NCBI RefSeq assembly: GCF_019061145.1
Contig: NZ_JAHQZS010000003.1
Span: 124,001-188,000 of the forward strand
Length of the DNA stretch: 64,000 nucleotides
DNA from: Anianabacter salinae
GTDB lineage: Bacteria > Pseudomonadota > Alphaproteobacteria > Rhodobacterales > Rhodobacteraceae
Direction: 5' to 3'
In this document: piece by piece, positions 1-64,000 of the stretch
Layout: each line of letters begins with the position of its first letter
How positions within the stretch are numbered: position 1 is the first letter of the stretch
Translations under genes and position numbers: made by a program
The notes under the pieces: model-generated
What the model saw: only the letters and a program-made list of their open reading frames with translations
Told to the model about the DNA's origin: nothing
Database searches by the model: none

Positions 1-26
1 GCGATCAGCGCGGCGAGCGGTGTCAT
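1..26 (-). CDS. N-terminus of a MidA/DUF185-type SAM-dependent methyltransferase (partial)
   Basis: Only the first eight or so codons are inside the window (MTPLAALI...). The ATG overlaps the lgt stop codon in an ATGA arrangement, so the two genes are translationally coupled. In Rhodobacteraceae the gene after lgt is usually a class I SAM-dependent methyltransferase of the MidA/NDUFAF7 family, and these residues fit its typical start. The identification rests mostly on this gene order, so it is tentative. Confidence 0.45.
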
Positions 27-907
27 GGTCTGCGGCGGGCCCAGAGGATCAGGGCGACACCGGCCAGCACCATCGGCAGGGACAGAAGCTGGCCCATGGT
101 GATCCCGGTCTCGCCAAGGCGGACCACATGGCCCCAGGGATTGCCGGGCGTGATGAACTGCGCATCCGCCTGCCGGAAGTATTCAACGACAAAGCGCGCC
201 GCGCCATAGCCCGCAAGGAACAGTCCGGTGACTTGTCCGGGCCGGCGTGTCCACCACCAGACGAAGGCCGCGACAAGCACCAGCGCGCCCAGCAGCAACC
301 CTTCCAGTCCCGCCTCGTAAAGTTGCGAGGGATGGCGCGCGCAGGGGCCCTCGACGCCGGGACAAGTCTGCGCCGCCGCGCCCGGAAAGATCACGCCCCA
401 GGGCAGGTTCGTCGGGCGGCCCCACAGCTCGGCGTTGATGAAGTTGGCGATGCGGCCCAGCAGCAGTCCGGCAGGCGTCGCGATGGCCAGCATGTCGGCG
501 GCCGACAGCAGCCGCACGCTGTTGCGGCGGCAGAACCAGACCAGCGCTGCGACCACGCCCAGCATCCCGCCGTGGAACGACATCCCGCCGGTCCAGATCT
601 TTACGATGTCCACCGGGTTCGCCAGGTAATAGCCCGGCTGGTAGAAGATGACGAAGCCCAGCCGCCCGCCGATGATGACGCCGAGGATCACCATGGTCAG
701 AAGGTCGTCGACCTGTTGAGGGGTCATCGGCGCATGGCTGCCCGGCCAGATTTGCGGGCGCCGGACAGCGGCGACGGCAATGCGCCAGCCGATCAGGATG
801 CCGACGATATAGGCCAGCGCATACCAGCGCAGATCAAAGGCGAAGCCGCCGATCTCGATCGTGAAGATCTCGGGCGAGAGGTCGGGAAAGGGGATGGCGG
901 CAAGCAT
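23..907 (-). CDS. lgt: Prolipoprotein diacylglyceryl transferase
   Basis: Inner-membrane enzyme that moves the diacylglyceryl group of phosphatidylglycerol onto the lipobox cysteine of prolipoproteins, the first step of lipoprotein maturation. The 294-aa product has about seven hydrophobic segments. It shows the family motifs MSFHGGMLG, with the essential His, and [15 protein letters not shown], with the conserved Arg and Asn. I chose the ATG at 907, which gives the family's usual N-terminus ([15 protein letters not shown]). An in-frame TTG at 943 would add 12 unlikely residues. The stop overlaps the next start by ATGA. The M48 lipoprotein encoded at 23147 would be one of its substrates. Confidence 0.95.
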
Positions 908-1000
908 GAAAGGATGCAGACATTCTGGTGATCGGGAAGTCAACCTTGTGGAGAGGGAATGTCAGCGCCATATATCAGCCAAGCGACAGGAGGCCCCGCC

Positions 1001-1246
1001 ATGCAGACACGCAACAAGATTTTCGACGACATCTCGCAACTGATGACCAATGCCATGGGCGTCGCGCAAGGCGCCAAGGACGAGGCCGAGACGGCGATGA
1101 AGGGGCTGGTTGACCGCTGGCTCGCCGACCGCGATTTCGTCACCCGCGAGGAATTCGACGCCGTGCGCGCGATGGCGCAGAAGGCGCGCGAAGAGAACGA
1201 GGCGCTGAAGGCCCGTCTTGACGCGCTGGAGAAGAAAAAGGGCTGA
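1001..1246 (+). CDS. ubiK: UbiK-type accessory factor (BMFP/YqiC domain)
   Basis: 81-aa protein with a helical N-terminus (MQTRNKIFDDISQLMTNAMG) and a C-terminal coiled coil rich in Glu, Lys and Ala (residues about 50-80). This is the membrane-fusogenic BMFP/UbiK family. In E. coli UbiK trimers bind UbiJ and assist aerobic ubiquinone biosynthesis. The start at 1001 is set by an AGGAGG sequence 7-8 nt upstream; the upstream in-frame ATG at 959 has no such site. A hairpin terminator follows at 1278. It is transcribed away from lgt. Confidence 0.85.
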   Translation: MQTRNKIFDDISQLMTNAMGVAQGAKDEAETAMKGLVDRWLADRDFVTREEFDAVRAMAQKAREENEALKARLDALEKKKG

Positions 1247-1277
1247 CACCGGCCCAGGCCAAGGCGTGAGACACAAC

Positions 1278-1306
1278 ACGGGCGTGCCGCCGGGCGCGCC
1301 CGTTTT
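1278..1306 (+). terminator. Rho-independent terminator after ubiK
   Basis: ACGGGCG (1278-1284) pairs with CGCCCGT (1297-1303). A G-T wobble and three inner GCC/GGC pairs extend the stem around a GCCG loop. A TTTT run follows. The position 30 nt after the ubiK stop fits termination of that gene. Confidence 0.7.
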
Positions 1307-1537
1307 CGTTGGCACCTCCTGGCGCCTCGGTCCAACGTAACAGCCTTGCGAAGTTTTGTGGCGACAATGGGGCTTTCCACAACTTCCTGCGGTTACCCAC
1401 AAAATAAAGCTTTACTCAGACTCCCGCAGGACACACCATATCTGGTAAGGGCGGCCTCTGTAACCGCCGCTCTTGGAGCAGGCACCAAGCCGTAGCGGAC
1501 CAGCAGTGTTCGCAGGCGAAACCCAGAGAGGCCGCGC

Positions 1538-2038
1538 ATGTCGCTTTCAGAGCAGTTCCTTTCGGACGACATCCACCCCATCGACATCGTCGAACATCTT
1601 GCCGAACATCAGGACTGGGACTTTGACCGCGTGTCGGACGACCAGATCGCGATGGCGGTCGAGGGGCAGTGGCGCACCTACTCGATCACGCTGGCCTGGA
1701 CGCATTTCGACGAGACGCTTCGCCTGATCTGCACCTTCGAGATGGAGCCTCCCGAAGACCGTTTGCCGGCGCTCTACGAGACGCTCAACCGCACCAACGA
1801 CACCTGCTGGGCGGGCGCGTTCAGCTACTGGCCGGAACAGCGCCTGATGGTCTACCGCTATGGCCTGATCCTTGCGGGCGGCCAGATGGCCAGCCCCGAG
1901 CAGATCGACCAGATGATCGGCGCCGCCGTCAGCGCGGCGGAACGCTACTACCCCGCGTTCCAGCTTGTCGCTTGGGGCAACCGAGAGCCGAAGGACGCGA
2001 TGCAGGTCGCCATTGCACAGGCCTACGGGCGCGCCTAA
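1538..2038 (+). CDS. YbjN domain-containing protein
   Basis: 166-aa protein of the YbjN family (PF10722), a small alpha/beta fold related to type III secretion chaperones. E. coli YbjN affects motility and stress responses, but its biochemistry is unsettled. The sequence shows an acidic N-terminus, the segment LIAEHLAE-like IVEHLAEHQDWDFDR, and a central region (about residues 50-110) with conserved Trp and Tyr (TLAWTHFDE, CWAGAFSYWPE). No signal peptide or membrane segment is visible, so it is probably cytoplasmic. proC follows 36 bp later on the same strand, so they may be cotranscribed. The 231 bp upstream, after the ubiK terminator, should hold its promoter, but I see no convincing one. 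Confidence 0.8.
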   Translation: MSLSEQFLSDDIHPIDIVEHLAEHQDWDFDRVSDDQIAMAVEGQWRTYSITLAWTHFDETLRLICTFEMEPPEDRLPALYETLNRTNDTCWAGAFSYWPEQRLMVYRYGLILAGGQMASPEQIDQMIGAAVSAAERYYPAFQLVAWGNREPKDAMQVAIAQAYGRA

Positions 2039-2074
2039 CCTCCGCCCCCTGAAGCGATTTGGGGGCGACGCACC

Positions 2075-2887
2075 ATGGATATGAACGACATCGAACGCCG
2101 CGGCCTTGTCCTTATGGGCTGCGGCAAGATGGGATCGGCGATGCTGGCCGGATGGCTGGCGCGGGGCTTGCCTGCACCGTCCGTCACCGTGATCGACCCC
2201 AAGCCGACCGACTGGTTGCGCGCGCAGGGCACGCGCCTGAACGCCGACCTTCCAGCCGATCCTGCCATCGCCCTGATCGCGGTGAAGCCGCAGATGATGG
2301 GCGACGCGCTGCCCGGTCTGCGGGCGCTGGGCGGGGGCGGCACGCTGTTCGTCTCGATCGCCGCCGGAACCCCGATCGCCCGGTTCGAGGAGGCGCTTGG
2401 CGCCGGGTCGCCGATAATCCGCGCGATGCCGAACACGCCCGCCGCCGTAGGGCGCGGGATCACCGCGATCATCGGCAATGCGCAGGCGACGCCCGATCAC
2501 ATGTCCCTTGCCGAGACGCTTCTGTCGGCCGTGGGGCAGGTGGTGCAGCTCGATGATGAGGACCAGATGGACGCCGTCACCGCCGTGTCCGGGTCCGGCC
2601 CGGCCTATGTCTTCCACCTGATCGAGACGCTGGCCGCCGCGGGCGAGGCCGAGGGACTGCCGCCAGAGCTTGCCATGCAGCTTGCCAAGGCCACGGTGGG
2701 CGGCGCGGGGCAACTGGCCGAGGATGCGGTCGAGGACCCGTCGCAGCTGCGCGTCAACGTCACCAGCCCGCAAGGCACGACTGCCGCCGCGCTGGGCCTG
2801 CTGATGGATGAAGACAACGGATTTCCGGCGCTTCTGCGCCGCGCGGTCAAGGCCGCCGCCGACCGCTCTCGCGCGCTACGCGGCTAG
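2075..2887 (+). CDS. proC: Pyrroline-5-carboxylate reductase
   Basis: Last step of proline synthesis: NAD(P)H-dependent reduction of 1-pyrroline-5-carboxylate to L-proline in the cytosol. The 270-aa length is typical. The N-terminal Rossmann fold has the dinucleotide motif LMGCGKMGSAML. The family motifs IRAMPNTPAAVGRGI and AVSGSGPAYVF, followed by the C-terminal helical dimerisation domain with VTSPQGTTAAAL, make this secure. The gene ends 12 bp inside the 3' end of the convergent glycosyltransferase gene. Confidence 0.96.
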   Translation: MDMNDIERRGLVLMGCGKMGSAMLAGWLARGLPAPSVTVIDPKPTDWLRAQGTRLNADLPADPAIALIAVKPQMMGDALPGLRALGGGGTLFVSIAAGTPIARFEEALGAGSPIIRAMPNTPAAVGRGITAIIGNAQATPDHMSLAETLLSAVGQVVQLDDEDQMDAVTAVSGSGPAYVFHLIETLAAAGEAEGLPPELAMQLAKATVGGAGQLAEDAVEDPSQLRVNVTSPQGTTAAALGLLMDEDNGFPALLRRAVKAAADRSRALRG

Positions 2888-3691
2888 GGCGGTCACGGGA
2901 GCGGCGACGGGATTGATCCCGTGCCGCCGACAGATCGCATCCAGATAGCTGGTCTTGGGCGGCAATCCGCAGAACGTCGTTTCGATCACCGACCGCGCGG
3001 CATCGGGCAGGGCGACGGTCAGCGTCCCCTTGGGTTCGATCCGGTCAAGCGGCACCAGCGTCGTCCAGAACAGCCCGCTCGCCGCCTCGCTGACCGGCGC
3101 GATGCGTTCGGTCGGCAGGCCGCGCTGCAACAGGTTCGCGCTTATCATCATGTGGGTCAGCAGCATCGTGCCGGTGGCGCCCTCGCGCAGGTCCTTCAGG
3201 GTCCATGTCTCGCCCGCCGCAATCTGCTCTTCCATGCGCCGCACGAAACGCGGACCGCGCCAGGGCATTATCGGAGGGTCCGCGTTCAGGAACTCAAGCG
3301 CCTCGGCCAGCGCGGACAGGTCGCCCGGCACACGCAGCACCAGCGGCGAGACGACATCAGGCGCGGACAGCCCGAACAGCACGTCATCGGCGGGCAGCGG
3401 CGCAACGCACAGCGCGCGCATGTCGAACCATGTGACATCGGCCTGCGCCAGCAGCGTCAGCCGGAAGATGTCAGTGAAAATCGCGGCGTCGTGCGCGTCA
3501 GGCAGATCGCGCGGGGGCAGGATATCCGCTGCCGAGACAAGATCGACGGCCCCTGGCACGCCCGCAACATCCCCGTAGGCGTAAAGCTGCACGTCATGGC
3601 CGTGGTCCACCCAGGACTGCAATACGACCTGTTCGATGAAACTGAGCCTGTCGCCAAGCCAGAGACTTGCGACCCGCATCCTGTGCGCCAT
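2876..3691 (-). CDS. GT32-like glycosyltransferase (DXD-type sugar transferase)
   Basis: About 271 aa. The region around residues 70-110 (FTDIFRLTLLAQADVTWFDM) resembles the core of the Gly_transf_sug/GT32 fold. There an Asp-Ile-Phe-Arg segment precedes a metal-binding Asp; here the second acidic site reads WFDMRAL. Such enzymes decorate surface polysaccharides, but the donor and acceptor cannot be read from the sequence. I chose ATG 3691 (MAHRMRVASLWLG). An upstream in-frame ATG at 3814 would overlap the divergent csaA gene and adds unconserved residues. No other polysaccharide genes are nearby. Confidence 0.6.
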   Translation of the reverse strand: MAHRMRVASLWLGDRLSFIEQVVLQSWVDHGHDVQLYAYGDVAGVPGAVDLVSAADILPPRDLPDAHDAAIFTDIFRLTLLAQADVTWFDMRALCVAPLPADDVLFGLSAPDVVSPLVLRVPGDLSALAEALEFLNADPPIMPWRGPRFVRRMEEQIAAGETWTLKDLREGATGTMLLTHMMISANLLQRGLPTERIAPVSEAASGLFWTTLVPLDRIEPKGTLTVALPDAARSVIETTFCGLPPKTSYLDAICRRHGINPVAAPVTALAA

Positions 3692-3790
3692 ACTGCCTGC
3701 CCGATCTTCTTGTTGTTCGCGCGGGTTTGCCCCGTCTGTGGATAACTTACCCGAAATCACCGAATCCGGCAACAGGATAGGACCCCAGCC

Positions 3791-4129
3791 GTGCCAGAGA
3801 TCAGTTTCGAGCAATTCCTTGCAGTCGATATCCGCGCGGGCCGCATCGCGCGGGCAGAGCCGTTTCCCGAGGCGCGCAAGCCCGCCTTCAAGCTCTGGGT
3901 CGATCTTGGCCCGGACTTGGGAGTGCGGAAAAGTTCGGCCCAGATCACGGCGAATTATGCGCTCGATGACCTGCCGGGCCGCATGGTGATGGCGGTGGTG
4001 AACTTTCCGCCGCGCCAGATCGGGCCGTTCATGTCTGAAATCCTTGTGCTAGGAGTGCCCGACGCCGCCGGTGAGGTGGTCCTGATGACGCCCGAGCGGG
4101 ACGTGCCGCCTGGAGGGAGGCTTTACTGA
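3791..4129 (+). CDS. csaA: tRNA-binding domain protein, CsaA-like
   Basis: 112-aa single-domain OB-fold protein of the EMAPII/CsaA family, typical length about 110. Family hallmarks are ISFEQFLAVDIRAGRI at the N-terminus, the middle SSAQITANY, and FPPRQIGPFMSEILVLG. Bacterial CsaA dimers bind tRNA and have been described as secretion-linked chaperones. The start is GTG at 3791, since the conserved sequence begins immediately and no ATG lies nearby. Its TGA overlaps the ATG of the following dehydrogenase, which implies coupled translation. Confidence 0.88.
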   Translation: MPEISFEQFLAVDIRAGRIARAEPFPEARKPAFKLWVDLGPDLGVRKSSAQITANYALDDLPGRMVMAVVNFPPRQIGPFMSEILVLGVPDAAGEVVLMTPERDVPPGGRLY

Positions 4130-5076
4130 TGAACCTGCTGATCACCCGCACCCTGCCGCAAAAGGTTCTGGACGCCGCGCGCGCCCGGTTCGACACCACG
4201 GTCCACGAGGGCGGCAAGCTGTCGCCGGACGAGGCGCGCGCGGCGCTGTCCGACTACGACCTCATCATCCCCACGCTCGGCGATGCCTTCGGCGCGGCGG
4301 CCTTCGAGGGGCCAGCGCCGCGCACCAGGGTGCTTGCGAACTTCGGTGTCGGCTATAACCACATCGACGCGCCCGCCGCCCGTGCCGCCGGGGTCGAGGT
4401 GACGAATACACCCGGCGTGCTGACCGATGCGACTGCCGACATCGCCATGACGCTGCTGCTGATGGCCGCCCGCCGCGCGTCCGAGGGCGAGCGCGTCGTG
4501 CGCGCGGGGGCGTGGAAGGGCTGGACGCCGACACAGATGCTGGGCCTGCACGTCACCGGCAAGACGGTCGGCATCGTCGGCATGGGACGCATCGGCAAGG
4601 CGGTGGCAAAGCGCTGCCACTACGGGTTCGACATGCCGGTGGTGTTTCACAACCGCTCGGCCGTTGCCGACCCCGGAATGCCCGCGCGGCAACTCGGCTC
4701 CCTGTCCGAGTTGATGGCGGCGGCCGATATCGTCGTCGTCTGCGTGCCGGGCGGGGCAGAGACGCGCCACCTGATCGACGCCGCTGTCCTGTCGCACATG
4801 CAGCCGCACGCCGTCTTCGTGAACATCGCACGGGGCGACGTGGTGGACGAGGCCGCGCTGATCGCCGCGCTGCAAGAGAGACGGATCGCCGCCGCCGGGC
4901 TTGATGTCTACGAGAACGAACCCGAGGTGCCTGAGGCCCTGCGCGCGCTGGAGAACACCGCGCTTCTGCCGCATCTGGGGACTGCCGCGCTGGAAATCCG
5001 CGAGGCGATGGGGATGCTGGCGCTCGACAACGCGACCGCCGTGGCCGAGGGCCGCAGCCCGCCGAACCCGGTCTAG
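4129..5076 (+). CDS. D-isomer-specific 2-hydroxyacid dehydrogenase (glyoxylate/hydroxypyruvate reductase type)
   Basis: 315-aa NAD(P)-dependent dehydrogenase. The Rossmann motif is GIVGMGRIGKAVAKR. The catalytic triad of the family can be located: Arg in VNIARGDVVDE, Glu in the ENEPEVPE region and His in LLPHLGTAALE. Likely substrates are glyoxylate or hydroxypyruvate, but specificity cannot be read from the sequence. It overlaps csaA by ATGA. Its stop overlaps the 3' end of the convergent tdk gene by 4 bp. Confidence 0.88.
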   Translation: MNLLITRTLPQKVLDAARARFDTTVHEGGKLSPDEARAALSDYDLIIPTLGDAFGAAAFEGPAPRTRVLANFGVGYNHIDAPAARAAGVEVTNTPGVLTDATADIAMTLLLMAARRASEGERVVRAGAWKGWTPTQMLGLHVTGKTVGIVGMGRIGKAVAKRCHYGFDMPVVFHNRSAVADPGMPARQLGSLSELMAAADIVVVCVPGGAETRHLIDAAVLSHMQPHAVFVNIARGDVVDEAALIAALQERRIAAAGLDVYENEPEVPEALRALENTALLPHLGTAALEIREAMGMLALDNATAVAEGRSPPNPV

Positions 5077-5672
5077 AGCGGCCCGAACGGCGCCGCGTCG
5101 CCGGTTTCCTCGCGCCAGTGGCGGCGGCACAGCGCGACATAGGTCTCGTTGCCGCCGACCTGCACCTGCGCGCCGCCAATCAGCACCCGGCCCGCCGCAT
5201 CCTTGCGCACCACCATCGTCGCTTTCTTGCCGCAGTGGCAGATCGTGCGCGCCTCACGCATCTCGTCGGCCAGCGCCAGAAGCGCGGAGGAGCCCGGGAA
5301 CAGGTTGCCCAGGAAGTCCGTGCGCAGCCCGTAGCACATCACCGGCACCTTCAAGTCATCCACCGCGCGCGCCAGATGCCACACCTGCGCGTGGCTGAGA
5401 AACTGCGCCTCGTCGATGAAGACGCAGGCCATCGGCCCTTCTGCCTGCCGCGCGGCGATCTTGGCGAACATGTCCTCGCCGGCCGTGAAGGTGTCGGCCT
5501 CTGCATCGATCCCGATGCGCGAGGCGATGCGCCCGCGCCCGGCCCGGTGGTCAAGCTGCGCCGTGATAAGATAGGGCACCATGCCCCGTTCGCGGTAGTT
5601 ATAGGCGGCCTGCAACAGCAGCGTCGACTTGCCCGCGTTCATCGTCGAGTAGTGAAAATAGAGCTTTGCCAT
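5073..5672 (-). CDS. tdk: Thymidine kinase (type II, TK1-like)
   Basis: ATP-dependent phosphorylation of thymidine to dTMP in the salvage pathway. The 199-aa protein has the P-loop variant STMNAGKST near the N-terminus, the Walker B-like VFIDEAQFL, and a C-terminal zinc-binding part with CHCGKKATMV and a later CRRH. The length matches bacterial TK1-type enzymes. It stands alone, convergent with the dehydrogenase gene and 59 bp downstream of the HupE gene's 3' end on the same strand. Confidence 0.95.
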   Translation of the reverse strand: MAKLYFHYSTMNAGKSTLLLQAAYNYRERGMVPYLITAQLDHRAGRGRIASRIGIDAEADTFTAGEDMFAKIAARQAEGPMACVFIDEAQFLSHAQVWHLARAVDDLKVPVMCYGLRTDFLGNLFPGSSALLALADEMREARTICHCGKKATMVVRKDAAGRVLIGGAQVQVGGNETYVALCRRHWREETGDAAPFGPL

Positions 5673-5731
5673 GTGCCTGCCGCCGCCGTCCCATCGTCGG
5701 CGTTCCGGTTAGACCGGGCGGCGGCGGGGGT

Positions 5732-6874
5732 TCAAGCCAGAAACGTGCGTTCGACGAACCAGTAGGCCGCGACCGCCGCGATGGCGAGAGAGGCCGGAAC
5801 GGCGATCCGCGACCGCCACCAAGGCTTGTTGCCGAACCAGTAGGCCAGCGTGATCCACGCCAGCAGGATCACCGACAACTGGCCAAGCTCGACCCCGACG
5901 TTGAAACCGATCAGCCCGGTGACGAAACGCGCCGGGTTCAGCCCGATGTCTCCCAAGACGGACGCAAAGCCCAATCCGTGCAGCAGGCCAAAGCCGAACA
6001 CGATCGCCGTGCGCCACCAGTGCATCCGCGTGACAAGGACGTTCTCGACCGCGACATAGACGATGGACGCGGCGATCAGCGGCTCGACGATGGCGGGCGA
6101 GATCGTGACATACCCCAGCGTCGCCAGCGCCAGCGTCACGGTGTGCGCAGCGGTGAAGGCGGTGATCTGCAGGACCAGCGGGCGCAGCTGCAGCGAGAAG
6201 AAGAACAGCCCCAGCACGAACAGGATGTGGTCGAGGCCCTTGGGCACGATGTGTTCATACCCGATGAGGACGTAGCTGCCGAACGCGGCCAGCAGCCCGA
6301 CATCCGCCACGCCGTCGCGCGGGATCGGATCCGACAACTGGCCGCCCGTCAGGTAACCGGAATACCCCTCGCCGTCGCCCGCGCCCTGCTGGCGCACCAC
6401 CAGCGGGCCGTATTCGGCAATCCATCCGACCTGAAGGGGCGCGTCGCCGGGGGGCAGGTCGGCTGCGATGGTCAGCACGCTGTCGCGCGGCAACTCGGCG
6501 TTGCCGACGGGCGGAATGTCGGTCTCCACGATCTGCGGCACAAGGCGCGCGCCGTCCACTTCAAAGACGAAACCGTCCCGAATGTCCGGCCACGCCTCAT
6601 CGAGCGCGGCGCGCAGGTCTGCCGGGGGCAGCGCGCGCAGCCGGTCGTAGCGCGCTGCGTTGGGCGACTCGTCGGTGTCGGACAGCCCCTGTAGATCGAC
6701 CCCCGCCACCAGCGCCTCAAGCGCGAGCGTCACCTGTATCCGCGCCGTGCTGCCCTCCAGCGTCAGGTCGGCGATGGCTGGACGCACCTCATGTGCGCCG
6801 GACGGTGCCGCGAACGTGAGGGCGAGGGCCAGCAGTATGCTTGACACCACCCGCCGATAGACCAGCTTTGCCAT
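5732..6874 (-). CDS. HupE/UreJ-type membrane protein with N-terminal periplasmic domain
   Basis: 380 aa: a signal peptide ending near PSGAHE, then about 170 residues of predicted periplasmic beta-rich sequence, then six or so membrane helices. The membrane part carries family histidines (HILFVLGLFF, FTAAHTVTLALA) seen in the HupE/UreJ_2 family. That family is linked to nickel or cobalt uptake, or is otherwise uncharacterised. I chose ATG 6874; an in-frame ATG at 6901 would overlap the divergent gene's start. The gene is back to back with a DUF4198 gene, and the two starts are only about 25 bp apart. No ligand can be read from the sequence. Confidence 0.75.
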   Translation of the reverse strand: MAKLVYRRVVSSILLALALTFAAPSGAHEVRPAIADLTLEGSTARIQVTLALEALVAGVDLQGLSDTDESPNAARYDRLRALPPADLRAALDEAWPDIRDGFVFEVDGARLVPQIVETDIPPVGNAELPRDSVLTIAADLPPGDAPLQVGWIAEYGPLVVRQQGAGDGEGYSGYLTGGQLSDPIPRDGVADVGLLAAFGSYVLIGYEHIVPKGLDHILFVLGLFFFSLQLRPLVLQITAFTAAHTVTLALATLGYVTISPAIVEPLIAASIVYVAVENVLVTRMHWWRTAIVFGFGLLHGLGFASVLGDIGLNPARFVTGLIGFNVGVELGQLSVILLAWITLAYWFGNKPWWRSRIAVPASLAIAAVAAYWFVERTFLA

Positions 6875-6899
6875 GATCGAACCAGACCGGATACTCGCC

Positions 6900-7706
6900 A
6901 TGCGCCTCAGAACCCTTGTTGCTTCCCTGATCCTTGCCGGAGCTAGCGCGCTTCCCGCCGCTGCCCACGAGTTCTGGATCTCGCCCGAGGCGTATCAGGT
7001 CGAGGCAGGGGGCACCATCACGGCGGCGATCCGGGTCGGTTCGGATTTCGAGGGGTCGAGCTATTCTTATATCCCGGACAACTTCCGCCGCTTCGATCTG
7101 GTGCAGGGCGACACCGTGGTGCCCGTGGAAGGGCGCATTGGCGACCGTCCGGCGCTGGCGATGGCGGCCCCCGGGGACGGGCTGTGGACCGTGGTCCATG
7201 TCACCACCGACACGCAGCTCAAGTACAAGGACTGGGACACCTTCGTGGGCTTCACCGAGCACAAGGATGTCACCTGGGCGCAAGAGCGCCATGTCGCACG
7301 GGGCCTGTCCATGGACAACGTGCGCGAGCAATACAGCCGCTATGGCAAGTCGCTAGTCGGTGTCGGCGATGCGGCGGGGCAGGACGTGCGGGTCGGTCTT
7401 CTGATCGAGATCGTGGCGGAGGCAAACCCCTACACCGCCGCGCTGAGCGAGATGCCGGTGCAGGTGTTCCACGACGGCGCCGTGCGCGCGGGCTCTCAGG
7501 TCGAGGTCTATTCCCGAGCCCCGGAGGGCGCGGTGTCGGTCACGCGCTACCGCACCGATGCCGAGGGGCGGGTGTCGTTTCCGGTCGAGGCCGGGCACGA
7601 GTACCTTGTCGACAGCGTGGTCCTGCGCGAGATCGAGAGCGGCACCGAGACCGGACCCGCGTGGGAATCGCTCTGGGCGTCGCTGACCTTCCGCATGCCC
7701 GGATAG
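6900..7706 (+). CDS. DUF4198-family periplasmic protein
   Basis: 268 aa with a cleavable signal peptide (LILAGASALPAAAHEF) followed by a beta-sandwich domain. The HEFWISP start after cleavage is the DUF4198 signature. Such proteins often sit next to metal or TonB-type uptake genes and are sometimes annotated as periplasmic parts of Co/Ni uptake. The divergent HupE/UreJ partner supports that idea but does not prove it. I chose ATG 6900, just before the signal peptide, over 6873. Hairpins follow at 7720 and 7738. Confidence 0.7.
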   Translation: MRLRTLVASLILAGASALPAAAHEFWISPEAYQVEAGGTITAAIRVGSDFEGSSYSYIPDNFRRFDLVQGDTVVPVEGRIGDRPALAMAAPGDGLWTVVHVTTDTQLKYKDWDTFVGFTEHKDVTWAQERHVARGLSMDNVREQYSRYGKSLVGVGDAAGQDVRVGLLIEIVAEANPYTAALSEMPVQVFHDGAVRAGSQVEVYSRAPEGAVSVTRYRTDAEGRVSFPVEAGHEYLVDSVVLREIESGTETGPAWESLWASLTFRMPG

Positions 7707-7719
7707 GCGCGGAACAGCC

Positions 7720-7737
7720 CGCGGTCGGGCCGCGTTT
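7720..7737 (+). terminator. Possible terminator after the DUF4198 gene
   Basis: CGCGG (7720-7724) and CCGCG (7730-7734) form a short stem with a TCGGG loop, followed by TTT. A second perfect 7-bp inverted repeat, CAGCCGG/CCGGCTG (7738-7744 and 7754-7760), comes next and could instead sit in the hemerythrin leader. The short stem and short T-run make this weak. Confidence 0.35.
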
Positions 7738-7776
7738 CAGCCGGGACAGTACACCGGCTGAAGAAGGACCGATCCC

Positions 7777-8253
7777 ATGCCCGACATTTTCGAGGTCATC
7801 AAGGGCGACCACGACAAGCACCGCGATCTGCTGGCCCGTATCGAGGACACCCCGGACGGCAGCAAGGACCGCAACATCGCCTGGCAGAACTTCTACTACG
7901 ACGTGAAATCCCACGCCGCAGCCGAGGAAGAGACGTTCTATTCCAAGCTGATGTCCCAGCCCTGGGGGCAGGACGCCGCGCGGCATTCGGTGCACGAGCA
8001 CCAACAGATGGACGACCTTCTGGAAAAGCTGAACGACATGGACATGGCCGCGCCCGAATGGCTCGAGACGTTCCGCAAGTTGCGGCACGACTACGAGCAC
8101 CACATCGACGAGGAAGAGACCGAGATCTTCGCCCGCGCGCGCGAGGTCGTGGACAAGGCGGAGTGGGACCGGCACGGCGCGGACTTCGAGACGCGCAAGT
8201 CCCGCGAGCGCGAGATCGTCGATCAGAAGTCCGAGGACGCGTTGGAGGATTGA
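7777..8253 (+). CDS. Hemerythrin domain-containing protein
   Basis: 158-aa four-helix protein. Expected iron-ligand positions appear as GDHDKHRDL in helix A, HAAAEEETFYS in helix B, HSVHEHQQMDD in helix C and HDYEHHIDEEETEIF in helix D. Hemerythrin-like proteins bind a di-iron centre and act in O2 or NO handling or iron buffering in the cytoplasm. The C-terminal 35 residues are highly charged and probably helical. The exact role is unknown. The dispersed repeat at 8262 begins directly after the stop. Confidence 0.85.
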   Translation: MPDIFEVIKGDHDKHRDLLARIEDTPDGSKDRNIAWQNFYYDVKSHAAAEEETFYSKLMSQPWGQDAARHSVHEHQQMDDLLEKLNDMDMAAPEWLETFRKLRHDYEHHIDEEETEIFARAREVVDKAEWDRHGADFETRKSREREIVDQKSEDALED

Positions 8254-8261
8254 GGGGGGGA

Positions 8262-8374
8262 GCGGCGCTTGGGGCCATTTGGGCCCCCGCGCGCCGCATG
8301 GGGGCTTTGCCCCCAAACCCCCGCAGCATGGGGGCTCTGCCCCCAAACCCCCGGAGGTATTTGTGGACCAAAGA
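8262..8374 (+). repeat. Dispersed GC-rich intergenic element, copy 1, with an internal tandem duplication
   Basis: This lies between the hemerythrin gene and the secreted-protein gene. Two 27-bp units (8296-8322 and 8326-8352), identical except for one T/C difference, each form a GGGGGC/GCCCCC hairpin. They are followed by CCCCGGAGGTATTTG at 8349-8363 and then ACCAAAGA ending at 8374. The same terminal core occurs at 36512-36537, also right after a plus-strand gene. I interpret it as a family of non-coding intergenic repeats. No open frame or transposase is associated with it. Confidence 0.6.
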
Positions 8375-8429
8375 TGGGAGGGTGCGGCCGGTCTGGTCAG
8401 GCTGCCGTGGTCCGGCCGATCTGGAATGG

Positions 8430-8822
8430 TCAGTCGGGCGTGGCGCGTTCCAGCGCGGTGCCGTCCGCCCAGGTGCCGTGAAGCGCGCCGTTCGGCATGA
8501 CGACGTAGACGACCGGCGTCGTGCTGCCCCAGTCGATCGTGACGATGCGTCCCTCGATCAGTCCGGTTCCGGAATAGGCGCTGCCGACTTGCCAGTCGAA
8601 GCGCAGGTCTGAGGCCGACTGCGCCACGGACAGGCGCCCCGAATAGGCGGACCCGTCGGCGTTGCGGCCTTCGACCGAATAGCCGCCCGAGATGTCGATC
8701 ACTTCGGCGGCGACTGTTGCGCTGCCTGCGCCTGTCGATGCGCTTTTCTTCTGCGCCTGGGCGGGCGCGGCGGCGGCGAGGATGGCAAGGCAGCAGGCAA
8801 GGGCTAGGCGTCGACTGGGCAT
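8430..8822 (-). CDS. Small secreted protein of unknown function
   Basis: 130 aa with a clear Sec signal peptide (ALACCLAILAAAAPAQAQ, cleavage after AQA). A mature domain of about 105 residues is rich in Gly, Ser and Thr, alternating with hydrophobic residues. This suggests a small beta-barrel or beta-sandwich (segments GYSVEGRNADGSAYSG and VVYVVMPNGALHGTWADG). I do not recognise a family with certainty. It lies downstream of carB on the same strand, with 65 bp between them. Confidence 0.65.
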   Translation of the reverse strand: MPSRRLALACCLAILAAAAPAQAQKKSASTGAGSATVAAEVIDISGGYSVEGRNADGSAYSGRLSVAQSASDLRFDWQVGSAYSGTGLIEGRIVTIDWGSTTPVVYVVMPNGALHGTWADGTALERATPD

Positions 8823-8857
8823 GGCGCGTCTCCGTCAAGGGATGGCGCCAGAATGGC

Positions 8858-8881
8858 GGCTTGCCCCGTTACGGGCAAGCC
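8858..8881 (-). repeat. Perfect 9-bp inverted repeat downstream of carB
   Basis: GGCTTGCCC (8858-8866) and GGGCAAGCC (8873-8881) flank a CGTTAC loop, 7 bp beyond the carB stop. It could act as a hairpin at the end of the carB transcript. No T-run follows on either strand, so I do not call it an intrinsic terminator. Confidence 0.35.
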
Positions 8882-8887
8882 CGCCGA

Positions 8888-11800
8888 TCACCCTTGCAAA
8901 CTGCGCACCTCGAACGCCCCTTCGCGGCGCGACTGCATCGCCAGGACCGCGGCGTGGCTGGCGGCGGCGGTCGTGTAGTAGGGGATCTTGTCGTAGAGCG
9001 CGACCGAGCGGATTTCGCGGCTGTCCTCGATCGCCTGCGCGCCCTCGGTCGTGTTCATCACGAGGCACACCTCGTCGTCCTTGAGCCGGTCGACGATGTT
9101 CGGGCGGCCCTCGTAGACCTTGTTCACCGTCTGCGCGGTGATGCCGCCCGCCTCGAAGAAGGCGGCGGTGCCGCGCGTGGCGAGGATGCCGAAGCCCATT
9201 TCGGTCAGGATCGTCGCCGTCTCGATCATCTCGGGGGTCTTGTCGGCATCGCGGATCGAGATGAAGACGGTGCCCTTGTGCGGCAGGTCGACGCCCGCGC
9301 CAAGCTGAGCCTTGAGGAAAGCGCGGGGGAAGGACCGGTCCCATCCCATCACCTCGCCGGTGGAGCGCATTTCCGGCCCCAGCAGCGTATCGACGCCGGG
9401 GAAGCGGGCGAAGGGCAACACCGCCTCTTTCACCGAGAACCACGGCATGTCGGGATCGGCCAGCGTCATCGGGTCGGCCATCGGGATCTCGCTGTCGATG
9501 CCGGCGTCCTTTTCATAGGGCGGGCGCAGCGGGAAGGCCGACATCGGCTCTCCGGCCATCAGGCGCGCGGCGATGGACGCGATGGCGCTGTCGGTGGCCT
9601 TGGCGACAAAGGGCACGGTGCGGCTGGCGCGGGGGTTCACCTCGAGGACGTATATGTCGTCGCCCTTGATCGCGAACTGCACGTTCATCAGGCCGACGAC
9701 GTTCAGCGCGCGGGCCATCACCTCGGTCTGGCGTTTCAGTTCGGCCACGACATCGGCGGACAGCGAATAGGGCGGCAGCGAGCAGGCGCTGTCGCCGGAA
9801 TGCACGCCCGCCTCTTCGATGTGCTGCATCACGCCCGCGACATGGACCGACGTGCCGTCCGACAGGGCGTCCACGTCCACCTCGACCGCGCCCGACAGGT
9901 AGCTGTCGAGAAGGACGGGGTTCTTGCCCGACACCACCACCGCATCGCGGATGTAGCGTTCGAGGTGCGCGTCGTCGCGGACGATCTCCATCGCGCGGCC
10001 GCCCAGAACGTAGGACGGGCGGATCACAAGCGGATAGCCGATTTCCTTGGCGATGGTCATCGCCTCGGCATCGGTGCGCGCCAGCGCGTTGCGCGGCTGT
10101 TTCAGGCCGTTCTGGATCAGCATCTGCTGGAACCGCTCGCGGTCCTCGGCCAGGTCGATCATGTCGGGCGAGGTGCCGAGGATCGGGATTCCCGCCGCTT
10201 CCAGATCGTTCGCCAGTTTCAGCGGGGTTTGCCCGCCGAACTGCACGATCACGCCGTGCAGTATGCCCGCGTCCTGCTCGACGCGCAGGATCTCCATCAC
10301 ATGCTCGAAGGTCAGCGGTTCGAAATACAGCCGGTCCGAGGTGTCGTAGTCGGTCGACACCGTCTCGGGGTTGCAGTTGATCATGATTGTCTCATAGCCA
10401 GCATCCGTCAGCGCATAGCAGGCGTGGCAGCAGCAATAGTCGAATTCGATGCCCTGACCGATCCGGTTCGGGCCGCCGCCGAGGATCACGACCTTCTTGC
10501 GGTCCGAGGGGCGCGCCTCGCATTCCACGTCGCCCATCACCGGGGCCTCGTAGGTGGAATACATGTAGGGCGTCTGCGCCTCGAACTCGGCGCCGCAGGT
10601 GTCGATGCGCTTGAACACCGCCGTGACGCCAAGGTTGTGGCGGGCGCGGCGCACCTGGTCTTCCTCGCGGCCGGTCAGCTTGGCGAGACGGGCATCGGTG
10701 AAGCCCATCATCTTCAGGCGGCGCAAGCCGTCCTCGGTCACGGGCAGGCCGCCCCGGCGCACTTCGGCCTCGGTGTCGACGATCTCGCGGATGCGCGACA
10801 GGAACCACGGATCATAGCTGGTGGCGGCCTGGATGGTGTCGTCGGTCAAGCCGTGGCGCATCGCCTGTGCGATCACGCGCAGCCGGTCGGGGGTCTGTTG
10901 CGACAGCGCGCGAATGATGGCGGCGGTGCCCTGCGGCGTGTCGCCCGCGCCGTCGATGGCGATCTCGTCAAAGCCCGACAACCCGGTCTCCATCGAGGCC
11001 AGCGCCTTCTGCATGCTCTCGTGGAAGGTCCGGCCAATGGCCATCGCCTCGCCCACCGATTTCATCGCTGTGGTCAGTTCCGGCTTGGAGCCGGGGAACT
11101 TCTCGAAGGCGAAGCGGGGGATCTTGGTCACGACATAATCGATGGTCGGCTCGAAGGACGCAGGCGTCACGCCGGTGATGTCGTTGTCCAGCTCATCCAG
11201 CGTGTAGCCCACGGCCAGCTTGGCGGCGATCTTGGCGATGGGAAAGCCGGTTGCCTTGGACGCCAGTGCCGACGAGCGGGACACGCGCGGGTTCATCTCG
11301 ATCACGACCATGCGCCCGTCTTCGGGGTTGATCGCCCATTGCACGTTCGATCCGCCGGTCTCGACGCCGATCTCGCGCAGGACGGCGATGCTGCCGTTGC
11401 GCATGATCTGGTATTCCTTGTCGGTCAGCGTCAGGGCCGGGGCCACGGTGACGCTGTCGCCGGTGTGCACGCCCATCGGGTCGACGTTCTCGATGGCGCA
11501 GACGATGATGGCGTTGTCGGCGCGGTCGCGCACGACCTCCATCTCGAATTCCTTCCAGCCCAGAAGCGACTCGTCGATCAGGATCTGGCTGACGGGCGAG
11601 GCATCGAGGCCAGAGCGGCAGATGCGCAGGTAATCGTCGCGGTTATAGGCCACGCCGCCGCCGGTGCCGCCCAGCGTATAGGCGGGGCGGATGATCGCGG
11701 GCAGGCCGATGTGTTCCAGCGCCGCGACGCATTCCTCCATCGTCTCGGCGATGGTGGCCTTGGGGTTCTCGAGGCCGATGCGGTCCATCGCCTCGCGGAA

Positions 11801-12193
11801 CAGCTTGCGGTCCTCGGCCATCTCGATGGCTTGCCGGTTGGCACCGATCAGCTCGACGCCGAACTTGTCCAGAACGCCCATGTCCGCCAGCTTGAGCGAG
11901 GTGTTCAGGCCGGTCTGCCCGCCCATCGTCGGCAAAAGCGCGTCCGGGCGTTCCTTTTCGATGATCTTGGCGACGACTTCGGGGGTGATCGGCTCGATAT
12001 AGGTGGCATCCGCCAGCCCGGGGTCGGTCATGATCGTGGCGGGGTTCGAGTTGACGAGGATGACCCGGTAGCCTTCCTCGCGCAGCGCCTTGCAGGCCTG
12101 AGCCCCTGAATAGTCGAATTCGCAGGCCTGTCCGATGATGATGGGTCCCGCCCCGATGATCATGATCGACTTGATGTCGGTGCGCTTTGGCAT
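8888..12193 (-). CDS. carB: Carbamoyl-phosphate synthase large subunit
   Basis: 1101 aa, the normal length. It makes carbamoyl phosphate from bicarbonate, ATP and the ammonia delivered by CarA, feeding both pyrimidine and arginine synthesis. Two homologous ATP-grasp halves are visible. The first begins [24 protein letters not shown] and the second has [21 protein letters not shown]. Each has its own ATP-grasp core (for example [12 protein letters not shown] in the second). The C-terminal 140 residues are the MGS-like allosteric domain. carA is not in the window. The argF gene at 35.5 kb uses the product. Confidence 0.98.
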
Positions 12194-12265
12194 GGGACCC
12201 TCTTTGATCGCTGTTGTGATCGGTTCTGTCGCGCCCGCCGCGGCGCGGTGGGCAAAATTGTGGCG

Positions 12266-12293
12266 GTTATAGACATGCGCGCGCCCCGTGCAA
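12266..12293 (-). promoter_or_regulatory. Candidate sigma-70-type promoter of carB
   Basis: On the minus strand TTGCAC (12293-12288) is followed after 16 bp by TATAAC (12271-12266), about 72 bp upstream of the carB start. Both hexamers match the consensus well in a GC-rich background. No operator was recognised. Confidence 0.5.
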
Positions 12294-12372
12294 GGGGCGG
12301 TCCCCGGAAGGGTTGGGAATGCCGCACATGGCCCTATCTATGGGTGCGACCCGCCGCTGCCGAGACGCCCCG

Positions 12373-13044
12373 ATGAGCCTTGCCCATATCCGCGCCCCCG
12401 CCGCAACCCGCGCCCGGCTGATCGCCGAATTCTGCGCGTTCTATCTTGCGGCGCCGATGATTTTGGCGCTGGTGTTGCCGCCGTCGATGATGTTCCCGGC
12501 GCTGTTCGGCGTCACCGCGCTTGGGCTGGTCCTTTTGCACCTGACGCCGGGCTTTCACTGGTCTGATTTGACGCGCGGCCTGCGCGAGGTGTCGCTGGCC
12601 TTTGTCGTGCTGGGCACGCTGGCGACGCTGGCCGTGGGATACGCCGTGATGGTCCTGACCGCACCCGAGGCGTTGTGGCTGCTGTTGCGCGCGAACCCTG
12701 GCCTGATGCTGATGATCGCGCTGCTGTATCCGGTGCTGTCGGCCCTGCCGCAGGAGATCGTGTTCAGGCCGCTGTTCTTCCGCCGCTATGGCACGCTTCT
12801 GCCGGGCGATGTGCGCGCGCAGGTGGTGCTGAACGCCGCCGTCTTTTCGCTGGCGCACCTGATGTACTGGAACTGGATCGTCGCGGCGATGACGTTCTCG
12901 GGCGGGCTGGCCTTTGCCTATGCCTACCGCGTGCGCCGCAACTTCCCCGAGGCGGTGCTGCTGCACAGCCTTGCCGGGATCGTCGTCTTTGCGCTGGGGC
13001 TTGGCGTGTACTTCTATTCCGGCAACGTCGTGCGCCCGTTCTAG
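12373..13044 (+). CDS. CPBP-family intramembrane protease-like protein
   Basis: 223 aa with six or more hydrophobic segments. It has the CPBP (Abi/CAAX-type) motifs PQEIVFRPLFFRRYG in the middle and FSLAHLMYWNW with the metal-ligand His. In canonical members the first motif is EExxxR; here the first Glu is replaced by Gln (QEIVFR). Catalysis by the usual glutamate pair is therefore uncertain. I chose ATG 12373 (MSLAHIRAP) over the in-frame ATG at 12313, which only adds an unconserved extension. It is convergent with cfa and there is no obvious functional partner. Confidence 0.75.
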   Translation: MSLAHIRAPAATRARLIAEFCAFYLAAPMILALVLPPSMMFPALFGVTALGLVLLHLTPGFHWSDLTRGLREVSLAFVVLGTLATLAVGYAVMVLTAPEALWLLLRANPGLMLMIALLYPVLSALPQEIVFRPLFFRRYGTLLPGDVRAQVVLNAAVFSLAHLMYWNWIVAAMTFSGGLAFAYAYRVRRNFPEAVLLHSLAGIVVFALGLGVYFYSGNVVRPF

Positions 13045-13056
13045 GGCGCAGCCGCG

Positions 13057-14313
13057 CTATTCGGCGGCCTGCGGTGCGGTGGCCTTTTGCGGCGCTGCCC
13101 CGGCAGAGACATCGTCGCGGTAGAGATAGTCGCGGGTCAGCGGCACGGCGTCCTGCCTGCGGGCCAGCTGGAACTGGAACACGCATTGCCGGTTCAGCCG
13201 GAAGGTCAGTTCGGAGGCCAGCAGGTAATACCGCCACATCCGGCAGAATCGCTCATCATAGATCTCGCGCGCGCGGTCGATGTTGACCACGAACCGTTCG
13301 TGCCAATGCTTCAGCGTCTCGGCATAGTGCAGGCGCCAGACCTCGACGTCGGTTGGATAAAGGTCTGCCTTCTCGACCGCCGCCATCGCTTCGGACATCG
13401 CAGGGATGTAGCCGCCCGGAAAGATGTACTTGGCGATCCAGGGGCTTGTCGCGCCGGGGGGCGTGGCGCGCCCGATGGTATGGATCAGCGCGACGCCGTC
13501 TGGCGTCAGCTTGTCCTTCACATGCCGGAAATACTCGCGGTAATGCGGCGCGCCGACATGCTCGAACATGCCGACCGACACGATGCGGTCAAAGCTGTCC
13601 TGCACATTGCGGTAATCGGTCAGACGGAATTCGACGCGGTCCGAAAGCCCGGCCTCTTCTGCGCGGCGCGTGGCGACCTTGTGCTGTTCCTCGGACAGGG
13701 TGACGCCCAGCACCTTGGCGCCATAGTCGCGCGCCAGCGTGATCCCCATGCCGCCCCAGCCGCAGCCGATGTCCAGCACCTTCATCCCCGGCTCGATCAG
13801 CAGCTTGCCCGCGATGTGGTTCTTCTTGTCGATCTGCGCCTGTTCCAGGCTGACATCGGGCGCGCGGAAATAGGCGCAGGAGTATTGCTTGTCGGCGTCG
13901 AGAAAGAGGTCATACAGCTCGCCCGACAGGTCATAATGATGCGCGACGTTCTTCTGCGCCTTGCCGACGGGGTTGTATTGCTGCGCCCATCGCACCAGCG
14001 CGCGCAGGTGGTTGCCAAGGGTGTGCACGTTGAACCGGCCGAAGGTCTTGGCCGAGTTGCGGATCGCCAGCGTCAGGAACCCGCGCAGGTCGTCATCCTC
14101 GATGACGAAGGTGCCCTCCATATAGCCCTCGCCAACGCCAAGGTCCGGGCTCATCATGATCCGGCGCGGCAGGGCGGGGTCCTTGATCGTCACGCGGATC
14201 GGTGTTCCGGTGCCATCACCGTAGCGGGTGACGGCGCCATCCGGCATCTCGACGATCAGCGTGCCCGAGGTGATGATCTGCCCGATGGCGCGATCGAAAA
14301 GCGTGTTCCACAT
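13057..14313 (-). CDS. cfa: Cyclopropane-fatty-acyl-phospholipid synthase family methyltransferase
   Basis: 418 aa. It transfers a methylene or methyl group from SAM to unsaturated acyl chains of membrane phospholipids. The N-terminal domain (about residues 1-120) is the lipid-binding part. The SAM site is VLDIGCGWGGMGITLARDYG, followed by the family motifs VSVGMFEHVG and IFPGGYIP. The start at 14313 is chosen because AGGAG lies 8 nt upstream; the in-frame GTG at 14322 is too close to it. The C-terminal tail is Ala-rich. Whether it makes cyclopropane or methylated (furan-precursor) lipids cannot be told. Confidence 0.88.
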   Translation of the reverse strand: MWNTLFDRAIGQIITSGTLIVEMPDGAVTRYGDGTGTPIRVTIKDPALPRRIMMSPDLGVGEGYMEGTFVIEDDDLRGFLTLAIRNSAKTFGRFNVHTLGNHLRALVRWAQQYNPVGKAQKNVAHHYDLSGELYDLFLDADKQYSCAYFRAPDVSLEQAQIDKKNHIAGKLLIEPGMKVLDIGCGWGGMGITLARDYGAKVLGVTLSEEQHKVATRRAEEAGLSDRVEFRLTDYRNVQDSFDRIVSVGMFEHVGAPHYREYFRHVKDKLTPDGVALIHTIGRATPPGATSPWIAKYIFPGGYIPAMSEAMAAVEKADLYPTDVEVWRLHYAETLKHWHERFVVNIDRAREIYDERFCRMWRYYLLASELTFRLNRQCVFQFQLARRQDAVPLTRDYLYRDDVSAGAAPQKATAPQAAE

Positions 14314-14633
14314 TGCCACCACTCCTTGCAGGGGGGGCGCTTGGGCCCCGCAAGAGACCGCGGGTCATCGGCTCCGGCCGTCACTGACGCCGCGTTTTCC
14401 CTCAAATCTGCGACATTCTGTCTGGAAATCAAGCCGTTTCGGGCAAGATGCCGTTGGGGCATCCGGCGCCGCCGCCCGAAAATCAGGCAGCCCCCCGGAC
14501 TTGCGCCGTCGCCAGTTGCGCGCGGAAACACCGTCCGCCTTGACGTTGTGGCGCGCGCGCCTTGACTTCCCGGCCCCGTCACGGTGTATCGGCCCGGCGC
14601 CCCGCACGCCTTGCTGAACAGGACATTTTCGCC
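14314..14633 (+). other. 320-bp divergent intergenic region cfa/aspS
   Basis: It holds the cfa ribosome-binding site at its left end and the aspS promoter candidate at 14562-14590. The middle part (14390-14520) has no open frame, repeat or RNA signature that I can recognise. The cfa promoter should be here on the minus strand, but no convincing -35/-10 pair was seen. Confidence 0.5.
14562..14590 (+). promoter_or_regulatory. Candidate promoter of aspS
   Basis: TTGACT (14562-14567), a 17-bp spacer and TGTATC (14585-14590), with the ATG 43 bp downstream. The -35 is strong and the -10 is moderate, as is common in this family. A second TTGACG at 14540 lacks a matching -10. Confidence 0.5.
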
Positions 14634-16601
14634 ATGCACGCCTATCGCAGCCACACCTGCGCCGACCTTCGCCATGACAACGTGGGCGAGACCGTTCGCC
14701 TTGCCGGATGGGTCCACCGCGTCCGCGACCACGGCGGCGTGCTGTTCATCGACCTGCGCGACCACTACGGCATCACGCAGGTGCTGTGCGATCCCGACAG
14801 CCCGGTTTTTGCGCAGGCCGAGAAGGTCCGCTCGGAATACTGCATCCGCATCGACGGCACCGTGAAGGCGCGCGACGCCAGCCTCGTGAACACCAAGATC
14901 CCCACCGGCGAGATCGAGGTCTACATCCGCGACATCGAGATCCTCGGCGCCGCCGAGGAACTGCCGCTGATGGTGTTCGGCGATCAGGAATACCCCGAGG
15001 AAACGCGCCTTCGCTACCGCTTCCTCGACCTGCGCCGCACCAAGCTGCACGAGAACATGATGCTGCGCAGCCGCGTCGTTGCCGACCTGCGCCAGCGCAT
15101 GTGGGGGCAGGGGTTCACCGAGTTCCAGACGCCGATCATCACCGCCTCGTCCCCCGAGGGCGCGCGCGACTTCCTGGTGCCGTCGCGCCTGCATCCCGGC
15201 AAGTTCTACGCGCTGCCGCAGGCCCCCCAGCAGTTCAAGCAGCTGATCATGGTGTCGGGCTTCGACAAGTATTTCCAGATCGCGCCCTGTTTCCGCGACG
15301 AAGACCCGCGCGCCGACCGCTCGCCCACCGATTTCTACCAGCTTGACCTCGAGATGAGCTTTGTGACGCAGGACGACGTGTTCGCCGCCATCCAACCGGT
15401 TATCCGGGGCATGTTCGAGCAGTTTGGCGGCGGCCGCAAGGTCGATGCCGAGTGGCCGCAGATCACCTATGCCGACGCGCTGGCGAAATACGGCACCGAC
15501 AAGCCCGACCTGCGCAATCCGATTCAAATGCAGGTCGTGTCAGAGCATTTCCGCGACTCTGGCTTTGCGATCTTCGCCAAGCTTCTGGAGCAGGACGGCA
15601 CCGAGATCCGCGCTATCCCTGCGCCCACGGGCGGCAGCCGCAAGTTCTGTGACCGCATGAACGCCTTTGCCCAGAAAGAGGGCCTGCCGGGCATGGGGTA
15701 TATCTTCTGGCGTCCGAAGACCGAGGAGACGGTAGACGAGGAGTTTCTACAACGAATTGCCTCAGTTTATGGTGATGCTGTGGCTGAGTCTGGCGGGACA
15801 CCTATCCGTAAGAACCAGCCAATTTCCGCCATCGACAGCAAGTTGTTGGCAAGGATGCTCGAAAAGATCCAAGAGAGCGGAGACTTGGACAGCGTTGCTG
15901 CCCTATGGTCGAAGTATATGGAGGCCGCCGGCCCCCTCGCCAAGAACATCGGACCCGAGCGGACCGAGGCGATCCGCCAGCAGCTTGGCCTTGGCGTCGG
16001 CGACGCGGCGTTCTTCCTTGGCGGCAAGCCGGATGCGTTCCAGCGGGTCGCGTCCAAGGCGCGCGACACCATCGGCGAGGAGCTGGGCCTGACGGACAAG
16101 GACCGCTTCGCCTTTGCCTGGATCGTCGATTTCCCGATGTACGAGAAGGACGAGGAAACCGGCGCGATCGACTTTTCGCACAATCCGTTCTCGATGCCGC
16201 AAGGCGGGATGGACGCGCTGAACGGCGACCCGCTGGACGTGCTCGGCTATCAGTATGACTTGGCCTGCAACGGCTATGAACTGATCTCGGGCGCGATCCG
16301 GAACCACCGCCCCGACATCATGTTCAAGGCGTTCGAGGTTGCGGGCTATGGCCGCGACGAGGTGGAAAAGCGCTTCGGCGGCATGGTCAACGCCTTCCGC
16401 TACGGCGCCCCGCCCCACGGCGGCTGTGCGGCGGGCATCGACCGGATGGTGATGCTGCTGGCCGACGAGGCGAACATCCGCGAGGTCATCATGTTCCCGA
16501 TGAACCAGCGCGCCGAAGACCTGATGATGGGCGCCCCGTCCGAGCCGATGAACGAGCAACTCCGCGAACTGGGCCTGCGCGTCCTGCCGCGAGAGGAGTG
16601 A
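14634..16601 (+). CDS. aspS: Aspartyl-tRNA synthetase (Asp/Asx type) with a 59-residue insertion
   Basis: 655 aa, longer than the usual 590 or so of this family. It activates aspartate and charges tRNA-Asp. The N-terminal OB-fold anticodon domain begins [16 protein letters not shown]. Class II motif 2 ([12 protein letters not shown]) and motif 3 ([17 protein letters not shown]) are intact. The GAD domain lies between them. Within it, between [15 protein letters not shown] and [17 protein letters not shown], residues 370-428 (15741-15917) form an extra in-frame segment. This segment has about 51% G+C and many codons rare in the rest of the gene (CTA, TCA, GGA, AGG, TTG). The catalytic residues are outside it, so the enzyme is probably active. 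ATG 14634 gives the family N-terminus. Confidence 0.95.
15741..15917 (+). other. Low-GC in-frame insertion within aspS
   Basis: This 177-bp segment contributes a hydrophilic, mostly helical stretch ([13 protein letters not shown] at the start, [15 protein letters not shown] in the second half). Relatives, as I recall them, have only a few residues at this point of the GAD domain. By my count 82 of 160 bases (15741-15900) are G or C, well below the flanking aspS sequence. I see no terminal inverted repeats, no clear target duplication, and no intein splice residues. Confidence 0.6.
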
Positions 16602-16606
16602 TGGGG

Positions 16607-17371
16607 CTACAGCCTGCGATACCTTCCGCCACCAAGGAATGCGATGTGCCCGTTGTCGCGAAGTACTTGTAACTGTTGACGTATCTTCGGACGGACGTTA
16701 GCGTTTTCTGGATAGAGAAGAGTCAAGTGATGCTCGAAAGCATACACGTCTGATATTGAGAACTCGCCTGTCCCGCACTGGTCTACACAGCGCATTACGT
16801 CGACTAGCCAACCTCTCGCGGCCCCTGTCCGATTGCCGACAAAGTAGGTGCGCTTCCAATCATCAAGAACTTGGTGTCTTGGCCTAATGATGCCATTTTC
16901 GATGATCGGTATTCTGCCAGATTGCGGGATCTGACCTAGCAGTATGTTTGACCCTATCCATCCTGCGCGACGCGCAGTCGCCTTTAATGGCGGTCTCTTC
17001 TCGACAACGGATTGAACAAAGAAGCGCTTTGGCACAACAAACATGTTGTCTACGGTTCGCTCATTGCGATCTTACTGAAGTAAGATCAAGTTTGGTGAGG
17101 AATCTGACGCTAGACGTTCCATTTTCGTTCGAAATGCGCCGTTTGCAATCTTTCGACCAAACTTCCGGGTTTGGCTCTTGAGTTCGTATTGATCACCGCA
17201 ATCTGCGCAATAAAAGTCCGCGACAGGTCGATTGGCCGTGAAGCGCGATAGCTTGGAATTGCCACAGTTCGGGCAATACATCCACCGGGCGGCCCAATTT
17301 TCTGTGTCATAGCGAGCGACTTGCGTGGCGCCATGGAATTGTTGTGGCGCTTCCTCAAACCCTCGTTTCAT
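16607..17371 (-). pseudogene. DpnI-type methyl-directed restriction endonuclease, interrupted by an in-frame TAA
   Basis: Read through the stop, this frame has 254 codons, the length of DpnI, and matches it from end to end. The N-terminal part has the zinc-binding pairs CPNC (Cys33, Cys36) and CADC (Cys55, Cys58). It also has the PD-(D/E)XK active site as Asp52 in NRPVADFYC and Glu63-Leu-Lys65 in QYELKS. The C-terminal part has PPLKATARRAGWIGSNI and the winged-helix end KIRQQLQVLRDNGHIAFLGGG. DpnI cuts GATC only when adenine is methylated. A TAA at 17072-17074 (codon 100) falls where DpnI has a Tyr (LTY), so one base change would explain it. An in-frame ATG at 17044 could restart the C-terminal part. 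The gene is AT-rich and convergent with aspS, 5 bp apart. Alternatives are a sequencing error or two half-proteins. Confidence 0.85.
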
Positions 17372-17664
17372 ACGGTATTTCTGAAGAGGACTGTCGATTT
17401 AGAGAATCGAATGGCGTTCTCAAATTTGACGAAGCTCGCAAGCTTCTCGTACTTTGGATCATCCTCAGCATCACGCTTTGAAACTGAGACAGAATATCGA
17501 CCAGTCTCAGCAGGGGAAACAAGGATGGAAAGGTCGTCGGTTCCTGCAGGGGAAACATCAGAGCATCCGCAAGCCGGACAACGACTATCGCAAGCACAGG
17601 ACCATTCTTCGTCCCATACTTCGCAACAGGTTGGGCATTCGTAGTAAATTGCTAACCAAGCCAT
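17368..17664 (-). CDS. Cysteine-rich zinc-ribbon small protein, partner of the DpnI-like gene
   Basis: 98 aa. The N-terminal 35 residues hold eight cysteines (10, 13, 14, 23, 25, 29, 32 and 34) in CPTCCEVWDEEWSCACDSRC and CPACGC. This resembles small zinc-ribbon proteins found near mobile genes. The C-terminal half is charged and unrecognised. The start at 17664 follows GGAAAGGGG at a good distance; an upstream in-frame ATG at 17778 would run into the divergent GNAT gene. Its TGA overlaps the DpnI-like start by ATGA, so the two are coupled. It shares the low G+C of that gene. It is not obviously DpnD or a methylase. Confidence 0.6.
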   Translation of the reverse strand: MAWLAIYYECPTCCEVWDEEWSCACDSRCPACGCSDVSPAGTDDLSILVSPAETGRYSVSVSKRDAEDDPKYEKLASFVKFENAIRFSKSTVLFRNTV

Positions 17665-17756
17665 GAAATGGCCCCTTTCCTTCAAGGCGTTGGCAAATAA
17701 TATGTTTCTCTTGAATGTGCCCATACTTTCGAAGTTTGTCGAGGAATGATTCGCTG

Positions 17757-18476
17757 ATGCCCCACCCCGCCGACGCACCGCTTGTTCCCGGCTGGACGCC
17801 GCCGCCCCTGCCGGGGCCGGACGTCATGGAGGGGCGCCTCGCGCGGCTCGAGCGGCTTGGGGTCCGGCACGCGGCTGCGCTGCATGCGGCGAACGCGGAG
17901 GACGATGCGATCTGGAAATGGCTGCCCTACGGTCCGTTCGGCACCGAAGCCGCCTATCTGGACTGGATGCAGGACAGCGCCCTTGGCGCCGATCCGATGT
18001 TCTATGCCATCATGGACCGCACGACCGGGCAGTGGGGCGGGGTCGCCAGTTATCTGCGGATCACCCCCGCGGCAGGCAGCATCGAGGTCGGGCACATCAA
18101 TTTCGCGCCGGCCTTGCAGCGCACCCCCGCCGCGACCGAGGCGATGTACCTGATGATGAGGTGGGCCTTTGGCGCCGGGTATCGCCGCTATGAATGGAAG
18201 TGCAATGCGCTGAACCTTGGCTCGCGCCGGGCGGCGCAGCGGCTTGGCCTGTCTTACGAGGGCATCTTTCGGCAGGCCGCCGTGGTGAAGGGGCGCAACC
18301 GCGACACCGCGTGGTTTGCCGCCATCGATGCCGAATGGCCTGCCCTGCAAGCCGCCTTCAAGACCTGGCTCGACCTTGCGAATTTCGACGCGGAGGGGCG
18401 CCAACGTCAGTCCCTTTCGGAGCTGACCGCGCCGATCCTTGTGGCGCGCGACCCCGCGCTAGCAGGACGCGGCTAG
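17757..18476 (+). CDS. GNAT N-acetyltransferase (RimJ/RimL-like)
   Basis: 239 aa. It resembles acetyl-CoA-dependent transferases of the RimJ/RimL type. The C-terminal core has YRRYEWKCNALNLGSRRAAQ followed by RLGLSYEGIFRQ, the usual beta4-alpha4-beta5 region of this subgroup, and a conserved RNRDTAWFA end. The N-terminus is Pro-rich (PGWTPPPLPGP), also typical of this subgroup. GAGGA 11 nt before ATG 17757 supports the start. The substrate is unknown. Its TAG lies in a 4-bp overlap with the convergent response-regulator gene. Confidence 0.8.
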   Translation: MPHPADAPLVPGWTPPPLPGPDVMEGRLARLERLGVRHAAALHAANAEDDAIWKWLPYGPFGTEAAYLDWMQDSALGADPMFYAIMDRTTGQWGGVASYLRITPAAGSIEVGHINFAPALQRTPAATEAMYLMMRWAFGAGYRRYEWKCNALNLGSRRAAQRLGLSYEGIFRQAAVVKGRNRDTAWFAAIDAEWPALQAAFKTWLDLANFDAEGRQRQSLSELTAPILVARDPALAGRG

Positions 18477-19195
18477 ACGGCCGCGCGGCGCGACAGGCGA
18501 TCCTGCAAGAGCCCCGCGACCCGCGCCATGTCGCCCAGCATCGGGGCGCCGCGTTCGTGGCGGCGGCGCAGGGTGGTCGCCGCGGTCTCAAGATCGGTAT
18601 CCTGCGCGGCGCGGCCCAGCCCGGTCAGGAACTGCGCGACGTAGTCGATGCTGTGATCGAGATCCTGTCCGCCGATCATCTCGACCACGCGGGCATAATC
18701 ATCGTGCAGGGCCATGACATCCGGCGCCACCGTTTCGTGCGAAATCTTGCGCGGGCCATTTGGGCGATAGTCGGGCGGCAGCGCGCCCAGCAGGGTTTCC
18801 TGAAACGCCCCCAGATCGCCAAGCGGTTTTGCCAGGGCGGCATTGGCACCCGCCATGAGCGCGGTGCTCAGCGCGGTATCCTCACCGCTCATCGCGATGA
18901 TCGCGGGGATGCGCGGCTCGGACCGGTTCAGCCGCTCGATCAGGTCGAGCCCCGAGCCATCCGGCAACCCCACATCGACCAGGATCACGGTCGGGCGGTA
19001 GACCTTGAGGTGGCGATCTGCGGCGGCAAGGCTGTCGGCGCGGCGCAGCCGTGCGCCTGAACGCAGGCACAAGAGCCTGACCGCTTCAGATGCGTATCGG
19101 CTGTCCTCGACCACCAGCACGGTGATCCCGGCCAGCGGGCGGTCGGCGGTCGGACGGGTGCAGGGCGCAAGATCCAGCGGGTTCGAATCGGGCAT
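18473..19195 (-). CDS. Response regulator with receiver domain and helical C-terminus
   Basis: 240 aa. A CheY-like receiver spans about residues 24-140. It has the acidic pair Glu30-Asp31 (VVEDS), the phospho-acceptor Asp74 (ILVDVGLPDG), the switch Ser103 and the conserved Lys123 (LAKPLG). The C-terminal 100 residues contain no recognisable DNA-binding domain. They look helical, with HDDYARVVEMIGGQDLDHSIDY, perhaps an output or interaction domain. GAGGA before ATG 19195 supports the start. No histidine kinase is nearby, so it is an orphan regulator. Confidence 0.78.
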   Translation of the reverse strand: MPDSNPLDLAPCTRPTADRPLAGITVLVVEDSRYASEAVRLLCLRSGARLRRADSLAAADRHLKVYRPTVILVDVGLPDGSGLDLIERLNRSEPRIPAIIAMSGEDTALSTALMAGANAALAKPLGDLGAFQETLLGALPPDYRPNGPRKISHETVAPDVMALHDDYARVVEMIGGQDLDHSIDYVAQFLTGLGRAAQDTDLETAATTLRRRHERGAPMLGDMARVAGLLQDRLSRRAAV

Positions 19196-19334
19196 GGCAG
19201 TGTCCTCAATCACGATATTCAGAGGCTAGACGCCCCATCGTGAACGAGTGGTTAAGGGGCGCGGCGTCACGTCTCTTGCAGGGGCCGTGCCATCCCGACA
19301 TAACGCCCGCACCACGATGAAAAGGACCCGCCCC

Positions 19335-19739
19335 ATGATCGGACGCCTGAACCATGTCGCCATCGCCGTGCCCGACCTCGATGCGGCCTCGGCGCTCTAT
19401 CGTGACACGCTGGGCGCCGATGTCGGCGCGCCGCAGGACGAACCCGACCACGGCGTGACGGTCGTGTTCATCGAACTGCCGAACACCAAGATCGAACTGC
19501 TGTATCCCTTGGGCGAGGACAGTCCGATCCGCGGCTTTCTCGACAAGAACCCGTCGGGCGGCATCCACCATGTCTGCTACGAGGTCGACGACATCCTTGC
19601 GGCGCGCGACCGGCTGAAGGCGCAGGGCGCGCGGGTGCTGGGTGACGGCGAGCCGAAGATCGGCGCACACGGCAAGCCGGTCCTGTTCCTGCACCCCAAG
19701 GATTTCACCGGAACCCTCGTCGAGCTGGAGCAGGTCTGA
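19335..19739 (+). CDS. mce: Methylmalonyl-CoA epimerase
   Basis: 134-aa vicinal-oxygen-chelate fold protein. It interconverts (2S)- and (2R)-methylmalonyl-CoA in propionate and branched-chain catabolism, and in the ethylmalonyl-CoA pathway used by many Rhodobacteraceae. Metal ligands appear in LNHVAIAVPDL (His), GIHHVCYEV (His) and TLVELEQ (Glu). ATG 19335 gives the family N-terminus; in-frame ATGs upstream add unconserved residues. It is directly coupled to the DUF1467 gene (TGATG). Confidence 0.93.
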   Translation: MIGRLNHVAIAVPDLDAASALYRDTLGADVGAPQDEPDHGVTVVFIELPNTKIELLYPLGEDSPIRGFLDKNPSGGIHHVCYEVDDILAARDRLKAQGARVLGDGEPKIGAHGKPVLFLHPKDFTGTLVELEQV

Positions 19740-20011
19740 TGGGCCCCGTCTCTGGTCTCGTTCTTTACGCGGTCATCTGGTTCATGACGCTGTTCGTGCT
19801 TCTGCCCATCGGGCTGCGCACACAAGGCGACGAGGGCAAGATCGAGCCCGGCACCCATGCCGGATCGCCCGCGAACCTGAACCTGAGGCGCAAGTTCCTG
19901 CAGACCTCGATCATCGCCTTCGTGGTCTGGGCGATCATCGCAGGCGTCATCGTCACCGGACTGGTGACGGTTGACGACATCGACATGTTCAACCGGATGG
20001 GCGAGACCTGA
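19739..20011 (+). CDS. DUF1467 family inner-membrane protein
   Basis: 90 aa with two membrane helices: SGLVLYAVIWFMTLFVLLPI near the N-terminus and IIAFVVWAIIAGVIVTGL near the C-terminus. Between them is a short hydrophilic loop with RTQGDEGKIEPGT. This is the DUF1467 pattern, common in alphaproteobacteria after mce. Its function is unknown. Its start shares a base with the mce stop, and its 3' end overlaps the convergent EI24 gene by 23 bp. Confidence 0.88.
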   Translation: MGPVSGLVLYAVIWFMTLFVLLPIGLRTQGDEGKIEPGTHAGSPANLNLRRKFLQTSIIAFVVWAIIAGVIVTGLVTVDDIDMFNRMGET

Positions 20012-20687
20012 GCCGGTGAAACAGGTGCGTGAAGGTCGCGGCGCCCAGCACCGGGACCAACAGGTTCACCACCGGAATTGTCAGCGGCACCGCCATCAGC
20101 GCCCCGGCCAGCCATATCTGTAGCCCGTGGCGGGCGCGCAGGCGCTTGGCCTCGGGCGGAGGCATCCGGCGCAGGGCGACAAGCTGAAAATACTCGCGGC
20201 CCAGAAGAAAGCCGTTCAGCGACCAGAAGATCAGCGGCGCGAACGGGGCGAGGAACAGGTAAAGCACCAGCGCGACGACGTTCGCGGCGATGACCGTGCC
20301 AAGGAACGCAAGGCTCTGACTCAGGTTCTCGGCCAGGCCAAAGCGGATCGGCGGGGGCAGGCCGGGGTAGTGCGACTGTTCCACGGCGTCTGCCACATCG
20401 TCGAGAAAGATCCCGGTGAAGGCCGAAGCGACAGGCACCATCAGGAACACCGACAGCCCCATCATCAGGATCACCGACGCGCCCGAGGCGATGTCGTCGA
20501 CCCATGTGATCTCGCCAATCCAGGGAAGGCTGAAGCTGTCGGGCAACAGCAGCCCGACGCCCCAGAAGGTCAGTGCATAGACGGCGACCAGCAGGGCCAG
20601 CGTCAGGCCGAGGCCCTTGGCCAGCACGCCCCGGAACCGCGGATCGCCAAGCTGCGCCAGTGCCTTGAGGAAATCCGACAGTATCAA
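19989..20687 (-). CDS. EI24/CysZ-like membrane protein
   Basis: 232 aa with about five hydrophobic segments and the EI24 (PF07264) hallmarks FWSLNGFLLGREYFQLVALRR and an N-terminal DFLKALAQLGDPRF. E. coli CysZ, the best-known relative, takes up sulfate, but many EI24 proteins have no known role and no cys genes are nearby. It overlaps the upstream nitroreductase gene by ATGA, so they form a two-gene unit. Confidence 0.83.
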   Translation of the reverse strand: MILSDFLKALAQLGDPRFRGVLAKGLGLTLALLVAVYALTFWGVGLLLPDSFSLPWIGEITWVDDIASGASVILMMGLSVFLMVPVASAFTGIFLDDVADAVEQSHYPGLPPPIRFGLAENLSQSLAFLGTVIAANVVALVLYLFLAPFAPLIFWSLNGFLLGREYFQLVALRRMPPPEAKRLRARHGLQIWLAGALMAVPLTIPVVNLLVPVLGAATFTHLFHRLRSRPSG

Positions 20688-21262
20688 GACGTGGCCCAGG
20701 TGGTGATGGCATCCAAGTCGGGGCGCGGGCGCTCTGGCGGCGGGTTCGTCTCGGTCCCGATGTGGATCAGGCCCGCAATGCGCTCGTTCTCGGCCAGACC
20801 AAAGCCTTCGGCCATGAAGCGGCGGTCATGGCTTGGCCAGCCCGACAGCCAGTTCGCGCCCCAACCCGCCGCCAGTGCCGCGTTCAGCAGCGCCAGGCAG
20901 ACCGCGCCTGCCGAATAGGTCAGTTCCAGCGCCGGGATCTTGCCGGACGGCTTTTGCACCTCGACCACGGCCACGGCAAGATGCCCGTCGGCGTATTGCG
21001 AGCGGGCCTTGGCGACGTCCTCCTCGGCCTTGCCGAGGGCCGGGCCATGCGCCACCACCAGTGCGGCAAGACGGTCCAGCGCGGGCTTCTCCAGCACGAT
21101 GAAGCGCCACGGCTCCAGCTTGCCGTGATCCGGCGTGCGGGCGGCGGCGGTCAGGATGGGCCGCAAGTCATCGCGGCTTGGCACGGGCGTCGTCAGGGTC
21201 TTGGCAGGGCGAGAACGCCGGGTGAGCAGGAAGTCGAGCGCGGCGGGATTGGGTGCGGGCAT
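20684..21262 (-). CDS. Nitroreductase family protein (YdjA-like)
   Basis: 192-aa FMN-dependent flavoenzyme. It starts NPAALDFLLTRRSRPAKTL, with the FMN-phosphate-binding RRS motif, and has AARTPDHGKLEPWRFIV, a signature of the short YdjA subgroup. Toward the C-terminus there is the GWGANWLSGWP segment. The physiological substrate is unknown. ATG 21262 is preceded by AAAGG; an upstream in-frame ATG at 21298 is less likely. It is coupled to the EI24 gene. Confidence 0.88.
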   Translation of the reverse strand: MPAPNPAALDFLLTRRSRPAKTLTTPVPSRDDLRPILTAAARTPDHGKLEPWRFIVLEKPALDRLAALVVAHGPALGKAEEDVAKARSQYADGHLAVAVVEVQKPSGKIPALELTYSAGAVCLALLNAALAAGWGANWLSGWPSHDRRFMAEGFGLAENERIAGLIHIGTETNPPPERPRPDLDAITTWATS

Positions 21263-21304
21263 GGGATACCTTTCTATGCTGGGCCTGATGTCAGACAAAA
21301 ACAG

Positions 21305-22429
21305 TCAGGTTTCAAGCCGCTCCAGCCCGAATTGCTGCACATAGTCGTCTACCAGCGCCGCATGGGCGGCATCCATCCGCGCGCCCGGCTGTCGTTTCTC
21401 CAGCGTCGCCGCCATCGGATCGGGGGCGGCATGGCCGCTCCCCGACAGTTCCTCGAGCACGGCGTGGCCGCAGAACGGCACATGCACCTCGGAATAGCCG
21501 CCCTCATGGACCAGAAGCAGCCGCCCGCCGCACAGATCGTCCGCCGCTTGCATCACCGCACGCGTCATCAGGCGGAACGTCTCGGCGGTGGCCATCATCC
21601 GGCCTAAGGGGTCGAAGGCCGACGCATCGTAGCCGCAGGCGACGACGATGGCGTCGGGCCTGAAGGCGCGCAGCTTTGGCAGGATCAGCCGCTCCATCAC
21701 GTCCATGTAGACCTTGTGACCGCCGCCCGGGGGCAGGGGGATGTTCATGTTCGCGCCTTCTGCGCCCGCGCCGCCCGTTGCCTCGGCCTCGCCGGTGTCG
21801 AGCGGATAGTTCCGTTCCTGGTGCACCGAGATGGTCAGGACGTCGGGATCGTCCCAGAACACCGCCTCGGTCCCGTTGCCGTGGTGCACGTCCCAGTCGA
21901 CGACAGCCACGCGCCGCGCCAACCCGTCCGCCTGCGCCGCGCGTACCGCGACGCCGATGTTGTTGAGCAGGCAGAACCCGTTCGGCCAGTCCGGCAGGCA
22001 ATGGTGCCCCGGCGGGCGCGACAGGGCATAGGCATTCTGCACCTCGCCCTTCAGCACCGACCGCAGCGCCGCCACCGTCAGACCGGCCGACAGCGCCGCG
22101 ATCTCGTAGCCGCCGCGCCCAAAGGGCGTGCGCAGGCCGATCTCGCCGCCGCCCGCGTCGGACACCTCTTTGAAGTGGTCAAGGAAGGCGGCGGGGTGCA
22201 CCCGCTCCAGCGCCCTGCGGTCCGCAGCCTCGGCGCCCTGCATCGCCAGATCACCGGCCAGCCCCGACACCTCGACCAGGTTCTTGAGACGCCGCTTGGT
22301 CTCGGGCGCCTCGGGCAACCCGCCCGCGACCATCGGCTGCACCAGCCCGCCCTCGGACATGGTCATCGCATAGCCATAGCCTGCGTGCCAGAAACAGCGT
22401 TCGCTCCAGAAAAATCCCGTCCGCGGCAT
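21305..22429 (-). CDS. Histone-deacetylase-family amidohydrolase (class II-like)
   Basis: 374-aa zinc deacetylase fold. It shows LSRPPGHHCLPDWPNGFCLL with the tandem His, DWDVHHGNGT with the zinc-binding Asp and His, and the Tyr-containing GGY near the end. Bacterial members remove acetyl groups from polyamines, acetoin-linked proteins or other small amides. AAGGAGG before ATG 22429 fixes the start. A second, different deacetylase of this superfamily is encoded at 44647. The neighbours give no clue to substrate. Confidence 0.88.
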   Translation of the reverse strand: MPRTGFFWSERCFWHAGYGYAMTMSEGGLVQPMVAGGLPEAPETKRRLKNLVEVSGLAGDLAMQGAEAADRRALERVHPAAFLDHFKEVSDAGGGEIGLRTPFGRGGYEIAALSAGLTVAALRSVLKGEVQNAYALSRPPGHHCLPDWPNGFCLLNNIGVAVRAAQADGLARRVAVVDWDVHHGNGTEAVFWDDPDVLTISVHQERNYPLDTGEAEATGGAGAEGANMNIPLPPGGGHKVYMDVMERLILPKLRAFRPDAIVVACGYDASAFDPLGRMMATAETFRLMTRAVMQAADDLCGGRLLLVHEGGYSEVHVPFCGHAVLEELSGSGHAAPDPMAATLEKRQPGARMDAAHAALVDDYVQQFGLERLET

Positions 22430-22501
22430 GGTTCCTCCTTGTGGCGTGCTGCGCTGCGAGAGACTAGGCTGCGCGCGTCCGGGGGGAAAGGCCAGACCAG
22501 C

Positions 22502-22750
22502 ATGATCGACCTTCGCCACCTTGCTGCGCCCGGCACCTTGTTCGCCGTGCGCGTCACGCCCAAGGCATCGCGCAATGACGTGACCCTGCGCGACGGCAAG
22601 ATCCGCGTTCAGGTGTCGACGGTGCCGGAAGACGGCAAAGCCACGGCCGAGGTGGTCCGGCTGCTGGCCAAGGCGATCGGCATCCCGAAATCCCGCCTGA
22701 CGCTGGTGCGCGGCGAGACCTCGCGCGACAAGACGTTCCGGGTGGAATGA
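22502..22750 (+). CDS. DUF167 (YggU) family protein
   Basis: 82 aa, the full usual length. Family motifs are VRVTPKASRNDV near residue 17 and VSTVPEDGKATAEVVRLLAK in the middle, ending SRDKTFRVE. The function is unknown despite wide conservation. It is read from the region divergent to the deacetylase. The gene after it is convergent. Confidence 0.9.
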   Translation: MIDLRHLAAPGTLFAVRVTPKASRNDVTLRDGKIRVQVSTVPEDGKATAEVVRLLAKAIGIPKSRLTLVRGETSRDKTFRVE

Positions 22751-22754
22751 GTCC

Positions 22755-22994
22755 TCAGGATCCGGCGGGCCGCAGCCGGTAGACGCCTTCGGGCAACTTC
22801 AGCGCCGCCGACAGGTCGCGCAGCTGCGTCATCGACAGGGTGACCTTCTGCACCGTGTCGCTGACCGGATCGAGCTGTTCCAGCGTCACGCAATCCTCGA
22901 AGGCGTTGATGGTAATGTCTTCCTGCAGGTGCGGCGCGCCTTCGTCGACCAGCGTGACGACGGTGGCGTCGAAATCGTGCTCGATGGTGAACAT
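22755..22994 (-). CDS. Small conserved hypothetical protein
   Basis: 79 aa, acidic, with alternating beta-like and helical segments (FTIEHDFDATVVTLVDEG; VTLSMTQLRDLSAALKLPEG). There is no signal peptide, membrane segment or known motif. I chose ATG 22994; an in-frame ATG at 23039 would give an unconserved leader. GC and codon use match the chromosome, so it is likely a native gene. Function unknown. Confidence 0.6.
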   Translation of the reverse strand: MFTIEHDFDATVVTLVDEGAPHLQEDITINAFEDCVTLEQLDPVSDTVQKVTLSMTQLRDLSAALKLPEGVYRLRPAGS

Positions 22995-23146
22995 CGCGGG
23001 TCTCCCGGCCTTTGGCGTGTGTCCCGTCCAGCCTTGCACGGAGCCGCGGCGGGCGCAAACCGCCGATCACGCGCTTGCCACTGGCACCGGGCGGCGAATT
23101 TGCTAGGGTCGCCAGCAACCGCGCACGTCTGCCGAAAGGCCCACGC

Positions 23147-23851
23147 ATGATCCGCCTGATCCTCCCGCTTCTTCTTGTCCTGTCCGCCTGCGCAGTCCCC
23201 GCCCCGCCGCCCGCGCCGGGCCCGACATCGCAGCTGCCGCCCGGCGCGCCGCCCTCGGCCCGGCAGGCCGCCGACAATTTCGTCGCCGTGGTGGACCGGG
23301 TGGAACCCATCGCAGAGCAGGTCTGCCGCGAGCGCACGCGCGGCGTGGATTGCGATTTCCAGATCGCCGTCGACAGCCGCCCCAACCAGCCGCCGAACGC
23401 GTTCCAGACACTGAACGACGCCGGGCGCCCGGTGATCGGCTTTACCGTGGCGCTGATCGCGGACGCGCGGAATCAGGACGAGCTGGCGTTCATCCTCGGG
23501 CACGAGGCGGCGCACCATATCGAGGGGCATATCCCGCGCGTGCAGGCCTCTGCGATGCAGGGTGCGCTTCTGGCCGGGGCGCTGGCGACGCTGGGCGGGG
23601 CGAATGCCGCCACCGCCGAGCAGGTCAGCCGCCTTGGCGCGCAGGTGGGTGCGCGCAGCTTTGCCAAGGATTTCGAGCTGGAGGCCGACGCGCTCGGCAC
23701 GGTCATCGCGTATCAGGCGGGCTATGACCCGGCGCGCGGCGCGGAATACTTCACGCGCATTCCCGATCCCGGCAACCGGTTCCTCGGGACGCATCCGCCG
23801 AACGGCGACCGGGTCGCGACGGTGCAGCGGGTGTTGTCGCAGATCAGGTGA
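23147..23851 (+). CDS. M48 family metallopeptidase, predicted lipoprotein
   Basis: 234 aa. The N-terminus is a lipoprotein signal (LLLVLSAC, lipid-attached Cys at residue 15) followed by a Pro-rich linker. The zinc site is LGHEAAHH (HExxH), with the downstream Glu ligand in FELEADALG, as in M48 and BepA/LoiP-like proteases. These act in outer-membrane protein quality control. ATG 23147 gives a perfect signal sequence. The stop lies directly in front of the FNR box of the next operon. Confidence 0.88.
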   Translation: MIRLILPLLLVLSACAVPAPPPAPGPTSQLPPGAPPSARQAADNFVAVVDRVEPIAEQVCRERTRGVDCDFQIAVDSRPNQPPNAFQTLNDAGRPVIGFTVALIADARNQDELAFILGHEAAHHIEGHIPRVQASAMQGALLAGALATLGGANAATAEQVSRLGAQVGARSFAKDFELEADALGTVIAYQAGYDPARGAEYFTRIPDPGNRFLGTHPPNGDRVATVQRVLSQIR

Positions 23852-23852
23852 C

Positions 23853-23866
23853 TTGATCGGGATCAA
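23853..23866 (+). promoter_or_regulatory. Perfect FNR/FnrL-type binding site
   Basis: TTGATCGGGATCAA matches the FNR consensus TTGAT-N4-ATCAA at every defined position. Its centre is 68 bp upstream of the first DUF6455 ATG (23928). This allows a class II activator position (near -41.5) with a short leader. It implies oxygen- or redox-dependent control of the DUF6455 genes. Confidence 0.75.
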
Positions 23867-23927
23867 GGCGCGGCGGTTTCGGGCCGTCCAGTCTGCGGTG
23901 AACATCACGCAGAGAGGAGACGCCGAA

Positions 23928-24185
23928 ATGTCGATCATGGAAAAGCTCAACCGCCGTTCCAGCCTGGTGAACCGCATGGCCGACACGGTCGGCGTGGACA
24001 TGGCCGAGCAGATGATGCGCGCGCATGTCAGCCCTGACGAAGTGCGCGGCGCCGTGTTCCGCTGCATGTCCTGCCGCCAGGACCAGACCTGCGAGGCGTG
24101 GATGGATGCGCACCCGCAAGGCGCCGCTGCCGCGCCGGGCTATTGCCGCAACGGCGAGATGCTGGCTCGCCTCGCAACCGGCTGA
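23928..24185 (+). CDS. DUF6455 family protein, paralogue 1
   Basis: 85 aa. An N-terminal helix pair is followed by a four-cysteine pattern: Cys46 and Cys49 (FRCMSCR), Cys55 and Cys73 (PGYCRN). This could bind a metal or an Fe-S cluster. The family is typical of Rhodobacteraceae and has no assigned function. A GAGAGGAG sequence precedes ATG 23928. It is the first of three consecutive paralogues behind an FNR site, which suggests a role in microaerobic or anaerobic life. Confidence 0.75.
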   Translation: MSIMEKLNRRSSLVNRMADTVGVDMAEQMMRAHVSPDEVRGAVFRCMSCRQDQTCEAWMDAHPQGAAAAPGYCRNGEMLARLATG

Positions 24186-24189
24186 CGGG

Positions 24190-24444
24190 ATGCCGGCCTA
24201 TTTGCAGGGGCGCGCCTTTCGCGGCGCAGAGGGCATGGCGCGTGCCATCGGACTGCGCCTCGCCGATGCCGTGTCGTCCGGCCTGATCGGGCGGCGCGAA
24301 ATGTCACGCATCGTTGCACACTGCGCCGACTGCACCCGGACGGAGGCCTGCGCGGCGATGCCGGTGCAGCATCCAGGCGCCGAAGCTGCGCCGGACCATT
24401 GCGCCAACCGGCACGAGTTCGACCTGATGAGGGCCGCGCTGTGA
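24190..24444 (+). CDS. DUF6455 family protein, paralogue 2
   Basis: 84 aa with the same cysteine pattern as its neighbours: Cys45, Cys48, Cys54 and Cys71 (HCADC, EACAAM, DHCANR). The sequence is otherwise divergent, so the duplication is old. The start ATG 24190 lies 4 bp after the stop of paralogue 1, and its stop overlaps the GTG start of paralogue 3. It is surely in the same transcript. Confidence 0.7.
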   Translation: MPAYLQGRAFRGAEGMARAIGLRLADAVSSGLIGRREMSRIVAHCADCTRTEACAAMPVQHPGAEAAPDHCANRHEFDLMRAAL

Positions 24445-24665
24445 CCCGCCTTGCCGATCATGCCCACGACTGCCTGATGCAGGGCATGGCGGACAAGCTG
24501 GGCGTGGTGGCCGACCGCGCGCCCGATGTGGAGGCGATGGTGACGCGCTGCCGGGCCTGCGTGAAGCACGACGCCTGCATCCTGTGGATGCTCGACCACC
24601 CCCGCGCCGAGGCGGCGCCGGGCTATTGCCTGAACGCCGAGGACTTGCTGGCGCTGCGCCCCTAG
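24441..24665 (+). CDS. DUF6455 family protein, paralogue 3 (GTG start)
   Basis: 74 aa with Cys37, Cys40, Cys46 and Cys63 (RCRACVKHDAC, PGYCLN), closest in its C-terminal half to paralogue 1. GTG 24441 overlaps the previous stop (GTGA). This gives a start that aligns with the family better than the in-frame ATG at 24399 inside paralogue 2. Its 3' end overlaps cutA by 4 bp, tail to tail. Confidence 0.68.
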   Translation: MTRLADHAHDCLMQGMADKLGVVADRAPDVEAMVTRCRACVKHDACILWMLDHPRAEAAPGYCLNAEDLLALRP

Positions 24666-24979
24666 CCGCCGGTCTCTGTCGCGATCCAGGCGGCGGTGTC
24701 CGCGTCGGCCTGAACCCGCGTCCAGGTGATCGCGGGCAGATCATAGGGATGCTCGGCCCGGATCAGCGCGACCAGCCTTTGCGCGCAAGCGTCCCGCGTC
24801 TTGAACGCCAGCGCCCATTCCGTGCCGCTGTCCACCGCGCCCTCCCAGTGAAACAGGCTTTTCACCGGACCCTGCAGGTTCGCGCAAGCCGCCAGCCGCG
24901 CGGCGATGGCGGCACGGGCAATCGCCTCGGCTGTGGCCTCATCGGGGCAGGTGACATGGAGATCGACGGGGTGGGTCAT
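24662..24979 (-). CDS. cutA: Divalent-cation tolerance protein CutA
   Basis: 105-aa trimer-forming ferredoxin-like fold. It has the family motifs LAACANLQGPVKSLFHWEG and ALAFKTRDA, ending HPYDLPAITWTRV. It was originally linked to copper tolerance, but its molecular role is not settled. Its ATG overlaps the stop of a low-GC gene that lies between it and rimO (ATGA). That arrangement is unusual for an inserted gene. Confidence 0.9.
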   Translation of the reverse strand: MTHPVDLHVTCPDEATAEAIARAAIAARLAACANLQGPVKSLFHWEGAVDSGTEWALAFKTRDACAQRLVALIRAEHPYDLPAITWTRVQADADTAAWIATETGG

Positions 24980-25725
24980 GTCAGAATCACGGAACTAGAA
25001 GAGAATACAGCGCCCGCACCTTGGTGAAGTTGTGCAGCCTCGAGAAGGTCTGATTGACTGCCCAATCCCATAATAGCCAGTTGTGAATCTAGAGACTTTG
25101 CCCTGAACTGCATAGGGAGCGCGCCTTCGCCGCGAGCATACTCAAAGCAATCTCCAATTAATTCACGCAGCAACAACCAATCCAAAATTAGCTTAACGTT
25201 TAACTCATATTTGTGGTCTGGAATAGTCTTATTTGCATCCGCACTCAGCCGGTCAGTTCTGGAGACACACATCTGAAAATTTCTTATGATTCCAATAAGA
25301 GCTTCATTATTCCTATCATGTTCTATGCATGATTTTATTGTATCTATTGAGGATTGTAGTCTATTTGAATTCTTAAGGATCGAAATATTTTCTGGAACGC
25401 CCTTATCGAAGGCCAGTGCCTTTATTGTGTTCTCTGCAGAATTCCCTAGGTTGCTGAGGGCTATTGGTAGCGCTGCACGTTCGGCTTCCAGTCTGGCCAA
25501 TCTCCGTCTTTCCTCCACTTCTTCAGTATTTTTGATCTGACGCGCTATCCCTGAATAGGCATAAAATGCGGAAATAATGGCTACAAATGCTGTAAGTATT
25601 GAAGATACTTCGCTGCGCAGCCGGTAGAAAATTTCATATTCTTGAATTGCGCAAAACGAGAACGCCAGGACAGCCCCTATGGTCACGCCTGCTACCGCAC
25701 CTCGATAAAAGCTTGGGTGGGCCAT
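24976..25725 (-). CDS. Low-GC membrane-anchored protein of unknown function
   Basis: 249 aa. Two membrane helices lie in the first 60 residues (AGVTIGAVLAFSFCAI; ILTAFVAIISAFYAYSGIA). A charged coiled coil follows (EEVEERRRLARLEAERAAL), then a helical cytoplasmic domain to the C-terminus. I recognise no family. Its base composition and codon use (many AT-ended codons) differ sharply from rimO and cutA on either side, which indicates recent acquisition. Yet it starts 10 bp after rimO and its TGA overlaps the cutA ATG, so it fits neatly into the operon. No mobility gene or repeat borders it. Confidence 0.6.
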   Translation of the reverse strand: MAHPSFYRGAVAGVTIGAVLAFSFCAIQEYEIFYRLRSEVSSILTAFVAIISAFYAYSGIARQIKNTEEVEERRRLARLEAERAALPIALSNLGNSAENTIKALAFDKGVPENISILKNSNRLQSSIDTIKSCIEHDRNNEALIGIIRNFQMCVSRTDRLSADANKTIPDHKYELNVKLILDWLLLRELIGDCFEYARGEGALPMQFRAKSLDSQLAIMGLGSQSDLLEAAQLHQGAGAVFSSSSVILT

Positions 25726-25734
25726 GAGTTTCTC

Positions 25735-27099
25735 CTACTGAACAGGTCTACCCCACAAGTCATACTCCCCCGCCTCGTCTACCTCGACCGTCACGATCTC
25801 ACCCACCGACAGCCCCTCCGTCTCCTCGTCGATGAACAGGCAGCCGTCGATCTCGGGGGCGTCGGCCTTGGTGCGGCAGGTGGCGACGCCGTCTTCGTCG
25901 ATGTCGTCGACGATCACCTCAAGCCGCGTGCCGACCTTCGCGGCCAGCTTGGCCTCTGAAATCCCTTGGGCCTTTTCCATGAAGCGGGCAAAGCGGTCGT
26001 CCTTCACCTCTTCGGGCACATGGTCCGGCAGGGCGTTCGACCGCGCCCCGGCGACGTTTTCGTACTTGAAGCACCCCACGCGGTCGAGTTGCGCCTCGTC
26101 CAGCCAGTCCAGCAGCGTCTGGAACTCGGCCTCGGTCTCGCCGGGATAGCCGACAATGAAGGTAGAGCGCAGGGCGATGTCCGGGCAGTCGGCGCGCCAG
26201 GCGGCGATCTCGTCCAGCGTGCGCGCGGCAGCGGCGGGGCGGGCCATGCGGCGCAAGGTGTCCGGGTGCGCGTGCTGGAACGGAATGTCGAGATAGGGAA
26301 GCACCAGCCCCTCGGCCATCAGCGGGATCAACTCGCGCACATGGGGGTAGGGGTAGACGTAGTGCAGCCGCACCCAGGCGCCGAGTTGCCCCAATTCGCG
26401 GGCGAGCGGGATGATGGGCGCCTTGGCGTCGCGGTCCTTCCAGTCGGTCCCGTAGGCCGATGTGTCCTGGCTGATGACCAGAAGCTCCTTCACGCCAGCC
26501 TCGACCAGCTTTTCCGCCTCGCGCAGGACGGCCTTTGCCGGGCGCGACTGCAGCTTGCCGCGCATGTCGGGGATGATGCAGAACTTGCAGGCGTGATTGC
26601 AGCCCTCGGAAATCTTCAGATAGCTGTAGTGGCGGGGTGTCAGGCTGACCCCCCGCGCGGGCAAAAGGTCGACGAAGGGATCGGGCGAGGGCGGGACGGC
26701 GGCATGCACCGCGTCGAGCACCTGTTCATACTGGTGCGGCCCGGTCACGGCGAGGACCTTTGGATGCGCGCCAGTGATGTAGTCGGGTTCGGCCCCCAGA
26801 CACCCCGTGACGATCACGCGGCCATTCTCGGCAAGCGCCTCGCCGATGGCATCGAGGCTCTCGGCCTTGGCGCTGTCGAGGAATCCGCATGTGTTCACGA
26901 TCACCGCGTCCGCGCCCGCGTAGTCCGCCGAGATGCCATACCCCTCGGCCCGCAGCCGCGTGAGGATGCGTTCGCTGTCGACCAGCGCCTTGGGACATCC
27001 AAGCGAGACCATGCCGATGGTCGGCTGGCCGTCGCGGACGGTGTCGGTGATGCGGGCGCGGGCTTGGTCGGGGCGCAGGTCGGGCGGGTTCTGGGTCAT
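25735..27099 (-). CDS. rimO: Ribosomal protein S12 methylthiotransferase RimO
   Basis: 454-aa radical-SAM enzyme that adds a methylthio group to an Asp of ribosomal protein S12. The N-terminal UPF0004 domain has [15 protein letters not shown] and [10 protein letters not shown], whose cysteines bind the second cluster. The radical-SAM cluster motif is [11 protein letters not shown] (CxxxCxxC). The C-terminal TRAM domain (about 385-450) binds the substrate. The length is typical. Confidence 0.96.
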
Positions 27100-27240
27100 G
27101 GCCCGGCAGATACGCGCATCCGGGGCGCGGGAAAAGGCCCTGAAAACGGCGAGGCGATGCCGGTCGCGTGAGCGCGTGACGCTTTCCGCCCGGCGGGGGC
27201 GCTGCTAGGCTTTCCTCACGCTCAGGAAAGGACGCCCCCC

Positions 27241-29280
27241 ATGCGCTGGATACTTCGCATTGCCTTTGCCCTCGTGGGCCTTGTCGTCGCTGCCGTGGTT
27301 CTGCTGTTCCTTCTGCCCGCCGACCGCATCGCGGCGCTGGCCGAACAGCGCTTCGAGGCCGCGACCGGGCGCACGATGACGCTGTCGGGCGGGGTCAGCC
27401 CGACGGTCTGGCCGGTGCTGGGGGTCGAGACGGGGCCAGTCGAGATCGCCAACGCGGAGTGGTCCGACGAAGGCCCGCTCTTGCGCGCCGAGGGGCTGAA
27501 GATCGGGGTCGATGCCGCGGCGCTGATCCGGGGCGAGGTGCGCATTCGCGAGGTCACGGCGACGGCGCCCGCGATCATCCTGGAACGGGCCGCCGACGGC
27601 ACCGGCAACTGGGAAATCGGCGCGGCAGAGCCGGAGGCTGCCCCCACGGGCGATCCGGCGCAGGGTGAGGCGGGCGAAGCGGGGCAAGCCCCCGCCTCGG
27701 GCCCGCGTTTCTTCTCGCTCGACGTGGCGCGGATCAGCGATGGGGCGATCCTCTACATCGACCGCCGCGATGGCAGCCGCTCGTCCCTGACGGACATCGA
27801 CGCAGTGGTGGAGCTGCCCGATTTCAACGGCATCGCCGACCTCGACTTTGCCGCGACAATGAACGGCCAGCGGATCGACACGGTCGCGCGGATCGAGGGG
27901 CTGTCGACTTTCCTTGCAAATGGCGCCGTCCCGGTGTCGGTGCGCGGCACGCTGGGATCGGCAGATGTGGACTTTACCGGGCGCGCGGGGCTGGCGCCGC
28001 TGGCGGCGTCGGGGCGCATCGACGCCGACCTCGGCGATCTGTCCGGGCCCTTCGCCATCCTCGGCATGACGCCGCCGGGACTGCCGCAGGGGATGGGCCG
28101 CACCGTGGCGCTGACGGGTGACATCACCTATACCGCGCAGACCCTGAACATCCGCGATGCGTCGGTCACGCTTGACCAGAACCGGATCGCGCTGGCGGCG
28201 GATATCGCGCTGGGCGCGCGGCCCAAGGTGACTGCGCAGGTCACGGCGGGCGATCTGGATCTCTCGGCGCTGGGCGGCGGCAACGCTGCGGCGTCTTCAG
28301 GCGGCGGCTCGGGCACGGGCGGCCAAGGCGGGCAGGGCGGCCAAGGCACCACATCCGGACCGACCGGCTGGCCCACGGACCGGATCGACGTCTCGGCGCT
28401 GCAGGCTGTCGATCTGGACCTGTCACTGAACGCGGACAGCCTTGATCTGGGGATGCTGCAATTCGGCGCGGCCCGCCTTGTGACGCAACTTGCCGACGGA
28501 CGCGCCGTTACCGAGATCCAGCAGCTTGCGGGCTACGGCGGCGGATTGTCCGGCAGCCTTGTGGTGAACAGCCGTGGCGGGCTGTCGACGCGGGCGGCGC
28601 TGACCGGCCGGGACATCGACATGAACGCGCTTCTGATGGCGCTGGCCGATCTGGACCGGATCGACAGCAGCGGAGACTTCTCGGTCAACCTGCTGGGGGT
28701 CGGCAATTCGGTGGACACCCTGATGAAAAGCCTCGAAGGCGACGCGTCGCTGCAACTGACGGGCGGCGAGATCCGCGGCATCGACCTTGACCGGATGCTG
28801 CGGAACCTCGACCCCTCTGCCGTCGGGCCGAACATGGCGACGCCGGTCGAGACCGCATCGGCGACCTTTGCCGTTGCGGGCGGCACCGCGCGCACAGAGG
28901 ACCTGCGCCTTGTCACCCCGGCGGCGTCGGCCAGCGGGCGCGGGACCATCGGGCTGGGGGCGCAAACCATCGACATGCGGATCATCCCGTCGCTGCTGGA
29001 CGGGCAGGACGACATCAACGTGCCGGTCGTGATCACGGGGCCGTGGTCCGGCCCGCGCGTGTCGCTCGATCTGGCGGCGGCGGCGCAAGAGGAAATCCAG
29101 GAAGAGCTCGACAACCTGCGAGGCCAGGCCGAAACCGAGATCCGCAACCGCATCGGACAGGAGCTTGGCGTCGAGGCGCAAGAGGGCGAGACGGCCGAGC
29201 AGATCCTGCAGCGCGGGCTGGAAGAACGCGCCACGGAAGGGCTGAACAACCTGTTGGGTGACTTGCTGGGCGGGAACTAG
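27241..29280 (+). CDS. AsmA family protein
   Basis: 679 aa. One N-terminal membrane helix (IAFALVGLVVAAVVLLFLL) anchors a long periplasmic beta-rich region, as in AsmA/TamB/YhdP-type proteins that bridge the envelope for lipid transport. The AsmA C-terminal part lies around residues 400-620. A low-complexity Gly/Ser/Gln linker at about 345-372 separates the two halves. The last 55 residues are an acidic Gln/Glu-rich helix. A strong bidirectional terminator follows. Confidence 0.87.
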   Translation: MRWILRIAFALVGLVVAAVVLLFLLPADRIAALAEQRFEAATGRTMTLSGGVSPTVWPVLGVETGPVEIANAEWSDEGPLLRAEGLKIGVDAAALIRGEVRIREVTATAPAIILERAADGTGNWEIGAAEPEAAPTGDPAQGEAGEAGQAPASGPRFFSLDVARISDGAILYIDRRDGSRSSLTDIDAVVELPDFNGIADLDFAATMNGQRIDTVARIEGLSTFLANGAVPVSVRGTLGSADVDFTGRAGLAPLAASGRIDADLGDLSGPFAILGMTPPGLPQGMGRTVALTGDITYTAQTLNIRDASVTLDQNRIALAADIALGARPKVTAQVTAGDLDLSALGGGNAAASSGGGSGTGGQGGQGGQGTTSGPTGWPTDRIDVSALQAVDLDLSLNADSLDLGMLQFGAARLVTQLADGRAVTEIQQLAGYGGGLSGSLVVNSRGGLSTRAALTGRDIDMNALLMALADLDRIDSSGDFSVNLLGVGNSVDTLMKSLEGDASLQLTGGEIRGIDLDRMLRNLDPSAVGPNMATPVETASATFAVAGGTARTEDLRLVTPAASASGRGTIGLGAQTIDMRIIPSLLDGQDDINVPVVITGPWSGPRVSLDLAAAAQEEIQEELDNLRGQAETEIRNRIGQELGVEAQEGETAEQILQRGLEERATEGLNNLLGDLLGGN

Positions 29281-29290
29281 ACTGACGCAA

Positions 29291-29318
29291 AAAGGGGCGC
29301 CCGAGTGGGCGCCCCTTT
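29291..29318. terminator. Bidirectional terminator between the AsmA gene and gcrA
   Basis: A perfect 12-bp stem, AAAGGGGCGCCC (29291-29302) with GGGCGCCCCTTT (29307-29318), closes a GAGT loop. The plus strand ends in TTT and the minus strand in five Ts. It can therefore end both converging transcripts. Confidence 0.85.
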
Positions 29319-29337
29319 GTCATCCTGTAGCGGCAGC

Positions 29338-29907
29338 TCAGCGGCGGCGATCGCGGCGCGAGCTCATCGGCTGGAATGCGACGCCCACATGCGCCTCGCA
29401 ATACGGCTTGCCCTGTTTCACCGGCAGGCCGCAGAAATAGAAATCATCCGTCGCCGGATCGCCGATCGGCCATTTGCAGGTCCGCTCGGTCAACTCCATC
29501 AGGCTGATCTTCTTGGCCTTCTTCTCGATCTCGCGCACGCTGGCCAGCGCCTCGGGGCTGATCTCGTTCGCCGAAGGCTGCGGCGGCAAGGGCTGGCCTG
29601 CGGGCACGATCTGCTTGCGCGCGATGGGCGCGGGGTCGGGGCGCGGCTCGGGCGCGGCTTCGGCGGGGGCGGCGTCTTCCAGGACCTTCTCCTTTGCGGC
29701 GGGCTTGGGCGCCTCGGCCTTTTCCTTGGCGGGCGCGGCGGGCGGCACGGCGGTGCCTTGCGTGCGGTTCGACAGCCCCAGACGGTGCACCTTGCCGATC
29801 ACCGCGTTGCGGGTCACGCCGCCAAGTTCCTTTGCGATCTGGCTTGCGCTTTGGCCTTCGCCCCACATCTTCTTGAGAAGTTCAACGCGTTCGTCGGTCC
29901 AGGACAT
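29338..29907 (-). CDS. gcrA: GcrA cell cycle regulator
   Basis: 189 aa. GcrA is an alphaproteobacterial cofactor that binds sigma-70 and recognises CcrM-methylated GANTC promoters to drive S-phase genes. The DNA-binding N-terminus is SWTDERVELLKKMWGEGQSA followed by RNAVIGKVHRLGLS. The middle is a Pro/Ala/Glu-rich linker of about 75 residues. The C-terminal sigma-interacting part has the Cys-containing CKWPIGDP and FCGLPVKQGKPYCEAH. ATG 29907 starts the conserved domain. Confidence 0.95.
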   Translation of the reverse strand: MSWTDERVELLKKMWGEGQSASQIAKELGGVTRNAVIGKVHRLGLSNRTQGTAVPPAAPAKEKAEAPKPAAKEKVLEDAAPAEAAPEPRPDPAPIARKQIVPAGQPLPPQPSANEISPEALASVREIEKKAKKISLMELTERTCKWPIGDPATDDFYFCGLPVKQGKPYCEAHVGVAFQPMSSRRDRRR

Positions 29908-30026
29908 GGCCGTCTCCAATATCAAGGCGGCCCGGGAACCCCGCGCCGCCTGGTCATCTTGTGTCGGACCCTATTCTAATCACCGCAAGGCGGGATACAA
30001 GCCGCGAGCAGTCAAAGGAGGCAACG

Positions 30027-30830
30027 ATGGCCGAAACAGGCACAATGGGCACACGCCGCTTCGGGCGGGTCAACTGGCTGGGGATGTATACCCTGGCGGA
30101 ACGCGAATGCATGCGGTTCCTGTCGGTGTGGAACCAGACGCTGGCCGCGCCGCTGGTGACGGCGGGTCTGTTCCTTGCGATCTTTGCGCTGGCCATCGGC
30201 CCGGCGCGGGGCGAGGTGATGGGCGTGCCCTTTGTCGAATTCCTTGCGCCGGGCATCCTGATGATGACGGTGATCCAGAACGCATTCGCCAACACCTCGT
30301 CCTCGATCATGGTGGCGAAGGTGCAGGGCAACATCGTCGACACGCTGATGCCGCCCCTGTCGGCGGGCGAGTTGCTGGTGGGCTACCTGACGGGCGCGGT
30401 GGCGCGCGGGCTGTTCGTGGCGGCCGCGATCCTGGTGTTCATGGTGCTGACCGTGGGCGCGGGGCTGGCGAATCCCGCCTGGGTGCTGGTGTTCTCGTTC
30501 CTCGGCGCGGCGTTCCTGGGCGCGCTGGGCATCGTCGCGGCGATCTTTGCGACCAAGTTCGACCAGATGGCGGCGATCACCAACTTCATCATCACGCCGC
30601 TGTCGTTCCTGTCGGGCACCTTCTATTCGATCGAGACGCTGCCCGCACCGATGCAGGTCATCACCCACCTCAACCCGGTGTTCTACCTCATCGACGGCGT
30701 GCGCTACGGGATGCTCGGGGTGTCCGACAGCTCGCCCTGGCTGGGGCTGTTCATCGTGTCGGTGTGCACGGGGCTGGTCTGCACGCTGTGCTGGTGGTGG
30801 TTCCGGAGCGGGTACCGGATGAAGAGTTGA
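30027..30830 (+). CDS. ABC-2 type transporter permease
   Basis: 267 aa with six membrane helices and the ABC-2 membrane domain. The end shows the family motif PAPMQVITHLNPVFYLIDGVRYG. The closest well-known relatives are YadH and NodJ-type exporters. The AAAGGAGG site upstream fixes ATG 30027. Its ATPase partner is not adjacent: the gene before it is gcrA on the other strand, and a low-GC orphan gene follows. The pair must be split or the partner lost. Substrate unknown. Confidence 0.85.
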   Translation: MAETGTMGTRRFGRVNWLGMYTLAERECMRFLSVWNQTLAAPLVTAGLFLAIFALAIGPARGEVMGVPFVEFLAPGILMMTVIQNAFANTSSSIMVAKVQGNIVDTLMPPLSAGELLVGYLTGAVARGLFVAAAILVFMVLTVGAGLANPAWVLVFSFLGAAFLGALGIVAAIFATKFDQMAAITNFIITPLSFLSGTFYSIETLPAPMQVITHLNPVFYLIDGVRYGMLGVSDSSPWLGLFIVSVCTGLVCTLCWWWFRSGYRMKS

Positions 30831-30911
30831 GGGGGGGGATTGCGGCGCTTTGATTTCTTGAAGCAGTGGTAATGCAGAAGGAAACGTATCTTCGCTACAT
30901 CTGTGCGTAGG

Positions 30912-32012
30912 TCAATCCTCGCTGCCATCAAAGAGTGACGGATGCTCACGTTGCGCATACGCTGTCGTGAAGTCGCCAAGGCGCGCCTTAATTGCATCTG
31001 GCGTCAAAGGTTCAGCAAGCTTGGCCCCATTGAACTCTAGCACACGCAAAACACGGCGGTTCTTAGGGCGTCCATCACTGATCTGAAACGCCCACTGCAC
31101 CTTAAGATTATCCAGAACCTCCACGGGTAAATCTTTCCGCTTCACCAGATGCCAGAACTCAGCGTCGTCAATCACGAAATAGCAGTCCCGACGAACCGAG
31201 TCCTTGCCCTTCCATTGACGCGCCTTCTGGTCTTCCTGATCCCAGTTTGGTGAGGTGACGTAGATACCTTCGATTGTGACGGTCCATTCTAGCGGCTCGT
31301 CGTCATTTTCCTTTCGGACGGGCTTCTGCGCGCGTTCGGGAAACTGACTACGGGGGATGGGAAAATCGTCGTCGCTTGAAAAGCCAATGCGCCTTACATC
31401 GCGATCTTCGATGCAGGCGGCGAAGAAGTCAGATCGAGCGTCTAGGGCGTCAGGTAGGTCACCAAGTTCCATACCAATTTTTCGAAGGTCATCATTGCTC
31501 TTTTCGAGCACCCCCTGCGTCATTGCGACAACGATCTTCGCTCCCAAACGGCACGCGGCCTCGTCATCGTCAGGCATAGGCACTGTTGGCTCTAGCGCTT
31601 CCTCTCCGTATTGTGGCTCTTCAATTTCTAATACCGTAAACTCTTGCAGGGTTCGAATTCGTTCTTGGTGGTCTTGCCCGAGTTCCATTGCCCAATCGGC
31701 TGGCGACTTCCCGGTTAATCCTTCGACATATGCGGACCCTACGTCGCTATTCAGGAACGCAAACACTGTACCAGGCACGGCCAATAGGACGGCTAGTTTA
31801 GATAAAAAAGTACCGCTTTCGGGCGGCAGGACTATCAGCTCATAGTCCAAACTACCTTGAAAGAAGGTGCTATTGAATGCCTCAATAACCTTCCTGGTAC
31901 TCTCCGCCGTTTGAACGAAGGTGTCCAGCTTCAGGAAGTGGTCATCTACATCGAAGTGGATGAAAAATCGATCCGAGCGCGCGTCAAATTCCCATGGCAA
32001 TACTTCAGTCAT
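30912..32012 (-). CDS. Low-GC orphan protein of unknown function
   Basis: 366 aa, acidic, with no family that I recognise. One short hydrophobic Gly/Val/Ala segment (LAVLLAVPGTVFAFLNSDVG, about residues 73-92) is followed by GLTGKSPADWAMELG. A charged middle carries many Asp and Glu. The C-terminal domain (about 240-340) is rich in aromatic residues (WTVTIEGIYVTSPNWDQED, DAEFWHLVKR). Base composition is clearly lower in G+C than in the neighbours over about 30840-32160, which points to horizontal gain. It is alone, with no visible partner gene. It could be a cargo or defence gene, but nothing in it proves that. Confidence 0.55.
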   Translation of the reverse strand: MTEVLPWEFDARSDRFFIHFDVDDHFLKLDTFVQTAESTRKVIEAFNSTFFQGSLDYELIVLPPESGTFLSKLAVLLAVPGTVFAFLNSDVGSAYVEGLTGKSPADWAMELGQDHQERIRTLQEFTVLEIEEPQYGEEALEPTVPMPDDDEAACRLGAKIVVAMTQGVLEKSNDDLRKIGMELGDLPDALDARSDFFAACIEDRDVRRIGFSSDDDFPIPRSQFPERAQKPVRKENDDEPLEWTVTIEGIYVTSPNWDQEDQKARQWKGKDSVRRDCYFVIDDAEFWHLVKRKDLPVEVLDNLKVQWAFQISDGRPKNRRVLRVLEFNGAKLAEPLTPDAIKARLGDFTTAYAQREHPSLFDGSED

Positions 32013-32185
32013 ATGCCGCCTATCGCCCCACCTATGGTTGAAAACCTAGACCGGCTAAGGCTTCGTAGGCAAGAACTCTTGTTGTCGTCAGATGCTTATG
32101 CTCTGCTGCTGGTCTGCGTCATGCTGAGGGATTATTTTGGGTCGCCTGCGGTTTCTTAGCAGAATTCATCCCTTAAACGCCCCCC

Positions 32186-33406
32186 TCACTCCGCCGCTTC
32201 CCGCTCCCCTGTCCACTCCGCGCGCAACTCCATCAGCAGCTCGCGCATCGCGATGTCTTGCTCAACGTCGCGCGACAAGCTTTCCTTGGCCAGCCAGCGG
32301 TCGAGCGCTTCGAGCTTGCGGTGGTTGGTGATGCGGTAGAAGTCGCCCGGCATGTTGCCCGCCGACGCCTGCGCCTTGACCCACGCCTCGGCCAGCGACG
32401 GTTTCTCGTCCTCGTCGCACCACACATGCTCGAACAGGGTCATGATGTAGTCGAGCGTCGGCTGCGGCGGGTGGCGGCGGTCGGGGCGGTAGGGCAGGCG
32501 GAAGACGTCCGTGATGATCTCGTAGGACGGCCAGTAATACAGGTATCCCTCGTCCTGCTTCTCGCGCATGACTTCGTCGATGGCGACGCGCAGCACGGAT
32601 TTCGACACCGAGTTGGCGGTCAGGCAGGACACGTCGCGGAAGGTGGCGATCAGCGGGATCGGCGACAGGGTGAACAGGATCCTGGCATCCGGGCGGTGCT
32701 TGCGGATCAGGTCGTAGATCGCCAGCATGTTGTCCCGGTTTTCCTCGACCGAGGACACCCGGAACTTGTGCCGTTCGGGGTCGTAGACGTCCTTGGGGAT
32801 GGTGCGCCAGAACACGTTGTTCGTGGGCTCGTCATACCAGACCTCGGACAGCCCGAAGGTCAGGATGAAGAATTCCGTCTCGTCGAAGATCTTCCGGGTC
32901 TCCAGCCGGATTTCCTCGTCATAGCCGAATTCCTCGGCCTTGTAGCCGTGCCAGAGCGGTTGCTCGAAGGTCTTGTTTTCCCACGCCCATTCGAACTGCT
33001 GACGGATGACAAAGCTGTTCACCATGCCCTCGCCCATGGTGACGACATAGGCCGACTTCGCGTCTTCGGCGTCTTCGCCGCTCTTGTTCAGGACGTTGAA
33101 GTTCCGCGCCGACAGCCATTTCGAGATGTTGGTGGCAAAGCACGAGCCAAAGGCGGTGATCTGGGTCGAGGGCTTGAGCATCGGCTTTTCGGGCGCCCAG
33201 CCGTGCAGCACGTTGTCGATCACCGCGTTGGTGCCGATCATCTGCGCCTGCTTGGGGTTGAAGTTGGTCGACTCGCCCCGGAACCACGTCCGGTGGTCGC
33301 GCGTGGCCTTGGTGGTCTTCTGGAACACGAGGCTTTGGGTGCCGTGTTCGTCCGTCACCAGCATCTCGGTGCCGTCCTTCTTCATCTTGTCGGTCGTTTT
33401 CGCCAT
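32186..33406 (-). CDS. GSCFA domain-containing protein
   Basis: 406 aa. The name-giving motif occurs as ITAFGSCFATNISKWL near residue 88. It is followed by an SGNH-like arrangement with TFGLSEVWYDE and LFTLSPIPLIATF. GSCFA proteins belong to the GDSL/SGNH esterase clan and may act on acylated surface carbohydrates; their substrates are unknown. ATG 33406 has GAGG upstream. Long in-frame sequence before it (to 33727) looks non-coding. The gene borders the low-GC island at its 3' side. Confidence 0.8.
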   Translation of the reverse strand: MAKTTDKMKKDGTEMLVTDEHGTQSLVFQKTTKATRDHRTWFRGESTNFNPKQAQMIGTNAVIDNVLHGWAPEKPMLKPSTQITAFGSCFATNISKWLSARNFNVLNKSGEDAEDAKSAYVVTMGEGMVNSFVIRQQFEWAWENKTFEQPLWHGYKAEEFGYDEEIRLETRKIFDETEFFILTFGLSEVWYDEPTNNVFWRTIPKDVYDPERHKFRVSSVEENRDNMLAIYDLIRKHRPDARILFTLSPIPLIATFRDVSCLTANSVSKSVLRVAIDEVMREKQDEGYLYYWPSYEIITDVFRLPYRPDRRHPPQPTLDYIMTLFEHVWCDEDEKPSLAEAWVKAQASAGNMPGDFYRITNHRKLEALDRWLAKESLSRDVEQDIAMRELLMELRAEWTGEREAAE

Positions 33407-33760
33407 CGCTCGCCTCGATTTTTTGCCTGGGCGCAAGTCTGGCCCGAGAATATGGCCAATTGTTGAAGGCCACTTGCCCAAAGAATGCCCCGGAGCGGCC
33501 ATCAACTCAAGCGCTGCGGCTTGCTGCGCGGTCAAATCGCGCTTGCGCGGACCGGGCGCGCGGTCTATCGCTTGCCGCATGGGCATCCAGATCGCATCCT
33601 TTCCGATCATCCGACGTAGGCGCACCCGCGTCTGACGACCGGCCCGCGTGCGCGCGGTGACCGCCCCCCGCGCCCTGCGCAAACCGCTTTCCTTCAAAAC
33701 GTTGACTTGGCCCTGTCGGTCATGCACCTCTCAGAGCCTCCTGTTCCCGAGGATATCTCC
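33407..33760. other. 354-bp intergenic region between the GSCFA gene and argD
   Basis: I see no supported gene here. GC-rich sequence without conserved frames runs up to about 33690. A TTGACT at 33704 may be the -35 of argD, but no good -10 follows. GAGGA at 33749-33753 is the argD ribosome-binding site. No operator (for example an ARG-box-like palindrome) was recognised. Confidence 0.4.
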
Positions 33761-34942
33761 ATGATCCCGTCGATCCTTCCGACCTACAACCGCGCGCCCC
33801 TGACCTTCGTGAAGGGGCAGGGCAGCTGGCTTTTCGAGGAAGGCGGCGCGCGATACCTCGACCTCGGCGCCGGGATCGCCGTGAATGCGCTGGGTCATGC
33901 GCACCCGGCGCTGGTCGAGACGCTGAAGACCCAAGGCGAGACGCTGTGGCATGTCTCGAACCTCTACCGCATCCCGCAGCAGGAAGACCTTGCCGACCGT
34001 CTGGTCGACGCGACCTTCGCCGATACGGTGTTCTTCACCAACTCGGGCACCGAGGCCTGCGAGCTGGCGGTCAAAATGGCGCGCAAGCATTTCTTTGACG
34101 CAGGACAGCCCGAGCGGACCGACATCATCACTTTCTCCGGCTCGTTCCACGGCCGGTCCTCTGCCGGGATCGCGGCTGCCGGGTCCGAGAAGATGACCAA
34201 GGGCTTCGCGCCGCTGCTGCCCGGGTTCACCCATCTGGAGTTTGGCGATCATGACGCGCTGCGCGCCGCCATCACCGAGTACACCGCGGCGATCCTGATC
34301 GAGCCGGTGCAGGGCGAGGGCGGCATCCGCCCGGTTCCTGACCAGTGTCTCAAGGGCCTGCGCGATCTGTGCGACGAGCATGGCATCCTGCTGATCTTCG
34401 ACGAGGTGCAATGCGGCATGGGCCGGACCGGCAAGCTGTTCGCCCATGAATGGGCCGGGGTCAGCCCCGACATCATGATGATCGCCAAGGGCATCGGCGG
34501 CGGCTTTCCCCTTGGCGCGGTGCTTGCGACCGAAGAGGCGGCGAGCGGCATGACGGCGGGCACCCACGGGTCGACCTATGGCGGCAACCCCTTGGGCTGC
34601 GCGGTCGGCGCCAAGGTGATGGAGATCATCGCCGATGCCGAATTCCTGGCCGAGGTGAACCGCAAGGCGGGCCTGCTCAGGCAAAAGCTGGAAGGGCTGG
34701 TCGCGGCGCACCCGGACGTCTTTGAGGGCGTGCGGGGATCGGGGCTGATGCTGGGCCTCAAATGCCGCGCGACCAACAGCGATGTGGTCGCCGCAGGCTA
34801 TGCCGAGCATGTGCTGACGGTGCCTGCGGGGGACAACGTGGTGCGCCTGCTGCCGCCCCTGACCATCACCGACGAGGAGATCGGCGAAGCGGTGGACCGG
34901 CTGGGCCGGGCAGCGGCCAGGGTGACGGGCGATGCGGCCTGA
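33761..34942 (+). CDS. argD: Acetylornithine aminotransferase
   Basis: 393-aa class III PLP aminotransferase. It converts N-acetylglutamate semialdehyde to N-acetylornithine in arginine synthesis. PLP-site features are TNSGTEACELAVKMAR, LIFDEVQCGMGRTG with the Asp, and MMIAKGIGGGFPLGAV with the Schiff-base Lys. ATG 33761 starts MIPSILPTYNRAPL, as in relatives. It overlaps a GNAT gene by 11 bp and argF follows, so this is an arginine-synthesis cluster. Confidence 0.95.
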   Translation: MIPSILPTYNRAPLTFVKGQGSWLFEEGGARYLDLGAGIAVNALGHAHPALVETLKTQGETLWHVSNLYRIPQQEDLADRLVDATFADTVFFTNSGTEACELAVKMARKHFFDAGQPERTDIITFSGSFHGRSSAGIAAAGSEKMTKGFAPLLPGFTHLEFGDHDALRAAITEYTAAILIEPVQGEGGIRPVPDQCLKGLRDLCDEHGILLIFDEVQCGMGRTGKLFAHEWAGVSPDIMMIAKGIGGGFPLGAVLATEEAASGMTAGTHGSTYGGNPLGCAVGAKVMEIIADAEFLAEVNRKAGLLRQKLEGLVAAHPDVFEGVRGSGLMLGLKCRATNSDVVAAGYAEHVLTVPAGDNVVRLLPPLTITDEEIGEAVDRLGRAAARVTGDAA

Positions 34943-35420
34943 CTACGGCTTCCGGCCGGTGGCGCGGAGCGATTACCCGCTCTTGCGCCGCTGGCTGGCC
35001 GAACCGCATGTGCGCGCCTGGTGGGGCGATCCCGAGGAGGAGATCGCCCTGATCGAGGCGGATATGGACAGCGGCCCGACGGACATGCGCATCGTCACGG
35101 TGGACGGCGCGCCCTTTGCCTATGTGCAGGACTATCCGGCGCATCACTGGCCGATGCCGCAATACGAGGCGTTTGCATCCGGTGCGCGCGCGGTCGATAC
35201 CTTCCTGGGCGAGCCTGCCTTTGCCGGAAAGGGCCACGCCGCCGCCTATCTGCGCGCGAGGGCCGGGGTGTTGCGCGACCGCTTTCCGGCCGTCCTTGTC
35301 GATCCAGACCCGGACAATGCCCGCGCGATCCGCGCCTACACGTCAGCGGGGTTTCAGCCCCGCTTCACCGCCCCGTGCGAGGACGGCGACCCTGTTCTGG
35401 TGATGGAATACGACCCCTGA
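34932..35420 (+). CDS. GNAT N-acetyltransferase, AAC(6')-like
   Basis: 162 aa. It begins [30 protein letters not shown]-like sequence typical of the AAC(6')/siderophore-acetylase subgroup. The acetyl-CoA region is [13 protein letters not shown] and the C-terminal segment is [18 protein letters not shown]. Many chromosomal members act on other small molecules, so resistance should not be assumed. It overlaps argD by 11 bp and lies 56 bp before argF, so it is part of that transcript. Confidence 0.82.
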
Positions 35421-35476
35421 TCCGGCGGTCCATGATCCGGTCCACCCTTTTTCCTGCCCGCGATACGAGACGACAG

Positions 35477-36403
35477 ATGACCCATTTCCTAGACATCCAC
35501 ACCACCGACCCCGCCGATTTGCGGCAGATGATCGACCACGCCGCGACGATGAAATCCGCGCGGCAAGACCGGCCCAAGGGTGCCGCAGACGACGAGCAGC
35601 CATTGGCGGGCCGCATGGTCGCGCTGATCTTCGAGAAACCCTCGACCCGGACGCGGGTGTCCTTCGATCTTGGCGTGCGGCAGATGGGCGGCGAGACGAT
35701 GGTGCTGTCGGGCAGCGACATGCAGCTTGGTCATGGCGAGACCATCGGCGACACGGCCCGCGTGCTGTCGCGCTATGTCGACCTCATCATGCTGCGCACC
35801 TTCGACGAGGCGGTGCTTCACGAGATGGCCGACAACGCGACGGTGCCGGTGATCAACGGGCTGACCGACCGCAGCCATCCCTGCCAGATCATGGCCGACG
35901 TGATGACCTACGAGGAACACCGGGGGCCGATCGCCGATGCGCAGGTGACGTGGTGCGGGGACGGCAACAACGTGTTCTCGTCGTTCCTGCATGCGGCGGG
36001 GCAATTCGGCTTCGACGTGACCTTCTCCGGGCCGCAGACGCTGGATCCCGACGCCGAATACCTGCGCTATGGCCGCGAAAAGGGCCGCAAGGTGCGGATC
36101 GAGCGTGACCCCGCCGCTGCCGTCACCGGCGCGGACCTTGTCGTCACCGACACCTGGATCTCGATGCACGACAGCCAGTCCGCGCGCGAGCGGCGGCACA
36201 ACCAGCTGCGCCCCTACCAGGTGAACGCCGAATTGATGCGCCACGCCAAGCCGGACGCACTGTTCATGCACTGCCTGCCCGCCCACCGCGGCGAGGAAGT
36301 CACGAGCGAGGTGATGGACGGGCGGCAGTCGGTGGTCTTCGACGAGGCCGAGAACCGTCTGCACGCGCAAAAGGCGATCCTGCGCTGGTGCCTTGGCGTG
36401 TGA
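35477..36403 (+). CDS. argF: Ornithine carbamoyltransferase
   Basis: 308 aa. It joins carbamoyl phosphate (from CarAB) with ornithine to give citrulline. The carbamoyl-phosphate loop is [15 protein letters not shown]. The ornithine-binding and catalytic motifs are [14 protein letters not shown] and [12 protein letters not shown]. The length is normal. I chose ATG 35477 ([11 protein letters not shown]), the family start. It is third in the argD-GNAT-argF unit. A dispersed intergenic repeat follows. Confidence 0.97.
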
Positions 36404-36462
36404 GCGCGCGAAGGAGGAGCGCCTGCGGCGCAAGACATGTCCCGGACGCTCCGCTGCGCTGC

Positions 36463-36537
36463 GCCGCCCGGGGGCGAGGGGCTCTGCCCCTCTGGCCCTG
36501 CGGGCCATTCACCCCGGAGGTATTTGAGACCAAAGAG
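36463..36537 (+). repeat. Dispersed GC-rich intergenic element, copy 2
   Basis: After argF, a GGGGCTCTGCCCC hairpin and a GGCCCTGCGGGCC hairpin lead into CCCCGGAGGTATTTG (36512-36526) and ACCAAAGA (ending 36537). The same 15-bp and 8-bp cores are found in copy 1 near 8349-8374. Both copies sit just downstream of a plus-strand gene and in the same orientation relative to it. Confidence 0.55.
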
Positions 36538-36547
36538 AAGCGGGAAG

Positions 36548-37153
36548 TCAGTCGTCCGGGCGGCGCAGGCTGAACACGTCTGCGATGCGCGTGTAGTCGC
36601 GGTAGCCGAGGCGCGAGAGCGGCTGGTAGAGGGTGATGTCGAGCATCCCGCCCACAAGGTAGCGCTCGTCGATGTGGATGCCCGTTACCTCTCCGAAGAC
36701 GGCGATGTTGGCGGGGCCTTCCAGTGTCACGATCTGCGTGACCCTGCATTCGAGATGTGCCGGGCAGCCCGCGACGCGCGCGCAGTCGATGGTTTCGCAA
36801 CCCAGCTTGTCCAGGCCCGCGCGGGCGAATTCGTCGGTGCCACGCGGCAGGGTGGCCGAGGTGGCGTTCATCGCGTCGCGCATCGCATAGGGCACGATGT
36901 TCATGCAGAACACGCCGGTATCGCGGATGTTGCCGACGCTGTCCTTGGTGCCGTCGCGGTCGTCCTTGCTGCCGGTGGAGGCGAACATCACCTGCGGCGG
37001 CGTGTAGGCGACGGCGTTGAAGAAGGAATAGGGCGCAAGGTTGTCGTGACCGTCGCCGCCCCGCGTCGACACCCAGCCGATGGGCCGCGGCGTGACGATG
37101 GCGTTGAACGGGTTGTGCGGCAGGCCGTGGCCGTCCTTGGGCTGGTAGAACAT
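36548..37153 (-). CDS. Flavin reductase family protein (FMN-binding split barrel)
   Basis: 201 aa. Family motifs are TPRPIGWVSTRGGDG, NLAPYSFFNAVAYTPPQVMF and the later NIVPYAMRDAMNATS, matching flavin-reductase-like/FMN-binding proteins. It may supply reduced flavin to a partner monooxygenase or act as an oxidoreductase; no partner is adjacent. It is divergent from the next GNAT gene, with 76 bp between them. Confidence 0.87.
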   Translation of the reverse strand: MFYQPKDGHGLPHNPFNAIVTPRPIGWVSTRGGDGHDNLAPYSFFNAVAYTPPQVMFASTGSKDDRDGTKDSVGNIRDTGVFCMNIVPYAMRDAMNATSATLPRGTDEFARAGLDKLGCETIDCARVAGCPAHLECRVTQIVTLEGPANIAVFGEVTGIHIDERYLVGGMLDITLYQPLSRLGYRDYTRIADVFSLRRPDD

Positions 37154-37229
37154 GCGGGGGGTCCCTTGCGCCGTGTTGTTGCTGACCTAGCCCCATGCTA
37201 CGGCCAAATCCAGTGCTGGGAGGACAGCC

Positions 37230-37742
37230 TTGGACCGTATCGCCGAAGAACGTCCTGACGACTGGTGGGAGGTCGAGGCGCTGTTCGATCTGTGCTTTGC
37301 GCCGGGCCGCACGGCGCTGTCGTCCTATCGCCTGCGCGAGGATGTGGCGCCTGTCGGGCCGCTGTGCTTGGTGTCGCGCGACACCCTCGGCATTCTTGAG
37401 GGCGCGATCCGCTACTGGCCGGTGCGCGTCGGCACTGCCGGGGCGGCGGCGCTCTTGCTGGGACCGGTGGCGGTGCACCCGACGCGGCAGGGCGAGGGGC
37501 TGGCCGGTCTTCTGATCCGCGAGAGCCTGCAGCGGGCGCGCGCGCTTGGCTGGACGCGCGCGATGCTGGTGGGCGATGCGCCCTACTACGGGCGCTTCGG
37601 CTTCACGCGGCTGGACGGGGTAGAGATGCCGCCGCCGACCAACCCGGACCGCGTCCTGGGGCTGTCGCTGGTCCCCGGCGATGCCTGGGACGGGATCACG
37701 GGGGCGGTGGTTCGCCGGGACGCGGGCGAGCCGCCCAGCTGA
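37230..37742 (+). CDS. GNAT N-acetyltransferase (YhbS-like), TTG start
   Basis: 170 aa. It has the acetyl-CoA-binding stretch LLLGPVAVHPTRQGEGLAGL and the following MLVGDAPYYGRFGF, the hallmark of the YhbS-type subgroup. TTG 37230 is preceded by GGGAGGA at 6 nt, which decides the start; no ATG lies near. The substrate is unknown. The next gene is 138 bp away. Confidence 0.83.
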   Translation: MDRIAEERPDDWWEVEALFDLCFAPGRTALSSYRLREDVAPVGPLCLVSRDTLGILEGAIRYWPVRVGTAGAAALLLGPVAVHPTRQGEGLAGLLIRESLQRARALGWTRAMLVGDAPYYGRFGFTRLDGVEMPPPTNPDRVLGLSLVPGDAWDGITGAVVRRDAGEPPS

Positions 37743-37880
37743 GGGCTGCGGAAGGCGGTTGCCTTACGCGGCGAAACCTCACAAGTACTTGAAGTTGCAG
37801 GAACCCTTCGTCGTGGCCCCGTGTTCCACACCCGAACCGGCGCACTGCCGGGACACGATAGGACGAAAGGAACTTTTGAT

Positions 37881-38534
37881 ATGAAACGTCTTCTCACGAC
37901 GACCGCACTTGTTCTGGCAACCGCAACCGCAGGTGTCGCAACCGCGCAGGACAGCCAGATCCGCAACACGGTTTCCAACGAGATTGCGACCCTGGGGATG
38001 GACATCGATGTGTCGACCCTGAGCCAGGAGCAGGTTGCCGAGCTTTACACCATCATCACCTCGACCGACGACAGCGGTGACGTGGCCCAGCGGGTGCGTG
38101 CCGTGATCGCCGACAACAGCACCGGGATGAGCATGGATGATGCCGACCAGCTGCGCCAGACCGTCGCCAACGAGTTGGCGACCTATGGCATGGACGTGGA
38201 CGTGGCGCTTCTGACTGACGAGGAAGTGTCGGAGCTTTACGCGGCCACCACCTCGACCGATGACGAAGGCACCGCGATGCAGCGCGTGCGCGGTATCCTT
38301 GCCGGATCGGGCGCCGTCGACATGAACGACCCCGAAACGCTGCTGGTCGTGCTGAACATGGAGCAGTCGCAGTTCGACGCTGCGGTGGAGAACGCTCTGG
38401 TCAGCACCGGCTACACCAGCGTCGACGTCTCGAACCTGTCCACCAGCCAGAAGGCGGAAATCTACACGCTCGCCACGTCGAGCGAGATGGGCACAGACGA
38501 GGTCAACCGGATCGGCGCGATCGTCGGCATGTGA
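37881..38534 (+). CDS. Secreted protein with three internal repeats
   Basis: 217 aa with a Sec signal peptide (LTTTALVLATATAGVATAQ). The mature part consists of three diverged repeats of about 50 residues (26-77, 90-140 and 164-215). Each has the pattern (T/A)VxNEL-xTxG(M/Y)-xxDVsxL(S/T)xxqvaELYxxxTSxD, then an Arg- or Asn-rich helix and a final (V/I)xxI(V/L). It is strongly acidic and almost free of Lys, Phe and Trp after the signal. Each repeat probably forms a helical hairpin. No known family was recognised. AAAGGAAC precedes ATG 37881. A perfect terminator follows, so the gene is monocistronic. Confidence 0.75.
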   Translation: MKRLLTTTALVLATATAGVATAQDSQIRNTVSNEIATLGMDIDVSTLSQEQVAELYTIITSTDDSGDVAQRVRAVIADNSTGMSMDDADQLRQTVANELATYGMDVDVALLTDEEVSELYAATTSTDDEGTAMQRVRGILAGSGAVDMNDPETLLVVLNMEQSQFDAAVENALVSTGYTSVDVSNLSTSQKAEIYTLATSSEMGTDEVNRIGAIVGM

Positions 38535-38558
38535 TCTTCGCAGAAGTCTGACCGACTT

Positions 38559-38584
38559 GGGGCACCCTTCGGGGTGCCCCTTTT
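38559..38584 (+). terminator. Rho-independent terminator after the three-repeat protein gene
   Basis: GGGGCACCC (38559-38567) and GGGTGCCCC (38572-38580) form a perfect 9-bp stem with a stable TTCG loop, followed by TTTT. Confidence 0.9.
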
Positions 38585-38595
38585 CATGTGCGCGA

Positions 38596-40842
38596 TCAGG
38601 CGGTGGACCGCGCCAGCCAGTCCGTCACCGCCGCGCGCACGCTTTGCGCGCCGCTGCCGAACGCCTCGTCGATGACGGCCTTTGCCTCGGCCAGATCGAC
38701 CCGGCGCACCAGGCTCTTGACCGGACCGATGGAGGCGGGGCGCATCGACAGCGCACGCATGCCGATGGCAGCGAAGCACACTGCCTCGACCGGCCGGCCT
38801 GCATCCTCACCGCAGAACGACAGCGGCGTGCCATGCTCGGCGCAGCGCTGCACGATGCCCTGCAGAAACGTCAGGAAGCTGACGTTGAGCGTGTCGTAGC
38901 GGCGCCGGACCAGTTCGTTCTCGCGGTCGGCGGCGAAGAAGAACTGTTTCAGATCGTTTCCGCCGATCGAGATGAAATCGACCTCGCGGAAGAAGGCATC
39001 GGGCGCGAAGGCGAGGCTGGGCGTTTCCAGCATCGCGCCAACCTTCAACTCGGATGGCAGGGGGTGGCCCAGCGCGCGCTCGCGCTCGATCTCGCGGTCG
39101 ACATGGGCGCGCGCGGCGCGGAATTCCTCGAGCTGCGCGACGAAGGGGAACATCAGCGTCAGGGGGCGGCCGTTGGCGGCACGGATCAGCGCCTGAAGCT
39201 GCATCCGCATCACGCCGGGCTTGTCGAGGCCGACCCGGATCGCCCGCCAGCCCAGCGCGGGGTTCGGTTCCTCGTTAGGCTTCATGTAGGGCAGCACCTT
39301 GTCCGACCCGATGTCGAGGGTGCGGAACACCACCGGCTTGCCCTTCGCCGCATCCAGAACGCGCGCGTAGATGCTGGCCAGCTCCGACCGGCGTGGCATG
39401 GTGTTGCGCACGAGAAACTGCAGCTCGGTGCGGAACAGGCCGACACCTTGCGCGCCGGAGCCGTCCAGCGACGGCAGGTCGGCCATGAGCCCGGCGTTCA
39501 TATGTAGGTCGATCACCGTGCCACACTTCGCCTCGGCCGGAAGGCCGCGCAGCGAGACGTAGCGTTGCTGCGCCTCGGCCTGCATCGCGATCTTGTCGCG
39601 GAACGCCTTGGTCACGGTTTCCTCGGGGCGCAGGTGGACGATGCCCTGATCGCCGTCGACAAGGATCGGATCGCCGTTCAGCGCCTCGGTGGTGATGCGG
39701 GCCGCGTTGATGACCAGCGGAATCGCCAGCGCGCGGGCGACGATTGCGGCATGGCTGCCGACCGAGCCTTGTTCCAGCACCACGCCCTTGAGAGAGCGGC
39801 CATAGTCCAGCAACTCGCCCGGACCGATGTTGCGTGCAACGAGGATCGGATCGGCGGGAATCTCGGCGCCGGTGTCGCGGCCCTGTCCCGACAGGATGCG
39901 GAGCAGCCGGTTCGACAGATCGTCCAGATCATGCAGCCGTTCGCGCAGGTAGGGATCGGGCACCTGGCCCATCCGGGCGTGAGCCGAGGATTGTTCTTTC
40001 TCGACCGCCGCCTCTGCCGACAGCCCGCGCGAGATGTCTTCCTCCATCCGGCGCATCCAGCTGCGCGAGTTGGCGAACATCCGGTAGGTTTCCAGCACAT
40101 CGCGCTGGTCCTTGTCGGTCGAGGTCACGGACTTCAGCAGATCATCGACGGTCACGCGCAGCCGGTCGACGGCATCGTGGAGCCGCTGGCGTTCGGCCTC
40201 GGGATCGTCGGCGACGAGGTTGGTGATGACGACACGCGGCTCGTGCAGCCAGACATGCCCTTCGGCGGTGCCTTCCTGCCCGGTGCCGCCGCGGATCAGC
40301 ACCGCCTGCTGGTGCGGCTTGGCCAGCGCGGCGCCTTCGCCGACGAAGGCACCAAGCTCTGTCATCTCGGCAAGCACCATCGCCACGACTTCCAGCGCGT
40401 AGATCGCATCGTCAGAAAACAGCCGCTCTTCCTTGGACTGCACGACCAGCACGCCAAGTGTTTCGCCCAGACGCTGGATCGGCACGCCCAGGAACGACGA
40501 ATAGATTTCCTCGCCGGTCTCGGGCATGTAGCGAAAGCCGCGTTCCGACGGTGCATCCTTGGTGTTCACCGGCGTCGCGGCCCGGGCGACGCGGCCCACA
40601 AGGCCCTCGCCGACCCGCATCCGGGTCTGGTGCACGGCTTCGGCCTTGAGGCCCTCGGTCGCGCAAAGCTCAAGCGTTTCGGCGTCGCGGAACAGGTAGA
40701 TCGAGCACACTTCGGTGCCCATCGAGTCCGCGATCAGGTGGGTGATCCGGTCAAGTCGGGTCTGGCCCGCGCTTTCGTCGGCCAGCGTATCGCGCAAGCG
40801 TCCGAGAAGCTTGCGGCTTTCGCTTTCGGTTCTGTCGGGCAT
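38596..40842 (-). CDS. ptsP: PtsP, nitrogen-PTS enzyme I (GAF domain plus PEP phosphotransferase)
   Basis: 748 aa. An N-terminal GAF domain (about residues 20-165, FLGVPIQRLGETLGVLVVQS) precedes the enzyme I-like part. The phospho-accepting His lies in GSVGSHAAIVARALAIPLV. The PEP-binding TIM barrel has GVGLFRTELQFLV and a C-terminal Cys in PLSFCGEDAG. PtsP starts the nitrogen-related phosphotransfer chain (to NPr and EIIA-Ntr) and senses glutamine through GAF. It is downstream of lysC on the same strand, a pairing common in this group. Confidence 0.96.
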   Translation of the reverse strand: MPDRTESESRKLLGRLRDTLADESAGQTRLDRITHLIADSMGTEVCSIYLFRDAETLELCATEGLKAEAVHQTRMRVGEGLVGRVARAATPVNTKDAPSERGFRYMPETGEEIYSSFLGVPIQRLGETLGVLVVQSKEERLFSDDAIYALEVVAMVLAEMTELGAFVGEGAALAKPHQQAVLIRGGTGQEGTAEGHVWLHEPRVVITNLVADDPEAERQRLHDAVDRLRVTVDDLLKSVTSTDKDQRDVLETYRMFANSRSWMRRMEEDISRGLSAEAAVEKEQSSAHARMGQVPDPYLRERLHDLDDLSNRLLRILSGQGRDTGAEIPADPILVARNIGPGELLDYGRSLKGVVLEQGSVGSHAAIVARALAIPLVINAARITTEALNGDPILVDGDQGIVHLRPEETVTKAFRDKIAMQAEAQQRYVSLRGLPAEAKCGTVIDLHMNAGLMADLPSLDGSGAQGVGLFRTELQFLVRNTMPRRSELASIYARVLDAAKGKPVVFRTLDIGSDKVLPYMKPNEEPNPALGWRAIRVGLDKPGVMRMQLQALIRAANGRPLTLMFPFVAQLEEFRAARAHVDREIERERALGHPLPSELKVGAMLETPSLAFAPDAFFREVDFISIGGNDLKQFFFAADRENELVRRRYDTLNVSFLTFLQGIVQRCAEHGTPLSFCGEDAGRPVEAVCFAAIGMRALSMRPASIGPVKSLVRRVDLAEAKAVIDEAFGSGAQSVRAAVTDWLARSTA

Positions 40843-40930
40843 GTCCCTCGACCCCGCCTCGTGCGGCCTTCTGTTCGGCTTAAATCACAGCGATCTGTGG
40901 AACGGAACGGATTTTCCCGCTGAACGTGTT

Positions 40931-40950
40931 GCAAGCGCCGGGCCGCTTGC
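40931..40950 (-). repeat. Inverted repeat between lysC and ptsP
   Basis: GCAAGCG (40931-40937) and CGCTTGC (40944-40950) form a perfect 7-bp stem with a 6-base loop in the 163-bp lysC-ptsP spacer. No T-run follows. It may be an mRNA hairpin or a protein-binding site for ptsP expression. Confidence 0.3.
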
Positions 40951-41005
40951 AGGCCGCCCGGGCGTTGATCCGTTTGCTTTCAGCTCCGCCAATTTGCTGG
41001 GCGGT

Positions 41006-42241
41006 TCAGGCCTTTTCTAGCTCGAACGCGTCGTGCAGCGCCTGCACTGCAAGCTCCATGTACTTGCGGTCGATCAGGACAGAAATCTTGATCTCGGACG
41101 TGGTGATGACCTTGATGTTGATGCCCTCGTCGCGCAGCGCCTTGAACATCGTCGCCGCGACGCCCGCATGGCTGCGCATGCCGATCCCGACGACCGACAC
41201 CTTGGCCACGTCCTTGTCCGCGACCAGGTCGTGAAAGTTGATCTCGCCCCTGGTCTTGGCGTCCGTCATTGCCTTCTCGGCCCGCGCGACCTGATCGATG
41301 GGGCAGGAAAAGGTCATGTCGGTGCGGCCATCCTCGGCGATGTTCTGCACGATCATGTCGACATTCACGCCCGCATCGGCCAGCGGGCCGAAGATCGCCG
41401 CCGCGATGCCGGGGCGGTCGGCGACAGAGATCAGGGTCATCTTCGCTTCGTCGCGGCTATAGGCGACACCGGCCACTGCTTTGCTTTCCACGATATCCTC
41501 CTCGGCGCAGACAAGGGTGCCCGCGTTGTCATCCATTTCCTCGAAACTCGACAGCACGCGCAGTTTCACGCCAAAGCGCATCGCCAGCTCGACCGAACGG
41601 GTCTGCAGCACCTTTGCACCCAGCGACGCCAGTTCCAGCATCTCCTCGAACGCGATGCGGTCCAGCTTGCGTGCCTTGTCGGAAATCCGCGGGTCGGTGG
41701 TATAGACGCCGTCCACGTCGGTGTAGATGTCGCAGCGTTCCGCGCCGAAGGCGGCGGCGAAGGCGACGGCGGTGGTGTCCGATCCGCCACGGCCCAGCGT
41801 GGTGATCCGGCCCTCGGGGCTGACGCCCTGAAAGCCCGCGACAACGGCGACCTTCATGCCTGCGGCAAACTTCGACAGGATGTTGGCGGGCGGGATGTCC
41901 TCGATCCGCGCAGCCCCGTGGGCGCTGTTGGTCAGTAGCGGCACCTGCCAGCCCTGCCAACTGCGTGCGGGGACATCCATTTCCTGCAAGGTCAGAGCCA
42001 TCAGGCCCGCCGTCACGTTCTCGCCCGACGACACCACCGCGTCATATTCGCGCGCGTCGTAGAATTGCGAGGTCTCGTTGACCCAGCCGACCAGTTCGTT
42101 GGTCTTGCCGGACATGGCCGAGACGATGACGATGACGTCATAGCCATTGGCAACCTCGCGGCCCACGCGCTTTGCGGCGCGGCGGATGCGGTCGAGCGTG
42201 GCGACGGACGTGCCGCCGAATTTCATCACGAGAATGGGCAT
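41006..42241 (-). CDS. lysC: Aspartate kinase
   Basis: 411 aa. It phosphorylates aspartate, the first step toward lysine, threonine and methionine and, through diaminopimelate, the cell wall. The kinase domain begins ILVMKFGGTSVATLDRI and has FQGVSPEGRITTLGRGGSD. Two C-terminal ACT domains (about 265-411) form the feedback-inhibition site, as in the monofunctional lysine- and threonine-sensitive enzymes. The length is typical of that class. Confidence 0.97.
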   Translation of the reverse strand: MPILVMKFGGTSVATLDRIRRAAKRVGREVANGYDVIVIVSAMSGKTNELVGWVNETSQFYDAREYDAVVSSGENVTAGLMALTLQEMDVPARSWQGWQVPLLTNSAHGAARIEDIPPANILSKFAAGMKVAVVAGFQGVSPEGRITTLGRGGSDTTAVAFAAAFGAERCDIYTDVDGVYTTDPRISDKARKLDRIAFEEMLELASLGAKVLQTRSVELAMRFGVKLRVLSSFEEMDDNAGTLVCAEEDIVESKAVAGVAYSRDEAKMTLISVADRPGIAAAIFGPLADAGVNVDMIVQNIAEDGRTDMTFSCPIDQVARAEKAMTDAKTRGEINFHDLVADKDVAKVSVVGIGMRSHAGVAATMFKALRDEGINIKVITTSEIKISVLIDRKYMELAVQALHDAFELEKA

Positions 42242-42331
42242 GAGGCCGGGTCTGGTCCCGTCAGAGAGGTGAACGGGCGCTCTATAGGGTTAGCCAAGGG
42301 GGTGGTCAATCGCGGCGAGTGGCGCGCCGGA

Positions 42332-42982
42332 TCAATAGGGGTGGTCGCGCCCGTCCCAGGTGCGGAAGCACCCCGTGCTGTCCAGCGACAATTCGGCGAT
42401 GCGGTCCTTCAGGCCTGCCGCCGCCTCGTCCACCGCTATCTCGGCGCTGCCGCCGCCCATGTCGGTGCGCACCCAGCCGGGGTGATAGATCCCGACGCTC
42501 ACGCCGTCACCGCGCAGATCGGTGGCAAGGTTGCGCCCAAGGTTCAGCGCCGCCGCCTTGGACGCGCGGTAGACATAGCTGCCGCCGGGCGCGCGGGTGT
42601 GGCTGGCCATCTGGCTGGAGATGATCGCGATCCTGCCGCGCGCCGCGCGAAGCTGCGGCAGAAGGGCCTGCACGGTCAGGAACACGCCGGTGACGTTGAC
42701 CGCAAAGGCATCCGCCCACATCGCGGCGGGATAGCCGGTGCCCAGCGCCTGCACTTTGTCGGGATAGACACCGGCGTTGCAGATCAGCACATCGAGTGGG
42801 TCGGCGCCGAGCGTTGCGGACAGCGTGGCCAGATCGCCGGGCCGGGTGACGTCGGCTGCGATCAGACCGTCTGCGCCGCCCGCCGCCCGCGTGGTGCCGA
42901 ACACCGTGGCGCCGTCGCTCCGGTAGCCGTCCAGCAGCGCGGCACCGATCCCACGGTTGGCCCCCGTGACCAGCACGCGCAT
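42332..42982 (-). CDS. Short-chain dehydrogenase/reductase
   Basis: 216-aa classical SDR. The cofactor motif is TGANRGIGAALL, NAG occurs in LICNAGVYPD, and the catalytic Ser and Tyr-x3-Lys are in IISSQMASH and YRASKAAALN. A C-terminal GCFRTWDGRDHPY tail is found in C-factor-like SDRs. The substrate is unknown. Its start shares a base with the stop of the upstream DUF1178 gene, so they are coupled. Confidence 0.9.
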   Translation of the reverse strand: MRVLVTGANRGIGAALLDGYRSDGATVFGTTRAAGGADGLIAADVTRPGDLATLSATLGADPLDVLICNAGVYPDKVQALGTGYPAAMWADAFAVNVTGVFLTVQALLPQLRAARGRIAIISSQMASHTRAPGGSYVYRASKAAALNLGRNLATDLRGDGVSVGIYHPGWVRTDMGGGSAEIAVDEAAAGLKDRIAELSLDSTGCFRTWDGRDHPY

Positions 42983-43410
42983 CAGTTCGCCTTGCGCGTT
43001 GGCATGAAGGGCAGGGGGGCCACCGGCACGCCGTCCTCGATCAGGCGGCGCGCCTCGTCGGGCCGCGCCTCGCCCCAGATCGGCTTGCTATCCCGTTCGC
43101 CATCATGGATTGCGCGGGCCTGGCGGGCGAAATCGGTGCCGACATACTCGGCGTTCTTCTCGACCTCGGCGCGCATCTTGCGCAGCTTTTCCTCAAGCGG
43201 GTGCGACGGTGCCGACAGCGCGGGAACCGTTCGCTCGTCGCGCCGCGCCGCCGGAACACCGGGCGCCATCAGCGCCTTGTCGACCACGGTGTCGCCGCAA
43301 TTCGGGCAGGCGACATGGCCCGACGCCCGCAGCGTGTCGTAGGCGCCCGACGACTGGAACCAGCTTTCGAAGTCATGGGCGTTCGAGCATTTGAGCGCGT
43401 AGCGGATCAT
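42982..43410 (-). CDS. DUF1178 family protein
   Basis: 142 aa. The N-terminus carries MIRYALKCSNAHDFESWFQS and then VACPNCGDTVV. Together these give a probable zinc-ribbon (Cys8 and CPNC), typical of DUF1178. The rest is charged and helical. It is widely conserved in alphaproteobacteria with unknown function. It forms a two-gene unit with the SDR. Confidence 0.9.
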   Translation of the reverse strand: MIRYALKCSNAHDFESWFQSSGAYDTLRASGHVACPNCGDTVVDKALMAPGVPAARRDERTVPALSAPSHPLEEKLRKMRAEVEKNAEYVGTDFARQARAIHDGERDSKPIWGEARPDEARRLIEDGVPVAPLPFMPTRKAN

Positions 43411-43480
43411 TCCATCTGTCCCGTCAAAACGATCCGCCGAACATAGTCACCGGCGCGGGGCGATCAATCGCCCCCGTGCG

Positions 43481-43963
43481 TCAGCGCGGCAGGTTGCGCG
43501 CGTCGAAGACCTTGAGGATCTCGCGCAATTCCGGCTCGTCCACCAGCGTGGCGGCCTTTTGCGGCGAACACCAGCGGCGGCGCCGATCCTTTGCCTCGGG
43601 GTAGTCGTCGGCAAGCTCTGTGACCTTGAAGGGAAACAGCGCCACGACGCAGGGCATGTCGGTCTCGTCCGGCGCCTCGGCCAGCTTGATGTAGGAATAG
43701 ATCCCAAGGCACAGGGTCGACACCTTGCCGATCGCGCCCGCCTCTTCCCAGGCTTCGGTCGCGGCCGCGTCGCTGGGGGTCGCGCCCTCGACCGGCCAGC
43801 CCTTGGGCGTGATCCAGCGCTCGGTCGTGCGGCTGGTGACAAGCAGCACTTCGGTCTTGTCCTTGCGCATGCGGTAGCAGACGGCCCCGAACTGGGTCCG
43901 CACGTCGCGCTTTGACGACGAAGGCAGCCGCATGGGCTGCTGCTTTGGCTTGGCAATGCTCAA
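43481..43963 (-). CDS. NUDIX hydrolase
   Basis: 160 aa. The NUDIX box reads WPVEGATPSDAAATEAWEEA with the catalytic EAWEEAG core. It lacks the Arg usual in REXXEE, as some diphosphoinositol-polyphosphate hydrolase-like members do. The flanking QFGAVCYRMRKDKTEVLLVTSR and RWITPKGW also fit that subgroup. Likely substrates are dinucleotide polyphosphates or inositol-type pyrophosphates, but this is not certain. Confidence 0.85.
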   Translation of the reverse strand: MSIAKPKQQPMRLPSSSKRDVRTQFGAVCYRMRKDKTEVLLVTSRTTERWITPKGWPVEGATPSDAAATEAWEEAGAIGKVSTLCLGIYSYIKLAEAPDETDMPCVVALFPFKVTELADDYPEAKDRRRRWCSPQKAATLVDEPELREILKVFDARNLPR

Positions 43964-44067
43964 AATTTACCTGACCGCTCTGGGCCGCGATGGATCGCCG
44001 CCATTATTGGACATGGAGGATACGCCATGATTGCGCAAAGCCCAAGAGGCAACTGCATGTGATTGTC

Positions 44068-44095
44068 TTGACCCCATGTAGCGCGGCCATAGTTT
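44068..44095 (+). promoter_or_regulatory. Candidate promoter of the glutathione peroxidase-HDAC pair
   Basis: TTGACC (44068-44073), a 16-bp spacer and TAGTTT (44090-44095) lie 25 bp before the ATG. A GGAGG lies in between, at about 44107. The -10 is weak. Confidence 0.4.
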
Positions 44096-44119
44096 CTGCA
44101 TGACAACGGAGGTCCCCCC

Positions 44120-44650
44120 ATGCTGCGCGCCGTTATCGTCATCCTGTCGCTTGCCCTTGCCGCCCCGGCGTATGCGATCGAGTCCATCGGCGGCTTCAGT
44201 TTCCGGTCCATCGACGGCGGAACCATCGACAGCGCCGACTGGCAGGGCAGCCCGGTGCTGGTGGCCAATACCGCGTCGTTGTGCGCCTACACCCCGCAAT
44301 ACGATGGGCTTCAGGCGCTTTATGACACCTACCGCGCACGCGGGCTTCTGGTTCTGGCGGTGCCGTCGGACGACTTCGCGCAAGAGCTTGGCGACGAGGC
44401 GGCGGTCAAGGAATTCTGCGCGGTGAACTTCGACCTCGACCTGCCGATGACCGAGATCACACCCGTGCGAGGACGCGAGGCGCATCCGTTCTACGCCTGG
44501 CTGCGCGAGACGGAAGGCTTCGTGCCGAACTGGAACTTCAACAAGGTGCTGATCGGGCCGGACGGCACCGTGATCGACACCTACGGGTCCGGCGTCGATC
44601 CGATGTCGCCGCGTATCCGCACTCGGATCGAGGCGCTCCTGTCGCAATGA
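44120..44650 (+). CDS. Periplasmic glutathione peroxidase
   Basis: 176 aa with a signal peptide (VIVILSLALAAPAYA). It has the thioredoxin-like GPx fold with the peroxidatic Cys in NTASLCAYTPQY and the conserved WNFNKVLIGPDG. The usual FPCNQFG is changed to VPSDDFAQE. It therefore uses Cys instead of selenocysteine and has a divergent second active-site segment. It probably reduces peroxides in the periplasm with thiol donors. GGAGG precedes the ATG. Its stop overlaps the following deacetylase start by ATGA. Confidence 0.87.
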   Translation: MLRAVIVILSLALAAPAYAIESIGGFSFRSIDGGTIDSADWQGSPVLVANTASLCAYTPQYDGLQALYDTYRARGLLVLAVPSDDFAQELGDEAAVKEFCAVNFDLDLPMTEITPVRGREAHPFYAWLRETEGFVPNWNFNKVLIGPDGTVIDTYGSGVDPMSPRIRTRIEALLSQ

Positions 44651-45786
44651 CCCTGCCGGTCTTCATCGGCTCCGAGATCTATCGCGGCTCGTCCTATGGC
44701 GGCTGGCACCCGCTGCGGGTGCCGCGCGTGTCCACTGTCATGCACCTGTGCCGCGCGCTGGGCTGGCTGCCGCGCGCGCAGTTCGTCCCCTCGCCCCGCG
44801 CACGGCCTGCTGCGCTGCACGCCTTCCACACGCCCCGCTACATCGCCGCGCTGCAGGCGGCCGAGCGTGACCAGACCGTGAGTGACGCGGTTCGGCAGAG
44901 GCATCACCTTGGCACCCATTCCAACCCGGTCTACCCCGAAGTCTTCCGCCGTCCCGCCACGGCGGCGGGGGCATCGATCCTTGCGGGCGAGATGCTGGCA
45001 GAGGGCGGCGTGGTCTATTCGCCCGCCAGCGGCACGCACCACGGAATGCCGGACCGCGCCAACGGCTTCTGCTATCTCAATGACCCGGTGCTGGGCCTTC
45101 TGTCGCTGCGCCGGATGGGCGTGCGGCGGATCGCCTATGTCGACATCGACGCGCATCATTGCGACGGCGTCGATCACGCGTTCCGCGATGATCCAGACAT
45201 GCTGCTGGTGTCGGTGCACGAGGAACGGCGCTGGCCGTTCACCGGCGCGCTGGCCGATCAGGGCGCGGGCAACGTGTTCAACCTGCCGGTGCCGCGCGGC
45301 TTCAACGACACCGAGATGCGCGCCGCGCTGGACAGCGTGATCCTGCCCGCCGTCGCCGCGCACCGGCCTGATGCCGTGGTCCTGCAATGCGGCGCCGACG
45401 CGGTCGAGGAAGACCCGCTGTCGCGCCTGTCGCTGTCGAACAACGCGCATTGGCAGGTGGTGGCGGCGCTGCGCCCCCTCAGCCCGCGCTACTTCGTGAC
45501 CGGGGGTGGCGGCTACAACCCCTGGACGGTGGGGCGGTTGTGGTCCGGCGTCTGGGCGACCCTGACCGGAGCCGAGATCCCGGACCGCCTGCCGCCAGAG
45601 GCCGAAGCGATCCTGCGCGCCGTGCCCTGGTCCGGCAACAGTCGCGCCCGCGCCCCGCGCGAGACGCTGTTCACCGCCCTGCGCGACGCTCCGAACGAAG
45701 GCCCGGTGCGGCCCGAGGTGGCGGGCCGCATCGCGGCCCTTGCCGCCCGGATCAGATCGGCAGAACGGATCGCAGCCGCAGGCTGA
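44647..45786 (+). CDS. Histone-deacetylase-family protein (AcuC-like)
   Basis: 379 aa. It has zinc-deacetylase motifs GTHHGMPDRANGFCYLND, YVDIDAHHCDGVDHAF and the Tyr in TGGGGYNPWTV. This is the class I/AcuC type, distinct from the class II-like enzyme at 21305. The substrate may be acetylated proteins such as acetyl-CoA synthetase, or acetyl-amides; this is inferred from AcuC. It is coupled to the peroxidase gene, and its 3' end overlaps the convergent kinase gene by 35 bp. Confidence 0.88.
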   Translation: MTLPVFIGSEIYRGSSYGGWHPLRVPRVSTVMHLCRALGWLPRAQFVPSPRARPAALHAFHTPRYIAALQAAERDQTVSDAVRQRHHLGTHSNPVYPEVFRRPATAAGASILAGEMLAEGGVVYSPASGTHHGMPDRANGFCYLNDPVLGLLSLRRMGVRRIAYVDIDAHHCDGVDHAFRDDPDMLLVSVHEERRWPFTGALADQGAGNVFNLPVPRGFNDTEMRAALDSVILPAVAAHRPDAVVLQCGADAVEEDPLSRLSLSNNAHWQVVAALRPLSPRYFVTGGGGYNPWTVGRLWSGVWATLTGAEIPDRLPPEAEAILRAVPWSGNSRARAPRETLFTALRDAPNEGPVRPEVAGRIAALAARIRSAERIAAAG

Positions 45787-46714
45787 GCGTGTCGAACCGG
45801 TGGCGCTGGGCGGCGGAGGTGGCAAAGCGCTCGGGCGTGACGGTCAGCCAGTCCATCGCCAGCCGCGCCTGCATGGCCGCCTCGAACAGCCGGGGATCGG
45901 GCAGCGGGCCATACCCGGCGACAAAGGCCTCGATCGTGGTCTGCGCGATCCCCGAGGGGTGAAGCGGCCCGTCCAGCACCAGTTGCACATCCGCCCGCAG
46001 AAGATCGACGATGTCATAGAGCGCCAGCTTTCGGGTCACTTCGGTCAGGTCCAGCCCGGTGGCGGTCTGTCCGTCGAACAGCAGGTTGTTGGCGTGGAAA
46101 TCGCGGTGGCACAGGCCCTCGGTCGCGTTCGTTCCACGCAGGGCGCGCAGCCTCTCGGCGATGGCGTTCGTCACCGCCTGCGCCCGCGCCGGGTCGGCTT
46201 GCGCCGGTCCACTCGCCAGCTCTTGCAACCGCTCGATCATCCAGCGCGGCCAGAATGGCGCGATCTCTGCGGTGTCCGCCGAATGCAGCACCCGCAGCCA
46301 GCGTCCCGCTGCCGTGAACAGCGCCCGCGCGTCGGCGGGGGCAGGTCCCGCGTCCAAGGTCTCCAGCATCGTCGGCGCTTCAACGAGGCCGGTGACGAGA
46401 AAGCGGCCATTGCCGCCCAGCAGGATCGGCTCGATCAGGGCGGCGCCATCCGCAGCGGCGAACAGCGGACGCAGGCGGACAAGCTGGACGTGTTCCCGTG
46501 CAAGCCGTCCGGTGTCGTCCCCGCGCAGATCGATCTTGACCGCGACCATGCGCCCGCCGCCTGCCAGCGCGACGACGCAGCGCTCGTGCGTTCGGTCCTT
46601 GGCGCGGGCGAGCGGGATGGCGTGCGCATCGGACAGGCCAAGCGCCTCGGCCGCCTCTGCGATCAGGGCGGTGAAACCGGGCGTGTCGGGTATGTCTGGA
46701 CGCGCGGGGGGCAT
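45752..46714 (-). CDS. Aminoglycoside-phosphotransferase-fold kinase
   Basis: 320 aa. The kinase-like fold has the catalytic loop LCHRDFHANNLLFDG (HxDxxxxN) and the metal-binding Asp in TGLDLTEV. The N-lobe Lys lies in MVAVKIDLRGDD. The family phosphorylates small molecules (choline, sugars, homoserine, antibiotics), and specificity is unknown here. I chose ATG 46714 because AGGTGG lies just upstream; a GTG at 46723 is less well placed. It overlaps the 3' end of the deacetylase gene. Confidence 0.75.
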   Translation of the reverse strand: MPPARPDIPDTPGFTALIAEAAEALGLSDAHAIPLARAKDRTHERCVVALAGGGRMVAVKIDLRGDDTGRLAREHVQLVRLRPLFAAADGAALIEPILLGGNGRFLVTGLVEAPTMLETLDAGPAPADARALFTAAGRWLRVLHSADTAEIAPFWPRWMIERLQELASGPAQADPARAQAVTNAIAERLRALRGTNATEGLCHRDFHANNLLFDGQTATGLDLTEVTRKLALYDIVDLLRADVQLVLDGPLHPSGIAQTTIEAFVAGYGPLPDPRLFEAAMQARLAMDWLTVTPERFATSAAQRHRFDTLSLRLRSVLPI

Positions 46715-46845
46715 CGGAACCACCTGTTCGGGACGGGGATCGCCCGGTTGGCGGGCATCCCGGCAAGGACAGGTCTACTCAACACGCCCGCGCGGGCAGG
46801 TGCAAACAATGCTGGCGCCGCAAGGATCACCCCGGCGGGGCGCCA

Positions 46846-47718
46846 TCACCTGTCGCCGACGAACCGCGCAAGCTTGCCCAGCGTCTGCATCCCAAGCTCC
46901 TGTGCGCCGAACCCCTTCGCGGCGGCGAATTCCGCCGCCGTGTTGAAGACCATGCCAAGCGTCACGACGGTTGCGCCCCCGGATTCCTCGAAGGTCGCCC
47001 AGGCGTCTGCGTGCTTCGGCCCGTTCTCTCCGGCCAGCAGGGTGTAGGACAGCCGCGCCTGCTCTCGCACCTCGATATAGTGATGATGGTTCGGGTAGAC
47101 TGTGCCATCCGGCCCGATCATGTCAAAGACCCACTCTCCGCCAGAGCGCAGGTCGATCCGGTCCGTGCGGCAGGAAAAGCCCTCTGGCCCCCACCACTGC
47201 GGCAGCGTCTCGGCATTCACCCAGGCACCCCAGACGACATCCCTTGGCGCGTCGATCACACGGCGAAGGACCATCGTGCGCGCGGCGACACCCGCCAGGT
47301 TTTCCAGCCCGGCCGCGAAGCCCTGCCGATACCCCTCGGCCATGTCCTGCGCGAGGGGCGACAGTTGCACCGTCACGGTGATGTGGCTGCCGTCGCCGCG
47401 CGTCTCGAAGTCGGCGGTGACCAGCGCGGCCGACAGGGCCGCGCCGTCGCTCGACAGCACTTCCGTGCCGACGCTGCGCCTGTCCGTCTCAAGATGCAGC
47501 CAGATGCACTCGGCCCGGATATCGGGGTGTCCGGGCGCCCGGCAGATCGAGACCTCGCGCCCGCCGACCTGGCTGTCGGCCTCGAGAAACTCGACCGTCA
47601 CGCCCGGTGCGGGCGGTGCCCAGATGGCCCGCGCCGTGGGGGAGGTCCACGCTTGCCAGAGGGCATCGACCGGCGCGGCGGCCTGCCGCTCGAAGGTCAG
47701 GGTGGCGAAACGGTCCAT
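46846..47718 (-). CDS. Tandem AHSA1/SRPBCC-domain protein
   Basis: 290 aa made of two SRPBCC (START-like) domains in a row. The first is at about 1-135 (ATLTFERQAAAPVDALWQAW) and the second at about 145-288 (VLRRVIDAPRDVVWGAW, QWWGPEGF). Fusions of two such domains are uncommon. The fold binds small hydrophobic ligands. The second half is closer to known AHSA1 homologues of ArsR-linked operons. It is the last of three genes in the arsR operon and shares a base with its upstream neighbour. Confidence 0.85.
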   Translation of the reverse strand: MDRFATLTFERQAAAPVDALWQAWTSPTARAIWAPPAPGVTVEFLEADSQVGGREVSICRAPGHPDIRAECIWLHLETDRRSVGTEVLSSDGAALSAALVTADFETRGDGSHITVTVQLSPLAQDMAEGYRQGFAAGLENLAGVAARTMVLRRVIDAPRDVVWGAWVNAETLPQWWGPEGFSCRTDRIDLRSGGEWVFDMIGPDGTVYPNHHHYIEVREQARLSYTLLAGENGPKHADAWATFEESGGATVVTLGMVFNTAAEFAAAKGFGAQELGMQTLGKLARFVGDR

Positions 47719-48194
47719 CAGGCGCGCAGCCCCCTGGCATAGGCCTCAAGCTGCGTTGTGACCGTGCCCCAGCCGTCGAAAAACCCCATCTCCTCGTGCG
47801 ACTTGCGCGTCTCGGGTGATCTGTGGCGGGCGATGGCGGTATAGGTCGTGCCGCCGCCCTCGGCATCGCTGAACAGCAGGATCGCCGTCATGAACGGGTC
47901 TGGCGCCGGCTTCCACCCTTCGGTGTAAGTGTCGGTGAACACAAGCTTTTCGCCCGTCACGATCTCGAGGTAGACGCCGGTGTTGTCCATCCGGTTGCCA
48001 TCCACGTCGAAGACGGTGTTGAAGCGCCCGCCGACGCGAAGGTCGATGTCGACCTCCGTCACCTTGTGCGGAGCGGGAATGAAGAAATGCGGGATGTGTT
48101 CCGCTTGTGTCCAGCAGTCCCACACAAGCTGTCGAGGCACCGCCAGCGTGCGGGTAAAGCTGAGGTCGGTCTCGGGATTGAGGTCGGGGGTCAT
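47718..48194 (-). CDS. SRPBCC (AHSA1-type) domain protein
   Basis: 158 aa, a single START-like domain: LSFTRTLAVPRQLVWDCWTQ, HFFIPAPHKV, YTAIARHRSPETRKSHEEMGF. The last segment is the typical AHSA1 end (H..EMGF.DGW). It is cotranscribed between the arsR-type regulator (ATGA overlap) and the double-domain gene. Ligand unknown. Confidence 0.88.
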   Translation of the reverse strand: MTPDLNPETDLSFTRTLAVPRQLVWDCWTQAEHIPHFFIPAPHKVTEVDIDLRVGGRFNTVFDVDGNRMDNTGVYLEIVTGEKLVFTDTYTEGWKPAPDPFMTAILLFSDAEGGGTTYTAIARHRSPETRKSHEEMGFFDGWGTVTTQLEAYARGLRA

Positions 48195-48532
48195 GTGTCA
48201 CGCGTCTCCATCAGGGTCATCACATAGGCATCCAGCCGGTCGAGCCGTGCGTCCCAAAGAGCGCGCTGCTCTTCGAGCCAGGACTGCACCGGGGTCAGCG
48301 CCTCGGGCACCATGGCGCAGGTCCGCACGCGGCCCTCCTTGGTGGTGGCGATCAGCCCGGCGTCTTCCAGCACCGAAAGGTGCCGCATCACGGTTGGCAG
48401 GCGCAGGCCGGTCGGCCTTGCCAGATCGCTTACCGGAGCGGGCCCCGCCGCAAGCCGCGCCAGCATCGCGCGCCGCGTCGGGTCTGCAAGGGCATGGAAC
48501 ACAAGGGACAGATCGGGATCATGCTTAGTCAT
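48191..48532 (-). CDS. ArsR-family transcriptional regulator
   Basis: 113-aa winged-helix repressor: FHALADPTRRAMLARLAAG, then the recognition helix TGLRLPTVMRHLSVLEDAGL and TTKEGRVRTCAMV. The metal-binding CVC motif of ArsR/SmtB is absent, so it belongs to the ArsR subgroup that heads SRPBCC operons. ATG 48532 is inside an imperfect palindrome (48525-48540), a candidate autoregulatory operator. An alternative start at 48562 would remove that logic and adds basic residues. Confidence 0.88.
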   Translation of the reverse strand: MTKHDPDLSLVFHALADPTRRAMLARLAAGPAPVSDLARPTGLRLPTVMRHLSVLEDAGLIATTKEGRVRTCAMVPEALTPVQSWLEEQRALWDARLDRLDAYVMTLMETRDT

Positions 48533-48540
48533 ACGTCTAA
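48525..48540. promoter_or_regulatory. Imperfect palindrome over the arsR start
   Basis: TTAGTCATACGTCTAA matches its own reverse complement at 12 of 16 positions and covers the start codon of the ArsR-type gene. An autorepression site is plausible; there is no other support. Confidence 0.35.
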
Positions 48541-48635
48541 CTATTCCGCGGCGCCGGTCCACGCAAGGATAAACTTCGTCAGTTGGCTAAGTTTCGCATT
48601 ATGGGTTGATGGCAACGGCCTTGCAGGCCAAAGCC

Positions 48636-49658
48636 TCACACGTTCTCTGCGATCAGGATCTCGGTGCGGATGCGTTCCTGCGAGGCCAGCGTCGCCCGGT
48701 TTTCGCACTTGGCGCGCAGGATGCGGATGGCGCTGCGCACCAGATGGCCGGGATCCTGGTGAATGACCGCGTCAAGCTCGCCCGTCCGCAGCGCGCGTTC
48801 CGTTGCCGGTGTGCGTTCATGGGCAATCGTGACGCGCCCCTCGGTCGCCCCAAGGGCGCGCGCGACCTCGATCGGAATCCGCGCCTCGGCGCCCATGAAA
48901 TAAAGCCCGACCACGTCGTCGTGGGAGTGCAGGGCGTTGCGCAGGACGTGCTGGGCGCGGCCCGGATCGCCGTGTGTCTCAAGCGTCGGCAGGATCGTGA
49001 GGTCCGGGTAGTCGCGGTTGATGACGCCGTCGAACCCAAGGCGGCGCTCAAGGCTGTCGCGCGATTGCGTCGTCTCGGTCAGCACGACGATGGACCCGGC
49101 GGCGGGGCCGATGAACCGCCCCATCAGACGCCCCGCCGTGGCGCCCGCGCCCCGGTTGTCGATCCCGACAAAGCCTTCTCCGCCGTCCTCCTGCTGGTTG
49201 GTCACGAAGGGGATCGTCCTGATCCCGCGCTCGCGCATTCGCAGCAAGGCGTCGCGAATCTGCGGTGTCTCGGGGGCCATGATCGCGATCCCGTCGATGT
49301 CCTCGGGGGACAGGCGCGACAGCGTCCGTGCCGTGCGGTGGGGGTCGCGGTCGTCAAGGCGGATCACGTCGGCCTCGACCATCTCGGCGCGGCCCGCCTT
49401 GTCGAATTCGCGGATGCGGTCGATGATCTCTTCAAGGAACTCATCGCCCGAACGGGGCAGGGCAAAGGCGAACCGATAGGCGCGCTGCCGGGCGAGCGTG
49501 GCGGCGACCTGGTTGCGCTCGAAGCCGATTCTCTCGATGGCTTCGTTGACGGCCCGGACCGTCTTGTCGCGCACGCCCGACCGTCCATTGAGCACCCTGT
49601 CAACCGTTGCAAGGCTGACGCCGGCCGCTTTGGCAAGGTCTTTCGTGGTCGGTCTCAT
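48636..49658 (-). CDS. LacI-family transcriptional regulator
   Basis: 340 aa. The N-terminal HTH and hinge are complete: TTKDLAKAAGVSLATVDRVL, then NGRSGVRDKTVRAVNEAI. The periplasmic-binding-protein-like ligand domain follows (about 60-340). Its sequence resembles the regulators of polyol or sugar operons. It is divergent from the ABC/DhaKL operon, and two perfect 16-bp palindromes lie between the starts. Repression relieved by the operon's substrate or its phosphorylated product is the expected mode. Confidence 0.93.
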   Translation of the reverse strand: MRPTTKDLAKAAGVSLATVDRVLNGRSGVRDKTVRAVNEAIERIGFERNQVAATLARQRAYRFAFALPRSGDEFLEEIIDRIREFDKAGRAEMVEADVIRLDDRDPHRTARTLSRLSPEDIDGIAIMAPETPQIRDALLRMRERGIRTIPFVTNQQEDGGEGFVGIDNRGAGATAGRLMGRFIGPAAGSIVVLTETTQSRDSLERRLGFDGVINRDYPDLTILPTLETHGDPGRAQHVLRNALHSHDDVVGLYFMGAEARIPIEVARALGATEGRVTIAHERTPATERALRTGELDAVIHQDPGHLVRSAIRILRAKCENRATLASQERIRTEILIAENV

Positions 49659-49733
49659 ATTGCTGAAAGCCCTGATTTTGCTGGCCTAACTGCGCCCATC
49701 ATGGCTGCTCGATACTGTGGTGACAAGGTGAAA

Positions 49734-49749
49734 TGAGGTGCGCACCTCA
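49734..49749. promoter_or_regulatory. LacI-type operator O1 (perfect 16-bp palindrome)
   Basis: TGAGGTGCGCACCTCA is fully symmetrical and has the central CG step typical of LacI/GalR operators. Its centre is 30 bp from that of O2. Confidence 0.85.
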
Positions 49750-49763
49750 GGAATTGCTTGCTT

Positions 49764-49779
49764 TGAGGTGCGCACCTCA
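49764..49779. promoter_or_regulatory. LacI-type operator O2 (perfect 16-bp palindrome)
   Basis: A second identical TGAGGTGCGCACCTCA. A TTGCTT at 49754-49759 with TCATCT at 49777-49782 (17-bp spacer) would place this operator inside the promoter, so a bound repressor would block RNA polymerase. The promoter itself is tentative. Confidence 0.85.
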
Positions 49780-49845
49780 TCTATCTCTTGGCGTCAGTAA
49801 AGCTTCGGCAGGAGGGCCGTGGCGGTGCAACTGGGAGGAAACCAA

Positions 49846-51165
49846 ATGAAGACGAAATACCTGATTTCGGCTGCCGCTACCGCCTTGGTCGCGGGTGCTG
49901 CCACGTCCGCCTCGGCCGAAGACCTGACCCTGTGCTGGGCGGCTTGGGACCCGGCGAACGCGCTGATCGAGTTGTCCAAGGACTTCGAGGCGCAGTCCGG
50001 CCACACCATGAACTTCGAATTCGTGCCGTGGACCTCGTTCGCGGACCGGATGCTGAACGAACTCAACTCGGGCGGCCAGCTTTGCGACCTAATGATCGGT
50101 GACAGCCAGTGGATCGGCGGCGGCGCCGAGAACGGTCACTACGTCAAGCTCAATGATTTCTTCGACGCCAACGGCATCGACATGGCCGATTTCATCCCGG
50201 CGACGGTGACGGGCTATGCCGAGTGGCCCAAGAACACGCCCAACTACTACGCGCTTCCGGCCTTCGGCGACGTGGTCGGCTGGACCTACCGCAAGGACTG
50301 GTTCGAGCGTCCCGAGCTTCAGGAGGCCTTTCAGGCCGAGCATGGCCGTCCCTTGGGCGTGCCCGCATCGCTGGAAGAGCTTAAGGACATCGCCCAGTTC
50401 TTTCAGGGCCGGGACATCGACGGAACCACGGTCTACGGCGCCGCGATCTACACCGAGCGCGGCTCGGAGGGGATCACGATGGGCGTGACGAACGCTCTCT
50501 ACAATTACGGGTTCATGTACGAAGACCCCGCCCAGCCCTATGCCATCGACGGCTTCGTGAATTCCGAAGGCGCGGTCGCGGGTCTTGAGTATTACAAGGA
50601 TCTCTACGACACCGCCACGCCGCCCGGATCGTCAAACTGGTACATGGGCGAGAATATCGACGCGTATCGGTCGGGTCAGGTCGCGCTTCAGATGAACTTT
50701 GCGTTCATCTGGCCGGGTGTCGAGGCTGATCCGAATGTCGGTGGCGGACGTTCCGGCTATTTCCCCAATCCGGCCGGTCCGGCGGGCCAGTTCGCGCAGC
50801 TTGGCGGGCAGGGCATCTCGGTCGTGGCCTACTCGGAAAAGCAGGATGCGGCGCTGGAGTATATCCAGTGGTTCGCACAGCCCCAGATCCAGGCCCGCTG
50901 GTGGGAACTGGGCGGCTATTCAGCCCTGCGCGCGGTGGTCGAGGACCCCGGCTTTGCCTCCAGCCAGCCCTACGCACAGACCTTCCTCGACAGCATGGCG
51001 ATCGTAAAGGATTTCTGGGCCGAGCCTGCCTACGCCGACCTGCTGCTGCCCATGCAGGAACGCATCCACAACTACGTCATTGCAGGCGAAGGCACCGCGC
51101 AGGAAGCTCTTGACGGGCTGGTGCGGGACTGGACCGAGGTCTTCGAGGACGAAGGCAAGCTGTAA
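49846..51165 (+). CDS. ABC transporter extracellular solute-binding protein
   Basis: 439 aa with a Sec signal peptide (AAATALVAGAATSASAED). This is the family 1 (MalE-type) sugar-binding fold: CWAAWDPANALIELSKDFEA at the N-terminus, DLMIGDSQWIGGGAENGHY, and a Trp- and Tyr-rich middle expected for carbohydrate stacking. GGGAGG before ATG 49846 is a strong ribosome site. It is the first gene of the operon. A stable hairpin separates it from the permeases, which fits higher expression of the binding protein. The operon's kinase suggests a C3-C4 ketose or polyol ligand; this is inference. Confidence 0.93.
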   Translation: MKTKYLISAAATALVAGAATSASAEDLTLCWAAWDPANALIELSKDFEAQSGHTMNFEFVPWTSFADRMLNELNSGGQLCDLMIGDSQWIGGGAENGHYVKLNDFFDANGIDMADFIPATVTGYAEWPKNTPNYYALPAFGDVVGWTYRKDWFERPELQEAFQAEHGRPLGVPASLEELKDIAQFFQGRDIDGTTVYGAAIYTERGSEGITMGVTNALYNYGFMYEDPAQPYAIDGFVNSEGAVAGLEYYKDLYDTATPPGSSNWYMGENIDAYRSGQVALQMNFAFIWPGVEADPNVGGGRSGYFPNPAGPAGQFAQLGGQGISVVAYSEKQDAALEYIQWFAQPQIQARWWELGGYSALRAVVEDPGFASSQPYAQTFLDSMAIVKDFWAEPAYADLLLPMQERIHNYVIAGEGTAQEALDGLVRDWTEVFEDEGKL

Positions 51166-51199
51166 CGCTCCTCCCTGTCGGGCCGGTGACGGTCCGGCC

Positions 51200-51230
51200 G
51201 CTCCCGGCGGCACGTCATGCCGCCGGGAGC
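51200..51230 (+). repeat. Stable intercistronic hairpin after the binding-protein gene
   Basis: GCTCCCGGCGGCA (51200-51212) pairs perfectly with TGCCGCCGGGAGC (51218-51230) around a CGTCA loop. A second inverted repeat, GGCCGG/CCGGCC (51181-51186 and 51194-51199), precedes it. No T-run follows. It is more likely an mRNA-stabilising or partial-termination element than a full terminator. Confidence 0.7.
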
Positions 51231-51285
51231 CCTATTCAAGAGACAAGGCGCCGGGCATTGCCAAGGCGCCACCGGGGCGAGGCAC

Positions 51286-52233
51286 ATGACGGACACACCC
51301 ATCGACAAGATCGCACGGGCAACGCCAGCGGGCATGGCGCGCCGCATCCGTGGATTTTCCGACCGGACCATCGCGTGGATATTCGTCGCTCCGACGATCT
51401 TCCTGCTGCTGGCGGTCAATATCTTTCCGCTGATCTGGACGATCCGGCTCAGCTTTACCGATTTCCGGGTGAACCGCCCGAACCGCGAGGTCGAATGGGT
51501 CGGCCTGCGCAACTACGAGCGCATCCTGACGGACCCGGACATCTGGGCCACCATGCAGGCCACCGCGCATTTCCTGATCTGGACCATCGTGTTGCAGGTG
51601 CTGATCGGCTTCGCGCTGGCCTACCTGATCAACAAGAACTTCCGGGGCAACGATCTTTGGACCACGATCATCGTGTTTCCGATGATGCTGTCGCCCGCCG
51701 TCGTCGGCAACTTCTGGACGTTCCTGTACCAACCGCAGATCGGCCTGTTCAACTACGTCATCGCCTTCTTCACCGGCGTTGATCCCGCCAGTTTCTCGAT
51801 GATCGGCGACGTGAACCTTGCGCCGTGGGCCATCGTGATCGCTGACACCTGGATGTGGACGCCCTTTGTGATGCTGATCTGTCTGGCGGGCCTGCGGTCC
51901 ATCCCGGACAGCATCTATGAAGCCGCCGAATGCGACCGCGCGAGCAAGTGGCGGCAGTTCTGGACGATCACGGTGCCCATGGTGCTGCCGTTCCTGATGC
52001 TGGCGGTCCTGTTCCGCGGGATCGAGAACTTCAAGATGTTCGATCTCGTGGTGCAACTGACCGGCGGAGGTCCGGGCAATACCACCACGCTGACCTCGAT
52101 CGATCTCAAGCGCGAAGCCTTCGAGAAGTGGCGCACCGGCTATTCCTCGGCCTATGCGGTGATCCTGTTCGTCACCGTCTTCGGGCTGGCCTCGATCTAC
52201 GTGAAGGCCCTGAACAAGGTGAAACAGAGATGA
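51286..52233 (+). CDS. Sugar ABC transporter permease (MalF-type)
   Basis: 315 aa with six membrane helices. The EAA loop reads IYEAAECDRASKWRQFW and contacts the ATPases. The N-terminal 30 residues are cytoplasmic. ATG 51286 starts MTDTPIDKIAR. It is translationally coupled to the second permease (ATGA). Confidence 0.93.
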   Translation: MTDTPIDKIARATPAGMARRIRGFSDRTIAWIFVAPTIFLLLAVNIFPLIWTIRLSFTDFRVNRPNREVEWVGLRNYERILTDPDIWATMQATAHFLIWTIVLQVLIGFALAYLINKNFRGNDLWTTIIVFPMMLSPAVVGNFWTFLYQPQIGLFNYVIAFFTGVDPASFSMIGDVNLAPWAIVIADTWMWTPFVMLICLAGLRSIPDSIYEAAECDRASKWRQFWTITVPMVLPFLMLAVLFRGIENFKMFDLVVQLTGGGPGNTTTLTSIDLKREAFEKWRTGYSSAYAVILFVTVFGLASIYVKALNKVKQR

Positions 52234-53168
52234 GCTTTTCCGTCACCGAGCCCACCAACAGGATCAAGTGGGTCGCGGGCATCCTTGTCGTCGGCTATGC
52301 GCTTGTCACCATCGCGCCGCTGCTGTGGATCGTCGCGACCGGCTTCAAGTCCGGCCCGGATTCCATTGCCTACCCGCCCAAGGTCTTGTTCGAGCCGACG
52401 CTGGAAGGCTACGTCAACCTGTTCACCGACCGCACCCGCGCCACGCAGGACATGCTGGACGCAGCGGGAGCGCCACGGAACTGGTACGAGCAGATCGCGC
52501 GCGATCAGGGCACCGTCATCACCGGCGCGTCACGCTATGGCGAGCGGTTCCTGAACTCGGTCATCATCGGCTTCGGGTCGACCGCGCTGTGCATGATCCT
52601 TGGCACGGCGGCGGCCTATGCGTTCAGCCGGTTCAGGGTGCCGCTCAAGGACGATCTTCTGTTCTTCATCCTGTCGACGCGGATGATGCCGCCCATCGCG
52701 GTGGCGATCCCGATCTTCCTGATGTTCCGCAACCTTGGCCTGAACGACACCCATCTGGGGATGATCCTGCTGTATACGGCGGTGAACCTGTCACTGTCGG
52801 TTTGGCTCTTGAAGGGGTTCATCGACGAGATCCCCGTCGAATACGAGGAGGCCGCGCTGATCGACGGCTACACGCGGTTCCAGGCGTTCTACAAGGTCGT
52901 GCTGCCGCAAGCCGCCACCGGCATCGCTTCGACCGCGATCTTCTGCCTGATCTTCGCGTGGAACGAATATGCCTTTGCGGTCCTGCTGACGTCCGGCACC
53001 GCGCAGACCGCGCCGCCCTTCATCCCCACGATCATCGGCACGTCGGGCAAGGACTGGCCGGCCGTCGCCGCGGGCGCCACGATCTTCCTGGTGCCGGTCA
53101 TGGTCTTCACCATTCTTCTGCGCAAGCACCTGCTGCGCGGGATCACGTTCGGGGCGGTGCGCAAATGA
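52230..53168 (+). CDS. Sugar ABC transporter permease (MalG-type)
   Basis: 312 aa, six helices, with the EAA-type loop EYEEAALIDGYTRFQAFY. An unusually long hydrophilic periplasmic loop (about residues 60-105) follows the first helix. It overlaps the first permease by ATGA and the small membrane-protein gene by the same arrangement. Confidence 0.93.
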   Translation: MSFSVTEPTNRIKWVAGILVVGYALVTIAPLLWIVATGFKSGPDSIAYPPKVLFEPTLEGYVNLFTDRTRATQDMLDAAGAPRNWYEQIARDQGTVITGASRYGERFLNSVIIGFGSTALCMILGTAAAYAFSRFRVPLKDDLLFFILSTRMMPPIAVAIPIFLMFRNLGLNDTHLGMILLYTAVNLSLSVWLLKGFIDEIPVEYEEAALIDGYTRFQAFYKVVLPQAATGIASTAIFCLIFAWNEYAFAVLLTSGTAQTAPPFIPTIIGTSGKDWPAVAAGATIFLVPVMVFTILLRKHLLRGITFGAVRK

Positions 53169-53353
53169 GCGGCTTCATTAACGGCCTGCTGCGGCTGCGT
53201 CGCGGCCCTTGGGAAATGGTTGCCTCGGTGCTCATCGCGCTTGGCGTGCTGATGCTGATGCAGCCCTTCGCCATCGGCCTCTATTCCTGGTCCTTCCTCG
53301 TGACGCTGACCGGAACGGTCCTGTTCGTCATCGTCAGCCACTTCCCGGAGTGA
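53165..53353 (+). CDS. Small two-helix membrane protein of the ABC operon
   Basis: 62 aa. An N-terminal basic stretch (LLRLRRGPWE) is followed by two hydrophobic helices (about residues 17-36 and 39-58). It overlaps the second permease gene by 4 bp and ends 4 bp before the first ATPase ATG, so it is a real operon member. Small membrane proteins also occur in the rhizobial glycerol transporter operon (DUF2160), but this sequence is not clearly DUF2160. It may help assemble or tune the transporter. No family was recognised. Confidence 0.7.
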   Translation: MSGFINGLLRLRRGPWEMVASVLIALGVLMLMQPFAIGLYSWSFLVTLTGTVLFVIVSHFPE

Positions 53354-53357
53354 ACCC

Positions 53358-54455
53358 ATGGCACAGATCAGAATAGAAAACGTGCGCAAGGATTTCGGGG
53401 CCTTCACCGCGGTGCAGTCGTCGAGTTTCACCATCGAGGACGGCGAGTTCTTCATGCTCCTTGGCCCGTCCGGCTGCGGCAAGACCACCACCTTGCGGAT
53501 GATGGCCGGGCTGGAGCTGCCGACGTCCGGGCAGATCTATATCGACGGCGAAGAGGTCGGCCAGAAGCCCGCCAGCCAGCGCGACATCGCGTTCGTGTTC
53601 CAGATGTTCGCGCTGTACCCGCACATGAACGTGCGCGGCAACATCAGCTATCCGCTGAAAAGCCAGGGCATGCCAACCAGGCAGATCAGGGCCAAGGTCG
53701 CCGAGGTGGCGGACATCCTCGGGATCGCGGACATCCTCGACCGTCCGGTGGGCGGGCTGTCGGGCGGCGACCGCCAGCGCGTCGCGCTGGGCCGGGCCAT
53801 TGTGCGCGATCCCAAGGCGTTCTTCATGGACGAGCCGCTGGGCGCGCTGGATGCGGAGTTCCGCGAACACATGGCCGAAGAGCTGCGCGCGCTGCATGAC
53901 CGGATGGGCGCGACCACGGTCTACGTGACCCATGACCAGCTGGAAGCCATGCAGATGGGCGACAAGATCGTGGTGATGAACCACGGCGTCGTCGAACAGT
54001 TCGGCGTGCCGCAAGACATCTACGACTGGCCCGCGACCCGGTTCGTGGCAGCGTTCATCGGCTCGCCGCCGATGAATTTCCTCAACTTCAACGGCACGGT
54101 GGACGCCGGGCAGGACAAGGTGCGCCTCGGCGATGTCGCGGTCGGGGTTCCGCACAGCATCGACGGGGCCAAGGGTGATTTGACGCTTGGCGTCCGGCCA
54201 GAGCATGTGACGCTGGACGATGCGGCGCCCTATCGCGGCCGGGTGGTGGCCACCGAATATCTCGGGACAACGCAGATCGTCACCCTGGACACGCCGAACG
54301 GCACGCTCAAGGCGCGCGTCGCAAGCAGCGACAAGGTGGCGGTCGGCACGGCGACGGGCCTGCACTTTGATGCCCGCACGATCACCCTGTTCGAGAACGC
54401 CGGGGGCCGCGCCCTGCGCAGCCGCGCCAATGAAGGAGTGCTGGCTCATGGCTGA
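53358..54455 (+). CDS. ABC transporter ATP-binding protein 1 (MalK/UgpC-like)
   Basis: 365 aa. Walker A is GPSGCGKTTTLR, the signature is LSGGDRQRVALGRA, Walker B is FFMDEPLGALDAE and the H-loop is VTHDQ. A C-terminal OB/TOBE regulatory region (about 240-365) follows. The signature has Asp where most have Gln (LSGGQ). It overlaps the second ATPase gene by 8 bp. Confidence 0.93.
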   Translation: MAQIRIENVRKDFGAFTAVQSSSFTIEDGEFFMLLGPSGCGKTTTLRMMAGLELPTSGQIYIDGEEVGQKPASQRDIAFVFQMFALYPHMNVRGNISYPLKSQGMPTRQIRAKVAEVADILGIADILDRPVGGLSGGDRQRVALGRAIVRDPKAFFMDEPLGALDAEFREHMAEELRALHDRMGATTVYVTHDQLEAMQMGDKIVVMNHGVVEQFGVPQDIYDWPATRFVAAFIGSPPMNFLNFNGTVDAGQDKVRLGDVAVGVPHSIDGAKGDLTLGVRPEHVTLDDAAPYRGRVVATEYLGTTQIVTLDTPNGTLKARVASSDKVAVGTATGLHFDARTITLFENAGGRALRSRANEGVLAHG

Positions 54456-55443
54456 GGTGACGCTGACCGGCCTGACCAAGACCTTCGGCGCAAATGTGGC
54501 GCTGAACGATGTGACCATGACCATACCGGACGGGTCTTTCGTCGTCCTGCTTGGACCGACCGGGGCGGGCAAGACCACCACCTTGCGCATGGTCTCGGGT
54601 CTGGATTCCCCGGACGGGGGCCGCGTGACCATCGGCGGGCGGGACATGGCCGGCCTTGCCCCAGCACAGCGCAACGTGGCGATGGTGTTCCAGCAATACT
54701 CGCTCTACCCGCACCTCACGGTGCGCCAGAACCTCGAGTTTCCGCTGAAGTCGCCGATCCTGCGCACGCCCAAGGCCGAGATCGACCGCAAGGTCGGGCA
54801 GGTCGCCGAGGTCCTGCAGATTTCCCACAAGCTCGACAACAAGGCGACGGCGCTGTCGGGCGGCGAGATGCAGCGCGTGTCCATCGGGCGAGCGCTGGTG
54901 CGCGATCCGTCCGTCTACCTGATGGACGAGCCGCTCAGCTCGCTCGATGCAAAGCTGCGCGCCGATCTGCGTGTCGAGCTGAAATCGATCCAGGCGGACA
55001 GCGGCGCGACCCTGCTCTATGTGACCCACGACCAGATCGAGGCGATGACGATGGCCACCCACGTCGGCGTTCTCGACAAGGGCAAGCTGGTTCAGTTCGG
55101 CCCCCCGCGCGAGATCTACGAAGCCCCGGTCAGCATCTATGCCGCCAGCCGCCTTGGACAGCCGCGTATCAACGTGCTTCCGGCGGATGTGTTCGGCGGC
55201 GCGCCCGCCGGGGCCAGCAGCATCGGCCTGCGCCCCGAACAGATCGTGCAGGGCGAGGGTGAGGAAAGCCGCGTTCAGCGCGTCGAGCGTCTGGGCGACC
55301 AGACCCGCCTGCACCTGGCGTTCAAGTCGCACGACATCGTCACGGTGACGGATGCGCACACGCCCCTCAAATCAGGGGACATCGTCAGGATCCGCCCCGA
55401 CAAACCGTTCTATTTCGACGCCTCTGGCGCGCGACTGGCCTGA
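54448..55443 (+). CDS. ABC transporter ATP-binding protein 2 (MalK/UgpC-like)
   Basis: 331 aa. Walker A is GPTGAGKTTTLR, the signature is LSGGEMQRVSIGRA, Walker B is YLMDEPLSSLDAK and the H-loop is VTHDQ. Its TOBE part is shorter than in ATPase 1. Two different ATPases next to two different permeases suggest a heterodimeric motor, as in the GlpS/GlpT glycerol transporter. AAGGAG before ATG 54448 confirms the start inside the previous gene. Confidence 0.93.
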   Translation: MAEVTLTGLTKTFGANVALNDVTMTIPDGSFVVLLGPTGAGKTTTLRMVSGLDSPDGGRVTIGGRDMAGLAPAQRNVAMVFQQYSLYPHLTVRQNLEFPLKSPILRTPKAEIDRKVGQVAEVLQISHKLDNKATALSGGEMQRVSIGRALVRDPSVYLMDEPLSSLDAKLRADLRVELKSIQADSGATLLYVTHDQIEAMTMATHVGVLDKGKLVQFGPPREIYEAPVSIYAASRLGQPRINVLPADVFGGAPAGASSIGLRPEQIVQGEGEESRVQRVERLGDQTRLHLAFKSHDIVTVTDAHTPLKSGDIVRIRPDKPFYFDASGARLA

Positions 55444-55454
55444 GGGAGGACACC

Positions 55455-57077
55455 ATGGCCCAATTCATCAACTCCAGAGAAGCGACCGTGACCGAGGCGA
55501 TCGACGGCATGATCCAGACCTCGGGAGGCGCGTTGGCTCGGCTGGATGGCTACCCGCATATCCGCGTCGTCCTGCGCACGGACTGGGACAGGTCCAAGGT
55601 CGCCCTCGTCTCCGGCGGCGGGTCGGGACACGAGCCCGCCCATGCAGGTTTCGTCGGCCAGGGGATGCTGACGGCGGCGGTCTGCGGCGATGTCTTTGCC
55701 TCGCCTTCGGTGGACGCGGTTCTTGCAGGGGTGCTTGCCGTCACGGGACCGGCGGGGTGCCTGCTGATCGTCAAGAACTACACCGGCGACCGGTTGAATT
55801 TCGGCCTCGCTGCGGAACGGGCGCGGGCGTTTGGCCTGAACGTCAACATGGTGATCGTCGACGACGACATCGCCCTGCCGAACCTGCCGCAGCCGCGCGG
55901 TGTGGCGGGGACGCTGTTCGTGCACAAGATCGCCGGGGCGATGGCCGAAAGCGGCGCGTCCCTCGCCGACGTGACCGCCGCCGCTGAACGGGTGATCGCA
56001 GGCACCAGGTCCATCGGCATGTCGCTCGATACCTGCACCGTGCCCGGCTCGCCCAAGGAGGACCGCATCGGCGCGGGCAAGGCAGAGCTTGGCCTCGGCA
56101 TTCACGGCGAAGCCGGAGTGGAACAGGTCGACTATCACAATGCGGCACAGGCGATGGCTGCAGTGACCGCCAAGCTGGCCGCGGTCATGGACGACACGCC
56201 GCACGTCGTCCTTCTCAACAACCTTGGCGGCGCGACGGAACTGGAAATGTCGATCCTTGCCAATGATCTGGTCAAGTCGGCGATCGGCAGGCACCTGAAA
56301 CTGATCGTCGGTCCTGCCGCGATGATGACATCGCTCGACATGCGCGGCTTCTCGGTCTCGGTCTTCCCGCTGGCCGCAGAGGATCACGCCTGGCTCTCTG
56401 CGCCCTGCGCGCCCTCGGCCTGGCCGGGATGCAAGGCGATCACGCCGGTGCGTGTGCTCGACCTGCCGGACGGATTGCGCCCGATCCGCCCGATCCCGTC
56501 CGAACACAAGGCAACGGCGGAGTTCCTGACCCGCTGCTGCCAGATCCTGATCGACGCCGAGGCGGATCTGAACGCGCTTGACGCAAAGTCCGGGGACGGG
56601 GACACCGGCTCGACGCTGGCGGGCGCGTCCCGTGCCCTGATCGGCGCGCTGGACCGGCTTCCGCTGGCGGACCACACCCAGCTGTACCGGGCGATCGGGC
56701 AGGAACTGACCCAGACGATGGGCGGCTCGTCCGGTGTTCTGCTGGCGATCTTCTTCACCGCCGCAGGCGATGCCGCATCGAGCGGGCTGAGCATGGTCGC
56801 CGCCCTGCAAGAGGGACTGGCCCGCATGCAGCGTATCGGCGGGGCGCAACTGGGGGACCGCACGATGGTCGACGCCCTCAAGCCCGCGCTGGACGAGTTG
56901 CAGGCAAAGGGCATCGCTGAAGCCGCGATCGTCGCCCGCGCAGGCGCGGAACATACCGCCACGATCCGGCACGCCAAGGCGGGCCGCGCCTCCTATATCA
57001 ACGCCGACCAGCTTGAAGGTCATGTGGACCCAGGCGCCGAAGCGGTCGCGCGACTGTTCGAACGGCTTGCCTCATGA
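55455..57077 (+). CDS. Dihydroxyacetone kinase, fused DhaK-DhaL
   Basis: 540-aa ATP-dependent kinase. The DhaK domain (1-335) has LVSGGGSGHEPAHAGFVGQG and the substrate-binding His217 in GIHGEAG, which forms a hemiaminal with the ketone. The DhaL domain (about 355-540) has the Mg-ATP site DAKSGDGDTG (376-385) and TMGGSSGVLL. The fusion and length match ATP-dependent DhaK of bacteria and yeast, not the PTS type. Relatives phosphorylate dihydroxyacetone, erythrulose or other small ketoses. It is the last gene of the LacI-controlled operon and turns the imported sugar into a phosphoester. Confidence 0.93.
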   Translation: MAQFINSREATVTEAIDGMIQTSGGALARLDGYPHIRVVLRTDWDRSKVALVSGGGSGHEPAHAGFVGQGMLTAAVCGDVFASPSVDAVLAGVLAVTGPAGCLLIVKNYTGDRLNFGLAAERARAFGLNVNMVIVDDDIALPNLPQPRGVAGTLFVHKIAGAMAESGASLADVTAAAERVIAGTRSIGMSLDTCTVPGSPKEDRIGAGKAELGLGIHGEAGVEQVDYHNAAQAMAAVTAKLAAVMDDTPHVVLLNNLGGATELEMSILANDLVKSAIGRHLKLIVGPAAMMTSLDMRGFSVSVFPLAAEDHAWLSAPCAPSAWPGCKAITPVRVLDLPDGLRPIRPIPSEHKATAEFLTRCCQILIDAEADLNALDAKSGDGDTGSTLAGASRALIGALDRLPLADHTQLYRAIGQELTQTMGGSSGVLLAIFFTAAGDAASSGLSMVAALQEGLARMQRIGGAQLGDRTMVDALKPALDELQAKGIAEAAIVARAGAEHTATIRHAKAGRASYINADQLEGHVDPGAEAVARLFERLAS

Positions 57078-57236
57078 CCGGGAAGGAATGGTTGTTACTG
57101 GTGCTGCGACCGGCCGAAGGTCGCGGCATGACTGAGGCCTGAGCACGACGCCCGGCGCGAACTGTGGCTTGCGGGGCGAGCCGCGCGACACTTCCAGAAA
57201 AACCAAAGAGCACGCGCATCTGAGCCGCAGGATACG

Positions 57237-57310
57237 TGGAGGCGAGTAGGAGAATCGAACTCCTGTGCACGGATTTGCAATCCGCTGCGTAACCACTCCG
57301 CCAACTCGCC
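57237..57310 (-). tRNA. tRNA-Cys (GCA anticodon)
   Basis: The minus strand folds into a complete 74-nt cloverleaf. The acceptor stem GGCGAGT pairs with ACTCGCC, followed by a T and an encoded CCA. The anticodon stem-loop is GCGGA-TTGCAAA-TCCGT, with GCA in the anticodon position. The T-arm is AGGAG-TTCGATT-CTCCT. Confidence 0.97.
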
Positions 57311-57472
57311 GCTGTGGTGCTAGGGGGAGGTATATCAAGGTTTCCGCTCGCGCAAGAGGCAGGGCGGCGGGTTGTCGCGACACGGGGCGTGGATAAGCTG
57401 CCATCGCCCGTTGCCGCCTTGCGCCATCTGTGGCACACCGATTCTGACAAGACTGAACGGATGAGTTTAGAT

Positions 57473-58129
57473 ATGGCCGATTACGCCGCTCGTCGGACCT
57501 TCATGGTCGACACCCAGATACGGCCCTCGGACGTGACCGAATATCCGCTGATCGAGGCGATGCTCGCCGTGCCGCGTGAGCGCTTCGTGCCGGGCGACAA
57601 GCGCGAGACGGCCTATGTCGGCGAACACGTCGCGCTGGGCCTCGAAGACCGTGTCCTGCTGGAGCCGCGCACTTTCGCCAAGATGATCGAGGCGCTGGAC
57701 CTGACCCGCAATGCGCTTGTTCTCGATGTGGGCGCGGGGCACGGCTATTCCTCTGCCGTGATCGCGCATCTGGCCGAGGCTGTCGTGGCGCTCGAGGAAG
57801 ACGCGGCAATGGCGTCCGAGGCCCAGACGGCGCTGTCCGAATACGGCGCCGACAACGTCGCGGTCGTGGAGGGCGCCCTTGCCGCGGGGGCCGCGCAGCA
57901 CGGACCCTATGACGTCATCGTTCTGGAAGGCGCTGTCGAGATGATCCCCGATGCCTTGATCGACCAGATCAAGGAGGGCGGTCGGATCGCGGCGATCTTC
58001 ATGGAAGGCGTGCTGGGCACCTGCCGCATCGGCTACAAGATCGACGGCCGCATGACCTGGCGTTTTGCGTTCAACGGCACCGCGCCGGTCTTGCCGGGCT
58101 TCGCGAAAGCCCCAGCTTTCCAGTTCTGA
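57473..58129 (+). CDS. pcm: Protein-L-isoaspartate O-methyltransferase (Pcm-like)
   Basis: 218 aa. The SAM motif is [20 protein letters not shown] and the substrate-region sequence is [20 protein letters not shown]. It repairs isoaspartyl residues in aged proteins, or in this subgroup methylates an unknown protein. ATG 57473 begins [21 protein letters not shown], as in Rhodobacteraceae relatives. Those often carry this gene directly before a TolC-type gene, as here (39-bp gap). Confidence 0.9.
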
Positions 58130-58168
58130 ACCGCGCGTGCGGACACCGCCACTCTGCAGGGAATTCCG

Positions 58169-59542
58169 ATGATCTTCAGGTTCAAGTCAGTGCTGATCGC
58201 CGGAATGGCCGCCATGATGCTTTCGAGCGGACCCGCGCGCGCCGAAAGCCTTGCCGATGCGCTTGTGCTGGCCTACCGCAACTCGAATCTTCTGGAACAG
58301 AACCGCGCGCTGTTGCGCGCCGCGGACGAGGATGTGGCAACGGCGGTGGCCCAACTCCGGCCGGTGGTTGCCTTCATTGCCGGCTCGACATTCACCGCCA
58401 TCCCGGGGACTGCCGCGCCCTCGACCCTGACCAGCACCGCCCAGATCACGGCGGAAATCACGCTCTTCGATTTCGGACGCTCGCAACTGGCCATCGACGC
58501 CGCGAAAGAGACCGTGCTCGCGACGCGCGACGGCCTGTTGCAGGTGGAACAGCAAGTGCTGCTGACCGCGGTGCAGGCCTATACCGACGTGCTGCGCGCG
58601 TCCGAATTCGTGCAGCTGCGCCAGAACAACGTGCGCCTGATCACCGAGCAGCTGCGCGCCGCCCGTGACCGGTTCGAGGTGGGCGAGGTCACGCGCACCG
58701 ACGTCGCCATCGCCGAGTCGCGCCTTGCGGCCGCACGGTCATCGCTGTCGGCGGCGCTGGGCGATCTCGACATCGCGCGCGAGGCCTACAAGGCAGCTGT
58801 CGGACAGTATCCCGGAACCTTGCGTCCGCCGCCCAGCCCGCCGATCTCTGCCTCGTCCGAGGATCAGGCCAAAGCCATCGCGGAACGCACGCACCCCAGC
58901 ATTGCGCAGGCGCAGCACGAGGTGCAGGCGTCCGAGTTCAATATCCTGCGCGCCGAGGCCGCGAAGAAACCGTCGATCACCGGCAATGCCGGGGCGCGTG
59001 TGACCTCGACCGGACCGGCGAACCTGACGGCGGGCGTGCAGTTGAACCAGACGATCTATAGCGGCGGGTCGATTTCCGCAGCGATCCGCCAGGCGGCGGC
59101 GCGGCGCGACGCCTCGCGCGCGTCACTGCACCAGACCGTGCTGCAGGTGCGCCAGAACGTCGGAAACGCCTGGGCGCGGCTGGCCGTGTCGCAGGCGGTG
59201 CTTGCGGCCAGCGACCAGCAGGTCCGGTCGTCGCAGCTTGCCTATGACGGGGTGCGCGAAGAATTGCGCCTTGGCGCGCGCACGACGCTTGACGTGCTGA
59301 ACGCGGAACAGGAACTTCTCGACGCGCGCACAAACCGCGTCTCGGCCGAGGTCGATCGTTATGTCGCGGTCTATTCGCTGCTGTCGGCGATGGGTCTTCT
59401 GACGGTGGATCACCTGAACCTCGGCATCGTCACCTATGATCCGGCCGCCTATTACAACGCGGTCAAGAACGCGCCGAACGGCACCGTAAGCCCGCAGGGA
59501 GAGCGTCTGGACAGCCTGATGAAGCGCCTAGGTCGCAACTAG
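58169..59542 (+). CDS. tolC: TolC-family outer membrane efflux channel
   Basis: 457 aa with a signal peptide (LIAGMAAMMLSSGPARA). It has two homologous halves of coiled-coil helices and short beta strands, the TolC layout (motifs AQITAEITLFDFGRSQ and AGVQLNQTIYSGGSIS). It forms a trimeric outer-membrane tunnel for type I secretion or RND/ABC export. No inner-membrane partner is near. It is probably cotranscribed with pcm. Confidence 0.92.
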   Translation: MIFRFKSVLIAGMAAMMLSSGPARAESLADALVLAYRNSNLLEQNRALLRAADEDVATAVAQLRPVVAFIAGSTFTAIPGTAAPSTLTSTAQITAEITLFDFGRSQLAIDAAKETVLATRDGLLQVEQQVLLTAVQAYTDVLRASEFVQLRQNNVRLITEQLRAARDRFEVGEVTRTDVAIAESRLAAARSSLSAALGDLDIAREAYKAAVGQYPGTLRPPPSPPISASSEDQAKAIAERTHPSIAQAQHEVQASEFNILRAEAAKKPSITGNAGARVTSTGPANLTAGVQLNQTIYSGGSISAAIRQAAARRDASRASLHQTVLQVRQNVGNAWARLAVSQAVLAASDQQVRSSQLAYDGVREELRLGARTTLDVLNAEQELLDARTNRVSAEVDRYVAVYSLLSAMGLLTVDHLNLGIVTYDPAAYYNAVKNAPNGTVSPQGERLDSLMKRLGRN

Positions 59543-59618
59543 GGCAGGGGTCTGCCGCGCATGTTGTATGGTCGCGGCAGCGCGAGTAGTCTTGTCGCAG
59601 TCCCGCACGGAATCCTTC

Positions 59619-60926
59619 ATGTCTGACCCAGTCACAAACGCTGAAATAGAAGACGTCCTATCCTCCATCAGGCGTCTGGTGTCCGAGGATCCCTCGACGT
59701 ACGAGCGGCAGCGCCCGCGCCAGCGTTCGGTCGAGAAGCTGGTTCTCACCGATGCGTTGCGGGTGCCTGCGCCCGAGCGGTCGAACATCCTTCACGACCA
59801 GGCACCCGAGGAGGCGGACTTTGGCGATGCGGCCCTCGATGACCCGGACGCGCCGCAGGGCGACGCCGAGGACGAGGCGCTCCTGGACGCGCTTGGCGCC
59901 GGGGATGCCAAGGCACATGATTCCGATGCCGACCCGGTCGAGGCGGCGTTCTGGTCGCGGCTGGACACCGATGATGATACGGGTTCGGCGCCGCAAGCCG
60001 CAGAACCGGCGGCGGACGACGCGGACGACGAGACCGAGGCGCTGATCGCCTCGCTGCGCGACGACGATACCGACAAGGCCGCTGACGCCGACGCCCACGT
60101 CGAGGCCGCCGATCTGCAATCCCTTGCCGAACAGTCCGAAGAAGACGCAGCCGAAAGCGACGCCGTGGCGGAACTCTATGCGCCGCAGCCGCAAGACGAC
60201 GCCCCGGTCGAGGCCGCCGCGCCGCGCCGCGCCCTCACTCTGGAAGAGCGGATCGCCGAGCTTGAGGCCGCGATCAGCCGCACCGCGGGCGACTGGGAGC
60301 CCGACGGCAGCGAAGTCGCGGCGGACGATCCCGCGACCGAGTCGCTTTCGGACAGCCTGGCCGAAGCGCTGGCGGATATCCCCTCTGGTGACGGCGACGA
60401 GCGCGGCGAGGCAAGGTTCGAGGGCAACGCCTTTGACGTGGACCGCCTTGCCGACAGCTTGTGGGGCGGCAGCGGCGAGGGTGCGGCCGACCCGCAAGAG
60501 GACGCGCACGAGACCGCGGAGCGCGTCGGTTTCGACGTGGACAGCTGGCTGGACGACGGCGAGGCGGCAGAGGAAGACCCGCAAGCCGATCTGCCTGAAC
60601 CTGCATCCGCCGGGGCTGATGGGCAGGACGACGACACGCCACTCTCGCAGGATACCGCAGAGCAAGACCCCGGCGACGCCGACGATACGGACGAACCGGC
60701 GACTGCTGCCTCAGGGCCGCTTGCGGCGCGCGGCAAGGACGCGGGGCCCACATCCTATGAGATGGCCGAAGACCTGCCGCTGGATGAAGAGGCGCTGCAC
60801 CTGCTGGTTGCCGAGATCGTGCGCGAGGAATTGCAGGGCGTTCTGGGCGAGCGCATCACCCGCAACGTCAAGCGCCTTGTGCGCCGTGAAGTGCAGCGCG
60901 CGCTGTCGATGCGCAGCCTCGATTAG
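59619..60926 (+). CDS. PopZ-like (DUF2497) acidic protein
   Basis: 435 aa in three parts. A short N-terminal helix has EIEDVLSSIRRLVSED. A very acidic, Ala-, Asp-, Glu- and Pro-rich region of about 340 residues is probably disordered. A basic C-terminal segment (about 385-435) has EIVREELQGVLGERITRNVKRLVRREVQRAL. The last part is the DUF2497 hallmark; PopZ, the polar organising protein of alphaproteobacteria, has the same order of parts. ATG 59619 starts the conserved helix. The gene order pcm-tolC-this gene is typical of the group. Whether it forms a polar matrix is inferred. Confidence 0.75.
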   Translation: MSDPVTNAEIEDVLSSIRRLVSEDPSTYERQRPRQRSVEKLVLTDALRVPAPERSNILHDQAPEEADFGDAALDDPDAPQGDAEDEALLDALGAGDAKAHDSDADPVEAAFWSRLDTDDDTGSAPQAAEPAADDADDETEALIASLRDDDTDKAADADAHVEAADLQSLAEQSEEDAAESDAVAELYAPQPQDDAPVEAAAPRRALTLEERIAELEAAISRTAGDWEPDGSEVAADDPATESLSDSLAEALADIPSGDGDERGEARFEGNAFDVDRLADSLWGGSGEGAADPQEDAHETAERVGFDVDSWLDDGEAAEEDPQADLPEPASAGADGQDDDTPLSQDTAEQDPGDADDTDEPATAASGPLAARGKDAGPTSYEMAEDLPLDEEALHLLVAEIVREELQGVLGERITRNVKRLVRREVQRALSMRSLD

Positions 60927-60933
60927 GGCCTGA

Positions 60934-62388
60934 CTAGACCCTGACGGGCAAGGCCAACCGCACCAGCGCGTCCACGTCGAAATACGTCTCAATGTGGCGG
61001 GCCAGCGCGTCGAGCGTCACCTCTACCGTGTCGCCATAGGCGATCCCCGACGATGCGCCGAGTTCCTGCAGCATGTCGGCCCGGAACCCGTCCGACGCGA
61101 ACAGCCCGTGCAGGTAGCAGCCGCGCACCCGTCCGTCCGCACTGGCCGCGCCCTCTGGACGATCGCCGATGGTCAGCCAGGCGCGCGCACAATCTGGGCC
61201 TTCGGTGCTGCCAAGATGGATCTCGTAGCCTTCCACGGTGGCCCCGGACGCGGGATGAACCCCATGCGACAGCGCCAGCCGCTTTTCGGGGCGCATCACC
61301 GTCGTGACATCCAACAGCCCCAGCCCGTCGTGTCGTCCCGGCGCGCCTTCAAGCCCTTCGGGGTCCGCCACCTCGCGTCCGAGCATCTGATAGCCGCCGC
61401 AGATGCCAAGCACATGCCCGCCGCGCCGCACATGGGCGGCAAGGTCGATGTCCCAGCCGTTCGCGCGGAACGCGGCCAGATCGGCGATGGTGGACTTGGA
61501 GCCGGGGATCAGCACCAGCGCCGCATCGCCAGGCAGGGCAAGCCCCGGCTCGACGATGTCGACGGTGACGCCGGGTTCCGCTGACAGCGGGTCCAGATCG
61601 TCGAAATTGGCGATCCGGCCAAGGCGCGGCACCGCGATCTTCAGCGCGCCGCCAGGCCGCCCGCGCAGGTCGAGGATGTCTTCCGCCGGTAGCCGCCAAG
61701 CTTCGTCGAACCACGGCAGAACACCCATCGCCTGCCAACCGGTGCGCGCTGCGATCTCGCGCACGCCCTCGTCGAACAGGGACACGTCGCCCCGGAACTT
61801 GTTCACCGCAAAGCCTGCGATGCGGTCCCGGTCTTGTGCAGGCAGCACCGCATGGGTGCCGACAAGCTGCGCGATCACGCCGCCCCGGTCGATGTCTCCG
61901 ACCAGGATCACCGGCACGCCCGCCGCCTCGGCAAAGCCCATGTTGGCGATGTCGCCTGCGCGCAGGTTGATCTCGGCCGGGCTGCCCGCGCCCTCGACCA
62001 GCACGATGTCGGCTGTGGCGGCAAGGCGGCGAAAGCTGTCCAGAACCTGCGGCATCAGCTCGGCCTTGCGACTGCCGTATTCGCGCGCCTTCATGGTGCC
62101 GACGCGGCGGCCCTGCACGATCACCTGCGCGCCGATGTCGGTCTCGGGCTTGAGCAGGACGGGGTTCATGTCGGTGACCGGTTCGCGCCGCGCCGCGCGG
62201 GCCTGCAACGCCTGCGCGCGGCCGATCTCGCCGCCATCCACCGTCACGGCGGCGTTGTTCGACATGTTCTGCGGCTTGAACGGGGCGACGGAATGGCCGC
62301 GCAGCACCAGCGCCCGCGCCAGCCCCGCCACGATCAGCGACTTTCCGACGTTCGACCCGGCGCCCTGGATCATGATCGCCTTCGCCAT
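60934..62388 (-). CDS. cobQ: Cobyric acid synthase
   Basis: 484 aa. It amidates four side chains of adenosylcobyrinic a,c-diamide in cobalamin synthesis, using glutamine and ATP. The N-terminal P-loop is [20 protein letters not shown]. The C-terminal glutaminase (class I-like) has the nucleophile Cys in [11 protein letters not shown] and a late His in [11 protein letters not shown]. The length is typical. No other cob genes are in the window. Confidence 0.96.
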
Positions 62389-62448
62389 GTGTCCCCCTTT
62401 GCGCTAGTTGTCAGCGGTAGCCCGAGAGCCGGGCAGGGGAAAGAGCCT

Positions 62449-63018
62449 ATGAACACGCCTGCGCACCTGATCTTCGGCGTCGCCGCTTTCGGCACGCCCG
62501 GCCAGCCGCGAGTCATCGCCGCCGCCGCAGCGGGCGCGCTTTTGCCGGACCTGTCGCTTTACCTGCTTGTCGGCTGGTCAATGCTGGTGATGAACATCCC
62601 CGCCGAGGTGGTGTTCCGCGAGATGTATTATTCCGACCTGTGGCAGGGGATCTTTGCCATCGACAACAGCTTTGTGCTGTGGGGCGCGTTGCTTGGCGCG
62701 GCGCTGTGGCGGCGCTGGCCGGTGCTGATCGCCTTTGCCGGGGCGGGACTTCTGCACCTGGTGTTCGATTTCCTGCTGCACAACGAGGACGCGCGGCGGC
62801 AATTCTGGCCGTTGACGGACTGGGTGTTCGTCAGCCCCGTCAGCTATTGGGACAGCAGCCGCTACGGCGGCATCATCGGCCCGCTGGAACTTGCCGTGTC
62901 TCTGGCGCTGTGCGGCTGGATGCTGTGGCGGTTCAAGAGCGCGGCGATGCGCGGCGCAGTCGCCTTGATGGCGCTGGCCGAGGCGGCTTCGGCGAACATC
63001 TGGCGGTTCATCTTCTGA
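62449..63018 (+). CDS. Membrane protein next to cobQ (YdjM/DUF457-like)
   Basis: 189 aa with four or five membrane helices. It has TPAHLIFGVAAFG at the start, then ALLPDLSLYLLVG, and HLVFDFLLHNEDARRQFWPL in the middle; the His/Asp pattern resembles YdjM-type metal-dependent membrane hydrolases. Homologues are often annotated as cobalamin biosynthesis protein CobQ only because of the neighbouring gene, but nothing in the sequence supports a cobalamin role. It is divergent from cobQ. Confidence 0.65.
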   Translation: MNTPAHLIFGVAAFGTPGQPRVIAAAAAGALLPDLSLYLLVGWSMLVMNIPAEVVFREMYYSDLWQGIFAIDNSFVLWGALLGAALWRRWPVLIAFAGAGLLHLVFDFLLHNEDARRQFWPLTDWVFVSPVSYWDSSRYGGIIGPLELAVSLALCGWMLWRFKSAAMRGAVALMALAEAASANIWRFIF

Positions 63019-63044
63019 CCGCTCCCAGCGCGCGAAACGAAAAA

Positions 63045-63066
63045 GCGCGCCCACGAAGGGGCGCGC
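63045..63066 (-). terminator. Rho-independent terminator of the DUF6280 gene
   Basis: GCGCGCCC (63045-63052) and GGGCGCGC (63059-63066) pair in an 8-bp stem. On the minus strand it is followed by TTTTT, which fits the end of the gene at 63091. Confidence 0.85.
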
Positions 63067-63090
63067 AAATTCGGTACGGCAGAGCCGGGA

Positions 63091-63411
63091 TCAGGCGGCT
63101 TCGGCCTGCAGTGCAACCTGGCGACGCTCGCTTTCCTCGCGCGACAGCGCGACGGACGTGCGCACGCCCTTGGAGACGAACTCCATCAGACCCTTCACAA
63201 CGCGTTCGTTGGGGTCGATGCCTGCACAGGACAGCACTTCACGACCGTCACGAGACCGCGCCCAGCGGGCGATCTGCTCGGGTCCGTTCCCGTACTTCTT
63301 GTCGTCGGCAATCGCATCGTCCAGGGCTGCGAGAACCACGGCGGCAAACAGCTTGCGCGCACGCTGGCCCTGTTCCCAATTGAATGCGTTACCGTCAACG
63401 AAATCGACCAT
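63091..63411 (-). CDS. DUF6280 family protein
   Basis: 106 aa, soluble and mostly helical. It has NWEQGQRARKLFAAVVLAAL near the start and the middle GNGPEQIARWARSRDGREVL. It is conserved in Rhodobacteraceae, with no known function. GAAGGA precedes the ATG. It has its own terminator and a candidate promoter far upstream (63578-63605), so it is a single-gene unit with a long leader. Confidence 0.85.
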   Translation of the reverse strand: MVDFVDGNAFNWEQGQRARKLFAAVVLAALDDAIADDKKYGNGPEQIARWARSRDGREVLSCAGIDPNERVVKGLMEFVSKGVRTSVALSREESERRQVALQAEAA

Positions 63412-63577
63412 GTCGTCGTCCTTCGATTATTGCTCTTGTCTTTCAGGCGTGGCGGCCACTATGACCGCTAACGCGCGATTCGGTATTGTTCCTTCGGAAT
63501 GCCACCTATGCACACAGATCATGGCTGTGTCACCAAGGCATCCGTATCTTGTCGGAATCAGTACCCCGTCCCGACGA

Positions 63578-63605
63578 AATATAGGTCCGGCCCCTGACCG
63601 ATCAA
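63578..63605 (-). promoter_or_regulatory. Candidate promoter of the DUF6280 gene
   Basis: On the minus strand TTGATC (63605-63600), a 16-bp spacer and TATATT (63583-63578). The predicted leader would be about 160 nt. The -10 is the best in this spacer. Confidence 0.4.
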
Positions 63606-63630
63606 CCTTTTGTCAAGATTTCGCCACAAA

Positions 63631-63661
63631 TGAAAATGTTCCCGCTGCGGGGAAATTTTCA
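63631..63661. repeat. Imperfect 13-bp inverted repeat in the ygfZ-DUF6280 spacer
   Basis: TGAAAATGTTCCC (63631-63643) and GGGGAAATTTTCA (63649-63661) match at 11 of 13 positions around a GCTGC loop. It could be an mRNA hairpin or an operator. It has no typical T-run. Confidence 0.45.
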
Positions 63662-63814
63662 CGTCGTCCTGTGCCTCTATCGCGGTCGATCCGGGCGGTT
63701 TGAAGACCCTCTGTCGCCCCGAAGTGGGCGTTTTGCGCAACAGTTTCAACAGTGCCGTCGCCAATCGGCGGACAGTTTCCGATGCGGCGCGCGCCTCTTG
63801 CCCGATATGCTCTG

Positions 63815-64000
63815 TCAGACGGTGTCTTCGGCCTGAACCGCTGCATCGGCGGCCCGCATCGCCGGGCCGATCCGGTCAAACCGCAGGTAGGCGATCGCGC
63901 GGCCGCCCGACTGCGTATGAACGGTGCCCGCCGCCTTGCCGTCCGACAGGATCTCGGTGCCGAGGGGCACCTCGCCGTCAATCGAGACGGTGCGGAATCC
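63815..64000 (-). CDS. ygfZ: C-terminal part of YgfZ folate-binding protein (partial)
   Basis: The last 61 codons of a gene that begins beyond the window. The segment has VSIDGEVPLGTEILSDGKAAG and GGRAIAYLRFDRI. This is the C-terminal beta-barrel of the GcvT/YgfZ family; YgfZ proteins support Fe-S enzymes such as MiaB and RimO. Its stop is TGA at 63815-63817. The assignment rests on this tail only. Confidence 0.75.
   Translation of the reverse strand, partial: GFRTVSIDGEVPLGTEILSDGKAAGTVHTQSGGRAIAYLRFDRIGPAMRAADAAVQAEDTV

Follow-up and report, generated by a model that had tools for sequence, protein, structure and literature searches.

A DpnI-type gene interrupted by a single stop codon, and its zinc-ribbon-like companion, in a low-GC insert of Anianabacter salinae

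The window, by which we mean the whole 64,000-nucleotide stretch of Anianabacter salinae DNA that was analysed, carries a low-GC insert of 1.15 kb (16602..17756), delimited by a step in GC content, between the aspS reading frame (aspartyl-tRNA synthetase, 14562..16601, plus strand) on its left and a gene for a GNAT acetyltransferase (17757..18476, plus strand) on its right. The insert holds two genes, both on the minus strand. One is a gene of 254 codons for a DpnI-type (Gm6ATC-dependent) endonuclease (16607..17371), which lies tail-to-tail with aspS, is broken by one TAA, and was recognized from the list of open reading frames, Pfam, and its predicted fold. The other is an intact companion gene (17368..17664) encoding a zinc-ribbon-like protein of 98 residues with six invariant Cys. 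The GC content is about 50% in the insert, with 51% in the DpnI gene and 48% in the companion, compared to 65.7% in the window and 64-69% in the flanking genes. An earlier note on this DNA had pointed out the DpnI homolog and its stop, and was silent on the strand, on the inverted repeat around the stop, on the overlapping zinc-ribbon-like gene, and on the insertion site.

Read on the minus strand from 17371 down to 16607, the DpnI-type frame comprises 254 codons followed by its own terminal stop, with no frameshift and exactly one internal stop, the in-frame TAA at codon 100 (17072..17074). At this position, DpnI and the nine intact relatives that we aligned all have a Tyr, in agreement with the earlier note, which had placed a single in-frame TAA at a DpnI Tyr. 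The read-through protein scores 215.8 bits against PF06044 (cut-off 26.7) and matches DpnI among the PDB sequences with an E-value of 5.1e-68 over residues 10-254, values that exclude a chance match to the DpnI family. Each half alone also exceeds the PF06044 cut-off, with 113.1 bits (E 1.6e-32) for the N-terminal half and 75.7 bits (E 4.6e-21) for the C-terminal half, and the latter contains the C-terminal winged helix PF17726 (DpnI_C, E 2.3e-27, 93.8 bits against a cut-off of 23). PADLOC likewise assigns the read-through protein to the type II methyl-directed enzymes (7.4e-85).

The structure predicted for the read-through protein, from a model built with ten aligned sequences, has a mean pLDDT of 91.1, and Foldseek superposes it on 4esj_B with a TM-score of 0.85 (TMq) and an rmsd of 1.7. 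The top row by E-value was 4kyw_A (E 1.3e-30), but with a TMq of 0.65 and an rmsd of 8.1, a poorer superposition that is perhaps due to a different domain placement. Pfam, the PDB match, and the predicted fold all agree with the earlier description of the frame as a complete DpnI relative. C33, C36, C55, and C58, D52, and the E63-L64-K65 stretch are invariant with the nine relatives, and D52, E63, and K65 are the PD-(D/E)XK residues when aligned with DpnI. Leu129, Arg135, Trp138, and Gly140 are also present in the window protein; according to the excerpt of PMC4117772, in the catalytic domain of DpnI their equivalents form the methyl pocket or support it. The zinc Cys pairs, the Asp/Glu-Leu-Lys site, and the winged-helix tail, which had been named from the letters of the sequence, are thus borne out by the alignment and the PF17726 match. 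Not included in the alignment were copies that are truncated or broken (L008, L009, L013, L018, L019, L020, L023), sequences that are distant or match in the winged helix only (L010-L012), those scoring under the cut-off (L021, L022, L024), and the copies of the window itself (L001, L002). Among the five nearest aligned relatives, none is more than 59% identical to the window gene.

The stop divides the frame into an N-terminal ORF of 99 amino acids (17072..17371, minus strand), with the zinc ligands C33/C36/C55/C58 and the active-site residues D52, E63, and K65, and a C-terminal ORF of 145 amino acids (16607..17044, minus strand), counted from an in-frame ATG at 17044 that lies 10 codons past the TAA, with the methyl-pocket loop (L129, R135, W138, G140) and the winged helix. 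Since the catalytic residues are in one half and the methyl-reading residues in the other, neither half alone should cut Gm6ATC, as far as can be judged from the sequence. The PF06044 domain is not encoded in one uninterrupted frame, given the TAA at codon 100; the window gene is a member of the family by descent and, as assembled, not an intact enzyme.

The companion is tightly linked to the nuclease gene: its stop codon and the start codon of DpnI share bases (ATGA), and by eye a purine-rich, ribosome-binding-like run precedes its own ATG. The companion adjoins DpnI in four genomes, namely the window's and those of loci L003, L005, and L016, and it immediately precedes DpnI in L003 and L005 but immediately follows it, in reversed order, in L016. 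The alignment of these four sequences contains 20 invariant columns. A profile of the companion found a match in 3 of the 11 DpnI genomes, each time beside DpnI, and none in the other eight, which indicates that the companion marks one branch of DpnI genes and not the family. In 372 genomes of the class, whose first-look candidates were scored in part, the sole other match is partial (residues 5-45) and corresponds to a 50-amino-acid ORF in genome G750, whose locus, as read, has no DpnI match. On plasmids, weak partial matches were obtained in six records (Methylomonas, Burkholderia, Caballeronia), and no annotated endonuclease was found near them in the three neighbourhoods considered, for which the gene table is incomplete. 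In the tree of DpnI sequences, the window gene groups with those of L003, L004, L005, and L016 with modest support (85/87), no branch of this tree having reached the strong-support mark. One of these five loci, L004, has no companion and, if the grouping holds, would have lost it.

No match to the companion was obtained above cut-off in Pfam, NCBIfam, or PADLOC. Searching the PDB sequences with the companion profile gave weak zinc-ribbon matches only (best E 0.0085), and the structure model (mean pLDDT 64.6, pTM 0.45) was too poor for a fold search. Loci L017 and L018 have a different small gene upstream of DpnI, with a match to DpnD-PcfM below the cut-off (E 0.087) in L018 and no match in L017. 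A zinc-ribbon partner of DpnI was not found among the papers listed, judged by titles and abstract openings, and it is on this basis, together with the family libraries, that we call the companion undescribed. We give even odds to the hypothesis that the companion is an undescribed partner of one DpnI branch, which would regulate the nuclease, stabilize it, or widen it, at the position that DpnD occupies in other loci, and which would have outlived the nuclease here.

DpnI-type genes are sporadic among the relatives, as PF06044 was found in 3 of 394 genomes of the family and above the cut-off in 9 of 398 genomes of the phylum, the window's included in both cases, the latter number rising to 11 of 398 at an E-value of 0.001. 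Three of the 11 genomes above the cut-off in the family and phylum samples together have a DpnI gene that appears broken inside a contig, which suggests that the decay of such genes is not rare. Besides the window's genome, these are G995, whose reading frame changes within residues 150-160 (L018:1136-1971), and G1029, whose gene is without its first 70 residues (L020:1273-1821). The apparently broken copies of L018 and L020 belong to one bacterial family (f63). In G783, the N and C parts of DpnI are on two different contigs, each at a contig end, as if the assembly had been interrupted there, and in G917 the last part of DpnI, near a contig end, is divergent.

The insertion site was compared in other genomes through aspS, which has a match in 372 of 388 genomes of the family; neighbourhoods were taken from the best 30 of these 372, the window included. 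A GNAT homolog is downstream of aspS on the same strand in 11 of the 29 other loci, and the gap between the two genes is within 200 bases in six of these (L033, L039, L040, L043, L048, L055). The closeness of the two flanks therefore probably predates the insert. This adjacency is not general, as 18 of the 29 loci have no GNAT gene within 1.5 kb of aspS. In L027, L035, L042, and L049, the small ORFs between aspS and GNAT, where the window has the DpnI module, resemble by eye short Flp-pilin-type membrane proteins. The repeat scan detected no direct repeats framing the insert, the promoter scan returned 0 sites (0.9 in shuffles), and there is one terminator-like site (1.5 in shuffles). Locus L004, from the same bacterial family, also has a DpnI gene (1486-2238, plus strand) tail-to-tail with aspS (2257-3417, minus strand), with rimO on the other side and without the companion. 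The 3' end of aspS may thus be a repeated landing site for DpnI genes, and L004 may reflect a second insertion there, since its DpnI gene is 55% identical to that of the window.

A perfect inverted repeat (17068..17087) contains the TAA inside one of its two 9-bp arms (17068-17076 and 17079-17087), which are separated by a loop of 2 nt. In a post hoc test, made once the repeat had been noticed, none of the 98 other nonsense changes that the gene could undergo fell in a perfect arm of at least 9 bp (loop up to 20), and only 3 of 3000 nonsense changes, sampled from 4871 in the long ORFs of the window, did so. The whole window contains 18 perfect inverted repeats with arms of at least 9 bp and loops up to 20, four of them with loops up to 3; the longest arms belong to a perfect 17-bp inverted repeat with a 14-nt loop at 49733-49780. 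According to the excerpt of PMC7202029, imperfect inverted repeats of E. coli can be made perfect by template switching, and in the window the changed codon is inside an arm of an inverted repeat whose arms are perfect. An origin of the stop in a template switch at a quasi-palindrome, whose ancestral arms would have been imperfect, is a good hypothesis and no proof, because the test is post hoc and the ancestral allele is one that we infer. The pattern could also result from a fold-back artefact during library preparation or sequencing. The inverted repeat ends in GATC on both sides (17068-17071 and 17084-17087), which accounts for two of the five GATC sites of the gene and is probably a coincidence.

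Apart from its stop, the gene is well preserved. There are 48 columns that are invariant in the nine relatives, and the window protein keeps 46 of them when the stop is counted as a read-through Tyr. The deviations, at columns 190 and 244, are within the range of intact genes, since the same count, made for each relative against the others, gave 0-9 deviations. We simulated neutral decay with 4000 runs per setting, a run being undamaged when it had gained no additional stop and had left unaltered the 47 invariant codons that remain when codon 100 is excluded. The undamaged fraction was 38.6% after 5 neutral substitutions, 15.4% after 10, 5.75% after 15, 2.4% after 20, and 0.4% after 30. At most about 15-20 neutral substitutions, or none, have accumulated in the 762 bases since the stop appeared. 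The loss is thus young, with the active site, the zinc cysteines, the methyl pocket, and the winged helix all kept; the earlier note had called it very recent, and both the invariant columns and the simulation agree. The genus comprises one genome only, which leaves no sister strain for comparison. No near allele of the window gene was found in the genome samples of the family, the class, and the phylum, nor in plasmids and phages, nor when six peptide patterns were scanned once against genome contigs and once against viral contigs.

The profiles PF02086 and PF05869, which both matched in control genomes, have no match in this genome, and its sole N6_N4_Mtase is CcrM (6pbd, E 1.4e-156), an enzyme that acts on GANTC. 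The MT-A70 profile matched in no genome, controls included, and therefore carries no information. These searches covered four Pfam families, and within these limits the sequence data fit a Dam-free host, so that the earlier proposal of a host without Dam is supported to that extent. In two other loci, an MT-A70-type methylase gene or its tail, named by eye, is found beside DpnI (L020:1924-2559 and L003:1049-1279); a GATC target for that methylase would conflict with DpnI.

From these data, we consider it likely, with a probability of roughly 0.72, that the insert is an acquired two-gene module, in a chromosome without detected Dam, whose nuclease was recently lost by one nonsense mutation, most likely through template switching. 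A small zinc-ribbon-like gene followed by a DpnI-type nuclease gene would have been acquired horizontally and placed in the aspS-GNAT interval of a chromosome in which no Dam methylase was detected. The intact nuclease, judging from its family, would have cut incoming Gm6ATC DNA and spared the unmethylated GATC sites of the host. A template switch would then have made the 9-bp arms perfectly complementary and put the stop at the conserved Tyr, in a strand of the catalytic core. What remains would be a fragment that has the catalytic residues but does not recognize methylation and, provided that it is produced, a second one that reads the methyl mark but has no catalytic site.

A consensus error of sequencing or assembly, with the gene intact in the organism, would also account for a sole stop, without frameshift, in a gene that is otherwise well kept, all the more as this stop is inside a hairpin-forming repeat, a context where fold-back artefacts can occur. 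We nevertheless find such an error rather unlikely, as the assembly has 15 contigs, a completeness of 95.29, and a contamination of 0.02, and codon 100 is outside any homopolymer run. Moreover, a crude codon-usage screen of the window revealed no clear second nonsense-interrupted gene, although this screen is insensitive, the DpnI gene itself being negative in it.

The earlier note had also considered two half-proteins, through reinitiation at the ATG at 17044. It is conceivable that both halves are made and act together, or that the C-terminal half alone is a Gm6ATC reader, as this half opens with an in-frame ATG shortly after the stop and holds the methyl pocket and the winged helix, a domain which, in DpnI, has its own specificity for methylated DNA, according to the excerpt of PMC4117772. 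Likewise, G783 has N and C parts in two places, though each at a contig end. On the other hand, the stop falls within predicted strand 94-101 of the structure model, in the middle of the catalytic domain and not between domains, no Shine-Dalgarno-like run is visible by eye before 17044, and none of the loci read has N and C halves as neighbouring genes split here. With the functions divided between the halves in addition, we regard a working split gene as very improbable. Programmed readthrough of the stop, yielding some full-length enzyme, would be compatible with a sole internal stop and with the conservation of nearly all invariant residues, but no stop was reported inside the match in the ten other genomes above the Pfam cut-off (eleven places), and the hairpin contains the stop rather than lying downstream of it, which makes readthrough hardly credible.

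The loss of the nuclease by a recent nonsense mutation is an ordinary gene loss, but a clean case, in which a DpnI-type gene that was broken recently comes with a suggestive setting for the mutation and with a companion gene that had been overlooked. An acquired restriction gene is seen here soon after its loss, with a single stop in an otherwise preserved sequence and surrounding DNA that may account for the lesion. The case also fits the view of DpnI-type genes as small sporadic cassettes, of which two known settings are beside tRNA-synthetase genes. Should the companion prove real, the DpnI loci of its branch would be two-protein systems.

DpnI from Streptococcus pneumoniae (4esj, 4kyw; PF06044 and PF17726) shares with the window protein the same fold, zinc site, PD-(D/E)XK residues, methyl pocket, and winged helix, with 38-42% identity in the Foldseek rows, whereas the window gene is interrupted by a stop. 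The small partner gene is zinc-ribbon-like in the window locus, and is presumably DpnD in the pneumococcal one. Primers for dpnC/dpnD are mentioned in the excerpt of PMC3573125. The Neisseria drg (dam replacing gene, NmeBII type) is also a low-GC DpnI-type gene, located beside leuS instead of aspS, and the window gene is 37.8% identical to the gonococcal copies, among the matches listed; according to the excerpt of PMC4269198, drg replaces dam and is active, whereas the gene described here is broken and was not seen to have a dam locus with it. Finally, the quasi-palindrome mutations of E. coli (the thyA hotspot and the lacZ QP reporters, as far as described in the excerpt of PMC7202029) lead to the same perfect-arm outcome, and the window differs from these systems in presenting a natural nonsense change, for which the ancestral mismatch is one that we infer.
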